Positions 1 through 33,265 of a DNA stretch of 33,265 nt are shown in pieces. The DNA is from an uncultured Bacillota bacterium (GTDB taxonomy: Bacteria > Bacillota_I > Bacilli_A > Erysipelotrichales > Erysipelotrichaceae): assembly GCA_949298975.1 (NCBI GenBank), contig CASFYR010000046.1, positions 1-33,265 of the forward strand. Reading direction: 5' to 3'. Position 1 is the stretch's first letter. Every line of letters starts with the position of its first letter. The translations under genes and the position numbers were made by a program. The notes under the pieces are model-generated. The model had not been told where the DNA came from. It saw only the letters and a list, made by a program, of their open reading frames with translations, and did not search any database.

Positions 1-4
1 CTCT

Positions 5-439
5 ATGATGGATAATGAATTAAAACGGGCGATCATTTTAGATCACTATCAAAACCCTCACAACAAAGGATTGATCGATGATCCTTCATACAAAAAAGTT
101 CACATGGCTTCTGATTCCTGTATTGACGATATTACCGTTGCCATTAAAATTATTGATGACCAGGTGGCCGATGTACGCTTTGACGGAGTCGGCTGCACGA
201 TCGCTACCTCTTCCACTTCGATCATGTCGGAGCTGATCAAGGGCAAAAGCACGGACGAGGCCTTAAAGCTCATTGATGAGTATTATGCAATGATCGACGA
301 TAAACCGTTTGACGCTGAATTGCTGGAAGAAGCCAATGCCTTTGACACGCTTTGTCAGCAAGCTAATCGGATCAAGTGCGGCACGATCGGAATCAAGGCG
401 ATGAATATGTTACTAAGAGAGTATAAGAATGAAGAATAA
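5..439 (+). CDS. sufU: SufU-type iron-sulfur assembly zinc protein
   Basis: SufU is the zinc-dependent sulfurtransferase partner that takes persulfide sulfur from the cysteine desulfurase SufS and passes it to the SufBCD scaffold in the cytoplasm. The 144-residue length fits the family. The expected zinc ligands are present: Cys39 and Asp41 in DSCIDD, Cys64 in [10 protein letters not shown], and Cys125 in RIKCGTI. The usual scaffold motif A-S-A-S is here [13 protein letters not shown]. The gene begins four bases into the window, so its ribosome binding site and the expected upstream sufS are out of view; ATG at 5 or at 8 could be the start. It overlaps sufB by 11 bases, so the two are translationally coupled in the usual sufCDSUB order. 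Confidence 0.93.
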
Positions 440-1832
440 AGAAATTATTAAAAGTCAGGATGATTACCGTTACGGGTTTCATGATGATGATATCAGCGTC
501 TTTAAAACGCAAAAGGGACTGAGCGAAGATGTTATCAAAGCGATATCCAAAGCCAAAGATGAACCGGAATGGATGCTGGATATCCGGCTTAAGGCATATC
601 GTCAGTTTGTCAAAATGCCTTTGCCTTCTTTTGGACCTGATTTAAGCGAGATTGATTTTGATGATTTTACTTATTATATCAAACCGGCCGACAAGGTAGC
701 CGATGACTGGAGCGAAGTGCCAAAGACGATCAAGGAAACCTTTAACCGGCTTAAAATTCCTGAAGCAGAACAGAAATTTTTGGCCGGGGTATCGACACAG
801 TATGAATCGGAAGTCGTATATCACAATATGCTAAAAGAGGTAGAAGAGGCCGGGGTCATCTTTTATGATACTGATACGGCTTTAAAGAAGTGCCCTGAGA
901 TTTTTAAGGAATATTTTGGCAAAGTCGTGCCTTATACCGACAATAAATTTGCCGCTTTAAATACGGCGGTATGGTCCGGCGGTTCATTTATCTATGTGCC
1001 AAAGGGAGTAAAACTCAAAAAACCACTGCAGTCTTATTTCCGGATCAACTCGGAAGCGATGGGACAGTTTGAAAGAACGCTGATCATTGTTGAAGATGAA
1101 GCTGATCTTCATTATGTTGAAGGATGCACGGCGCCCCGTTATTCCAAGGATTCACTGCATGCCGCTATCGTTGAGATCTTTGTCGGCAAAAATGCCAAAT
1201 GCCGTTATTCGACCGTGCAAAATTGGTCGCCTAATATCCTGAATCTCGTCACCAAGCGCTCTTATGTCAAAGAAAACGGGATCATGGAATGGATCGACGG
1301 CAATATCGGCTCCCATATCAATATGAAATATCCGGCTTGTATTTTAGCGGAAGATTATGCTAAAGGTGTCTGTATATCAATTGCCGTGGCTTCCCGAGAT
1401 CAGTATCAGGATGCCGGGGCCAAGATGATCCATCTTGGCAAGCACACATCCTCAACAATCATCTCCAAGTCGCTGTCAAGGACCGGCGGCAAGGTCAATT
1501 ATCGCGGCATGGTCTCTTTTGGTAAAAATGCTGACTATGCCAAGGCCAAGGTTGAATGCGATACGCTGATCCTTGATGATTTATCCGCCAGCGATACCAT
1601 CCCGGTAAATATCGTCAATAACGCTACTTCAACGGTCGAGCATGAAGCGACGGTCTCCAAGATTTCCGAGGAGCAGTTATTCTATCTGATGTCAAGAGGA
1701 TTAAGCGAAGCTGATGCGACCCAGATGATCATTTTGGGTTTTATCGAGCCTTTCACTAAAGAATTGCCAATGGAATATGCGGTCGAACTTAATCAACTGT
1801 TAAAAATTAATATGGAGGGATCTATTGGATAA
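429..1832 (+). CDS. sufB: SufB, Fe-S cluster scaffold subunit
   Basis: SufB is the scaffold subunit of the SufBCD complex on which Fe-S clusters are built with sulfur delivered by SufU. The 467-residue protein has the whole family layout: an N-terminal helical region, the right-handed parallel beta-helix core (for example [20 protein letters not shown] and [24 protein letters not shown]), and the conserved C-terminal part [16 protein letters not shown] followed by [23 protein letters not shown]. The start ATG lies inside the end of sufU. This is the last gene of the SUF operon: a strong hairpin follows five bases after the stop codon. Nothing looks truncated. The assignment is by motif recognition and is very secure. 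Confidence 0.97.
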
Positions 1833-1836
1833 AAAT

Positions 1837-1864
1837 AAAAAAATGGGCTGATGTCCATTTTTTT
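1837..1864 (+). terminator. Rho-independent terminator of the suf operon
   Basis: A 12-bp stem (1837-1848 with 1853-1864, one G-T pair) with a TGAT loop has a 3' arm that ends in seven T residues. It starts five bases after the sufB stop codon. Confidence 0.9.
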
Positions 1865-1865
1865 G

Positions 1866-1896
1866 TTGCTTAAAATAGTATTATATAGTACTATTT
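1866..1896 (+). promoter_or_regulatory. Promoter and palindromic operator of the MarR operon
   Basis: An 8-bp perfect inverted repeat AAATAGTA (1873-1880) and TACTATTT (1889-1896), spaced by 8 bases, lies directly before the marR start. A -35-like TTGCTT (1866-1871) is 17 bases from TACTAT (1889-1894), so the repeat covers the likely -10 region. MarR-family repressors commonly bind such imperfectly AT-rich palindromes over their own promoter, so autoregulation is the simplest reading. The exact -10 is uncertain because TATTAT and TATAGT also occur here. Confidence 0.55.
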
Positions 1897-1904
1897 AGAT
1901 AGAT

Positions 1905-2363
1905 ATGAAAAACAATGCCGGTTTTGTGATAGGTCAGATCAAACAAATTCAAGCCAGAGTATTCGAGGTACTGTTGAAAGAAAACGGGTTATCTGATTTC
2001 AATGGTGCTCAGGGACGTATTTTGTACGTTTTATGGCAAGAGGATGGTTTGATGATGAAAGAGATAAGCAACCGTACCAGTTTAGCTAAAACTACTCTTA
2101 CTTCAATGCTTAGAAGAATGAAGGATCAGGGCTTTATATATTATGAACAAAGTGAAAAAGATAATCGCCAAACTTTAATTTTTTTAGCAAAAAAAGCCAG
2201 AGATCTTTTTAATGATTATCAAAATGTATCGGAACAAATGAAGGAGATTTTCTATCGCAATCTATCTGATTTGGAAATAGATCTCTTAGAAGGATTGTTG
2301 GAACGGATTAAAAATAATCTACAAGAAGAGGAGAGAAAAATTCATGAAGCTAATGGTAAGTGA
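1905..2363 (+). CDS. MarR-family transcriptional regulator
   Basis: This is a 152-residue winged-helix regulator of the MarR type. The DNA-binding part is clear: ISNRTSLAKTTLTSMLRRMKDQGFIYYEQSEKDNRQTLIFL holds the helix-turn-helix, the recognition helix and the wing with the family-typical D-x-R. The N- and C-terminal helices would form the dimer interface. The ligand is not predictable. ATG 1905 is the only plausible start because an in-frame stop lies three codons upstream. No good Shine-Dalgarno sequence precedes it, so a very short or absent leader is possible. It overlaps the next gene by 20 bases and heads a three-gene operon with a HAD phosphatase and a flavin-type split-barrel protein, which are therefore its likely targets. 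The operon looks more A+T-rich than the suf genes. Confidence 0.9.
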   Translation: MKNNAGFVIGQIKQIQARVFEVLLKENGLSDFNGAQGRILYVLWQEDGLMMKEISNRTSLAKTTLTSMLRRMKDQGFIYYEQSEKDNRQTLIFLAKKARDLFNDYQNVSEQMKEIFYRNLSDLEIDLLEGLLERIKNNLQEEERKIHEANGK

Positions 2364-3141
2364 TTTAGATGGTACCCTTTATCCCAAAAACGGCGACCGC
2401 AGACAACTTGTTAGGAATATCAAAGCCATCAAAGAATGGGTAAATAGAGGAAATAAGTTTGCTGTAGCTACCGCCAGGGGCGAACATCATTACGTCGAAT
2501 TAAAAAAGACGATTGGAATGGAGGTTAATTTTATTGGCGCCAATGGCTCCTCGATAGTTTTCGAAGACGGCCAGAAAATTGTCAAAGATTTTGCTTGTCA
2601 GATTTATATCGATCTTTGTCATTATCTAAAAGCAAATAACATAAATGCTACAGCGGCAATCGGTTATGAAGGTGAATGGTTATGGTCGTCGAAAAGTAAC
2701 TTTCCTATCGGCAGCGGCATTTTTTCTTCAGAAACAGAAAAGGATATTAAGACAGTCGATTTATCAGTACTCGATCCTGAATATCCATTACAGATGATTC
2801 AGGTTTTTGTTGCTCAAAAGGAATTGCACAATCTTCGAAAAATGATTGAAAAACTTGCGTTACCAGTAACTATCACTCGAAGCGATGATTATTTGCTTAA
2901 TCTTTGTCCGCCTGATTCATCAAAAGGAATAGCCATCGAAATGATAATGGATAAATACTCTATTGATAAAGAGAATCTGATAACGGTCGGAGATTCGGAA
3001 AATGATATTCCGATGTTTACCATAGCTAAACGCAGTTATTGTATCGATCATGCCGAAAGTGTCGTTTTGTGTCAGGCAACTTTCCCCGCTAGATCATTAG
3101 AAGCAGCAATAAGAAAGGAAATGCAGTATGACGAAAATTAA
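2344..3141 (+). CDS. Cof-type HAD phosphatase (HAD-IIB)
   Basis: This is a haloacid-dehalogenase superfamily phosphatase of the Cof/YwpJ class, usually acting on phosphorylated sugars, sugar alcohols or cofactors such as FMN and PLP. All four motifs are visible: DLDGT with the nucleophile Asp7 and acid Asp9, Thr43 in the TARG motif II, Lys194 in SSKGIAIEMI, and GDSENDIPMF with Asp217 and Asp221. The C2-type cap lies between motifs II and III (roughly residues 80-190). At 265 residues it has normal length. A Shine-Dalgarno sequence (GAGGAGAG) lies in the end of marR, which it overlaps. Its partner downstream resembles FMN-binding oxidases, so a flavin or pyridoxal phosphate substrate is possible but not shown. 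Confidence 0.88.
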   Translation: MKLMVSDLDGTLYPKNGDRRQLVRNIKAIKEWVNRGNKFAVATARGEHHYVELKKTIGMEVNFIGANGSSIVFEDGQKIVKDFACQIYIDLCHYLKANNINATAAIGYEGEWLWSSKSNFPIGSGIFSSETEKDIKTVDLSVLDPEYPLQMIQVFVAQKELHNLRKMIEKLALPVTITRSDDYLLNLCPPDSSKGIAIEMIMDKYSIDKENLITVGDSENDIPMFTIAKRSYCIDHAESVVLCQATFPARSLEAAIRKEMQYDEN

Positions 3142-3628
3142 AGTAATCAGATATAAAGAATGGATCAAAGGAAAATGGTATCAAAAGAAAATGGCAACAC
3201 CAGATCAAAACAAAATGATTATTGATCAAATAAAAGGTTTGTTGCGTTCCGAAAAGACGATGATCGTATCTTATCGACATGATGATCAGATAATATCTAA
3301 AGCGATGTATATTGCCAGACATAACGATTTTTTTGAGTTGTGGGCTAATACAGATCTGACTTCCGATATGGTAAGCAATCTGAATGACGGCGAAATTTTT
3401 GCTTTGTACCTGTTTGACAAATTAAATATTCGAGGCTTACTTTTGCAGGGCAAAGCAGAAATCGAGACCGACTTTAATATTATTCAGCAATGCTTTAAAA
3501 CAGATATGACTGATTGGTATGACGGCGGTATCAGAAGCGAGGATTATGTCGTCTTAAAATTTATTGTAACAAATATTAAATATTTTGCTGATTCGGCAGA
3601 AACACACTTGGAAATTGAACGGCAATAG
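3128..3628 (+). CDS. Pyridoxamine-oxidase-like FMN-binding split-barrel protein
   Basis: This 166-residue protein reads like the general-stress-protein-26 branch of the pyridoxamine 5'-phosphate oxidase superfamily. The likeness is in the order of elements: a helix, a beta hairpin around TMIVSYRHDDQIISKAMYIARHNDFFELWANTDLTSDMVSNLNDG, a mid-domain GLLLQGKAEIETD, and the typical late motif DYVVLKFIVTNIKYFAD. Such proteins bind FMN or related flavins, or F420 or heme in other branches, as dimers. The sequence is divergent, so cofactor use is unproven. It overlaps the HAD gene by 14 bases and is the last gene of the MarR operon; a clear terminator is not seen after it. Confidence 0.65.
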   Translation: MTKIKVIRYKEWIKGKWYQKKMATPDQNKMIIDQIKGLLRSEKTMIVSYRHDDQIISKAMYIARHNDFFELWANTDLTSDMVSNLNDGEIFALYLFDKLNIRGLLLQGKAEIETDFNIIQQCFKTDMTDWYDGGIRSEDYVVLKFIVTNIKYFADSAETHLEIERQ

Positions 3629-3676
3629 GATAAAATAAAGATAATTTTAAAATATTGTTTTTATTTGGAGGTTTTG

Positions 3677-4276
3677 ATGCCTAAAGTAAGTTATTCCCAA
3701 AAAGACCGTGCGAAAATCCAAGAAGAACTGATTAAGGTTACTTTGTCACTGCTGGCCGAAAAAGGAATGAAGCATACTACGGTTGAGAATGTATATGGAA
3801 CGGTTGGCATTTCCCGGACCTTTTTCTATACTTTCTTTGCTTCTAAAGAAGATCTGATTATCGCAACTCTTTACTATCAGCAACCCAAAATTATTGCCTA
3901 CGCCACTTTGCTGGCACAAACTTACGCTTCGGATCTGCCGGAAGCTTTAAGACAGTTTTTGCGCTCGTGTGTTCAAGGCGAAAAGAAGGGCATCGCGGTT
4001 CTTTCGATCGCTGATCAACAGCAACTTTTTAAGAAAATATCACAATCTTCTTATGAACTATTTCGGCAGCGTCAATTTAAATTATTTAGTGATCTGTTAA
4101 CTATTTTTGGGGTTGAACCGAACTTGGAAATAGTGGGTATTTTTACTAATTTGAGTTTGGCGCTGATGGTAATTCGTAAGGCCGTTCCTGATGATTTGCC
4201 GCTTTTAGTGGCAGATACCATTGATAAAACAGTTGAGATTCAGATTGAGGGGATTATTGCTTATTTGTATCAATAG
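3677..4276 (+). CDS. TetR-family transcriptional regulator
   Basis: This is a TetR-type repressor of 199 residues. Residues about 10-60 form the DNA-binding domain: KVTLSLLAEKGMKHTTVENVYGTVGISRTFFYTFFASKEDLI, with the typical helix-turn-helix and F-Y-x-x-F-x-S-K-E-x-L ending. The C-terminal ligand domain is not recognisable. The open frame continues upstream to a TTG, but GGAGG (3667-3671) lies six bases before ATG 3677, which decides the start. It stands alone between the MarR operon and an unknown gene on the same strand. Neighbouring genes offer no obvious efflux pump as a target. The 48 bases before it contain no strong promoter that I can define. Confidence 0.88.
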   Translation: MPKVSYSQKDRAKIQEELIKVTLSLLAEKGMKHTTVENVYGTVGISRTFFYTFFASKEDLIIATLYYQQPKIIAYATLLAQTYASDLPEALRQFLRSCVQGEKKGIAVLSIADQQQLFKKISQSSYELFRQRQFKLFSDLLTIFGVEPNLEIVGIFTNLSLALMVIRKAVPDDLPLLVADTIDKTVEIQIEGIIAYLYQ

Positions 4277-4355
4277 GCGAATATATTATTTTTTACTTTA
4301 AATAAAAACATTTTTTAAAAAATATATTTATTTATGTTTATAAAAGGAGACAAAG
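4277..4355 (+). promoter_or_regulatory. A+T-rich gap with a perfect 14-base palindrome
   Basis: This 79-base gap is almost all A and T. It contains ATTTTTTAAAAAAT (4310-4323), a perfect palindrome. It could be a weak terminator for the tetR gene or an operator; AAAGGAG just before 4356 is the ribosome binding site of the next gene. Confidence 0.35.
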
Positions 4356-4841
4356 ATGGGATTATTTTCAAAATTATTTAAGGGACCAGAAATCGATCTG
4401 GCCAAAAGTGCGGCCAACGCCAAAAAGATGCGTGATCTTTTTAACAGCAAAGTAAAAGACGGCGATCGCTATCGTTTGATCTTTGGTTACACTGAAGATG
4501 TCAGCCGGTTTAATTTTATGATCGTCCATGGCAGCAAGACTCAGATCGGCAATTTGATCGTCGGCTGGTGTGAAAGAGATAATGTCATTGTCATTTTGCC
4601 GACAGTTCCGGATCTAAGTTCATGCGGCGAAGCGGTATATTACTATCACAGCGAAATATTCAAGGCCTATCGGAATAAATATCCGACCGACGCTTTCGTC
4701 ATTTATCCGGACAAAAACGGTTATATCGCTATCAACGCCTATGACTGGCTTGAAGATGAGACGCTTTATGTTTATGTCGAACAAAGCGATGCTCTAACAG
4801 CTTTTTCAGCTTTTTTCCATAATTCCTTCACTAAGAAATAA
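4356..4841 (+). CDS. Conserved-looking protein of unknown function
   Basis: I do not recognise this 161-residue protein. It begins MGLFSKLFKGPE, a small amphipathic start seen in many cytoplasmic proteins of unknown role, and has no signal peptide or membrane segment. A run of hydrophobic beta strands (DRYRLIFGYTEDVSRFNFMIVHG, IGNLIVGWCERDNVIVILPTV, AFVIYPDKNGYIAINAYDWL, LYVYVEQ) suggests a compact alpha/beta fold. Two cysteines (in GWCERD and LSSCGEA) are not in a metal-binding pattern. A good ribosome binding site (AAAGGAG) and coding-like codon use support it as a real gene. It lies alone between tetR and a membrane protein/XRE operon; whether TetR controls it is unknown. Confidence 0.8.
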   Translation: MGLFSKLFKGPEIDLAKSAANAKKMRDLFNSKVKDGDRYRLIFGYTEDVSRFNFMIVHGSKTQIGNLIVGWCERDNVIVILPTVPDLSSCGEAVYYYHSEIFKAYRNKYPTDAFVIYPDKNGYIAINAYDWLEDETLYVYVEQSDALTAFSAFFHNSFTKK

Positions 4842-4851
4842 GCAGAGACCC

Positions 4852-4865
4852 TTATTGGCCAATAA
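4852..4865. repeat. Perfect 14-base palindrome TTATTGGCCAATAA
   Basis: The palindrome lies 10 bases after the stop of the 4356 gene and 16 bases before the promoter of the next operon. It has no T-tract after it, so it is a poor terminator. An operator or a processing hairpin is possible. Confidence 0.5.
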
Positions 4866-4880
4866 AACTTTACATGTATG

Positions 4881-4909
4881 TTGACAAGTAAACTTGTCAG
4901 ATATATACT
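4881..4909 (+). promoter_or_regulatory. Strong promoter with the -35 box inside a palindromic operator
   Basis: TTGACA (4881-4886) and TATACT (4904-4909) are separated by exactly 17 bases. The perfect inverted repeat TGACAAGT-AA-ACTTGTCA (4882-4899) covers most of the -35 box and the spacer. A related palindrome AAGTATACTT (4919-4928) follows, and both carry ACTTG-type half-sites (ACTTGTCA and ACTTGGCA). Since the operon encodes an XRE regulator, autorepression at this site is likely. Confidence 0.75.
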
Positions 4910-4946
4910 GAAAATGCAAAGTATACTTGGCAACAGGAGGATTTTG

Positions 4947-5258
4947 ATGAAAAAAGAAGAGATTTTAGCTAAAAGCCGGATGGAGAAAACCGACGAAGGG
5001 ATTCTTAATGCCGAAAACAAGGGTATGCATTATGGCGTTATCGCCTTTTCAGCAGTATTTATCTTCATTGTAGTTATAAATATTATATCCGGCATCAGCA
5101 ATTATGCACCCTTTGCAATGTTTTGGGCTTTTTTAGCGGCTGAAGCTTATCCGCGTTACTGTTTCGCTAAAGATAAGGGATATTTGTGGAAAACGATCTT
5201 AAGCGCTATTGCCAGTTTATTATTTCTCTTGTTATATTTTATAGAAACGGTGGACTGA
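4947..5258 (+). CDS. Small membrane protein co-transcribed with an XRE regulator
   Basis: This 103-residue protein has a charged N-terminus (MKKEEILAKSRMEKTDEGILNAENKG) and then three hydrophobic segments, around residues 29-48, 53-68 and 80-97. It resembles the DUF6442-type small membrane proteins that commonly sit directly before a short XRE repressor in Firmicutes; the name is from memory and tentative. The frame is open further upstream, but AGGAGG (4935-4940) six bases before ATG 4947 sets this start, and the earlier ATG lies in the promoter. The stop codon is three bases before the XRE start. The protein may sense a signal and modulate the regulator, but this is inferred only from context. 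Confidence 0.85.
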   Translation: MKKEEILAKSRMEKTDEGILNAENKGMHYGVIAFSAVFIFIVVINIISGISNYAPFAMFWAFLAAEAYPRYCFAKDKGYLWKTILSAIASLLFLLLYFIETVD

Positions 5259-5261
5259 TCC

Positions 5262-5471
5262 ATGGATGAGAAGCTTGTCTTAAAAAACAATTTAAAAGCG
5301 GCACGCACGGAAAAAAGACTTTCACAGCAGGCTTTGGCTGATCTCATCGGCGTTTCCCGCAATACCATCTCTTCAATTGAAAACGGACAGTTCAATCCAA
5401 CAGCCAAGCTGGCTTTGATTATTTGTATTGCTTTGGATAAAAAATTTGAAGAATTATTTTATTTTGATTGA
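5262..5471 (+). CDS. XRE/Cro-family small transcriptional regulator
   Basis: This 69-residue protein is almost entirely a helix-turn-helix of the Cro/C1 type: LKAARTEKRLSQQALADLIGVSRNTISSIENGQFNPTAKLALIICIALDKKFEELF, with SQQALADLIGVSRNTISSIE forming the two DNA-contacting helices. Such short regulators usually act as dimers. The upstream membrane protein gene ends three bases before its ATG, so the two are one operon. The palindrome over the operon promoter is the obvious candidate binding site. No terminator was found after it; the next promoter, for the threonine T-box, starts about 20 bases later. Confidence 0.92.
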   Translation: MDEKLVLKNNLKAARTEKRLSQQALADLIGVSRNTISSIENGQFNPTAKLALIICIALDKKFEELFYFD

Positions 5472-5492
5472 GCAGTAATTAAAGTAAAATAA

Positions 5493-5520
5493 TTGACTTT
5501 CCTATAAAAAACAATATACT
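5493..5520 (+). promoter_or_regulatory. Promoter of the thrS T-box transcript
   Basis: TTGACT (5493-5498) and TATACT (5515-5520) are spaced by 16 bases. This puts the transcript start near 5527, just before the T-box leader. Confidence 0.7.
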
Positions 5521-5526
5521 AAAAGA

Positions 5527-5725
5527 GTAAAAACGATGAATAAGACAAGATCTTATCGTGAAAGATAAAGAGAGCCTGTGGTTGGTGCAAACAGGATCGG
5601 CAGCGGTAAGGTTACTACTTAGGAGTTGCTCCGTAATGGGAAGCCGCGATCCGGCGTTAAGGAACAGTAATAAATAAAGGTGGGACCTCGCTATCATGCG
5701 ACCTTGGGTCTTGCCTTTTTATTTT
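5527..5725 (+). promoter_or_regulatory. T-box leader sensing tRNA-Thr
   Basis: This is a tRNA-sensing riboswitch. The conserved T-box sequence AAGGTGGGACCTCG is at 5677-5690. Stem I carries AGAGAG and the typical GGTTGGTG distal loop (about 5570-5590) closed by CCTGT/ACAGG. In the expected position 3' of that loop, after GGTAAGGTT, is ACT (5614-5616), a threonine codon and the likely specifier. The same spacing from the distal helix is seen, within one base, in the trpS leader in this window. When uncharged tRNA-Thr pairs with the specifier and the T-box bulge, the antiterminator forms and thrS is expressed. Confidence 0.9.
5676..5720 (+). terminator. Regulated terminator of the thrS T-box
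   Basis: The 5' arm (5676-5688), which includes the T-box sequence itself, pairs over 13 positions with 5706-5718, using several G-T pairs. A T-run follows (5716-5720). It competes with the antiterminator. Confidence 0.8.
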
Positions 5726-5737
5726 AAGGAGGTAATT

Positions 5738-7483
5738 ATGGTTAATATCAAAGAAGATCAGCATCTTAATACGCTTAATCACTCGTGTGCTCATTTATTG
5801 GCACAGGCTGTATCCCATCTTTATCCGGGCGCTAAATTCTGGGTCGGGCCGGTGATCAGCGACGGCTTTTACTATGATATGGATCTTGGCGATGTCTCGC
5901 TCAAAGAAGAAGATCTGGCGGCAATTGAAAAAGAGATGAAAAAAATTGCCAAAGACGGCAAGAAGATCGTTCGTCATGAACTAAGCAAAGAAGAAGCCTT
6001 GGCGATGTTTAAGGATGATCCTTACAAGATCGATCTGATCAATAACATGGATGAAGCTGATACGGTTATTTCTTGCTATACCCAAGGTGATTTTACCGAT
6101 CTATGCCGGGGCCCGCATGTTGCAAGTGTCAAAGAATTGAAGCATTTTAAACTTTTAAAGGTTTCGGGGGCTTACTATAAAAACGATGCCAAAAACAAAA
6201 TGCTGCAAAGGGTATATGGGGTTTGCTATGACAGCAAGGAAGATCTTGACGCTCATTTGTATATGCTGGAGGAAGCCAAGAAGCGGGATCACCGCAAATT
6301 AGGCAAAGAGCTGGGTCTTTTCATGATCAGTGAATATGCTCCCGGCTGTCCGTTCTTTTTGCCAAACGGGATGATCTTGCGTAATCAGTTAGAGAATTTC
6401 TGGTATGAAGAACATACTAAAGCCGGCTATGTGTTTATCAAATCACCGATCATCATGTCAAGAGAATTATGGGAGACTTCCGGGCACTGGGATCATTACC
6501 GTAACAATATGTATACGACAAAAGTTGACGAACATGATTTCGCCATCAAACCGATGAACTGTCCGGGATCGCTTCTGGTCTATAAGAACGGCCTGCATTC
6601 TTACCGCGATCTGCCGATCAGAATGGGCGAGCTCGGTCTTGTGCACCGCCATGAAGCCAGCGGCGCCTTAAATGGTCTTTTCAGAGTGCGCTCTTTCACG
6701 CAGGATGATGCTCACATTTTTATGCGGGAAGATCAGACGGAAAGCGAAGTCATCCGATTGATTGAATTTATTGACAAGTTCTATAAAGTGTTCGGTTTGA
6801 CCTATGACATCGAGTTATCGACAAGACCAGATGAAGGCTATATCGGATCGATCGACACTTGGGATCGGGCGGAAAAGGCTTTAAGTGACGCTTGTCATCA
6901 TGCCGGCAAGGAATGTAAAGTTAATCCGGGCGATGGGGCTTTCTATGGCCCGAAACTTGATTTCCATGTCCATGACAGCTTAAATCGGGTTTGGCAGTGT
7001 GCCACGATCCAGTTGGATATGAACCTGCCGGAGCGTTTTGATATCAGTTATATTGACGAAAATGGCGAAAAGAAACGGCCGTTAATGCTGCACCGGGTCG
7101 TCTTTGGTTCGATTGAGCGTTTTATTGGGATCATAATCGAACATTTTGGCGGAGCTTTCCCGTTGTGGCTGGCACCAAAACAGGTTGTCATCGTCCCGGT
7201 TCATCATGAAAAGCATCTCGCTTATGCCAAGAAGGTCAAAGCAGCTTTGGAAGCTGTTGGTTTAAGAGCTGAGGTCGATGACCGCAACGAAAAACTCGGC
7301 TACCGGGTAAGGGAAGCACAGACAATGAAGGTTCCATATACTTTGGTCGTCGGCGATGGCGAAGAAGCTGACGGAAGCGTTACTGTCCGCCGTTTGAAAC
7401 ACAAGGAGACTGCGTCGATGTCACTTGACGAATGTATCAAATTATTGGATACTATTAATCGTGATAAGACCTATGAAGAATAA
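5738..7483 (+). CDS. thrS: Threonyl-tRNA synthetase lacking the TGS domain
   Basis: It charges tRNA-Thr in the cytoplasm. The start is ATG 5738 after AAGGAGG; the frame is open upstream only within the T-box leader. Residues 1-160 are the editing domain, with HSCAH (15-19) and CRGPH (Cys123, His127) as its metal or catalytic residues. The catalytic domain has MNCPGS (zinc Cys), motif 2 in HRHEASGALNGLFRVRSFTQDDAHIF (zinc His), and motif 3 in MLHRVVFGSIERFIGIIIEH (zinc His). The anticodon-binding domain starts at KQVVIVPV. At 581 residues it is about 60 shorter than the E. coli enzyme: the N-terminal TGS domain is missing, and the protein begins almost at the editing domain. The next gene overlaps its last 11 bases. 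Confidence 0.97.
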   Translation: MVNIKEDQHLNTLNHSCAHLLAQAVSHLYPGAKFWVGPVISDGFYYDMDLGDVSLKEEDLAAIEKEMKKIAKDGKKIVRHELSKEEALAMFKDDPYKIDLINNMDEADTVISCYTQGDFTDLCRGPHVASVKELKHFKLLKVSGAYYKNDAKNKMLQRVYGVCYDSKEDLDAHLYMLEEAKKRDHRKLGKELGLFMISEYAPGCPFFLPNGMILRNQLENFWYEEHTKAGYVFIKSPIIMSRELWETSGHWDHYRNNMYTTKVDEHDFAIKPMNCPGSLLVYKNGLHSYRDLPIRMGELGLVHRHEASGALNGLFRVRSFTQDDAHIFMREDQTESEVIRLIEFIDKFYKVFGLTYDIELSTRPDEGYIGSIDTWDRAEKALSDACHHAGKECKVNPGDGAFYGPKLDFHVHDSLNRVWQCATIQLDMNLPERFDISYIDENGEKKRPLMLHRVVFGSIERFIGIIIEHFGGAFPLWLAPKQVVIVPVHHEKHLAYAKKVKAALEAVGLRAEVDDRNEKLGYRVREAQTMKVPYTLVVGDGEEADGSVTVRRLKHKETASMSLDECIKLLDTINRDKTYEE

Positions 7484-8429
7484 GAATCTATTACGGATCA
7501 TTGTAGCTTTATTTCTGATACTGATTATTGCTTGCGGTATCCTGTTTATTATCTATCTTAATAAGCAAAATGCCGTGAATGATAAAACTGCCCCGACATC
7601 CATGACGATCGTCTCGACCAAAGGGGTTGATTCTTTGGTTATTGCCTCGGTTGCCGACGATCGTTCCATCGATCTCAATTATGCCATAGTCGATAAAGAT
7701 CAGATCAAGAATGAGTTTATGAGCGCTAATAAAGATATGATTATTGCTCCGATCAATCTGGGGATGACAGCGATTAATGAGGGGGCACCATATCAGTTAT
7801 TGGCCATTACCTCAAGAGCTGACACTAAGATCATCAGCAACAATACAGCATATAATGCAAAGATCGCTTATTATGATGAAGAGGGGATCAATGATCTGGT
7901 TTTTGATTCACTTTTAGATAACATTCCGGAAATCCGGACGATTGTGGAATGCGCTTCTTATGAAGCGGTGATCGATGCTTTTGTCAATAAAGAAGTGGCG
8001 ATGGCTATTTTGCCCGAACCATACCTGACCGCGGCAATCAGCCGTTATGAAAGTGAATATGATAAAAAACCAAGCACAATTTACGAATTGCGCAATCTGT
8101 ATTCAGGAGCGGTAGGAGAAAATGATTATCCTACCGGTGCGATTTTTGTCAAGAAATCGACAATGACCGATCGGACCAATGAAGTTATTGAGATCGTCAA
8201 TACCATGCGAACCAATATGGCAACCTGGAAAAGTAATCCGACCACGATTGAAACTAAGGCTGAAAAACTGTCATTTGACCTTTTTGGTTTCAATGATACA
8301 AAGATTTTGTCTGACGGCATCAATAATATGAATAATGAAATCATTTATGCCAGTAACTGTCGCGACCAGATAATTGCATTGTTGAATTACCTTCAGATAC
8401 CATATAAGGATAGTGATATTGTAAGTTAA
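7473..8429 (+). CDS. Orphan ABC-type solute-binding protein, membrane-anchored
   Basis: This 318-residue protein begins with lysines and a long hydrophobic segment (about residues 8-28), then an exported domain. The order of motifs (DMIIAPINLGMTAINEGAPYQLLAI, KIAYYDEEGINDLVFDSLLDNI, VNKEVAMAILPEPYLTAA) matches the SsuA/THI5/NMT1 type of periplasmic-binding protein that binds small organic or sulfonate-like ligands. A lipobox-like IIAC is present, but hydrophobic residues continue after the Cys, so it may be a lipoprotein or a signal-anchored protein. The start is ATG 7473, overlapping the thrS stop; the ribosome binding site is weak, so coupling to thrS is likely. No ABC permease or ATPase gene is nearby. 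The ligand is unknown. Confidence 0.75.
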   Translation: MKNKNLLRIIVALFLILIIACGILFIIYLNKQNAVNDKTAPTSMTIVSTKGVDSLVIASVADDRSIDLNYAIVDKDQIKNEFMSANKDMIIAPINLGMTAINEGAPYQLLAITSRADTKIISNNTAYNAKIAYYDEEGINDLVFDSLLDNIPEIRTIVECASYEAVIDAFVNKEVAMAILPEPYLTAAISRYESEYDKKPSTIYELRNLYSGAVGENDYPTGAIFVKKSTMTDRTNEVIEIVNTMRTNMATWKSNPTTIETKAEKLSFDLFGFNDTKILSDGINNMNNEIIYASNCRDQIIALLNYLQIPYKDSDIVS

Positions 8430-8434
8430 ATTAT

Positions 8435-8463
8435 GATCCGGCTTTACCCGGGTCTTTTCTTTC
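8435..8463 (+). terminator. Rho-independent terminator after the thrS operon
   Basis: A 7-bp stem GATCCGG/CCGGGTC (8435-8441 and 8448-8454) with a CTTTAC loop is followed by TTTTCTTTC, five bases after the stop codon. Confidence 0.8.
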
Positions 8464-8469
8464 TAAAAT

Positions 8470-8546
8470 GTTAGAAATGACTAACTTATTATTGACATCC
8501 ATCGGTCTGCTACTTATAATATGAAGTGTTAGATGAAACTAACACT
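8470..8546 (+). promoter_or_regulatory. feo promoter flanked by two matching inverted-repeat operators
   Basis: A consensus promoter, TTGACA (8492-8497) and TATAAT (8515-8520) with 17-base spacing, lies between two copies of GTTAG-N6-CTAAC: one at 8470-8485 upstream of the -35, the other at 8528-8543 just past the transcript start, extended to 8-bp arms AGTGTTAG/CTAACACT (8525-8546). Half-sites of TTAG/CTAA type are known for DtxR/IdeR-family iron regulators, so iron-dependent repression by such a protein encoded elsewhere is likely. It does not resemble a Fur box. Confidence 0.8.
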
Positions 8547-8566
8547 CTTGGGCCAAGGAGGAATCT

Positions 8567-8779
8567 ATGATTTTAGCTGAAGGAACTTTAGGATCTGAAT
8601 ATATTATCAAAGGGATAGCGGTAGATGACGAAGAGTTAAAATCTTTTTTATTTACTTTGGGATGTTACAGCGGCGAAAAGATTGTAATCGTTTCCCGATT
8701 GAAAAAAAGTCTGGTCGTTTCGATAAAGGATGCCCGTTATAACATTGATAACGAACTTGCCAAATGTATCCGGATTTAA
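8567..8779 (+). CDS. feoA: FeoA, ferrous iron transport accessory protein
   Basis: This is a 70-residue SH3-like FeoA protein, a cytoplasmic partner that is thought to modulate the FeoB iron channel. The layout is typical: an early GSEYIIKGIAVDDEELKSFLFTLGCYSGEKIVIVSRLKKSLVVSIKDARYNIDNELAKCIRI, with the family's L-x-x-L-G-x-x-x-G-x-x-I/V pattern and the final strand that includes the LA-x-x-I-x-I end. A strong ribosome binding site (AAGGAGG) precedes ATG 8567. It is the first gene of the feo operon; feoB starts 26 bases after it. Confidence 0.93.
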   Translation: MILAEGTLGSEYIIKGIAVDDEELKSFLFTLGCYSGEKIVIVSRLKKSLVVSIKDARYNIDNELAKCIRI

Positions 8780-8805
8780 GTTTCAAGACTAGGAAAGGGG
8801 AATTT

Positions 8806-10800
8806 ATGAGAATTGCTTTAGCAGGAAATCCAAACAGCGGCAAAACAACATTGTATAATGCCTTGACTGGAAAAAACGAAAGAGTCGGCAACTGGGCCGG
8901 GGTAACCGTTGCCCGCAAGGAAAGTCGCATTAAAAATACTTATCAGACAAGCGAAGAGGAATTGATTTTAGTTGATTTGCCCGGTGCCTATTCAATGTCG
9001 CCTTTTACATCAGAAGAAAGCATTACCAGCAGTTATGTAAAAAATGAAAATCCTGATGTAATCATTAACATTGTTGACGGGACAAATTTGAGCCGTAGTT
9101 TGTTCTTTACTACTCAGCTGCTGGAACTGGGGATCCCGTTGGTGATTGCTTTAAACAAAGTAGATATCAACGAAAAGAAAAACACATTGATTGATACAGC
9201 AGAACTGGCCAACAAACTTAATTGTCCGGTGGTTGAAACAATTGCCATCAGTCATGAAGACAACGGTCTAAAAGAACTGATCGAAGTGGTAATAAATCTT
9301 AAAGGCAAGAAACAAATCGCTCCCTACCTGCAGGAAAGTATCAATCTGCATGATAAAGAAGAGGTTGAAAAGGCCGACCGCCGGCGTTTCGCTTTTGTCG
9401 GTAAGGTGGTCGATGAAGTAGAGTCCCGCAAAATCAAGACCAGCGAGTTTAACCGACAGGACCGAGTTGATGCCTTCCTTACCAACAAATGGATCGGTAT
9501 CCCGTTTTTTGCCTTGGTCATGTGGTTAGTCTTCGATATTTCACAATCAAGTCTGGGTCCGTGGCTGGCGGAGATTTTAGCCGGCTGGATTGGTGAATTT
9601 AAGAATTTTGTCGCCACGATGACGGAAGGTTCATCACCGTTTGTGCAGGCGTTATTGGTTGATGGTATAATAGAAGGCGTGGGAGCTGTCCTTGGTTTCT
9701 TGCCGTTAGTTATGGTTATGTATTTTTTGATCGCTCTTTTAGAGGATTGCGGCTATATGGCGCGGGTCAGTGTTATTATGGATCCGATCTTCAAGCGGGT
9801 TGGACTGTCGGGCAAATCGATCATTCCGATGATCATTGGTACCGGCTGTGCGATTCCGGGAATTATGGCTTGCCGCACTATTCGTAATGAAAGAGAAAGA
9901 CAAACAACCGCAATGCTGACACCGTTTATGCCTTGTGGTGCTAAACTGCCGGTTATTGCATTATTCGCCGGAGTATTCTTCGCTAATGCATCATGGGTCG
10001 GGACGCTGATGTATTTTGTTGGAATTGCTTTCATTTTTCTGGGAGCATATCTGGTTTTAAAGATTACCGGCCAAAAGTATCGTAAATCTTTCTTTATCAT
10101 GGAACTGCCGGAATATAAGATTCCTAGCCTGAAATTAGCGATCGTCTCGATGTTTTCACGAGCTAAAGCCTATATTATCAAAGCCGGAACAATCATTCTG
10201 GTCTGTAATGCGGCAGTTCATATCATGCAGACCTTCAATTGGAATTTGCAAGTGGTGGAAGAGGGCATGGAGAATACTTCAATTTTAGCCAGCGTAGCTA
10301 CCCCGTTTGCAATTGTCTTGATTCCGTTGGGTTTTGGGGTCTGGCAATTAGCTGCTGCTGCCGTGACCGGTTTTATTGCTAAGGAAAATGTGGTCGGTAC
10401 ACTGGCGGTAGTTTATGGTTTGACTAATTTTATTGACACCGACGCTTTGGAACTGATCGGCGGGGCAAATGAAGTAGCGGCTACCTTTGGTCTTAGTTCT
10501 GCTGCTGCTTTGGCTTATCTGATGTTTAACCTGTTTACTCCGCCGTGCTTTGCGGCTATAGGTGCTATGAATTCGGAGATGCGTGATAAGAAATGGTTGC
10601 TTGGCGGTGTTTGTCTGCAGTTCGCTACCGGATATTCGATCGCTTTCCTTGTTTATCAGATCGGCACACTGATTACTACAGGCAGCTTCGGTGATGGCTT
10701 CCTGGCAGGTCTTGTGGTCTTGGTGGTATTTGCTTTGATTATTGGCTTGTTAATCAATAAGGCGAATAAAAAAATCGATAAGGAGTATGCATTAAATTGA
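8806..10800 (+). CDS. feoB: FeoB, ferrous iron transporter
   Basis: This is the membrane GTPase-coupled Fe(II) importer. The start is ATG 8806 after AGGAAAGGGG; an earlier in-frame ATG at 8764 lies inside feoA. The G domain has GNPNSGKT (7-14), Thr34 (G2), DLPG (57-60) and NKVD (117-120). The membrane part carries the paired gate regions, including EDCGYMARVSVIMD and GTGCAIPGIMACRTIRNERERQTTAMLTPFMPCGAKLPVIALFAG with the conserved Cys residues, and LFTPPCFAAIGAMNSE in the second gate. At 664 residues it is normal. Its stop overlaps the TTG start of a small Cys-rich protein. Expression is presumably iron-repressed through the two operators upstream of feoA. Confidence 0.97.
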   Translation: MRIALAGNPNSGKTTLYNALTGKNERVGNWAGVTVARKESRIKNTYQTSEEELILVDLPGAYSMSPFTSEESITSSYVKNENPDVIINIVDGTNLSRSLFFTTQLLELGIPLVIALNKVDINEKKNTLIDTAELANKLNCPVVETIAISHEDNGLKELIEVVINLKGKKQIAPYLQESINLHDKEEVEKADRRRFAFVGKVVDEVESRKIKTSEFNRQDRVDAFLTNKWIGIPFFALVMWLVFDISQSSLGPWLAEILAGWIGEFKNFVATMTEGSSPFVQALLVDGIIEGVGAVLGFLPLVMVMYFLIALLEDCGYMARVSVIMDPIFKRVGLSGKSIIPMIIGTGCAIPGIMACRTIRNERERQTTAMLTPFMPCGAKLPVIALFAGVFFANASWVGTLMYFVGIAFIFLGAYLVLKITGQKYRKSFFIMELPEYKIPSLKLAIVSMFSRAKAYIIKAGTIILVCNAAVHIMQTFNWNLQVVEEGMENTSILASVATPFAIVLIPLGFGVWQLAAAAVTGFIAKENVVGTLAVVYGLTNFIDTDALELIGGANEVAATFGLSSAAALAYLMFNLFTPPCFAAIGAMNSEMRDKKWLLGGVCLQFATGYSIAFLVYQIGTLITTGSFGDGFLAGLVVLVVFALIIGLLINKANKKIDKEYALN

Positions 10801-10937
10801 CAATTCAGGATATTTTGGTAATCGCGATCTGTGCTTTTGCAGTAATTGGAGCTTTGAGCTATCTTTATAAAAAGAAGAAAAAAGGGTGTAATTGCGTTGG
10901 CTGTCCGTATAGCGGCGATTGCCATAAACATCATTAA
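10797..10937 (+). CDS. FeoB-associated small Cys-rich membrane protein
   Basis: This 46-residue protein has one membrane helix (ILVIAICAFAVIGALSYLY), a basic KKKKK stretch, and a Cys/His-rich tail: C-N-C-V-G-C-P-Y-S-G-D-C-H-K-H-H. This is the layout of the FeoB-associated Cys-rich family (often placed as FeoC-like in Firmicutes). The tail could bind Fe(II) or sense redox state, which is inferred. The start appears to be TTG 10797, overlapping the feoB stop by four bases (TTGA), with AGGAG 11 bases upstream; the only nearby ATG (10787) leads to a stop after two codons. A terminator follows. Confidence 0.85.
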   Translation: MTIQDILVIAICAFAVIGALSYLYKKKKKGCNCVGCPYSGDCHKHH

Positions 10938-10946
10938 TAACAGTAT

Positions 10947-10973
10947 GGTCTGATCGGTAAGGTCAGACCTTTT
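10947..10973 (+). terminator. Rho-independent terminator of the feo operon
   Basis: A 9-bp stem (10947-10955 with 10961-10969, one G-T pair) has a five-base loop followed by TTTT. Confidence 0.8.
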
Positions 10974-11036
10974 AAATTGTGATAAGATATAAGCGAAAAA
11001 AGAGGATAAACCATATTTTTATTGGTAGATTCAGAG

Positions 11037-11064
11037 TTGAAAAACTTCTAACATTAAATATTAA
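11037..11064 (+). promoter_or_regulatory. Possible promoter of a decayed lipoprotein gene
   Basis: TTGAAA (11037-11042) and TATTAA (11059-11064) are 16 bases apart. A ribosome binding site AAGGTGAGG (11071-11079) and ATG 11088 follow. The bases between the feo terminator and this promoter show nothing I can name. Confidence 0.45.
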
Positions 11065-11087
11065 ACTATAAAGGTGAGGCATAAACC

Positions 11088-11220
11088 ATGAAAAAATGTG
11101 ATATTAATAGTTGGATTATTGATCGTAATAGTTTTAGTTTATTCGTGTGATAAAGAAATTATCGATGGCTAATTATATCTGCCATCCATCAGGGTAAACG
11201 GTCATCTCTACAAGTTGATA
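11088..11220 (+). pseudogene. Remnant of a small lipoprotein, frameshifted and interrupted
   Basis: A good ribosome binding site leads to ATG 11088, but that frame stops after 20 unremarkable codons. If one A is removed from the A6 run (11091-11096), the protein reads MKNVILIVG, then a hydrophobic stretch, then LVYSCDKEIIDG: a lipoprotein signal peptide with lipobox VYSC. That frame hits TAA at 11170 and then continues as LYLPSIRVNGHLYKLIIK until the terminator hairpin. So there are at least two lesions, and the mature domain is nearly gone. Alternatively, GTG 11098 could start a 24-residue peptide, or the A-run could be a sequencing or phase-variation site. Confidence 0.45.
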
Positions 11221-11225
11221 ATTAA

Positions 11226-11255
11226 GGCGGATAATCATTCATCCGCCTTTTTATT
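11226..11255. terminator. Terminator hairpin between convergent units
   Basis: A 7-bp stem GGCGGAT/ATCCGCC (11226-11232 and 11241-11247) is followed by TTTTTATTTAT. It ends the plus-strand unit. The stop codon of the minus-strand cupin frame (11251-11253) lies in the T-run; as a minus-strand terminator it is weaker. Confidence 0.75.
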
Positions 11256-11571
11256 TATCGTATTCTTTTTCATTTACTTCGTCCAGCCATTGGGTAAAGG
11301 TATCTTTACCGGGAACTTCAATCGCTAAATGAGAAAACCACTGATCCCGAGTTGCTCCATGCCAGTGTTTGACTCCGCTTTTGATAACGACGATGTCACC
11401 GGGATTTAGTTCGATCTTACCTTGTCCCCATTCTTGATAATAACCTTTCCCAGCGATTGCCAATAAAATCTGACCACCGCCGGAAACGGCCTGATGAATG
11501 TGCCAATTATTGCGGCAAGCAGGTGCGAAAGTTACATTAGCGATTGCAACAGGCTTTTGACAAAGAGGCAA
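11251..11571 (-). CDS. Cupin-domain protein, probable 3' half of a broken fusion gene
   Basis: This is a small beta-barrel cupin with metal-binding motif 1 in NNWHIHQAVSGGGQILL and motif 2 in GVKHWHGATRDQWFSHLAIEVPG. The apparent start is a TTG at 11571, but coding similarity clearly continues upstream in the same frame to 11658 (KIFPIGKPNDQYARYFKGQSYLL), with no ATG, GTG or ribosome binding site. That stretch is the usual linker and N-terminus of the cupin in decarboxylase-cupin fusions. It overlaps the end of the decarboxylase gene in a -1 frame, so this may be the second half of a gene broken by a frameshift. If translated from TTG 11571 it would lack the first strand. Function is unknown; the family is linked to small-molecule oxidation or stress. 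Confidence 0.7.
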   Translation of the reverse strand: MPLCQKPVAIANVTFAPACRNNWHIHQAVSGGGQILLAIAGKGYYQEWGQGKIELNPGDIVVIKSGVKHWHGATRDQWFSHLAIEVPGKDTFTQWLDEVNEKEYDK

Positions 11572-11621
11572 CAGATAACTTTGACCTTTGAAATATCTTG
11601 CGTATTGGTCGTTGGGCTTTC

Positions 11622-11987
11622 CTATCGGAAAGATCTTTGCTTTTGATGAGCAATCATTTTATCGTCTGGTTCATCCGGCCAAACCGTCGTCGCTAAATTG
11701 AAGGCTGCCCATGCTTTGGGCCAGCCGCAATAGAAAGCGGCATGTGTGATTGCTTCGGATATTTCCTGACGTGTAAGACCGTTGTTTTTTCCGTTTTGCA
11801 AATGATAAAGAAAGGAATCATCAATAGTACCTTGTGCCATCAGGGCAATTATCGTTACTAAAGAACGATCTCTTAAAGATAGCTCATTCTCCCGGCTCCA
11901 TACTTCACCAAAAAGGACATCATCGTTAAGATGAGCGAATTGCGGGGCGAATTTGCCTAGTTTTTCTTTTCCGGCTGTTTGTTTCAT
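11622..11987 (-). CDS. Carboxymuconolactone decarboxylase (AhpD-like) family protein
   Basis: This 121-residue protein matches the CMD/AhpD-like fold: FAHLNDDVLFGEVWSRENELSLRDRSLVTIIALMAQGTIDDSFLYHLQNGKNNGLTRQEISEAITHAAFYCGWPKAWAAFNLA. The conserved late His-x-A-F-Y-x-G-W-P region is present; the redox CxxC of AhpD is not, so this is closer to the gamma-CMD branch. The start is ATG 11987, preceded by AGGAGAG; an upstream ATG at 12005 has no good ribosome binding site. The last residues (IAHQKQRSFR) look like out-of-frame reading past a frameshift, because the cupin frame resumes there. Restoring one base would give a single protein of about 245 residues from ATG 11987, near the size of known CMD-cupin fusions. 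Confidence 0.85.
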   Translation of the reverse strand: MKQTAGKEKLGKFAPQFAHLNDDVLFGEVWSRENELSLRDRSLVTIIALMAQGTIDDSFLYHLQNGKNNGLTRQEISEAITHAAFYCGWPKAWAAFNLATTVWPDEPDDKMIAHQKQRSFR

Positions 11988-12005
11988 TTTTTCTCTCCTA
12001 ATCAA

Positions 12006-12135
12006 TTAAACTTAATTTTATAGTTATTTTTTTATCCTTACAGTTAATGGAATTACCGATCACATCAATCTTGCTGAAACCATATATTATTTCCATATTT
12101 CATTATTGTCTTATCTTGTTGTTATCTGACGGTTA
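12006..12135. other. A+T-rich gap between hydrolase and decarboxylase genes
   Basis: This 130-base gap lies within a same-strand cluster. I see no convincing terminator and only weak promoter-like sequences on the minus strand (a TATAAA near the decarboxylase start), so the decarboxylase/cupin genes may be co-transcribed or have their own promoter. Confidence 0.4.
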
Positions 12136-13086
12136 TTATAGATACTTTTTAAAGAAGTCATCAATTTTATCGAAGGGAATTATATCGGTCCGATCGTATA
12201 GATCGGTGTGAGTGGCAGAAGGAACAATTAATAGTTCTTTGTTGTCGCCGTTCATTCTTTTAAATGTATCTTGGCTGAAATACAATGAGTGAGCTTTTTC
12301 ACCTTGAATCAGTAAAACTGCTCTCTCAATTTCATCACAATAAGCCATCATTGGAGTGTTAATAAACGAAAGAGCAGAGGTTGTATTCCAGCCTTTATTG
12401 GAATTTAGAGATCTTTCGTGATAACCTCGTGCCGTTTTATAGTAGTTGTAATAATCCTTAACAAAATCCGGATCATTATCGGCAATCTGATCGCTGACAC
12501 CGCCAGCCAATTCGTAAGTTTTGTTGCGATAATCTTCATTGCGCTTGTGATTTAGCTTCACTTTTTTAGCAAGACGGTCTTTTGGATTGTTTTCAAGGTC
12601 GAAATAGCCGTTGGCGTTAACTCTGGACATATCATACATTGTTATGGCTACAGTGGCTTTGATTCTGGTATCAATAGCTGCAGCATTGACAGCTATGCCA
12701 CCCCAGCCGCAAATTCCGATAATTCCGATCCTTTTGTCATCGACATAATCGTTTGATGACAGAAAGTCGATCGCAGCCTGGTAATCTTCGGTATTGATAT
12801 CAGGAGAGGCAACATTGCGTGGATAACCCCAGCTTTCCCCGGTGAATGATGGATCAAAGGCCAGACAAAGATAGCCTTTAGTAGCCATTGTTTGGGCATA
12901 AAGACCGGATGCCTGCTCCTTTACTGCACCAAACGGGCCGCACACCGCTAAAGAAGGAAGTGGTTTGAGCGTGTTTTTGGGCCAATACATATCGGCACAA
13001 AGATTGATTCCGAAACGGTTAGTAAAATTTATCTTTCTGTGATTAACGGTATGATCCTTTTTAAATGTTTTATCCCATTTGCTCAT
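12136..13086 (-). CDS. Alpha/beta hydrolase with a cysteine nucleophile
   Basis: This 316-residue cytoplasmic alpha/beta hydrolase belongs to the family with the signature VCGPFGAVKEQASGLYAQTMA-GYLCLAFDPSFTGESWGYPRNVASPDINTEDYQAAIDFL. The nucleophile elbow is G-I-C-G-W-G, so Cys126 stands where serine hydrolases have Ser, as in dienelactone hydrolases. His293 in SATHTDLYD is the likely catalytic His. The substrate is unknown. AAGGAAG lies before ATG 13086. It follows the FMN reductase by 13 bases in one transcript, in a cluster of oxidative or aromatic-type functions next to a LysR regulator. Confidence 0.88.
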   Translation of the reverse strand: MSKWDKTFKKDHTVNHRKINFTNRFGINLCADMYWPKNTLKPLPSLAVCGPFGAVKEQASGLYAQTMATKGYLCLAFDPSFTGESWGYPRNVASPDINTEDYQAAIDFLSSNDYVDDKRIGIIGICGWGGIAVNAAAIDTRIKATVAITMYDMSRVNANGYFDLENNPKDRLAKKVKLNHKRNEDYRNKTYELAGGVSDQIADNDPDFVKDYYNYYKTARGYHERSLNSNKGWNTTSALSFINTPMMAYCDEIERAVLLIQGEKAHSLYFSQDTFKRMNGDNKELLIVPSATHTDLYDRTDIIPFDKIDDFFKKYL

Positions 13087-13099
13087 ATTATTTCTTCCT

Positions 13100-13639
13100 T
13101 TAAACCGCTGATCCTAAATTAAATGCTTCATCTAAAGAAGGATGCCCGGCAATATCGCCACCATCAGTTACCCCACCGGCAATAATGGTTTTATGCAGTT
13201 TCACTCCCTCAAAACAATCGATCCAGCCCTGGATGTCATTTTCAGCGCTTTTTAAAACCGCCAAATCGGTATCAGCTCCCACCAGCAAAAGATAGATGGC
13301 TTTAAAGCGATTATTTTGGCCAAAAAGGGGATTTGTCCGATCAAGCAGGGTTTTTAGCTGACCGCTGATGCCATAAAAATAGACCGGACTGGCCAAAGCA
13401 ATAATGTCAGATCGTTTCATTTTATCAATGATTAACGCAACATCATCATCGATATGGCATTTCCCCTTTTTCTGACAGGTCAGGCATCCGGTACAGAAAT
13501 TGATCTTTTTATTGCGAAGATCAATCTTTTTGATAAGATGACCGCTTTCAGCTGCTCCTTTATAAAATGCTTCAGCCAGCCCAGCAGAGTTACTGACGGA
13601 CCTGAGACTGGCCGAAATAACCAGTATTCTTTTCTTCAT
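13100..13639 (-). CDS. NAD(P)H-dependent FMN reductase / iron-sulfur flavoprotein-like
   Basis: This 179-residue flavodoxin-fold protein begins with the FMN phosphate loop ISASLRSVSNS (8-18). A Cys cluster C49-x2-C52-x2-C55-x5-C61 follows, as in flavin reductases of the iron-sulfur flavoprotein-like branch, and then ASPVYFYGISGQLKTLLDRTNPLF, the classic flavin-contact segment. It would transfer electrons from NAD(P)H to a flavin or small quinone-like substrate; whether the Cys cluster binds metal is open. A strong ribosome binding site (AGGAGG) precedes ATG 13639. It is the first gene of the minus-strand cluster and is divergent from the LysR gene, its probable regulator. Confidence 0.9.
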   Translation of the reverse strand: MKKRILVISASLRSVSNSAGLAEAFYKGAAESGHLIKKIDLRNKKINFCTGCLTCQKKGKCHIDDDVALIIDKMKRSDIIALASPVYFYGISGQLKTLLDRTNPLFGQNNRFKAIYLLLVGADTDLAVLKSAENDIQGWIDCFEGVKLHKTIIAGGVTDGGDIAGHPSLDEAFNLGSAV

Positions 13640-13677
13640 TGTCTAACCTCCTATCCGCCTATATCATAACGCTGGAC

Positions 13678-13736
13678 TTTATCTATAACGATTACTTATA
13701 ATGTATATATAAGTATTATAAAAATGTATAGATAAA
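13678..13736. promoter_or_regulatory. Divergent control region with nested inverted repeats
   Basis: An outer perfect repeat TTTATCTATA (13678-13687) and TATAGATAAA (13727-13736) encloses an inner one, TACTTATA (13693-13700) and TATAAGTA (13708-13715) with a 7-base spacer. The inner repeat contains T-N11-A type LysR-box symmetry. The region lies between the divergent LysR and FMN reductase genes and is very A+T-rich with several -10-like hexamers, so it probably holds both promoters. Confidence 0.7.
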
Positions 13737-13751
13737 AACAGAGGTGATATT

Positions 13752-14645
13752 ATGGATATCAGGACATTGCAATACTTTTTAGCCGTAGCCAATAGCCGGA
13801 ACATTTCGCTGGCTGCCAGTGCTTTGCATTTAACTCAGCCGACTCTGTCGCGTCAGATCATCGACCTTGAAAAAGAGATCGGCAAACAGCTTATCATTCG
13901 CCATAACCGGACAATCACGCTTACACAAGAGGGGATGATCCTAAAAACCAGAGCGGAAGAGATCATTGCTCTATTGGATAAGACCAAAAAAGAGATCACG
14001 GAAAATGATGAAATGATTAAAGGCGAGATATCAGTCGGAACCGGAGAGACTGACGGTTTGCGCTATATTATTGATATTATGAAAACCATCAATGATAATA
14101 ATCCGGAGATAATGTTCCATATCGTCAGCGGTGACGCTTTGGATGTTTGCGACCGTATTGATAAAGGACTATTAGATTTTGGAGTAATTTTGGGTGAATT
14201 CGATCATCAGAAATACAATTATATTACCTTGCCGCTCTATGATACCTGGGGCGTTTTAATGCTCAAAGATAGTGTTTTGGCCAAGAAAGAAACGATCGAT
14301 AACACTGATCTTTGGGATAAACCGCTGATTTTATCACGGCAGAAAACCAATAAACATTCGTTGTATCAGTGGCTCGATAAAGAAGAAGGAGAACTTAATG
14401 TCGTAGCTACCTACAATCTTATCAACAATGCTTCTTTGATGGTGGAAGAGGGGATGGGGTATACTTTTTCTTTGGCTAAACTGGTCAATACCAGAGATAC
14501 CAATCTATGCTTCAAACCCTTGAATCCTGCTCTTACTCTCGGGATGGCGCTGGTATGGAAAAAAGATCGGGTATTCATCAAAGCGGCTGAACTGTTTTTA
14601 AATGAAGTAAAGAAAAAGATCGATAATGAGTCTAAAAAAATATGA
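13752..14645 (+). CDS. LysR-family transcriptional regulator
   Basis: This 297-residue protein has the classic N-terminal helix-turn-helix (MDIRTLQYFLAVANSRNISLAASALHLTQPTLSRQIIDLEKEIGKQLIIR, residues 1-50) followed by the linker helix and the two-lobed effector-binding domain from about residue 90. The effector is not predictable. AGAGGTGAT precedes ATG 13752. It is divergent from the FMN reductase-hydrolase-decarboxylase-cupin cluster, the standard arrangement for a LysR activator of adjacent genes. Its stop codon lies inside the bidirectional terminator shared with proS. Confidence 0.95.
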   Translation: MDIRTLQYFLAVANSRNISLAASALHLTQPTLSRQIIDLEKEIGKQLIIRHNRTITLTQEGMILKTRAEEIIALLDKTKKEITENDEMIKGEISVGTGETDGLRYIIDIMKTINDNNPEIMFHIVSGDALDVCDRIDKGLLDFGVILGEFDHQKYNYITLPLYDTWGVLMLKDSVLAKKETIDNTDLWDKPLILSRQKTNKHSLYQWLDKEEGELNVVATYNLINNASLMVEEGMGYTFSLAKLVNTRDTNLCFKPLNPALTLGMALVWKKDRVFIKAAELFLNEVKKKIDNESKKI

Positions 14646-14664
14646 GCTGTAACGCTCATATTTT
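14637..14664. terminator. Bidirectional terminator between lysR and proS
   Basis: An 11-bp stem (14637-14647 with 14654-14664) and loop TGTAAC carry A and T runs on both sides. The stop codon of lysR and part of that of proS lie within it, a very compact convergent junction. Confidence 0.88.
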
Positions 14665-16348
14665 ATTTGTTTTCAAGATATTCGATAACTTGATCAATAG
14701 ATATTTCTTCTGTCTGACCAGTGCGCCGTTCTTTGATTTCAACGATCCCTTCACTGATCTTTTTGCCGACAGTTATTCTTAACGGAATACCTATAAGCTC
14801 CATATCGTTGAACTTGACCCCCGGTCTTTCGTTGCGGTCATCAAGGAGGACGTCGATACCTTTTTCGGTCAATCGGTCATATAATTCTTCCGCCGCTTTC
14901 ATCTGCAATTCGTCTTTGGTGGCAATAACGACAATCGCCACTTCAAAAGGCGCGACATTTTTCGGCCAGATAATTCCGTTTTCATCATGATTCTGTTCGA
15001 CCAGTGCCGCCATGCAGCGGCCGATGCCGATGCCATAGGAACCCATCCAGACATATTCGTTTTTATTCTCTTTGCTCAAGTAGGTTAAATCGAGAGCTTT
15101 AGAATATTTGGTTCCCAGCTTGAAAGTATTGCCGACCTCAATTCCTTTGGTAAACGACAGCGGTTTATGACAATGCGGACAAAGATCATCTGCTTTAATC
15201 AAACGGATATCGGCAATAATTTCCGGTTTAAAGTCGCTGTTGTTGACATTAAGATAGTGGTGATCGGTCTGATTGGCTCCGGTAATGTAATCAGCCATGT
15301 GGGATATCTCTTCATCCATAATAATCGGACATTTTAATCCGATCGGTCCGGCAAAGCCGACCTTTGATCCGGTAACTTCTTCAACCGTTGCAAAATCTGC
15401 CAGTTCGACTTCGAATGCCCCGATTGATTTAGCCAGTTTGGTCTCGGATACTTCCTTATCACCACGGACCATGACGCCGTAAGGCTTGCCATCCAGTCGA
15501 TAGATCAGAGTTTTGACAAAGCATTTTTCATCTTTTTTAAGATACCGGCATACTTCTTCAATCGTTCCGGCTTCAGGTGTGAAAACTAGTTCTAATGTAC
15601 CGTTTGGCACTTCGTCGATGACTTCGCTGTAATCACATTTGGCTATTTCGATGTTAGTGGCGTAATCACAATGATCGCAATAGACGATAGTATCTTCGCC
15701 GATCGGAGTAATGGCTTGAAACTCTTCTGAAAGCAATCCGCCCATTACTCCGGTATCGGCTTTAACGATACGATAATCGATCCCGATCTCATCAAAGGAT
15801 TTTTTGTAGGCGTCGAACATTTTCTGATAAGCGACATCAAGTCCTTTTTCGTCGGTATCAAACGAATAGGCGTCTTTCATGACGAATTCTTTGACCCGAA
15901 TCAAACCAAAACGGGCTCTTGGTTCATCCCGGTATTTACTTTGAAATTGGTACAGATTAAACGGCATATTTTTGTAGGAACGGATCATCATTTTAGCGGC
16001 AACGGCAAACAGTTCCTCATGAGTCGGTCCCAAAGTGAAGGCTTTACTGGAACGGTCTTTCAATTTGTAGATACTGCTGCCAAAATTCTCTAATCGGCCG
16101 GATTTTTCGTAGTATTCCTGGGCGATCAGGGCCGGCATTTTAACTTCCTGAGCGCCGGTCTCGTTCATGTTTTTGCGGATAATAGCTTCAATTTTGTTTT
16201 CAACCATTAGACCAAGCGGCAGCATCATATAGATACCGGCAGAGGTTTTCTTGATAAAACCCGCTTTGCAAAGCAGGTTGCCGCTGATCGAATCTTCATC
16301 TTTAACATCTTCTCTTAAAGTAAAAAAATATTGGTTATTCAGTTTCAT
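14663..16348 (-). CDS. proS: Prolyl-tRNA synthetase, bacterial type with editing domain
   Basis: It charges tRNA-Pro. The protein has 561 residues from ATG 16348; GGAG lies upstream, while an in-frame TTG four codons earlier is inside that site. Class II motifs are clear: KKTSAGIYMMLPLGL (motif 1), TLGPTHEELF, YQFQSKYRDEPRARFGLIRVKEFVMKDAYSF (motif 2) and GSYGIGIGRCMAALVEQNHDENGIIWP (motif 3). Between motifs 2 and 3 is the INS editing domain (roughly residues 225-385), which clears Ala-tRNA-Pro. The anticodon-binding domain is at the end (DRNERPGVKFNDMELIGIPLRITVG). No T-box leader is seen, unlike thrS and trpS here. TATAAT on the minus strand (16376-16371) about 22 bases before the start is the probable -10. 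Confidence 0.97.
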   Translation of the reverse strand: MKLNNQYFFTLREDVKDEDSISGNLLCKAGFIKKTSAGIYMMLPLGLMVENKIEAIIRKNMNETGAQEVKMPALIAQEYYEKSGRLENFGSSIYKLKDRSSKAFTLGPTHEELFAVAAKMMIRSYKNMPFNLYQFQSKYRDEPRARFGLIRVKEFVMKDAYSFDTDEKGLDVAYQKMFDAYKKSFDEIGIDYRIVKADTGVMGGLLSEEFQAITPIGEDTIVYCDHCDYATNIEIAKCDYSEVIDEVPNGTLELVFTPEAGTIEEVCRYLKKDEKCFVKTLIYRLDGKPYGVMVRGDKEVSETKLAKSIGAFEVELADFATVEEVTGSKVGFAGPIGLKCPIIMDEEISHMADYITGANQTDHHYLNVNNSDFKPEIIADIRLIKADDLCPHCHKPLSFTKGIEVGNTFKLGTKYSKALDLTYLSKENKNEYVWMGSYGIGIGRCMAALVEQNHDENGIIWPKNVAPFEVAIVVIATKDELQMKAAEELYDRLTEKGIDVLLDDRNERPGVKFNDMELIGIPLRITVGKKISEGIVEIKERRTGQTEEISIDQVIEYLENK

Positions 16349-16370
16349 ATCAATCTCCAAATTCTTTAAA

Positions 16371-16415
16371 ATTATACTATAATCTCTTTTAAAAGTACAC
16401 TTTCCATTGTATAAT
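16371..16415. promoter_or_regulatory. Divergent proS/guaB promoter region
   Basis: On the minus strand TATAAT (16376-16371) is the likely proS -10. On the plus strand TATAAT (16410-16415) is the likely guaB -10. Neither has a good -35 box. A perfect palindrome CTTTTAAAAG (16386-16395) lies between them and might be a shared operator. Confidence 0.5.
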
Positions 16416-16443
16416 TATCAAATAAAAAAAGGAGGCTTAAAAA

Positions 16444-17952
16444 GTGGCGAAATTTTTCGAGGAGACTTCTCATACCTTTAATGAATATCTTCTGGTACCG
16501 GGATATTCATCTAAAAACTGTATACCTAACAATGTTGATCTAACGACCCCGTTAATTAGATTCAAAAAGGGCGAAAAAAGTCCGATTGAATTAAAAATAC
16601 CTTTAGTAAGTGCGATAATGCAGGCCGTATCTGACGATCGTCTGGCGATTGCTTTAGCTAAAGAAGGGGGTCTTTCTTTTATATTCGGTTCTCAATCTGC
16701 CGAGGCTCAAGCCGAAATGGTGCGTAAAGTCAAAAACCATAAAGCCGGATTTGTCATTTCTGACTCTAATATTCGGCCGGATCAGACGATCGGTGAACTT
16801 TTGGCTTTGATCGAAAGAACCTCTCATTCGACGGTAGCCGTTACGGAAGACGGCACTTCCCATGGCAAACTGATGGGAATCATCACATCTCGTGATTACC
16901 GGATCAGCCGTGTCAGTATGAATGATCCGGTATCAAAATATATGACCCCGTTTAGTGAATTGATCTGCGGCCATGTCAGCAGTGATCTTTCGACCTGCAA
17001 CGATCTGATCTGGTTGCATAAACTCAATTCTTTACCGATCATTGATGATGAAGGCAATTTAATGTACATCGTTTTCCGCAAAGATTATGAATCACACAAA
17101 GAGTATCCGAATGAATTGCTAGATGATCATAAACGCTTTTTGGTCGGCGCAGGAATCAATACCCGCGATTATGAAACAAGGGTACCGCTTTTGGTGGAGG
17201 CGGGGGTCGATGTATTATGTATTGACTCTTCGGAAGGTTTCACCGAATGGCAAAGAGAAACGATCCGCTGGATCAAGGATAGATACAAAGGCCAGGTATA
17301 TGTCGGCGCCGGTAATGTCGTCGATGCTGAAGGTTTTAATTTCTTAGCGGAAGCCGGAGCTGATTTCATTAAGGTCGGGATCGGCGGCGGCAGTATCTGT
17401 ATTACTCGTGAAACCAAAGGTATTGGCCGCGGGCAGGCAACTGCTGTTATTGATGTAGCAAAAGCCCGGGACGAATATTACGAAAGAACAGGCGAGTATG
17501 TGCCGATCTGTTCTGACGGCGGTATTGTCTTTGATCATCATATTTCTCTGGCTTTAGCGATGGGCAGCGACTTCGTCATGCTGGGACGTTATTTCTCCCG
17601 TTTTGAGGAATCACCTTCCAACAAAGTTATGCTTAATGGTTCTTACTACAAGGAATATTGGGGCGAAGGTTCCAACCGGGCCCGTAACTGGCAAAGATAT
17701 GATCTGGGCGGGGATAAAAAATTATCCTTTGAAGAAGGAGTCGATTCGTATGTTCCATACGCCGGCAGCCTCAAAGATAATGTTGCGATCACGATCGCCA
17801 AGGTAAAATCGACAATGTGCAATTGTGGTGCTATTACAATCAGTGAGTTTAAGGATAAAGCTAAACTGACATTGGTATCTTCGACTTCAATCGTTGAAGG
17901 CGGGGCACATGATGTCATCGTTAAAAATAATTCCCAATCGAATAATATGTAA
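16444..17952 (+). CDS. guaB: IMP dehydrogenase of the Tritrichomonas foetus-like type
   Basis: It oxidises IMP to XMP with NAD+, the committed step to GMP. A GTG start (16444) follows AGGAGG. The 502-residue barrel is interrupted by two CBS domains (about residues 100-225, including [10 protein letters not shown] and MTPF). Catalytic Cys319 lies in [17 protein letters not shown] and the flap pair Arg418-Tyr419 in NWQRYDLGG; these positions are, from memory, the same as in the T. foetus enzyme. The opening ([13 protein letters not shown]), the [23 protein letters not shown] and MCNCGA motifs also recall that protein more than the B. subtilis GuaB. The C-terminus [12 protein letters not shown] is complete. 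It is divergent from proS and monocistronic. Confidence 0.95.
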
Positions 17953-18041
17953 GTATCCGAAATATCGGGCTGCTTGATGAGATCGTATCTTATGATCGCT
18001 GTTTGCTGTTTTAACAAGGGGAGATTAAGCATTGGGTATTT

Positions 18042-18073
18042 AAAAGATGGTTTGAAAATATAACCATCTTTTT
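18042..18073. terminator. Terminator between guaB and rnhC
   Basis: An 11-bp stem (18042-18052 with 18062-18072) and nine-base loop are followed by a T-run. The stop of the minus-strand rnhC lies directly beside it, so it may serve both sides. The bases 17953-18041 hold no gene I can support. Confidence 0.88.
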
Positions 18074-18922
18074 TTAAAGATCATTTTTAATTTGAGCAGT
18101 ATTTTTAAAATGCACCTTTGCGACTTCCTTTAATTTGTCTTGGCCATACTCTTTAATGAATAGTTCGGCTGCCTTGTTGACTTCTTCCCCGGCACCTTTA
18201 GGAAAAGCTGTCTGATAATCATTTGCCATTTTGCTCATACTTCTGATAAAGGCATAGCGGGCAATGATTGAAGCTGCGGCTACGGCAGGGTATTTTTCCT
18301 CGGCCTTGGTTTCAAAAGTCAGATCACGATAAATCTGTTTTTCCTGCTGCAGATAGCGAAAATAAAGTTCCCGCGGAGCAAATTCATCCACATAGGCTAA
18401 CCGTGGTATCTGGTAACCTTTTTTGATCAGATTGAGATAAGCCTGATTGTGCAGCTTTGCTTTGATCATATTGAGATTATTGGTTTCATGAACCCGATTA
18501 TAGGTTAGATTATCCAGGATCAAAAGACTATACGGTAATTCTTCCATTAAGGACGGTGCAATCTTAATAATTTTATCGTCATTGATCTTTTTGGAGTCAG
18601 TTACCCCCAATTCTTTCAATGAAGGGATTTTGCTTTTGGGGACGATCACGGCTGCGACGCATATTGGACCGAAATAATCACCGGTACCAACCTCGTCACT
18701 GCCGGCTGTGTCATGTTCGACCTTAATCAAATCCGAAACAACTTTATGAACATCGTTTCCTTGAAAAACGACTTTACCGGACATATAAACCGAAATGGTC
18801 AAATCTTCATCCCTGATCATCGTTTTGATGTAAGGATTATTGTTTGTGACAATATGATGCCGGTATTTCGACACTAATTGATCAATGTCTTCAGTACTGA
18901 GTTTTAAACTGATTGTATTCAT
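18074..18922 (-). CDS. rnhC: Ribonuclease HIII
   Basis: It cleaves the RNA strand of RNA-DNA hybrids, for example R-loops and primers. The N-terminal TBP-like substrate-binding domain (to about residue 75) contains YIKTMIRDEDLTISVYMSGKVVFQG. The catalytic domain has GSDEVGTGDYFGP (acidic pair Asp-Glu), ELGVTDSKK, YVDEFAPRE and AVAAASIIARYAFI, as in RnhC rather than RnhB. I choose ATG 18922 (282 residues): the ATG at 18940 overlaps an extended -10 element TGCTATTAT that ends eight bases before 18922. No ribosome binding site is seen, so the transcript may be leaderless. As in B. subtilis it is divergent from cvpA and mutS2. Confidence 0.95.
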   Translation of the reverse strand: MNTISLKLSTEDIDQLVSKYRHHIVTNNNPYIKTMIRDEDLTISVYMSGKVVFQGNDVHKVVSDLIKVEHDTAGSDEVGTGDYFGPICVAAVIVPKSKIPSLKELGVTDSKKINDDKIIKIAPSLMEELPYSLLILDNLTYNRVHETNNLNMIKAKLHNQAYLNLIKKGYQIPRLAYVDEFAPRELYFRYLQQEKQIYRDLTFETKAEEKYPAVAAASIIARYAFIRSMSKMANDYQTAFPKGAGEEVNKAAELFIKEYGQDKLKEVAKVHFKNTAQIKNDL

Positions 18923-18930
18923 ACCAGAAT

Positions 18931-18939
18931 ATAATAGCA
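18931..18939 (-). promoter_or_regulatory. Extended -10 element of rnhC
   Basis: On the minus strand TGCTATTAT is an extended -10 (TGn-TATTAT) whose last base is eight bases before ATG 18922. A weak -35-like TTAACT lies about 18 bases upstream of it. Confidence 0.55.
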
Positions 18940-19018
18940 TATTTTGTCCGGCGTAGTTAAATTCTTTCCAAATATGTTCATTTGAAGTACAATAGGACTA
19001 TATACAGTGGAGGTTTAT

Positions 19019-19642
19019 ATGTATATTGATACCAATTATTTTATGTTTATAAATATCGGGGTGATACTCATCCTTGTTATATCGGTGCTTTTAGCCTATA
19101 AGAACGGTTTTGTTTATCAGGCACTGAATCTGGTTTCTTTTGTTGTTGCTTTTTTGGCTTCGATGACGCTGGCACCGACCTTGTCGCGATACTTTCCGCT
19201 TTTTACCGATTACGTCAGTGTTTCCGATGCAATCAGCAAGACTTTTATGAATATCGCCTTATGGTATGTGATCGTCTTTGTCGTATTTAAGCTGGTTCTC
19301 GCTATACTTTTGGTTGTTGCCAAAATATTTAATAAAATCCCTCTGATCGGCGGGCTGAACAAGATTTTAGGGGCGCTGATGGGAGTTGTTACCGGCGCTA
19401 TTTGGATTTTGCTTTTAACCACTTTATTGGCGACCCCGCTTTTTAGTAACGGCAAAGAGGTCATTAATCATACGATAATCAAACCGTTGAGCGAAATAGC
19501 TGACAAGGCGGTTGTCAAGATGGGTGAATATATTGATTTGGATGCGATCGGCGATCATTTATCCGGCGATATGGGTCAGCTGGATAATATTTCGGAGGCA
19601 TTTGAAACATGGTTGATTGAAAATGGTTTTACAGAACAATAA
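19019..19642 (+). CDS. cvpA: CvpA-family membrane protein
   Basis: This 207-residue membrane protein of the CvpA family has four hydrophobic segments (about residues 10-28, 34-52, 76-98 and 113-137), with the family-like early pattern AYKNGFVYQALNLVSFVVAFLAS and the GGLNKILGALMGVVTGAIWILLL motif. CvpA is required for colicin V production in E. coli and envelope homeostasis; the molecular role is unclear. The start ATG 19019 follows GTGGAGG; a GTG four codons earlier is part of that site. Divergent from rnhC; overlaps mutS2 by 20 bases. In B. subtilis, zapA and polX also sit in this cluster but are absent here. Confidence 0.85.
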   Translation: MYIDTNYFMFINIGVILILVISVLLAYKNGFVYQALNLVSFVVAFLASMTLAPTLSRYFPLFTDYVSVSDAISKTFMNIALWYVIVFVVFKLVLAILLVVAKIFNKIPLIGGLNKILGALMGVVTGAIWILLLTTLLATPLFSNGKEVINHTIIKPLSEIADKAVVKMGEYIDLDAIGDHLSGDMGQLDNISEAFETWLIENGFTEQ

Positions 19643-21917
19643 GGATTACTACAAAGCTTTAGAATTGGATTTAGTTTTAGCACTGGTAGCGGACAAGTGC
19701 TCCTTTGGTGTGGCTAAAGAACGGATTTTAAACAGCGAAATAAATTTTAATCCGCTGGCCATCAAACGTAATATGGCTGAAACCAAAGAAGCGCTGATGA
19801 TTTTGAAAGATCATGATCGTTTTCACTTTGACGATGTTTTGGATATCGGCCCGCTGTTGAATAATCTTAAAAGAGGTTATACGCTGACGGCAAATGAACT
19901 GCTGGCCGTTTTGACACATAACTTCGCAACAAAGCGGGTATTGCGCTATTTTCGGGATATTGAACTCGAATATCTGGTCGATTATTTGGATTCGCTATTT
20001 TACAGTGATCATTTAATCGCAATTATTCAAAAAAGAATCGATCATAACGGTGAAATAAAGGATGATGCTAGTGAACATTTGACCGAATTAAGAAATCAAT
20101 TGCGTGATACGATGACAAGAATCGATCAGAAAGCACGGGAATTCATTCAGCATCATCAAACCAGTCTGCAGGAAAATGTTGTTTATTATCGCAATGACCG
20201 AGCCTGTTTTTTGGTTAAAAACAGCGATAAAAATAAGTACGATGGTTTCAGTTACGGCAACAGCGCCAGCGGTCAGGCCAGTTATGTCGAGCCAAGAAGT
20301 CTGATTGATCTCAATAACCGTAAAGTTGCCCTGGAACACGAGATAGAAGAAGAGAAACGGCGAATCTTATATTATCTATCTTTAGAAACCCTGAAAGATG
20401 CCGATCGCTTTTTGTCTAATTTATCCTCACTGGCTGTTTTGGACGCCGTATTTGCCAAAGCTGATTATGGTTTAGAATTTGAGGCAGTTATTCCGGTGCT
20501 TGGTGATGACCTTTATTTAAAAGATGCCGCTCATCCGCTGATCTCTAAGGCAAAGGTTGTTTACAATACATACCGTATTATCAAACCTAAGCGGGCAATC
20601 GTTATCAGCGGTTCTAATACCGGCGGTAAAACGGTATCACTGAAAGTGATCGGACTCAGTGTTTTATTGACATATCTGGGTATTCCGATCATTGCGCAAG
20701 CGGCAACCATTCCGCTTTATGATGCCGTATATCATGATATTGATGACGCCCAGTCGCTGGTCGATTCACTAAGCACTTTTTCATCGCGGCTAAAATCTTT
20801 GAACTTTATTTTAAACCGGACCACCGATCGTTCTTTGGTTTTAATTGACGAGATAGCCAGCGGCACCGATCCTAAAGAAGGAGAGGCGCTGGCTTTGGCG
20901 ATTATCGATAAGCTGGGCTTGATCGGTTCAACTTTTGTTGTTACCACGCATTTTGATCAGGTAAAGCAATATGCTTTAAAACAAGAATTTATTCTGCCGT
21001 CATCTCAGGAATTTGACTATGAAAAGCTATTACCGACATATCGCTATTTGGAAAATTCTTTGGGACAATCCAATGCACTTGATATCGCTCAGCGATATAT
21101 TGACGATCAAGAGCTGATCAAACAGGCAAAGGCGAACTTATCGGCTAACGAAAGCGAAGAAGAAATCAATATTCGTCTTTTAGCCAAGGAAAGAGACGAA
21201 CTGAATAAAGAGAAACAACAACTGGATGCAATTTATGCCAAACAAAAAGAACTTTTGGATGAATATGAGCAGAAATTGGCTAAATTCAAGGCCGAAGAAA
21301 ACGAAATGCGCAAAGAAGCCAAAGATAAACTGGATCACTATCTGGATAAGCAGAAGCAAAAAGCCCGCCAGATCTTAAAAAGACTTAGTGAAGAAGGGCA
21401 AAAGGCTCATGCCGTAAACCAAGGAATAGCTAAAATCGATGAGCTTAGTCTTACCGTTAATAAAACTGCCGATTCCGGCAGCTATAAGGTCAACGATCTG
21501 GTTAAGATCATATCGTATGGCCAGATCGGCAAATTGATCGAACTGGACAAAGATCAGGCTAAAATTGAAGTTAACGGCATGATCATTAAGACGAAAACGG
21601 ATGACATCGAGTTTTATCAGAACGCAAAAACAGTCAAAACAAAGAAAGCGCACATTGAACGCAGTTTTAAGCGTCCGGCAAAAGAAATCGTTTTGGTTGG
21701 AATGCGAAGCGAAGAGGCGCTCAGAGTTTTAGGTAAATATCTGGATAATTGTTATGGCGCCAATATGAAAACAGTAAAGATCGTCACCGGCATCGGTACC
21801 GGCGCTTTAAAAAAGGCAGTCTGGGATTATTTATCACATTTAAAAACCGTTAAAGATTATCATTATGCCGATTATTATGACGGTGGTTCGGCAGCAACTG
21901 TTGTGGAGTTCAAATGA
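19623..21917 (+). CDS. mutS2: MutS2, with altered Smr-domain motifs
   Basis: A 764-residue MutS2: core and lever domains, then the ABC-type ATPase (Walker A in SGSNTGGKTVSLK, Walker B in VLIDEIASGTDPKEGEALA, His in TTHFDQVKQYA), a long coiled coil rich in K/E (about 510-620), a KOW-like segment, and a C-terminal Smr domain (690-764). MutS2 suppresses recombination in some bacteria and in B. subtilis (RqcU) splits collided ribosomes. The Smr domain lacks the usual motif residues: the family L-D-L-R-G is V-L-V-G (690-693), and the H-G-K-G-T-G motif is T-G-I-G-T-G with Thr722. Start ATG 19623 overlaps cvpA; the end overlaps uvrC as ATGA. Confidence 0.95.
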   Translation: MVLQNNKDYYKALELDLVLALVADKCSFGVAKERILNSEINFNPLAIKRNMAETKEALMILKDHDRFHFDDVLDIGPLLNNLKRGYTLTANELLAVLTHNFATKRVLRYFRDIELEYLVDYLDSLFYSDHLIAIIQKRIDHNGEIKDDASEHLTELRNQLRDTMTRIDQKAREFIQHHQTSLQENVVYYRNDRACFLVKNSDKNKYDGFSYGNSASGQASYVEPRSLIDLNNRKVALEHEIEEEKRRILYYLSLETLKDADRFLSNLSSLAVLDAVFAKADYGLEFEAVIPVLGDDLYLKDAAHPLISKAKVVYNTYRIIKPKRAIVISGSNTGGKTVSLKVIGLSVLLTYLGIPIIAQAATIPLYDAVYHDIDDAQSLVDSLSTFSSRLKSLNFILNRTTDRSLVLIDEIASGTDPKEGEALALAIIDKLGLIGSTFVVTTHFDQVKQYALKQEFILPSSQEFDYEKLLPTYRYLENSLGQSNALDIAQRYIDDQELIKQAKANLSANESEEEINIRLLAKERDELNKEKQQLDAIYAKQKELLDEYEQKLAKFKAEENEMRKEAKDKLDHYLDKQKQKARQILKRLSEEGQKAHAVNQGIAKIDELSLTVNKTADSGSYKVNDLVKIISYGQIGKLIELDKDQAKIEVNGMIIKTKTDDIEFYQNAKTVKTKKAHIERSFKRPAKEIVLVGMRSEEALRVLGKYLDNCYGANMKTVKIVTGIGTGALKKAVWDYLSHLKTVKDYHYADYYDGGSAATVVEFK

Positions 21918-23689
21918 ACAAGGAATTAAAAGCCAAATTAACGACCCTGCCCAAAAAGCCGGGCTGTTATCTGATGAAAGACAGATCAGGCACGATCATT
22001 TATGTCGGTAAGGCGATCAACCTTAAAAATCGGGTCAATTCTTACTTCATCGGGGTCCACGATTACAAAACGACCAAGCTGGTCGCTAATATCTTTGATT
22101 TTGACTATATCGTTACCAGTTCGGAAAAAGAAGCGCTGATTTTGGAATATAATCTGATCAAAGAACATGACCCCCGCTACAATGTCATTTTCAAAGATGA
22201 TAAATCATATCCCTACATTCTTTTAAGCGATGATATCGTGCCTTATTGCAAAAGCATCAGGATATCTAAAAAAAGCAAATACAAAGGCAAGATTTTCGGC
22301 CCTTATCCCGATATCGGAGCGGCTAATAATACCGTCGATCTGATCAATAAACTGTACCCGACCCGCAAGTGCAAAAACCTGCCGAAAGAGACCTGTCTTT
22401 ATTATCATATGGGCAGCTGCAAAGGCTATTGCGCCTATCCTTATGATGAAAACGAGTGTCAGGGGATCAAAGATCAGATTGAATTGTTTCTCAAGGGAGA
22501 TAACCGGAAAATCATTACTGAATTAAAAGCGAAAATGAATAGAGCGATCGAGGAGCTGGCTTTCGAAAAGGCAGCTACTTACCGCGATTTGATCCGCGAT
22601 GTCGAATATGTTACCTCAACCAAACAAAACGTACAGGTGACCAGGAAAGAATCGTTTGATACCTTTGCTTATTATGTTGAAGACGGTTATATTTCGATTG
22701 TCGGTTTGTTTATCCGTGACGGGCGCTTATTATACCGTGATTTACATATTGATAATCTTTATGGCGATCCTTATGAAGAGTTTATTTCCTATTTGTATCA
22801 GTTTTATGCAACCCATTTGCTTCCGAAATTGCTGGTTTTGGACAAAGAGATTGATCATGAACTATTAGCCAATTCGCTTGATCTGAATGTAAATTACTTC
22901 AGCCGCGGCTTCAAATACCAGATGTTGAAAAAAGCACATGAAAACGCCCGGATCAATTTGCTGCAGAAAAAGAATATCATCAAAAAAGATGAACGCTATC
23001 AGGAAATCATTGCCGGTGAATTTCAAAAGGCGCTTGGTTATGTACCTGAGCGGATCGAACTTTTTGATAATTCCCATCTGGGTGGAACTCTTACTTGTGC
23101 CGCTATGGTGGTTTATGAAGATTTGCGGCCGAATAAGAAGGAGTATCGTCTTTACCGGCTGGAAGATTCGTATGATGATCTCAAATCAATGAAAGAAGTG
23201 CTTTACCGTCGTTATTTCAGGGTTATAAACGATGATCTTAAACGTCCTGACCTAATCATTGTTGATGGGGCAAAAAATCAGATCCTGATTGCTAAAGAAA
23301 TAATTGAAAGTCTTGGTTTGGACATTCGTTTGGTCGGACTGGGTAAGGATGAGCATCATAATACCGCTTATCTGATGAGCGATAACTGTGATATAATCGA
23401 TATAGATCCCAAGTCGAATCTGTTTATGTTTTTAGCCGGAATGCAGAATGAAGTTCATCGCTTTGCGATCACTTATAATCGTAAACTGCGGAAAAAGAAG
23501 ACTTTTTCCTCTCTGATCGATGAAGTTCCCGGTATCGGTAAAAAGCGTAAAACGGCTCTTTTGCGTAAGTTTAAAAGCTATAGTGCAATCAAGGAAGCTT
23601 CCGTTGAAGATTTAAGCGAAATCGTTCCGGAAGCTTTGGCGATCAAACTGAAGGAGATACTGAACAAGGAGAAAACTGAAGATGATTGA
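21914..23689 (+). CDS. uvrC: UvrC, excinuclease ABC subunit C
   Basis: It makes the 3' and 5' incisions around DNA lesions in the UvrABC pathway. The 591-residue protein has the GIY-YIG domain at the start (PGCYLMKDRSGTIIYVGKAINLKNRVNSYF), a UVR motif (KAKMNRAIEELAFEKAATYRDLI, about 205-230), the RNase H-like 5' nuclease domain (ELFDNSHLGGTLTCAAMVVYED, PDLIIVDGAKNQI, GLGKDEHHN), and a C-terminal helix-hairpin-helix (VPGIGKKRKTALLRKFKSYSAIKEASVEDL). ATG 21914 overlaps the mutS2 stop by four bases, a translationally coupled arrangement. Its end overlaps a small membrane protein gene. Confidence 0.97.
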   Translation: MNKELKAKLTTLPKKPGCYLMKDRSGTIIYVGKAINLKNRVNSYFIGVHDYKTTKLVANIFDFDYIVTSSEKEALILEYNLIKEHDPRYNVIFKDDKSYPYILLSDDIVPYCKSIRISKKSKYKGKIFGPYPDIGAANNTVDLINKLYPTRKCKNLPKETCLYYHMGSCKGYCAYPYDENECQGIKDQIELFLKGDNRKIITELKAKMNRAIEELAFEKAATYRDLIRDVEYVTSTKQNVQVTRKESFDTFAYYVEDGYISIVGLFIRDGRLLYRDLHIDNLYGDPYEEFISYLYQFYATHLLPKLLVLDKEIDHELLANSLDLNVNYFSRGFKYQMLKKAHENARINLLQKKNIIKKDERYQEIIAGEFQKALGYVPERIELFDNSHLGGTLTCAAMVVYEDLRPNKKEYRLYRLEDSYDDLKSMKEVLYRRYFRVINDDLKRPDLIIVDGAKNQILIAKEIIESLGLDIRLVGLGKDEHHNTAYLMSDNCDIIDIDPKSNLFMFLAGMQNEVHRFAITYNRKLRKKKTFSSLIDEVPGIGKKRKTALLRKFKSYSAIKEASVEDLSEIVPEALAIKLKEILNKEKTEDD

Positions 23690-23843
23690 AAATCTAAATG
23701 ACGCCGTTTCTTTTTTTGTATTAATTTTTATTAACCTCAGTGCATTGAAATTAATGATCGCCGCCTTTACAGGTGACATTGATAATAATACGTCGACCAA
23801 AAAAAGCATTTTGTATGATTATCCTGATAACGAAGATGAATAG
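23682..23843 (+). CDS. Small single-pass membrane protein at the end of the uvrC operon
   Basis: I do not recognise this 53-residue protein. It has a hydrophobic segment at about residues 9-29 (VSFFVLIFINLSALKLMIAAF) and a hydrophilic tail with many acidic residues ending YDYPDNEDE. AAGGAG (23666-23671) lies ten bases before ATG 23682, and the gene overlaps the uvrC stop by eight bases, so it is probably co-translated with uvrC. A terminator begins 12 bases after its stop. No function can be named; the location suggests nothing more than co-expression with mutS2 and uvrC. Confidence 0.65.
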   Translation: MIENLNDAVSFFVLIFINLSALKLMIAAFTGDIDNNTSTKKSILYDYPDNEDE

Positions 23844-23855
23844 GATGATGACATA

Positions 23856-23888
23856 ATCCTGTATATAAATATATATGCAGGATTTTTT
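23856..23888 (+). terminator. Terminator of the cvpA-uvrC operon, overlapping the comK-like start
   Basis: A 12-bp stem (23856-23867 with 23872-23883, one G-T pair) with loop AATA is followed by TTTTTT. The start codon of the next gene (23875) lies in the 3' arm. The 5' arm also contains the -10-like TATAAA (23864-23869). Confidence 0.82.
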
Positions 23889-24306
23889 AATTATTGAAAA
23901 CACCAGACAATTAAAAATTACAGCTCTGAAGGGGACTAAGACCGTTGCTAGGCCGATGAAGGATTTTATCAATGAGATGATGCTGATGTACGGTTCGTCA
24001 TTAAAGGGCAGAAAGGACAGCTTTTATCATTTGACCGGCTGTCGCTATAAGATTCCTTTGGTTTTTTCCAACCGCTGTGAGATTTATTTTATCATCACAA
24101 GATCGCTTGATCAGGATGACTGTGTTTTGATCAATTATCAGAAACTGGCAAAAATAAAGAGGATCAATGACGAAAAGACCCTGATCATCTTTAAAAACGG
24201 TTATCGCCGGGAACTGGATGTCAACTACCGCATTTTGAAAAGGCAGGTTCACCTGATTGAAATATATCGTTTGCATTACGATTGTTTTATCTTACCTGAC
24301 GGCTAA
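23875..24306 (+). CDS. comK: ComK-like competence transcription factor
   Basis: This 143-residue protein resembles ComK, the DNA-binding activator of competence genes in B. subtilis. Shared elements in order are RPMKDFINEMMLMYGSSLKGRKDS (GSS and GR at 40-46), the HLTGCRYKIPLVFSN block (K-x-P), a central strand with FIITRSLDQDDCVLINY (in place of FPTLSSTRPQCGWIS), IIFKNGYRREL (F-x-N-G), and a final R-Q-V-H region. It is about 50 residues shorter than B. subtilis ComK, lacking the C-terminal part past the N-Q-V-x-R motif. The only good start, ATG 23875, is in the arm of a terminator hairpin and has no ribosome binding site. Similarity is weak, so the family call is solid but not certain. It may respond to growth-state control. 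Confidence 0.7.
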   Translation: MQDFLIIENTRQLKITALKGTKTVARPMKDFINEMMLMYGSSLKGRKDSFYHLTGCRYKIPLVFSNRCEIYFIITRSLDQDDCVLINYQKLAKIKRINDEKTLIIFKNGYRRELDVNYRILKRQVHLIEIYRLHYDCFILPDG

Positions 24307-24501
24307 ATATTTTTGGATATCAAGGGCCATTTGCCGCAATTCCCTTTCCAGGGTTTTAACATCATCGTCAAATTGCCGATTTTTTAGACAATTATAGGTC
24401 AAACGCAGGCAACGGAGCAATTCCTGATATCCAGACCTCAGATTGGTATTGATGGCTATTTTTTTGTATGCGGCTATCAGATTATAATCAATGGGTTTCA
24501 T
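24292..24501 (-). CDS. Small helical protein of unknown function, convergent with comK-like gene
   Basis: I do not recognise this 69-residue protein. It is helical throughout (YNLIAAYKKIAINTNLRSGYQELLRCLRLTYNCLKNRQFDDDVKTLERELRQMALDIQKYL), with no signal or membrane segment, and may be a coiled-coil or small helical bundle. A ribosome binding site AAAGGAAT lies just before ATG 24501. On the minus strand, TATAAT about 50 bases upstream of the start could be its -10. It overlaps the comK-like gene's 3' end by 15 bases in antisense, so the two transcripts would pair at their ends. No role can be assigned. Confidence 0.65.
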   Translation of the reverse strand: MKPIDYNLIAAYKKIAINTNLRSGYQELLRCLRLTYNCLKNRQFDDDVKTLERELRQMALDIQKYLAVR

Positions 24502-24584
24502 TTTATTCCTTTCTTTTTTGAATTGATTCCATTTATATTATAGTTCATAAAAAATATTTTTGCTGTTTTCTCAATCTGTGATGA

Positions 24585-24593
24585 TGGTATAAT
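24585..24593 (+). promoter_or_regulatory. Extended -10 element of rmuC with a seven-base gap to the start
   Basis: TGGTATAAT is a consensus extended -10. Only seven bases separate it from ATG 24601, so transcription would begin at or next to the start codon. No -35 box is obvious, which is common for extended -10 promoters. Confidence 0.75.
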
Positions 24594-24600
24594 TAGGCAG

Positions 24601-25737
24601 ATGGATAAAACGATAGGGTATTTGCTGCTGGCGGCGGTTGTTTGCCTGATTGTCATTGTTATCGTGCTGATGTTCATGGTAGTTAAACAGAGGCGAGACA
24701 GCGAAAAAACGATCAGCAGGTATTTTGAAGTCAGCCAGCGGGCACTGATTGCACAGATTACCGAAAACAACAAACTGCTTTATGACAGTTTGCTTAAGTT
24801 CAATAACACGATCAGCGGTTCTTTGCGGGCTGATTTTGACCGGATGACCGACAACACCAACAGTTATCTTGCCAAGTTTTCAGAAAGAGTCAATGAGTCG
24901 CTTTTAAAGGGTTTCGATAAGAGCGAGAAGATCTTTTCAACCTTAAATCTTAATATGGGCAAGATCGATTCAACCCAGAATGATTTAAAGGAATTAACCA
25001 ACGAACTGTTGAATGTCAAAATGATCCTGGCTGATAAAAAGTTAAGGGGTATTTATGGCGAGATCGAACTTTATTCACTGCTTAAAAGCATTTATGGGGA
25101 TGATGAATCTTTTTACCGCAAGCAATACCGTTTTTCCAACGGTCATATAGCTGATGCTGTAATTCTGGCGGCTGATCCATTGGGCAAGATTGCAATCGAT
25201 TCCAAGTTTCCTTTGGAATCCTACCAAAAAATGATGGATGAAAAGAACGATCAGTCACAGCGGGACCGGGCAAAAAATCAATTTCGAAAAGATGTTATCA
25301 AACACATAGACGATATTGCTGCCAGATACTTGATCAAGGGCGAAACAGCCGATATGGCCTACATGTTTATTCCGGCTGAAGCGATATTTGAGGAAATATA
25401 TGCTCATTATGATGATGTTGTTGCACACTCGTACGAATGTCATGTCTATCTGGTTTCACCGACGACCCTGATGGCCTATCTTAGCGCAATCAAGGCAATC
25501 TATTTAGGAGTAAAGAAAGATGAGCACGTCAAAGATATTCAGATCGCTTATCTTCGATTAGGGAAAGAGTTTAACCGCTATCTTGAACGCTTTAATCGTT
25601 TAGATGCTGATTTTGAGAGATTGAGCCGGGATTTTCATGATATTAAAATAACAAATGATAAAATAACTAAACGGTTCCAGGATATTGAACAAGTTAAATT
25701 TACGCAAGGGGATAAATATGAAGAAACAGATGACTAA
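24601..25737 (+). CDS. rmuC: RmuC-family DNA recombination protein
   Basis: This 378-residue protein is anchored by an N-terminal membrane helix (about 6-28). A coiled coil follows (30-145, with many E/D/N/K), then the nuclease-like core: LADKKLRGIYGEIELYSLLKSIYGDDESFYRKQYRFSNGHIADAVILAADPLGKIAIDSKFPLESYQKM. RmuC limits DNA inversions or recombination in E. coli; the core belongs to the PD-(D/E)xK-type nuclease superfamily and the D-A-V and D-S-K-F-P motifs fit. The start is fixed by the membrane helix. The -10 box ends seven bases upstream, so the transcript looks leaderless. The yitT gene overlaps its end. Confidence 0.92.
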   Translation: MDKTIGYLLLAAVVCLIVIVIVLMFMVVKQRRDSEKTISRYFEVSQRALIAQITENNKLLYDSLLKFNNTISGSLRADFDRMTDNTNSYLAKFSERVNESLLKGFDKSEKIFSTLNLNMGKIDSTQNDLKELTNELLNVKMILADKKLRGIYGEIELYSLLKSIYGDDESFYRKQYRFSNGHIADAVILAADPLGKIAIDSKFPLESYQKMMDEKNDQSQRDRAKNQFRKDVIKHIDDIAARYLIKGETADMAYMFIPAEAIFEEIYAHYDDVVAHSYECHVYLVSPTTLMAYLSAIKAIYLGVKKDEHVKDIQIAYLRLGKEFNRYLERFNRLDADFERLSRDFHDIKITNDKITKRFQDIEQVKFTQGDKYEETDD

Positions 25738-26596
25738 AAGAGAAAGAATAAAAAAGGATGCCATATCCTTGCTGATGATGGCTGTTTCCGCCTTTGTTTA
25801 TTCGGTTGCCATTACCAGCTTTGCCAATGTTGGCGGAATATATCCAGGCGGTTTTGCCGGAATATCGCGGATAACTTCGGATATTGTCTTTAAATTCTCC
25901 GGTATAACGATTCCTTTCGGCATTATTTATTTCGCTCTAAATATTTTTCCGACTTTGCTGGTATTTAGGTATATCGGTAAAAGGTTTACGATTTTTTCGG
26001 TCATCCAATATATCTTGGTTTCGATCTTTACTCTGTTCTTGCCGCCGCTAATTACTGTTGATGATCAATTGCTGATAGCGATCTTCGGCGGTTTACTTAA
26101 CGGGATCGGAGTTGGCATTGCCTTACATTTCAATGCATCCAGCGGTGGTACCGATTTCATAGCCATCTATGTTGCCAATAAATTCAATCGTTCTACCTGG
26201 AACTATGTTATGGTCGGCAACATGATCATTTTATCGCTTGCCGGACTTCTATTTGGCTGGGAAAAAGCTCTTTATTCGATCGTTTATCAGTTTGTATCAA
26301 CACAGATCGTTGATAAAATGCATGAACGCTACCGAATGGAAACCTTGACTATCGTAACCAAATATCCGCAAGAAGTGGTTGATTCTGTTTTGTCAGGCAC
26401 CCGACACGGCATTACCGAAATTAAGGTTGAAGGCGCATACTCTCATACTGATATGGCCATGCTTTATACGGTCATAAATGTTTTCCAGCGCCGTCAGGTT
26501 ATTAAAGCTGTCTTAAAAGCTGACCCAAAGGCATTTATAAATGTACAGAATACAAGTTTGGTTATTGGTAACTACTATCAGCAGCCGCTGGAATGA
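25718..26596 (+). CDS. YitT-family membrane protein (DUF161/DUF2179)
   Basis: This is an integral membrane protein of 292 residues with about five or six membrane segments in the first two-thirds (including AISLLMMAVSAFVYSVAITSFA, GIIYFALNIFPTLLVF, SVIQYILVSIFTLFLPPL, GGLLNGIGVGIALHF and YVMVGNMIILSLAGLLFG) and a cytoplasmic C-terminal DUF2179 domain (about 205-292). The family signature FANVGGIYPGGFAGISRI and FNASSGGTDFIA is present. Its transport role is unknown. The start is ATG 25718 after AAGGGG, overlapping rmuC by 20 bases; the frame is open further back but only within rmuC. A terminator follows. Confidence 0.92.
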   Translation: MKKQMTKRERIKKDAISLLMMAVSAFVYSVAITSFANVGGIYPGGFAGISRITSDIVFKFSGITIPFGIIYFALNIFPTLLVFRYIGKRFTIFSVIQYILVSIFTLFLPPLITVDDQLLIAIFGGLLNGIGVGIALHFNASSGGTDFIAIYVANKFNRSTWNYVMVGNMIILSLAGLLFGWEKALYSIVYQFVSTQIVDKMHERYRMETLTIVTKYPQEVVDSVLSGTRHGITEIKVEGAYSHTDMAMLYTVINVFQRRQVIKAVLKADPKAFINVQNTSLVIGNYYQQPLE

Positions 26597-26621
26597 TTGA
26601 ATTGGTACATAATACGAAAAC

Positions 26622-26646
26622 AAAAGCATCGTCATGATGCTTTTTT
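26622..26646. terminator. Bidirectional terminator between yitT and trpS
   Basis: A 9-bp stem AAAAGCATC/GATGCTTTT (26622-26630 and 26636-26644) with a five-base loop carries A and T runs on each side. It lies between converging genes. Confidence 0.88.
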
Positions 26647-26654
26647 ATTACCGC

Positions 26655-27647
26655 TTATCGTTTGTGAATGTCGATACCGATCTTTCGCTGAACTTTAGTC
26701 AGTTTTTTAGCAGCTATATACCGGGCTTTTTTTGCCCCCTCATCCAATATCGTTTCAATTTGACCGCTGTCCATGATTTCGTGATAACGCTTCTGAATCT
26801 CGCCAATGCGCTCAGTGACCACATCGGCGACCTCTTTTTTCAAAACGCCATAGCCTTGACTTTTAAAACGATTCAACAGTTCCTGTTTATCGGTTTTAGA
26901 AATGGCGGAATGAATCTCCAAGAGATTATAAATGCCGGGTTGTCTTTGCTGATCCAAAGTAATTTCCCCATAAGAATCAGTCACTGCCGACATGATTTTT
27001 TTACGGATTACATTTAGATCATCTAAAAGATAAATACATCCTTTATCATTGTTTTCCGATTTGGACATCTTCTTGGTTGGGTCATTCAGTGACATAATAC
27101 GTGCTCCCACCGACGCTACCAGCGGTTCCGGAACTTTAAAGGTCTCACCATAGCGGTTGTTAAACCGGATTGCGATATCTCTGGTCAATTCGACATGCTG
27201 TTTCTGATCGTCTCCGACCGGAATATAGTCAGGGTCATATAAGAGGATATCGGCCGCCATCAAACAAGGGTAGGTATAAAGTCCGGCAGTAAGACCGGTT
27301 TCATTTTTACTGACTTTGTCTTTAAACTGCGTCATGCGGTTCAATTCACCCAGATAAGTATTGCACGCCATGATATAACCCATCTGTGCATGTTCCATAA
27401 CATCGGTCTGTAAAAATATGGTTGAACGGTTAGGATCAAGTCCGCACGCCAGATAAAGTGCGGCTGCATCCTTGAGATTCTTCCTTAAATCCTTTGGATC
27501 CTGATAAACGGTAATGCAATGCAGATTGGCGATAAAGATGATCATTTCATTGTCTTCCTGGTATTTGACAAAATTGGAGATCGCTCCAATATAATTGCCC
27601 AAAGTAATCTGTCCGGTCGGTTTTACAGCCGATAACATCCTTTTCAT
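26655..27647 (-). CDS. trpS: Tryptophanyl-tRNA synthetase
   Basis: It charges tRNA-Trp. The start is ATG 27647 after AGGAGGAAG; the frame is open upstream through the T-box leader's terminator. Class I motifs are present in a 330-residue protein: the HIGH-equivalent TGQITLGNYIGAISNF at the start and KKMSKSE (KMSKS loop) at about 190. Other conserved parts are QTDVMEHAQMGYIMACNTYLGELNRMTQFKDK and PVGDDQKQHVELTRDIA. Length and motif order fit the bacterial enzyme. Control by a tryptophan T-box fits amino-acid-starvation regulation. Confidence 0.97.
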   Translation of the reverse strand: MKRMLSAVKPTGQITLGNYIGAISNFVKYQEDNEMIIFIANLHCITVYQDPKDLRKNLKDAAALYLACGLDPNRSTIFLQTDVMEHAQMGYIMACNTYLGELNRMTQFKDKVSKNETGLTAGLYTYPCLMAADILLYDPDYIPVGDDQKQHVELTRDIAIRFNNRYGETFKVPEPLVASVGARIMSLNDPTKKMSKSENNDKGCIYLLDDLNVIRKKIMSAVTDSYGEITLDQQRQPGIYNLLEIHSAISKTDKQELLNRFKSQGYGVLKKEVADVVTERIGEIQKRYHEIMDSGQIETILDEGAKKARYIAAKKLTKVQRKIGIDIHKR

Positions 27648-27667
27648 AAATATCTTCCTCCTAAAAT

Positions 27668-27855
27668 AAAAAAAGCACCCCATGGGACGATATAAACCGT
27701 GGTGCCACCCAATTTCGCTTAAAAGCCTTTCAATGATAACGGAATTACCGAGGATAAACCTTAACGCGAAGTTCCCAATTCATTACTGTCATGCTGACCG
27801 TTTTCACCAACCACGATCTCTCTTTAAACAGTTAAACAGCAACTACTAACAACTT
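27668..27855 (-). promoter_or_regulatory. T-box leader sensing tRNA-Trp
   Basis: On the minus strand, the T-box GGGTGGCACCACGG occupies 27710-27697 and is followed by a terminator whose 3' arm GGGGTGC runs into seven T residues (27674-27668). Stem I has AGAGAG and GGTTGGTG closed by ATCGT/ACGGT. The specifier is very probably TGG (27777-27775) in GAATTGGGAAC. Its distance from the distal helix matches the thrS leader within one base. Bases outside these elements form the rest of the leader. Confidence 0.93.
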
Positions 27856-27861
27856 ATCTCT

Positions 27862-27889
27862 ATCTTATCATCTAAATACGAAATGTCAA
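27862..27889 (-). promoter_or_regulatory. Promoter of the trpS T-box transcript
   Basis: On the minus strand, TTGACA (27889-27884) and TAAGAT (27867-27862) are 16 bases apart. Transcript start is expected near 27855. Confidence 0.75.
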
Positions 27890-27905
27890 TCCGATCACCT
27901 TTGAA

Positions 27906-27945
27906 AATAGCGATATTTAGCTATTGATTTAGTGATATAATATCA
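27906..27945 (+). promoter_or_regulatory. spx promoter region with two palindromes
   Basis: The inverted repeat AATAGC (27906-27911) and GCTATT (27920-27925), 8-base spacer, precedes TGATATAATATCA (27933-27945), a 13-base palindrome holding the likely -10 TATAAT (27936-27941). No good -35 box is seen. A regulator binding the palindrome would block the promoter. Confidence 0.55.
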
Positions 27946-27974
27946 TTAGAATTAGGGTGTAACGAGGTAATAAA

Positions 27975-28412
27975 ATGATAGTTATATATACATCTCCAGG
28001 CTGCGCTTCCTGCCGTAAGGTCAAAGCATGGCTCAAAGAACGGAATATCCGTTTCGTTGAAAAAAACATCTTCAATGTACTGCTCAATAAAAATGAGATA
28101 AAGTATTTACTGAGCCGGTCAGAAAACGGCAGCGACGATATCATTTCCAAACGCTCAAAGATCATTCAAGAGAACAAGATCGATCTTGATGCTTTGTCAA
28201 CAGATGAACTGATCAACTTTATCATCAATAATCCTTCGGTTTTAAGAAGACCGATCATCCTGAATGAAGATAATTTCCAGATCGGTTATGATTCAGAGGA
28301 AATAGACGCCTTTATGCCACGGGATGCGATTAAGGTTGCGCCTTGTTCATGCGATAAGGGCTGCCCGAATTACGAGTATTGCGGAAAGCTCCGAGGCGAG
28401 GCTGATGACTAA
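27975..28412 (+). CDS. spx: Spx-like regulator with a Cys-rich C-terminal tail
   Basis: Spx/ArsC-fold protein that, in Bacillus, binds the RNA polymerase alpha subunit C-terminal domain and controls thiol-stress genes. It has the redox CASC (Cys10, Cys13), the Arg91-Arg92-Pro near LRRPIILNE, and GYDSEEIDAFMPR (about 104-116). The usual Spx ends a little after this last motif. Here a 29-residue tail continues: DAIKVAPCSCDKGCPNYEYCGKLRGEADD, with Cys124, Cys126, Cys130 and Cys136. Four cysteines in such spacing suggest a zinc or iron-sulfur site, which is inferred. GAGG lies about eight bases before ATG 27975. It overlaps mnmA by eight bases and heads the spx-mnmA-recD2-alaS group. Confidence 0.85.
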   Translation: MIVIYTSPGCASCRKVKAWLKERNIRFVEKNIFNVLLNKNEIKYLLSRSENGSDDIISKRSKIIQENKIDLDALSTDELINFIINNPSVLRRPIILNEDNFQIGYDSEEIDAFMPRDAIKVAPCSCDKGCPNYEYCGKLRGEADD

Positions 28413-29550
28413 AGTTCTGGTCGGTCTTTCCGGCGGGGTGGACAGCGCTGTTGCCGCTTATCTTTTAAAACAGCAAGGTTACGAAGTTACTTGCTGTTTT
28501 ATGCGTAATTGGGATTCCGCACTGAATAACGACACTCTTGGCAATCCGACCTTAAACGATGATATCTGCCCGCAAGAAGCCGATTACAACGACGCAAAAA
28601 AAGCGGCGGAAAAATTAGGGCTGCCTTTGCTCAGAGTTGATTATATCAAAGAATACTGGGATAATGTTTTTGCTGATTTTATCAGCGAATACCAAAAGGG
28701 ACGGACTCCCAATCCCGATATCTTATGCAACAAATACATCAAATTTGATGCTTTTTTACGTTATGCCCAAGCGAATGGTTTTGATCTTATTGCGACCGGC
28801 CACTATGTCAAAAAAGGAACATATAATGGCCGTTATTGTTTAAAAAAAGCACATGACCACAATAAAGATCAATCATATTTTTTAGCGCAGGTCGCCAAAG
28901 AGGCGGTTGATATTTCGCTTTTTCCTTTGGGCGATATCGATAAACCGCAAGTAAGAAGGATCGCCCATGAGCTGGATCTCAATATTGCCGATAAAAAGGA
29001 TTCAACAGGGATTTGTTTTATCGGCGAACGCAATTTCCGGGATTTTTTAAAAAACTATATCCCGATGAAAAAGGGCAAGATCATTGACATTGAGACCAAA
29101 GAAGTTGTTGGCGAGCATGACGGGGTTTTCTATTACACCATCGGACAGCGCAAGGGTTTTAGAGTTGGCGGTAACCGCGGACCTTATTTCTGTGTTGGTA
29201 AAGATGTATATCGGAATGAATTGTATCTCGCCAGCCAAAATGATCATGAGTGGCTTTATGCTGATTCCTGCCTGCTTGTCGGTTTTAACCGTCTGATTGA
29301 AATTCCGTCGGCGGAATTTGATTGTCAGGCTAAGTTTCGCTACCGACAAAATGATAATCCGGTCCGGGCAAAGTTTTTAGAGGATAATCAGGTGTTATTA
29401 AAGTTTAGTGAACCTTTAAAGGCAGTTACCAAGGGACAACAAGGAGTATTGTATATTGATGATGTCATGATCGGCGGCGGGGTAATTGAAGAAGTTTATC
29501 TTAATGGCAGGGATAAAGATGATATCCTTAAAACTTACTTAGATGAATAA
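28405..29550 (+). CDS. mnmA: MnmA, tRNA-specific 2-thiouridylase
   Basis: It puts sulfur on position 2 of U34 in tRNAs for Lys, Glu and Gln. The 381-residue protein has the PP-loop SGGVDSA (9-15), catalytic Cys108 in NPDILCNKYIKF and Cys204 in STGICFIGERNF, plus D-x-K-D-Q-S-Y-F-L (about 152-160). The insert NNDTLGNPTLNDDICPQEADY near residue 41 is characteristic of Mollicutes/Erysipelotrichia-like MnmA. The start is ATG 28405, overlapping the spx stop; the frame is open upstream only inside spx. recD2 overlaps its end. Confidence 0.96.
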   Translation: MTKVLVGLSGGVDSAVAAYLLKQQGYEVTCCFMRNWDSALNNDTLGNPTLNDDICPQEADYNDAKKAAEKLGLPLLRVDYIKEYWDNVFADFISEYQKGRTPNPDILCNKYIKFDAFLRYAQANGFDLIATGHYVKKGTYNGRYCLKKAHDHNKDQSYFLAQVAKEAVDISLFPLGDIDKPQVRRIAHELDLNIADKKDSTGICFIGERNFRDFLKNYIPMKKGKIIDIETKEVVGEHDGVFYYTIGQRKGFRVGGNRGPYFCVGKDVYRNELYLASQNDHEWLYADSCLLVGFNRLIEIPSAEFDCQAKFRYRQNDNPVRAKFLEDNQVLLKFSEPLKAVTKGQQGVLYIDDVMIGGGVIEEVYLNGRDKDDILKTYLDE

Positions 29551-31708
29551 TATGACATTGCTGATGGAAGATAAGATTGAAAGCATCGAGGGAAGTTTCA
29601 CTTATTGTATATATAAGTCTTTTAATTACGGCGTTTATCGCTTTAAAGAAAAAAGCGGCGATGTTTTGATTGTCACCGGTAATATTCAGGATGTGGATAA
29701 GGAAGCGGAATATATCCTTTATGGCTGTTATGTCGACCATCCCAAGTATGGTATTCAATTCAATGTCAGCGGCATCAGCAAACAGCTCCCGTCTTCATAC
29801 GAAGGAATTATCGCTTATCTTTCCAGTGATCTTTTTAAAGGGATCGGAATAAAAAAAGCCCAAAAGATCGCCGACCGCTATGGGCTTGATACATTAAGGA
29901 TCTTAAGAGATGATGCCGATGTTTTAAAAGAGCTTGATTTTAAGGAAAAAGACATTAATACGATCAAAGAAGTATTAAACAGCAATCTTTTGTACGAAGA
30001 AAGTTACTATTTTTTGATGGAAGTTGGTCTGGGCAATGATGATATCAGGCGTTTGATCAATTTTTATAAAGAAAATACGGAATTTGTCCTTAAGAGTAAT
30101 CCGTATCAGCCGTATTTTGATATCAGTTATATCGGTTTTCGCAAGTGCGAATTGTTAGCCCAAAGAATTGGCTTTGATTTGAGCAGCAAAGAGCGTTATT
30201 GTGCTCTGTTGGCATATCTGACAGCCGAGATGTCATTTAAAAGCGGTAATACTTATTTCTCCTATGCCGAAATAAAAAGAGCATTTTACGAATATGAAGG
30301 TGACAAAGGTGATTTTGCTGAAGCGCTGGCTTTTGCGCTTGCCGAAAAGACTGTTTATGAAGATACCGATCGCTTTTATAATTACATTCAATATCGTTCA
30401 GAACAGAATATCGCATCTTTTTTGTACCAGAACAATGTTGAAGATATATATGATCATGAACGGCTAACTGCAATTATGAATGACCAGCTACAGCAGGAAG
30501 GCATAAGATATAACGATCAGCAAAAAGCAGCGATCGTTAATTTCTTCAAATATAAGATATCACTTTTGGTCGGCGGACCGGGAACCGGCAAGACGACAGT
30601 GGTGAAAGCCTTGAGCAATTGTATGCGGCAGATGTATCCGGCTTACGAAATTCATATTGTTGCCCCGACCGGCCGGGCGGCTAAACGGATCAGTGAACTC
30701 TGCGGCGTTTCTTCTTCTACCATTCATTCACTGTTGAAATGGGATAAAGAAACGAATACTTTTTCCTATAATGCCGATAATCCTTTACTTTTGGAAGTAT
30801 TGATTATTGATGAGTTTTCAATGGTGGACAGTTGGCTTTTTGCCCGTTTGATCGAGGCTTTAGCCAATGTTAAGAAGATCTGCATTATTGGCGACGACAA
30901 TCAATTGCCAAGCGTTGGCGCCGGCAACCTGTTAAAAGATATCCTCAAAAGCGACCGTTTTCCTCTGGTGCGGCTTAATACGATTTTTCGTCAGGAAGGG
31001 CAAAGCGATATCATCGCTTTATCGGCCGATATTTTAAATGATACGATCGATTTTGCCAAATATGGTCATGATGTATACTTTATCGACCAAAAAGCGGTCG
31101 ATCCCCGTCAAAAGATCGTCAGTCTGATTGGCGAGTATCTAGCTTATGGCTATGCGATCAATGATATCCAGGTTTTATCACCGATGTATAAAGGAGGGCT
31201 GGGTATTGATAGCTTGAATATTGTTTTACAGAACATCTTCAATCCTTTTGACGGACAGAAAAAAGAATTCCGGACCAAATTTAAAGTGTACCGGGTCGGC
31301 GATAAGATCTTGCAATTAAAAAATCAAAGCAATGACGATGTATATAACGGCGATATCGGTGAGATTGTCGATATGGAAGATGACCCGTTTGCCATCGTGG
31401 CGGTTTTTGATGATATGTATGTCGAATACACCCGGGATGAAATCGTCAATATGGCGCTGGCTTATTGTATATCCGTGCATAAAGCGCAAGGCAGCGAATA
31501 TCCGGTCGTTATCATGGCCGTTTCTTCAGCGCATAATATTATGCTTAATAAGAATCTGCTCTATACCGCTGTTTCAAGAGCATCAAGCCGACTGTTTATT
31601 GTCGGAGACAAAGAAGCTTTTATCAACGGCAGCCGACGAAAGATGACTGTACGCAAAACATCTTTGGATATTTATATCAATGAACTTTATAACGAGCATA
31701 GTTTGTGA
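29543..31708 (+). CDS. recD2: RecD2 helicase (RecD-like ATP-dependent DNA helicase)
   Basis: SF1B 5'-3' helicase of 721 residues. The N-terminal region has an OB-like part and a HhH-type GIGIKKAQKIADRYG (about 99-113). Walker A is GGPGTGKT (344-351), followed by DEF in VLIIDEFSMVDSW, GDDNQLPSVGAGNLLKD, NTIFRQEGQ, and motif V/VI-like YCISVHKAQGSEYPVV and LLYTAVSRASSRLFIVGD. RecD2 lacks the RecBC partners and acts in DNA repair and replication-fork maintenance in Firmicutes. Two possible starts exist, ATG 29543 and ATG 29552; the first overlaps mnmA and has no strong ribosome binding site. alaS starts 38 bases downstream. Confidence 0.96.
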   Translation: MNNMTLLMEDKIESIEGSFTYCIYKSFNYGVYRFKEKSGDVLIVTGNIQDVDKEAEYILYGCYVDHPKYGIQFNVSGISKQLPSSYEGIIAYLSSDLFKGIGIKKAQKIADRYGLDTLRILRDDADVLKELDFKEKDINTIKEVLNSNLLYEESYYFLMEVGLGNDDIRRLINFYKENTEFVLKSNPYQPYFDISYIGFRKCELLAQRIGFDLSSKERYCALLAYLTAEMSFKSGNTYFSYAEIKRAFYEYEGDKGDFAEALAFALAEKTVYEDTDRFYNYIQYRSEQNIASFLYQNNVEDIYDHERLTAIMNDQLQQEGIRYNDQQKAAIVNFFKYKISLLVGGPGTGKTTVVKALSNCMRQMYPAYEIHIVAPTGRAAKRISELCGVSSSTIHSLLKWDKETNTFSYNADNPLLLEVLIIDEFSMVDSWLFARLIEALANVKKICIIGDDNQLPSVGAGNLLKDILKSDRFPLVRLNTIFRQEGQSDIIALSADILNDTIDFAKYGHDVYFIDQKAVDPRQKIVSLIGEYLAYGYAINDIQVLSPMYKGGLGIDSLNIVLQNIFNPFDGQKKEFRTKFKVYRVGDKILQLKNQSNDDVYNGDIGEIVDMEDDPFAIVAVFDDMYVEYTRDEIVNMALAYCISVHKAQGSEYPVVIMAVSSAHNIMLNKNLLYTAVSRASSRLFIVGDKEAFINGSRRKMTVRKTSLDIYINELYNEHSL

Positions 31709-31746
31709 TAAAATAATGCTTGTTTAGTTAAGATGAGGGAATTAGT

Positions 31747-33265
31747 ATGAAAAATTTAACCGGCAATGAAGTCCGAAAGATGTTTTTGGATTTCTTTGCA
31801 TCAAAAGGACATATGGTAGAACCGGGAGCCAGTCTGATCCCGGTCAATGATCCGACTCTGCTTTGGATCAACGCCGGAGTTGCGGCGCTTAAAAAATATT
31901 TTGACGGTCGGGAAAAACCGCGTTCGAACCGGATCTGTAACGCACAAAAGTCAATCAGGACGAATGATATCGAAAACGTTGGCCGGACGGCCCGTCATCA
32001 CACTTTCTTTGAGATGCTGGGCAATTTTTCGATCGGCGATTACTTTAAAGAGGATGCCCTTAAATTTGCGTGGGAATTTTTGACCAGCCCAGAGTGGATC
32101 GGCATTCCTAAAGAGAAACTTTATATTACCGTTTATACCGATGATGATGAAGCTTACCGGATCTGGACAGAGGAAATCGGAGTTGATCCGAAACATATTC
32201 TTAAGACTTATGATAATTTCTGGCAGATCGGCGAGGGTCCAAGCGGACCGGATTCAGAAATCTTTTATGATCGCGGGGAAAAGTATGACCCTGAACATTT
32301 AGGAGAAAGAGCTTTTTTTGAAGAGCTGGACAATGATCGTTATGTTGAAGTTTGGAACATTGTCTTTTCGCAATATGATGCCAAAGAAGGGGTCGATCGC
32401 AAAGATTTTAAGGAGTTGCCGCAAAAGAATATCGATACCGGCATGGGTCTTGAACGATTGGTCGCTTTGATTCAGGATGGCGAAACTAATTTTGATACCG
32501 ATCTGTTTTTACCGATCATCCGACAGACGGAAAAATATGCTAAAAAACCATACAGCGGTGAGGATAGAATGGCATATCGCGTTATAGCCGACCATATCCG
32601 GACGGTTACTTTTGCTTTGAGTGACGGGGCAGTATTCTCCAATGAGGGCCGGGGCTATGTTTTAAGACGGGTTTTACGCCGGGCCAGCCGCTATGCCCGT
32701 ACCATCGGCATTAATAAGGCTTTTATGTTTGAATTAGTTGATACCGTCGCTGATATCATGCATGATTTTTATCCTTATCTGCAGGAAAAGAAAGATTTTG
32801 TAAAAAAACTGATCAAAAAAGAAGAAGAAATGTTTTTGCAGACTTTGAATAACGGGGAAAAGCTTTTAAGCGAAGAGCTGGCCAAAGTCAAGAATAATAC
32901 TTTAAGCGGCGATGTGATCTTTAAGCTTTACGATACCTACGGTTTCCCTAAAGAGATCACTGTGGAAGTAGCTAATGAGAAAGGCATTGCTTGCGATCTG
33001 ACCGGGTTTGAAAACTGCATGCAAAGACAAAAAGAAATGGCCCGTCAGGCACGCAATGTTGCCGAATCTATGCATAATCAGTCGGAAGATCTTTTGAATT
33101 TTGATGCCGATTTTACTTTTACCGGTTATGAAAAATATGAAGATGAAGGTATCGTTACCGGACTTTTTAAAGACGGTAAAAAGATTGCGGTCAGCGAGGA
33201 TCAATACGATGTCGTGTTAGACTCGACATGTTTTTATGCTGAAAGCGGCGGTCAGTGTGCTGATA
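31747..33265 (+). CDS. alaS: Alanyl-tRNA synthetase, partial at the window end
   Basis: It charges tRNA-Ala. The first 506 residues are present; the rest runs off the window. Class II core motifs include CNAQKSIRTNDIENVGRTARHHTFFEMLGNFSIGDYFK, DNFWQIGEGPSGPDSEIFYDRG, and the VWNIVFSQYD and LPQKNIDTGMGLERLVALIQ regions. YRVIADHIRTVTFALSDGAVFSNEGRGYVLRRVLRRASRYA is the tRNA-recognition helical start. FYAESGGQCAD at the very end is the opening of the editing domain; its HxxxH zinc motif is not in view. GAGGGAATTAGT lies before ATG 31747. Likely co-transcribed with recD2, as in other Firmicutes, though the 38-base gap could contain a weak promoter. Confidence 0.96.
   Translation, partial: MKNLTGNEVRKMFLDFFASKGHMVEPGASLIPVNDPTLLWINAGVAALKKYFDGREKPRSNRICNAQKSIRTNDIENVGRTARHHTFFEMLGNFSIGDYFKEDALKFAWEFLTSPEWIGIPKEKLYITVYTDDDEAYRIWTEEIGVDPKHILKTYDNFWQIGEGPSGPDSEIFYDRGEKYDPEHLGERAFFEELDNDRYVEVWNIVFSQYDAKEGVDRKDFKELPQKNIDTGMGLERLVALIQDGETNFDTDLFLPIIRQTEKYAKKPYSGEDRMAYRVIADHIRTVTFALSDGAVFSNEGRGYVLRRVLRRASRYARTIGINKAFMFELVDTVADIMHDFYPYLQEKKDFVKKLIKKEEEMFLQTLNNGEKLLSEELAKVKNNTLSGDVIFKLYDTYGFPKEITVEVANEKGIACDLTGFENCMQRQKEMARQARNVAESMHNQSEDLLNFDADFTFTGYEKYEDEGIVTGLFKDGKKIAVSEDQYDVVLDSTCFYAESGGQCAD

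Follow-up and report, generated by a model that had tools for sequence, protein, structure and literature searches.

Analysis of a 33,265-nucleotide stretch of Erysipelotrichaceae DNA, referred to here as the window, revealed two exact copies of the dyad GTTAG-N6-CTAAC on either side of the feo promoter, and we consider it probable (about 0.75) that these dyads are operators of a short DtxR-family metalloregulator lacking the SH3-like domain, whose Fe2+-loaded dimer would repress feo together with a wider regulon. When Fe2+ is plentiful, a metal-loaded DtxR dimer would bind each GTTAG-N6-CTAAC, one dimer per site, and the bound dimers would block RNA polymerase, the one on operator 2 lying over the start point and the one on operator 1 against the -35 side. 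At low iron DtxR would be released, and feoA-feoB and the small FeoB-associated gene would be transcribed. The genes nrdI and dps, a CydD-like ABC gene and an LCM-type methyltransferase gene would belong to the same regulon, and it is possible that two sites give feo a steep iron response.

Organisation of the feo locus

The feo operon of the window consists of feoA (8567..8779, + strand, 70 aa; PF04023, E 7.7e-10), feoB (8806..10800, + strand, 664 aa; PF02421, E 1.7e-54, and PF07664, E 6.9e-12) and a gene with a TTG start for a Cys-rich FeoB-associated small protein of 46 aa (10797..10937, + strand; PF12669, E 1.9e-9). The sequence AAGGAGG (8555..8561, + strand) is the likely feoA ribosome-binding site. 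The gene 5' of feo (7425..8429) encodes a protein of 334 aa with a signal-like start, for which no Pfam or NCBIfam match was obtained, and its end is followed by an intrinsic-terminator-like hairpin (8435..8454, + strand) with 7 pairs, a loop of 6 and a T-rich tail, one such hairpin being found versus 0.1 in shuffles.

The sequence-only reading had described two copies of the same dyad with centres 58 bases apart around an ideal promoter, the downstream copy having the longer arms, and this description was borne out in all its parts. Operator 1, GTTAGAAATGACTAAC (8470..8485), is an exact GTTAG-N6-CTAAC dyad whose end is separated from the -35 hexamer by 6 bases. The promoter (8492..8520, + strand), located between both operators, matches the consensus at 12/12 positions, with TTGACA at 8492-8497 and TATAAT at 8515-8520, 17 nt apart; promoter-like sites numbered three versus 1.1 in shuffles. 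Operator 2, AGTGTTAG-ATGAAA-CTAACACT (8525..8546), has 8-bp arms around N6, and its core GTTAGATGAAACTAAC (8528-8543) is again an exact GTTAG-N6-CTAAC. The dyad centres, at 8477.5 and 8535.5, are therefore 58 bp apart. Since the core of operator 2 starts 7 bases past the -10 hexamer, this dyad is predicted to cover the transcription start.

Frequency and genomic distribution of the dyad

No dinucleotide shuffle out of 100 reached the two exact copies of the window. Seven exact GTTAG-N6-CTAAC are present in the whole genome (1,301,400 bases in 89 contigs). The half-site frequency in 68 kb of its own DNA, taken around sites and partly overlapping, would predict 0.24 copies. Variation of the spacer from 0 to 20 gave 14 matches in the same genome, seven of them at spacer 6 and seven over the 20 other spacers. 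The reversed pattern GATTG-N6-CAATC gave five exact matches, and the exact sites summed over 40 relatives exceeded those of the reversed pattern by 212 to 134, several genomes having more of the reversed one; raw counts thus exceed the reversed control only modestly. The reversed word is useless as a raw-count control because the word itself is commoner (52 matches over spacers 0-20, five of them at spacer 6, versus 14 for the motif). With at most one mismatch the reversed pattern gave 50 matches in the genome versus 14 for the motif, and with at most two mismatches the window showed no excess of the motif (10 found, 8.15 expected); neither the relaxed scans nor the reversed-word control are informative. 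The case for a signal therefore rests on the pile-up at spacer 6 (7/14 versus 5/52) and on the location of the sites, not on the raw count. Chance dyads were ruled out by the shuffles, the spacer control, the half-site expectation and the pile-up of spacers at feo loci described below.

Six of the seven exact sites lie shortly 5' of gene starts, namely those of feoA (two sites), nrdI (contig C7; TIGR00333, E 1e-25), a Dps/ferritin-like gene (C18; PF00210, E 1.5e-19), an LCM-type methyltransferase gene (C18) and a CydD-like ABC gene (C51), the last having two one-mismatch sites alongside and a contig end inside the gene. A genome-wide search, which the sequence-only reading had proposed as a check, thus returned further copies at iron-linked genes. 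The dps and nrdI sites were found by eye to stand 8-10 bases past a -10-like hexamer, resembling feo operator 2. At the Dps/ferritin gene (L002, 1060-1516) the operator right behind the -10-like hexamer occupies the place of an element for iron repression, which is unexpected for a storage protein. The seventh exact site, inside an LTA-synthase-like ORF (C62), was taken as probable chance, and the other five one-mismatch sites are found near the start of a phosphate propanoyltransferase gene (L009) and, in four cases, within ORFs (L008, L010, L013 and L014).

A second, distant FeoB is encoded by the same genome (C7:31314-33311; 38% identity to the window FeoB) and has no exact site. Among the best 80 of 577 FeoB loci, those closest to the window FeoB (77-80%) come from MAGs, several of which are named Erysipelotrichaceae, while in the congeners the same operators accompany a feoA-feoA-feoB of a different type. 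This points to a possible replacement of the feo operon, operators included.

Conservation, dtxR linkage and operator register

Conservation was analysed in the 700 bases 5' of feoB in the best 80 of 577 FeoB loci from named genomes. In this set GTTAG-Nk-CTAAC was present 79 times at k=6, seven times at k=10 and once at k=14, and was absent at the remaining 18 spacers between 0 and 20. The N10 matches are located in L072, L083, L095, L104, L108 (two) and L115, and some of them are overlapping sites 4 bp apart, such as GTTAGTTAATGCTAACTAAC in L108. When the five of the 80 loci that were too short were left out, 75 with at least 500 bases 5' of feoB remained; the exact site was found in 50 of these, TTAG-N6-CTAA in 70 and the reversed motif in none, and the five loci without TTAG-N6-CTAA (L061, L072, L078, L082 and L095) carry one-mismatch sites. 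Outside the core letters, which are fixed by the search, 128 feo sites showed G at the outer position in 79%, and T in 46% or C in 38% at the inner position.

In the window and its four nearest relatives (L047-L050) both sites flank the promoter at a distance of 58-59 bp and the position of the promoter is conserved, the upstream site, in the place of operator 1, having one mismatch in L047 and L048. Other feo loci among the best 80 of 577 carry eight pairs at 34 bp, and pairs at 20-27 bp when one mismatch is allowed. The 34-bp pairs belong to L079, L081, L096, L098, L102, L116 and L120, from MAGs mostly named Clostridia or Oscillospiraceae, and L081 has three sites in a row.

Analysis of the best 30 FeoB loci of relatives, which include the own genome and come from genomes most of which have further FeoB matches, indicated that 28 show the FeoB start, with exact sites in 24 and relaxed sites in 27. 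All eight congeners carry an exact site at feoA and an exact site at feoB, and further exact sites were found at nrdI (G002 and G004) and at an ABC gene resembling the one on C51 (G001, and G002 by the look of the start only). Twelve FeoB loci from the same class outside the order had no exact site and a single relaxed match at -1017, one of these loci having 537 bases upstream; in the same 12 genomes Fe_dep_repr_C gave no match in six, a match in a longer frame (154-226 aa) in four, and a short DtxR beside feo in two (G058 and G059). FeoB and DtxR are both present in G016, with no TTAG-N6-CTAA at the FeoB examined, and G021 (68% complete) has two sites and no DtxR match.

The DtxR gene itself is part of 16 of the best 80 of 577 feo loci, being divergent just 5' of feo in 12 and downstream in four. 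Nine of 30 DtxR loci of relatives include the FeoB start, seven in divergent orientation and two co-oriented with a gap that lacks a site; in L153, where dtxR and feo run in the same direction, two exact sites lie 5' of dtxR. TTAG-N6-CTAA is present in 19/19 divergent dtxR-feo gaps, any other spacer being found in 0-3 of the 19. In the order of G058, FeoB was found in 18 of 30 DtxR loci, every one divergent; GTTAG-type dyads occurred 17 times at N6 and never at other spacers from 0 to 15 in these 30 loci, and GTTAA-type dyads seven times at N6 and 0-2 times at other spacers. The 12 DtxR loci of that order without a feoB start are L240, L241, L243, L245, L247-L249, L251-L253, L255 and L261, and four of them (L241, L247, L251 and L255) have Ala at the position of IdeR Thr40. 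In the window genome dtxR is apart from feo, and no TTAG-N6-CTAA was found in the own dtxR loci (L015/L137).

The 6-base spacer had been considered not to be that of a textbook box, an opinion that comparison with IdeR did not uphold. On the 19-bp box TTAGGTTAGSCTAACCTAA a single IdeR dimer makes contact with repeats 1 and 3, and an apparent KD of 78 nM is reported for one IdeR dimer on a half site (PMC8464063). By letter count TTAGGTTAGSCTAACCTAA contains two overlapping TTAG-N6-CTAA, repeats 1 and 3 spelling TTAG-N6-CTAA, so that spacer 6 is the single-dimer register within the textbook box, and the window sites conform to this half-site register. The full four-repeat 19-bp arrangement (two TTAG-N6-CTAA 5 bp apart) was found 5' of feoB in none of the best 80 of 577 loci, even when one mismatch was tolerated. 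This set contains two mismatch-bearing pairs at a distance of 4 bp, and each of the window sites is a lone dyad. G/C at the outer position and pyrimidine/purine at the inner edge are new with respect to the IdeR box.

Thr40 of IdeR contacts the cytosine at position 2 (PMC8464063), and the contacted base is the one that is changed between GTTAG and GTTAA operators. The residue at this position was compared with the operator in 36 loci, 18 of which had been preselected for a divergent arrangement and a site already known in the gap, L116 being dropped. Seven divergent dtxR-feo loci have Ala there, with GTTAA-N6-TTAAC in six of the seven gaps and TTAG-N6-CTAA in none, while those with Ser or Thr have TTAG-N6-CTAA in 29/29 gaps and GTTAA-N6-TTAAC in none. 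The Ala proteins with GTTAA-N6-TTAAC at divergent feo in 6/7 (L233-L239) form a sister DtxR clade. In the DtxR tree constructed with the recognition helix masked, the Ala/GTTAA switch is one change, and it therefore represents one natural experiment, with no statistic and no independent replicate; a Fisher value for the association was set aside on this account. The residue at the Thr40 position is associated with the operator letter, in keeping with the Thr40-cytosine contact.

The candidate regulator and alternative explanations

The sequence-only reading depended on a DtxR-family protein being present, and a single gene of this family was identified in the own genome (contig C30, 127 aa; Fe_dep_repr_C, E 1.6e-13). 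Both domains of the DtxR/IdeR/MntR superfamily were found, PF01325 with 38.8 bits (cut-off 26) and PF02742 with 49.9 bits (cut-off 27); both end by residue 119 of the 127 aa, and the C-terminal SH3-like domain is absent. The best PDB and NCBIfam matches are MntR, under the NCBIfam cut-offs. The metal-site residues are N9, C99, E102, H103 and H77, of which Cys99, Glu102, His103 and His77 are invariant in 45/45 aligned DtxR proteins, the own protein included, while the first ligand varies, with Met in 21, Asn in 12 (including the own protein) and Asp in 12. In 30 DtxR proteins from the order of G058 the Cys is present in 30/30, and 28 have Asp and two have Asn as first ligand. The primary site of IdeR is formed by Met10, Cys102, Glu105 and His106, and Fe2+ selectivity is raised by Met10 and Cys102, MntR having Asp/Asn and Glu at these positions (PMC10317159); MntR of B. 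subtilis (1on1) and of E. coli (2h09) both have Glu where the own DtxR has Cys. With Asn as first ligand and Cys at the selectivity position, the ligand set of the own DtxR is thus a mix of the iron and manganese types. Its Ser36-x-Pro38-Thr39 equals Ser37-x-Pro39-Thr40 of IdeR, matched by the shared motif (numbering of PMC8464063), and E. coli MntR also carries the Ser-x-Pro-Thr motif.

The suggestion of a DtxR/IdeR-type repressor is strengthened by the copies at iron genes, the DtxR gene and the TTAG-N6-CTAA register; the parts of that reading to be corrected are the reservation about the spacer and the DNA loop. The location of the own dtxR, apart from feo and without a site, counts against an iron-responsive DtxR as the binder, as does the dps site, seemingly placed for repression at high iron, which is odd for a storage protein. 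The MntR matches, the own Asn first ligand, the Fur-family gene of the own genome, G021, G016, the second FeoB with no exact site and the modest excess of the raw counts also weigh against it; the Asp first ligand in 28/30 proteins of the order of G058 lowers our confidence in iron as the signal.

The same DtxR could respond mainly to Mn2+ in the manner of MntR, with feo, nrdI and dps under manganese or dual-metal control. NrdI belongs to class Ib ribonucleotide reductase, an enzyme that can use manganese, and this is in keeping with such a response, together with the short SH3-less build, the Asn first ligand of the own DtxR and the Asp of the G058 order, and MntR as the best database match. 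A regulator that answers to both Mn and Fe is known in T. denticola TroR (PMC2628430). We nevertheless regard a mainly manganese response as unlikely, since Cys and not Glu occupies the selectivity position in 45/45 and 30/30 proteins, the regulon is headed by ferrous-iron transporters, and no known Mn transporter was found among the genes that come first after the six sites of the own genome. Binding of the dyads by a Fur-family protein, either Fur or PerR, would agree with the one Fur-family gene of the own genome, whose best PDB match is Fur (9ire), with PerR (2fe3) next. A peroxiredoxin-like gene (by eye) comes after this Fur-family gene, whose NCBIfam matches are all under the cut-offs. 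The dyad motif is, however, unlike the Fur box, and no GATAAT-N0-8-ATTATC was found in the 1100 bases 5' of the window feoB. Fur is described as serving iron control in low-GC Gram-positives (PMC10317159). Of 40 relatives, 13, including seven of the eight congeners, gave no Fur-family match, and 11 of these relatives (81-100% complete, congeners included) all keep DtxR and at least two exact sites. These 11 are the 13 minus G021, on account of its completeness, and G024, which is probably unreadable: it showed neither sites nor control matches, and every protein and family search, that for FeoB among them, ended without a candidate. DtxR and exact sites are present in 8/8 congeners. Fur or PerR as the binder, largely refuted by the relatives without a Fur match and the missing GATAAT-type box, is in our estimate extremely improbable, and elimination of the Fur family in relatives that keep the sites makes DtxR the candidate binder.

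Operator 2, expected to be transcribed, could form a stem of 5-8 bp with a 6-base loop, and the dyads could on this account be RNA hairpins of the leader. Operator 1, however, lies upstream of the promoter and outside the feo leader, letters beyond the search core are conserved as well (the outer G mentioned above), and no Rfam family matched in 8300-8700, on which an RNA element was rejected as scarcely credible. The loop raised by the sequence-only reading, in which dimers on sites 1 and 2 would touch and bend the promoter DNA between them, is an addition to the DtxR reading and not another binder. It agrees with the 58-59 bp spacing kept by the pairs of the window and its four nearest relatives, but 58 bp corresponds to about 5.5 turns, which puts the sites on opposite DNA faces; the distance is the one that the enclosed promoter needs, and the pairs of other feo loci stand at 34 bp or, with one mismatch, at 20-27 bp. 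Such a loop is not favoured and appears very unlikely, and as the main purpose of the two sites it was rejected on geometry.

Fur has feo among its targets in Clostridioides difficile, and SirR of Staphylococcus epidermidis is kin to DtxR. SirR, by the title of its report an iron-dependent repressor in a low-GC Gram-positive, is a possible precedent for a DtxR relative that answers to iron in Bacillota, and C. difficile shares with the present case iron control in an anaerobic member of the Bacillota (PMC6311696), exerted there by Fur, whereas here the operator is of the DtxR type and relatives occur without a Fur match. The TTAG/CTAA core, the 6-base register of one dimer on TTAGGTTAGSCTAACCTAA, the Cys, Glu and His of the primary site, the Ser-x-Pro-Thr recognition helix and, as we infer, the control of iron genes are common to the present system and to IdeR/DtxR with the actinobacterial 19-bp iron box; differences are the lack of the SH3-like domain, the own Asn for Met at the first ligand, the occurrence in Bacillota, and dyads that stand singly, have G/C at the outer position (GTTAG...CTAAC) and mostly carry Y/R at the inner edge, where the box has G/C. 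The best sequence match is MntR (B. subtilis and E. coli), that of B. subtilis also having the short two-domain build, but MntR has Glu where Cys is found here, and the genes behind the present sites are linked to iron. One dimer on half a box is likewise found at IdeR half sites, for instance C23S1 of Saccharopolyspora erythraea (PMC8464063), but they are an exception beside full boxes, while single dyads are usual here.

In low-GC Gram-positives, iron control is described as mostly the task of Fur, with DtxR proteins confined to manganese (PMC10317159), and SH3-less DtxR members reported so far are described as not Fe2+-responsive in vivo (PMC7762939). A looser statement places DtxR proteins in the iron control of many Gram-positives (PMC7576875), and feoAB of lactic acid bacteria has been assigned to PerR (PMC3616900). 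Neither a description of GTTAG-N6-CTAAC nor one of a DtxR-feo regulon for Clostridia or Erysipelotrichales was found in the open-licence PMC literature; within this literature, DtxR-type control of iron genes is known, and the SH3-less protein, the single-dimer operators and the occurrence in Bacillota, some of them with no Fur match, would be new.

FeoA has an SH3-like fold, and a weak match (E 0.0049) was obtained between FeoA and the C-terminal part of a long MntR model. A broader proposal, which we hold to be improbable, would have the SH3-less DtxR lineage with the Cys ligand as the main iron sensor in much of the anaerobic gut Bacillota, in the place of Fur, with one dimer per operator, a change from GTTAG to GTTAA by one helix change, and free-standing FeoA as a detached regulatory SH3 domain that couples the state of the transporter to transcription.

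If the dyads are operators of an iron-responsive DtxR, a short iron-type DtxR with an iron regulon in Bacillota that lack a Fur match would break the rules given in PMC10317159 and PMC7762939, and the simple motif would allow iron regulons of gut commensals to be predicted. The Ala/GTTAA clade would provide a natural helix-operator switch for testing how the DtxR family reads DNA.
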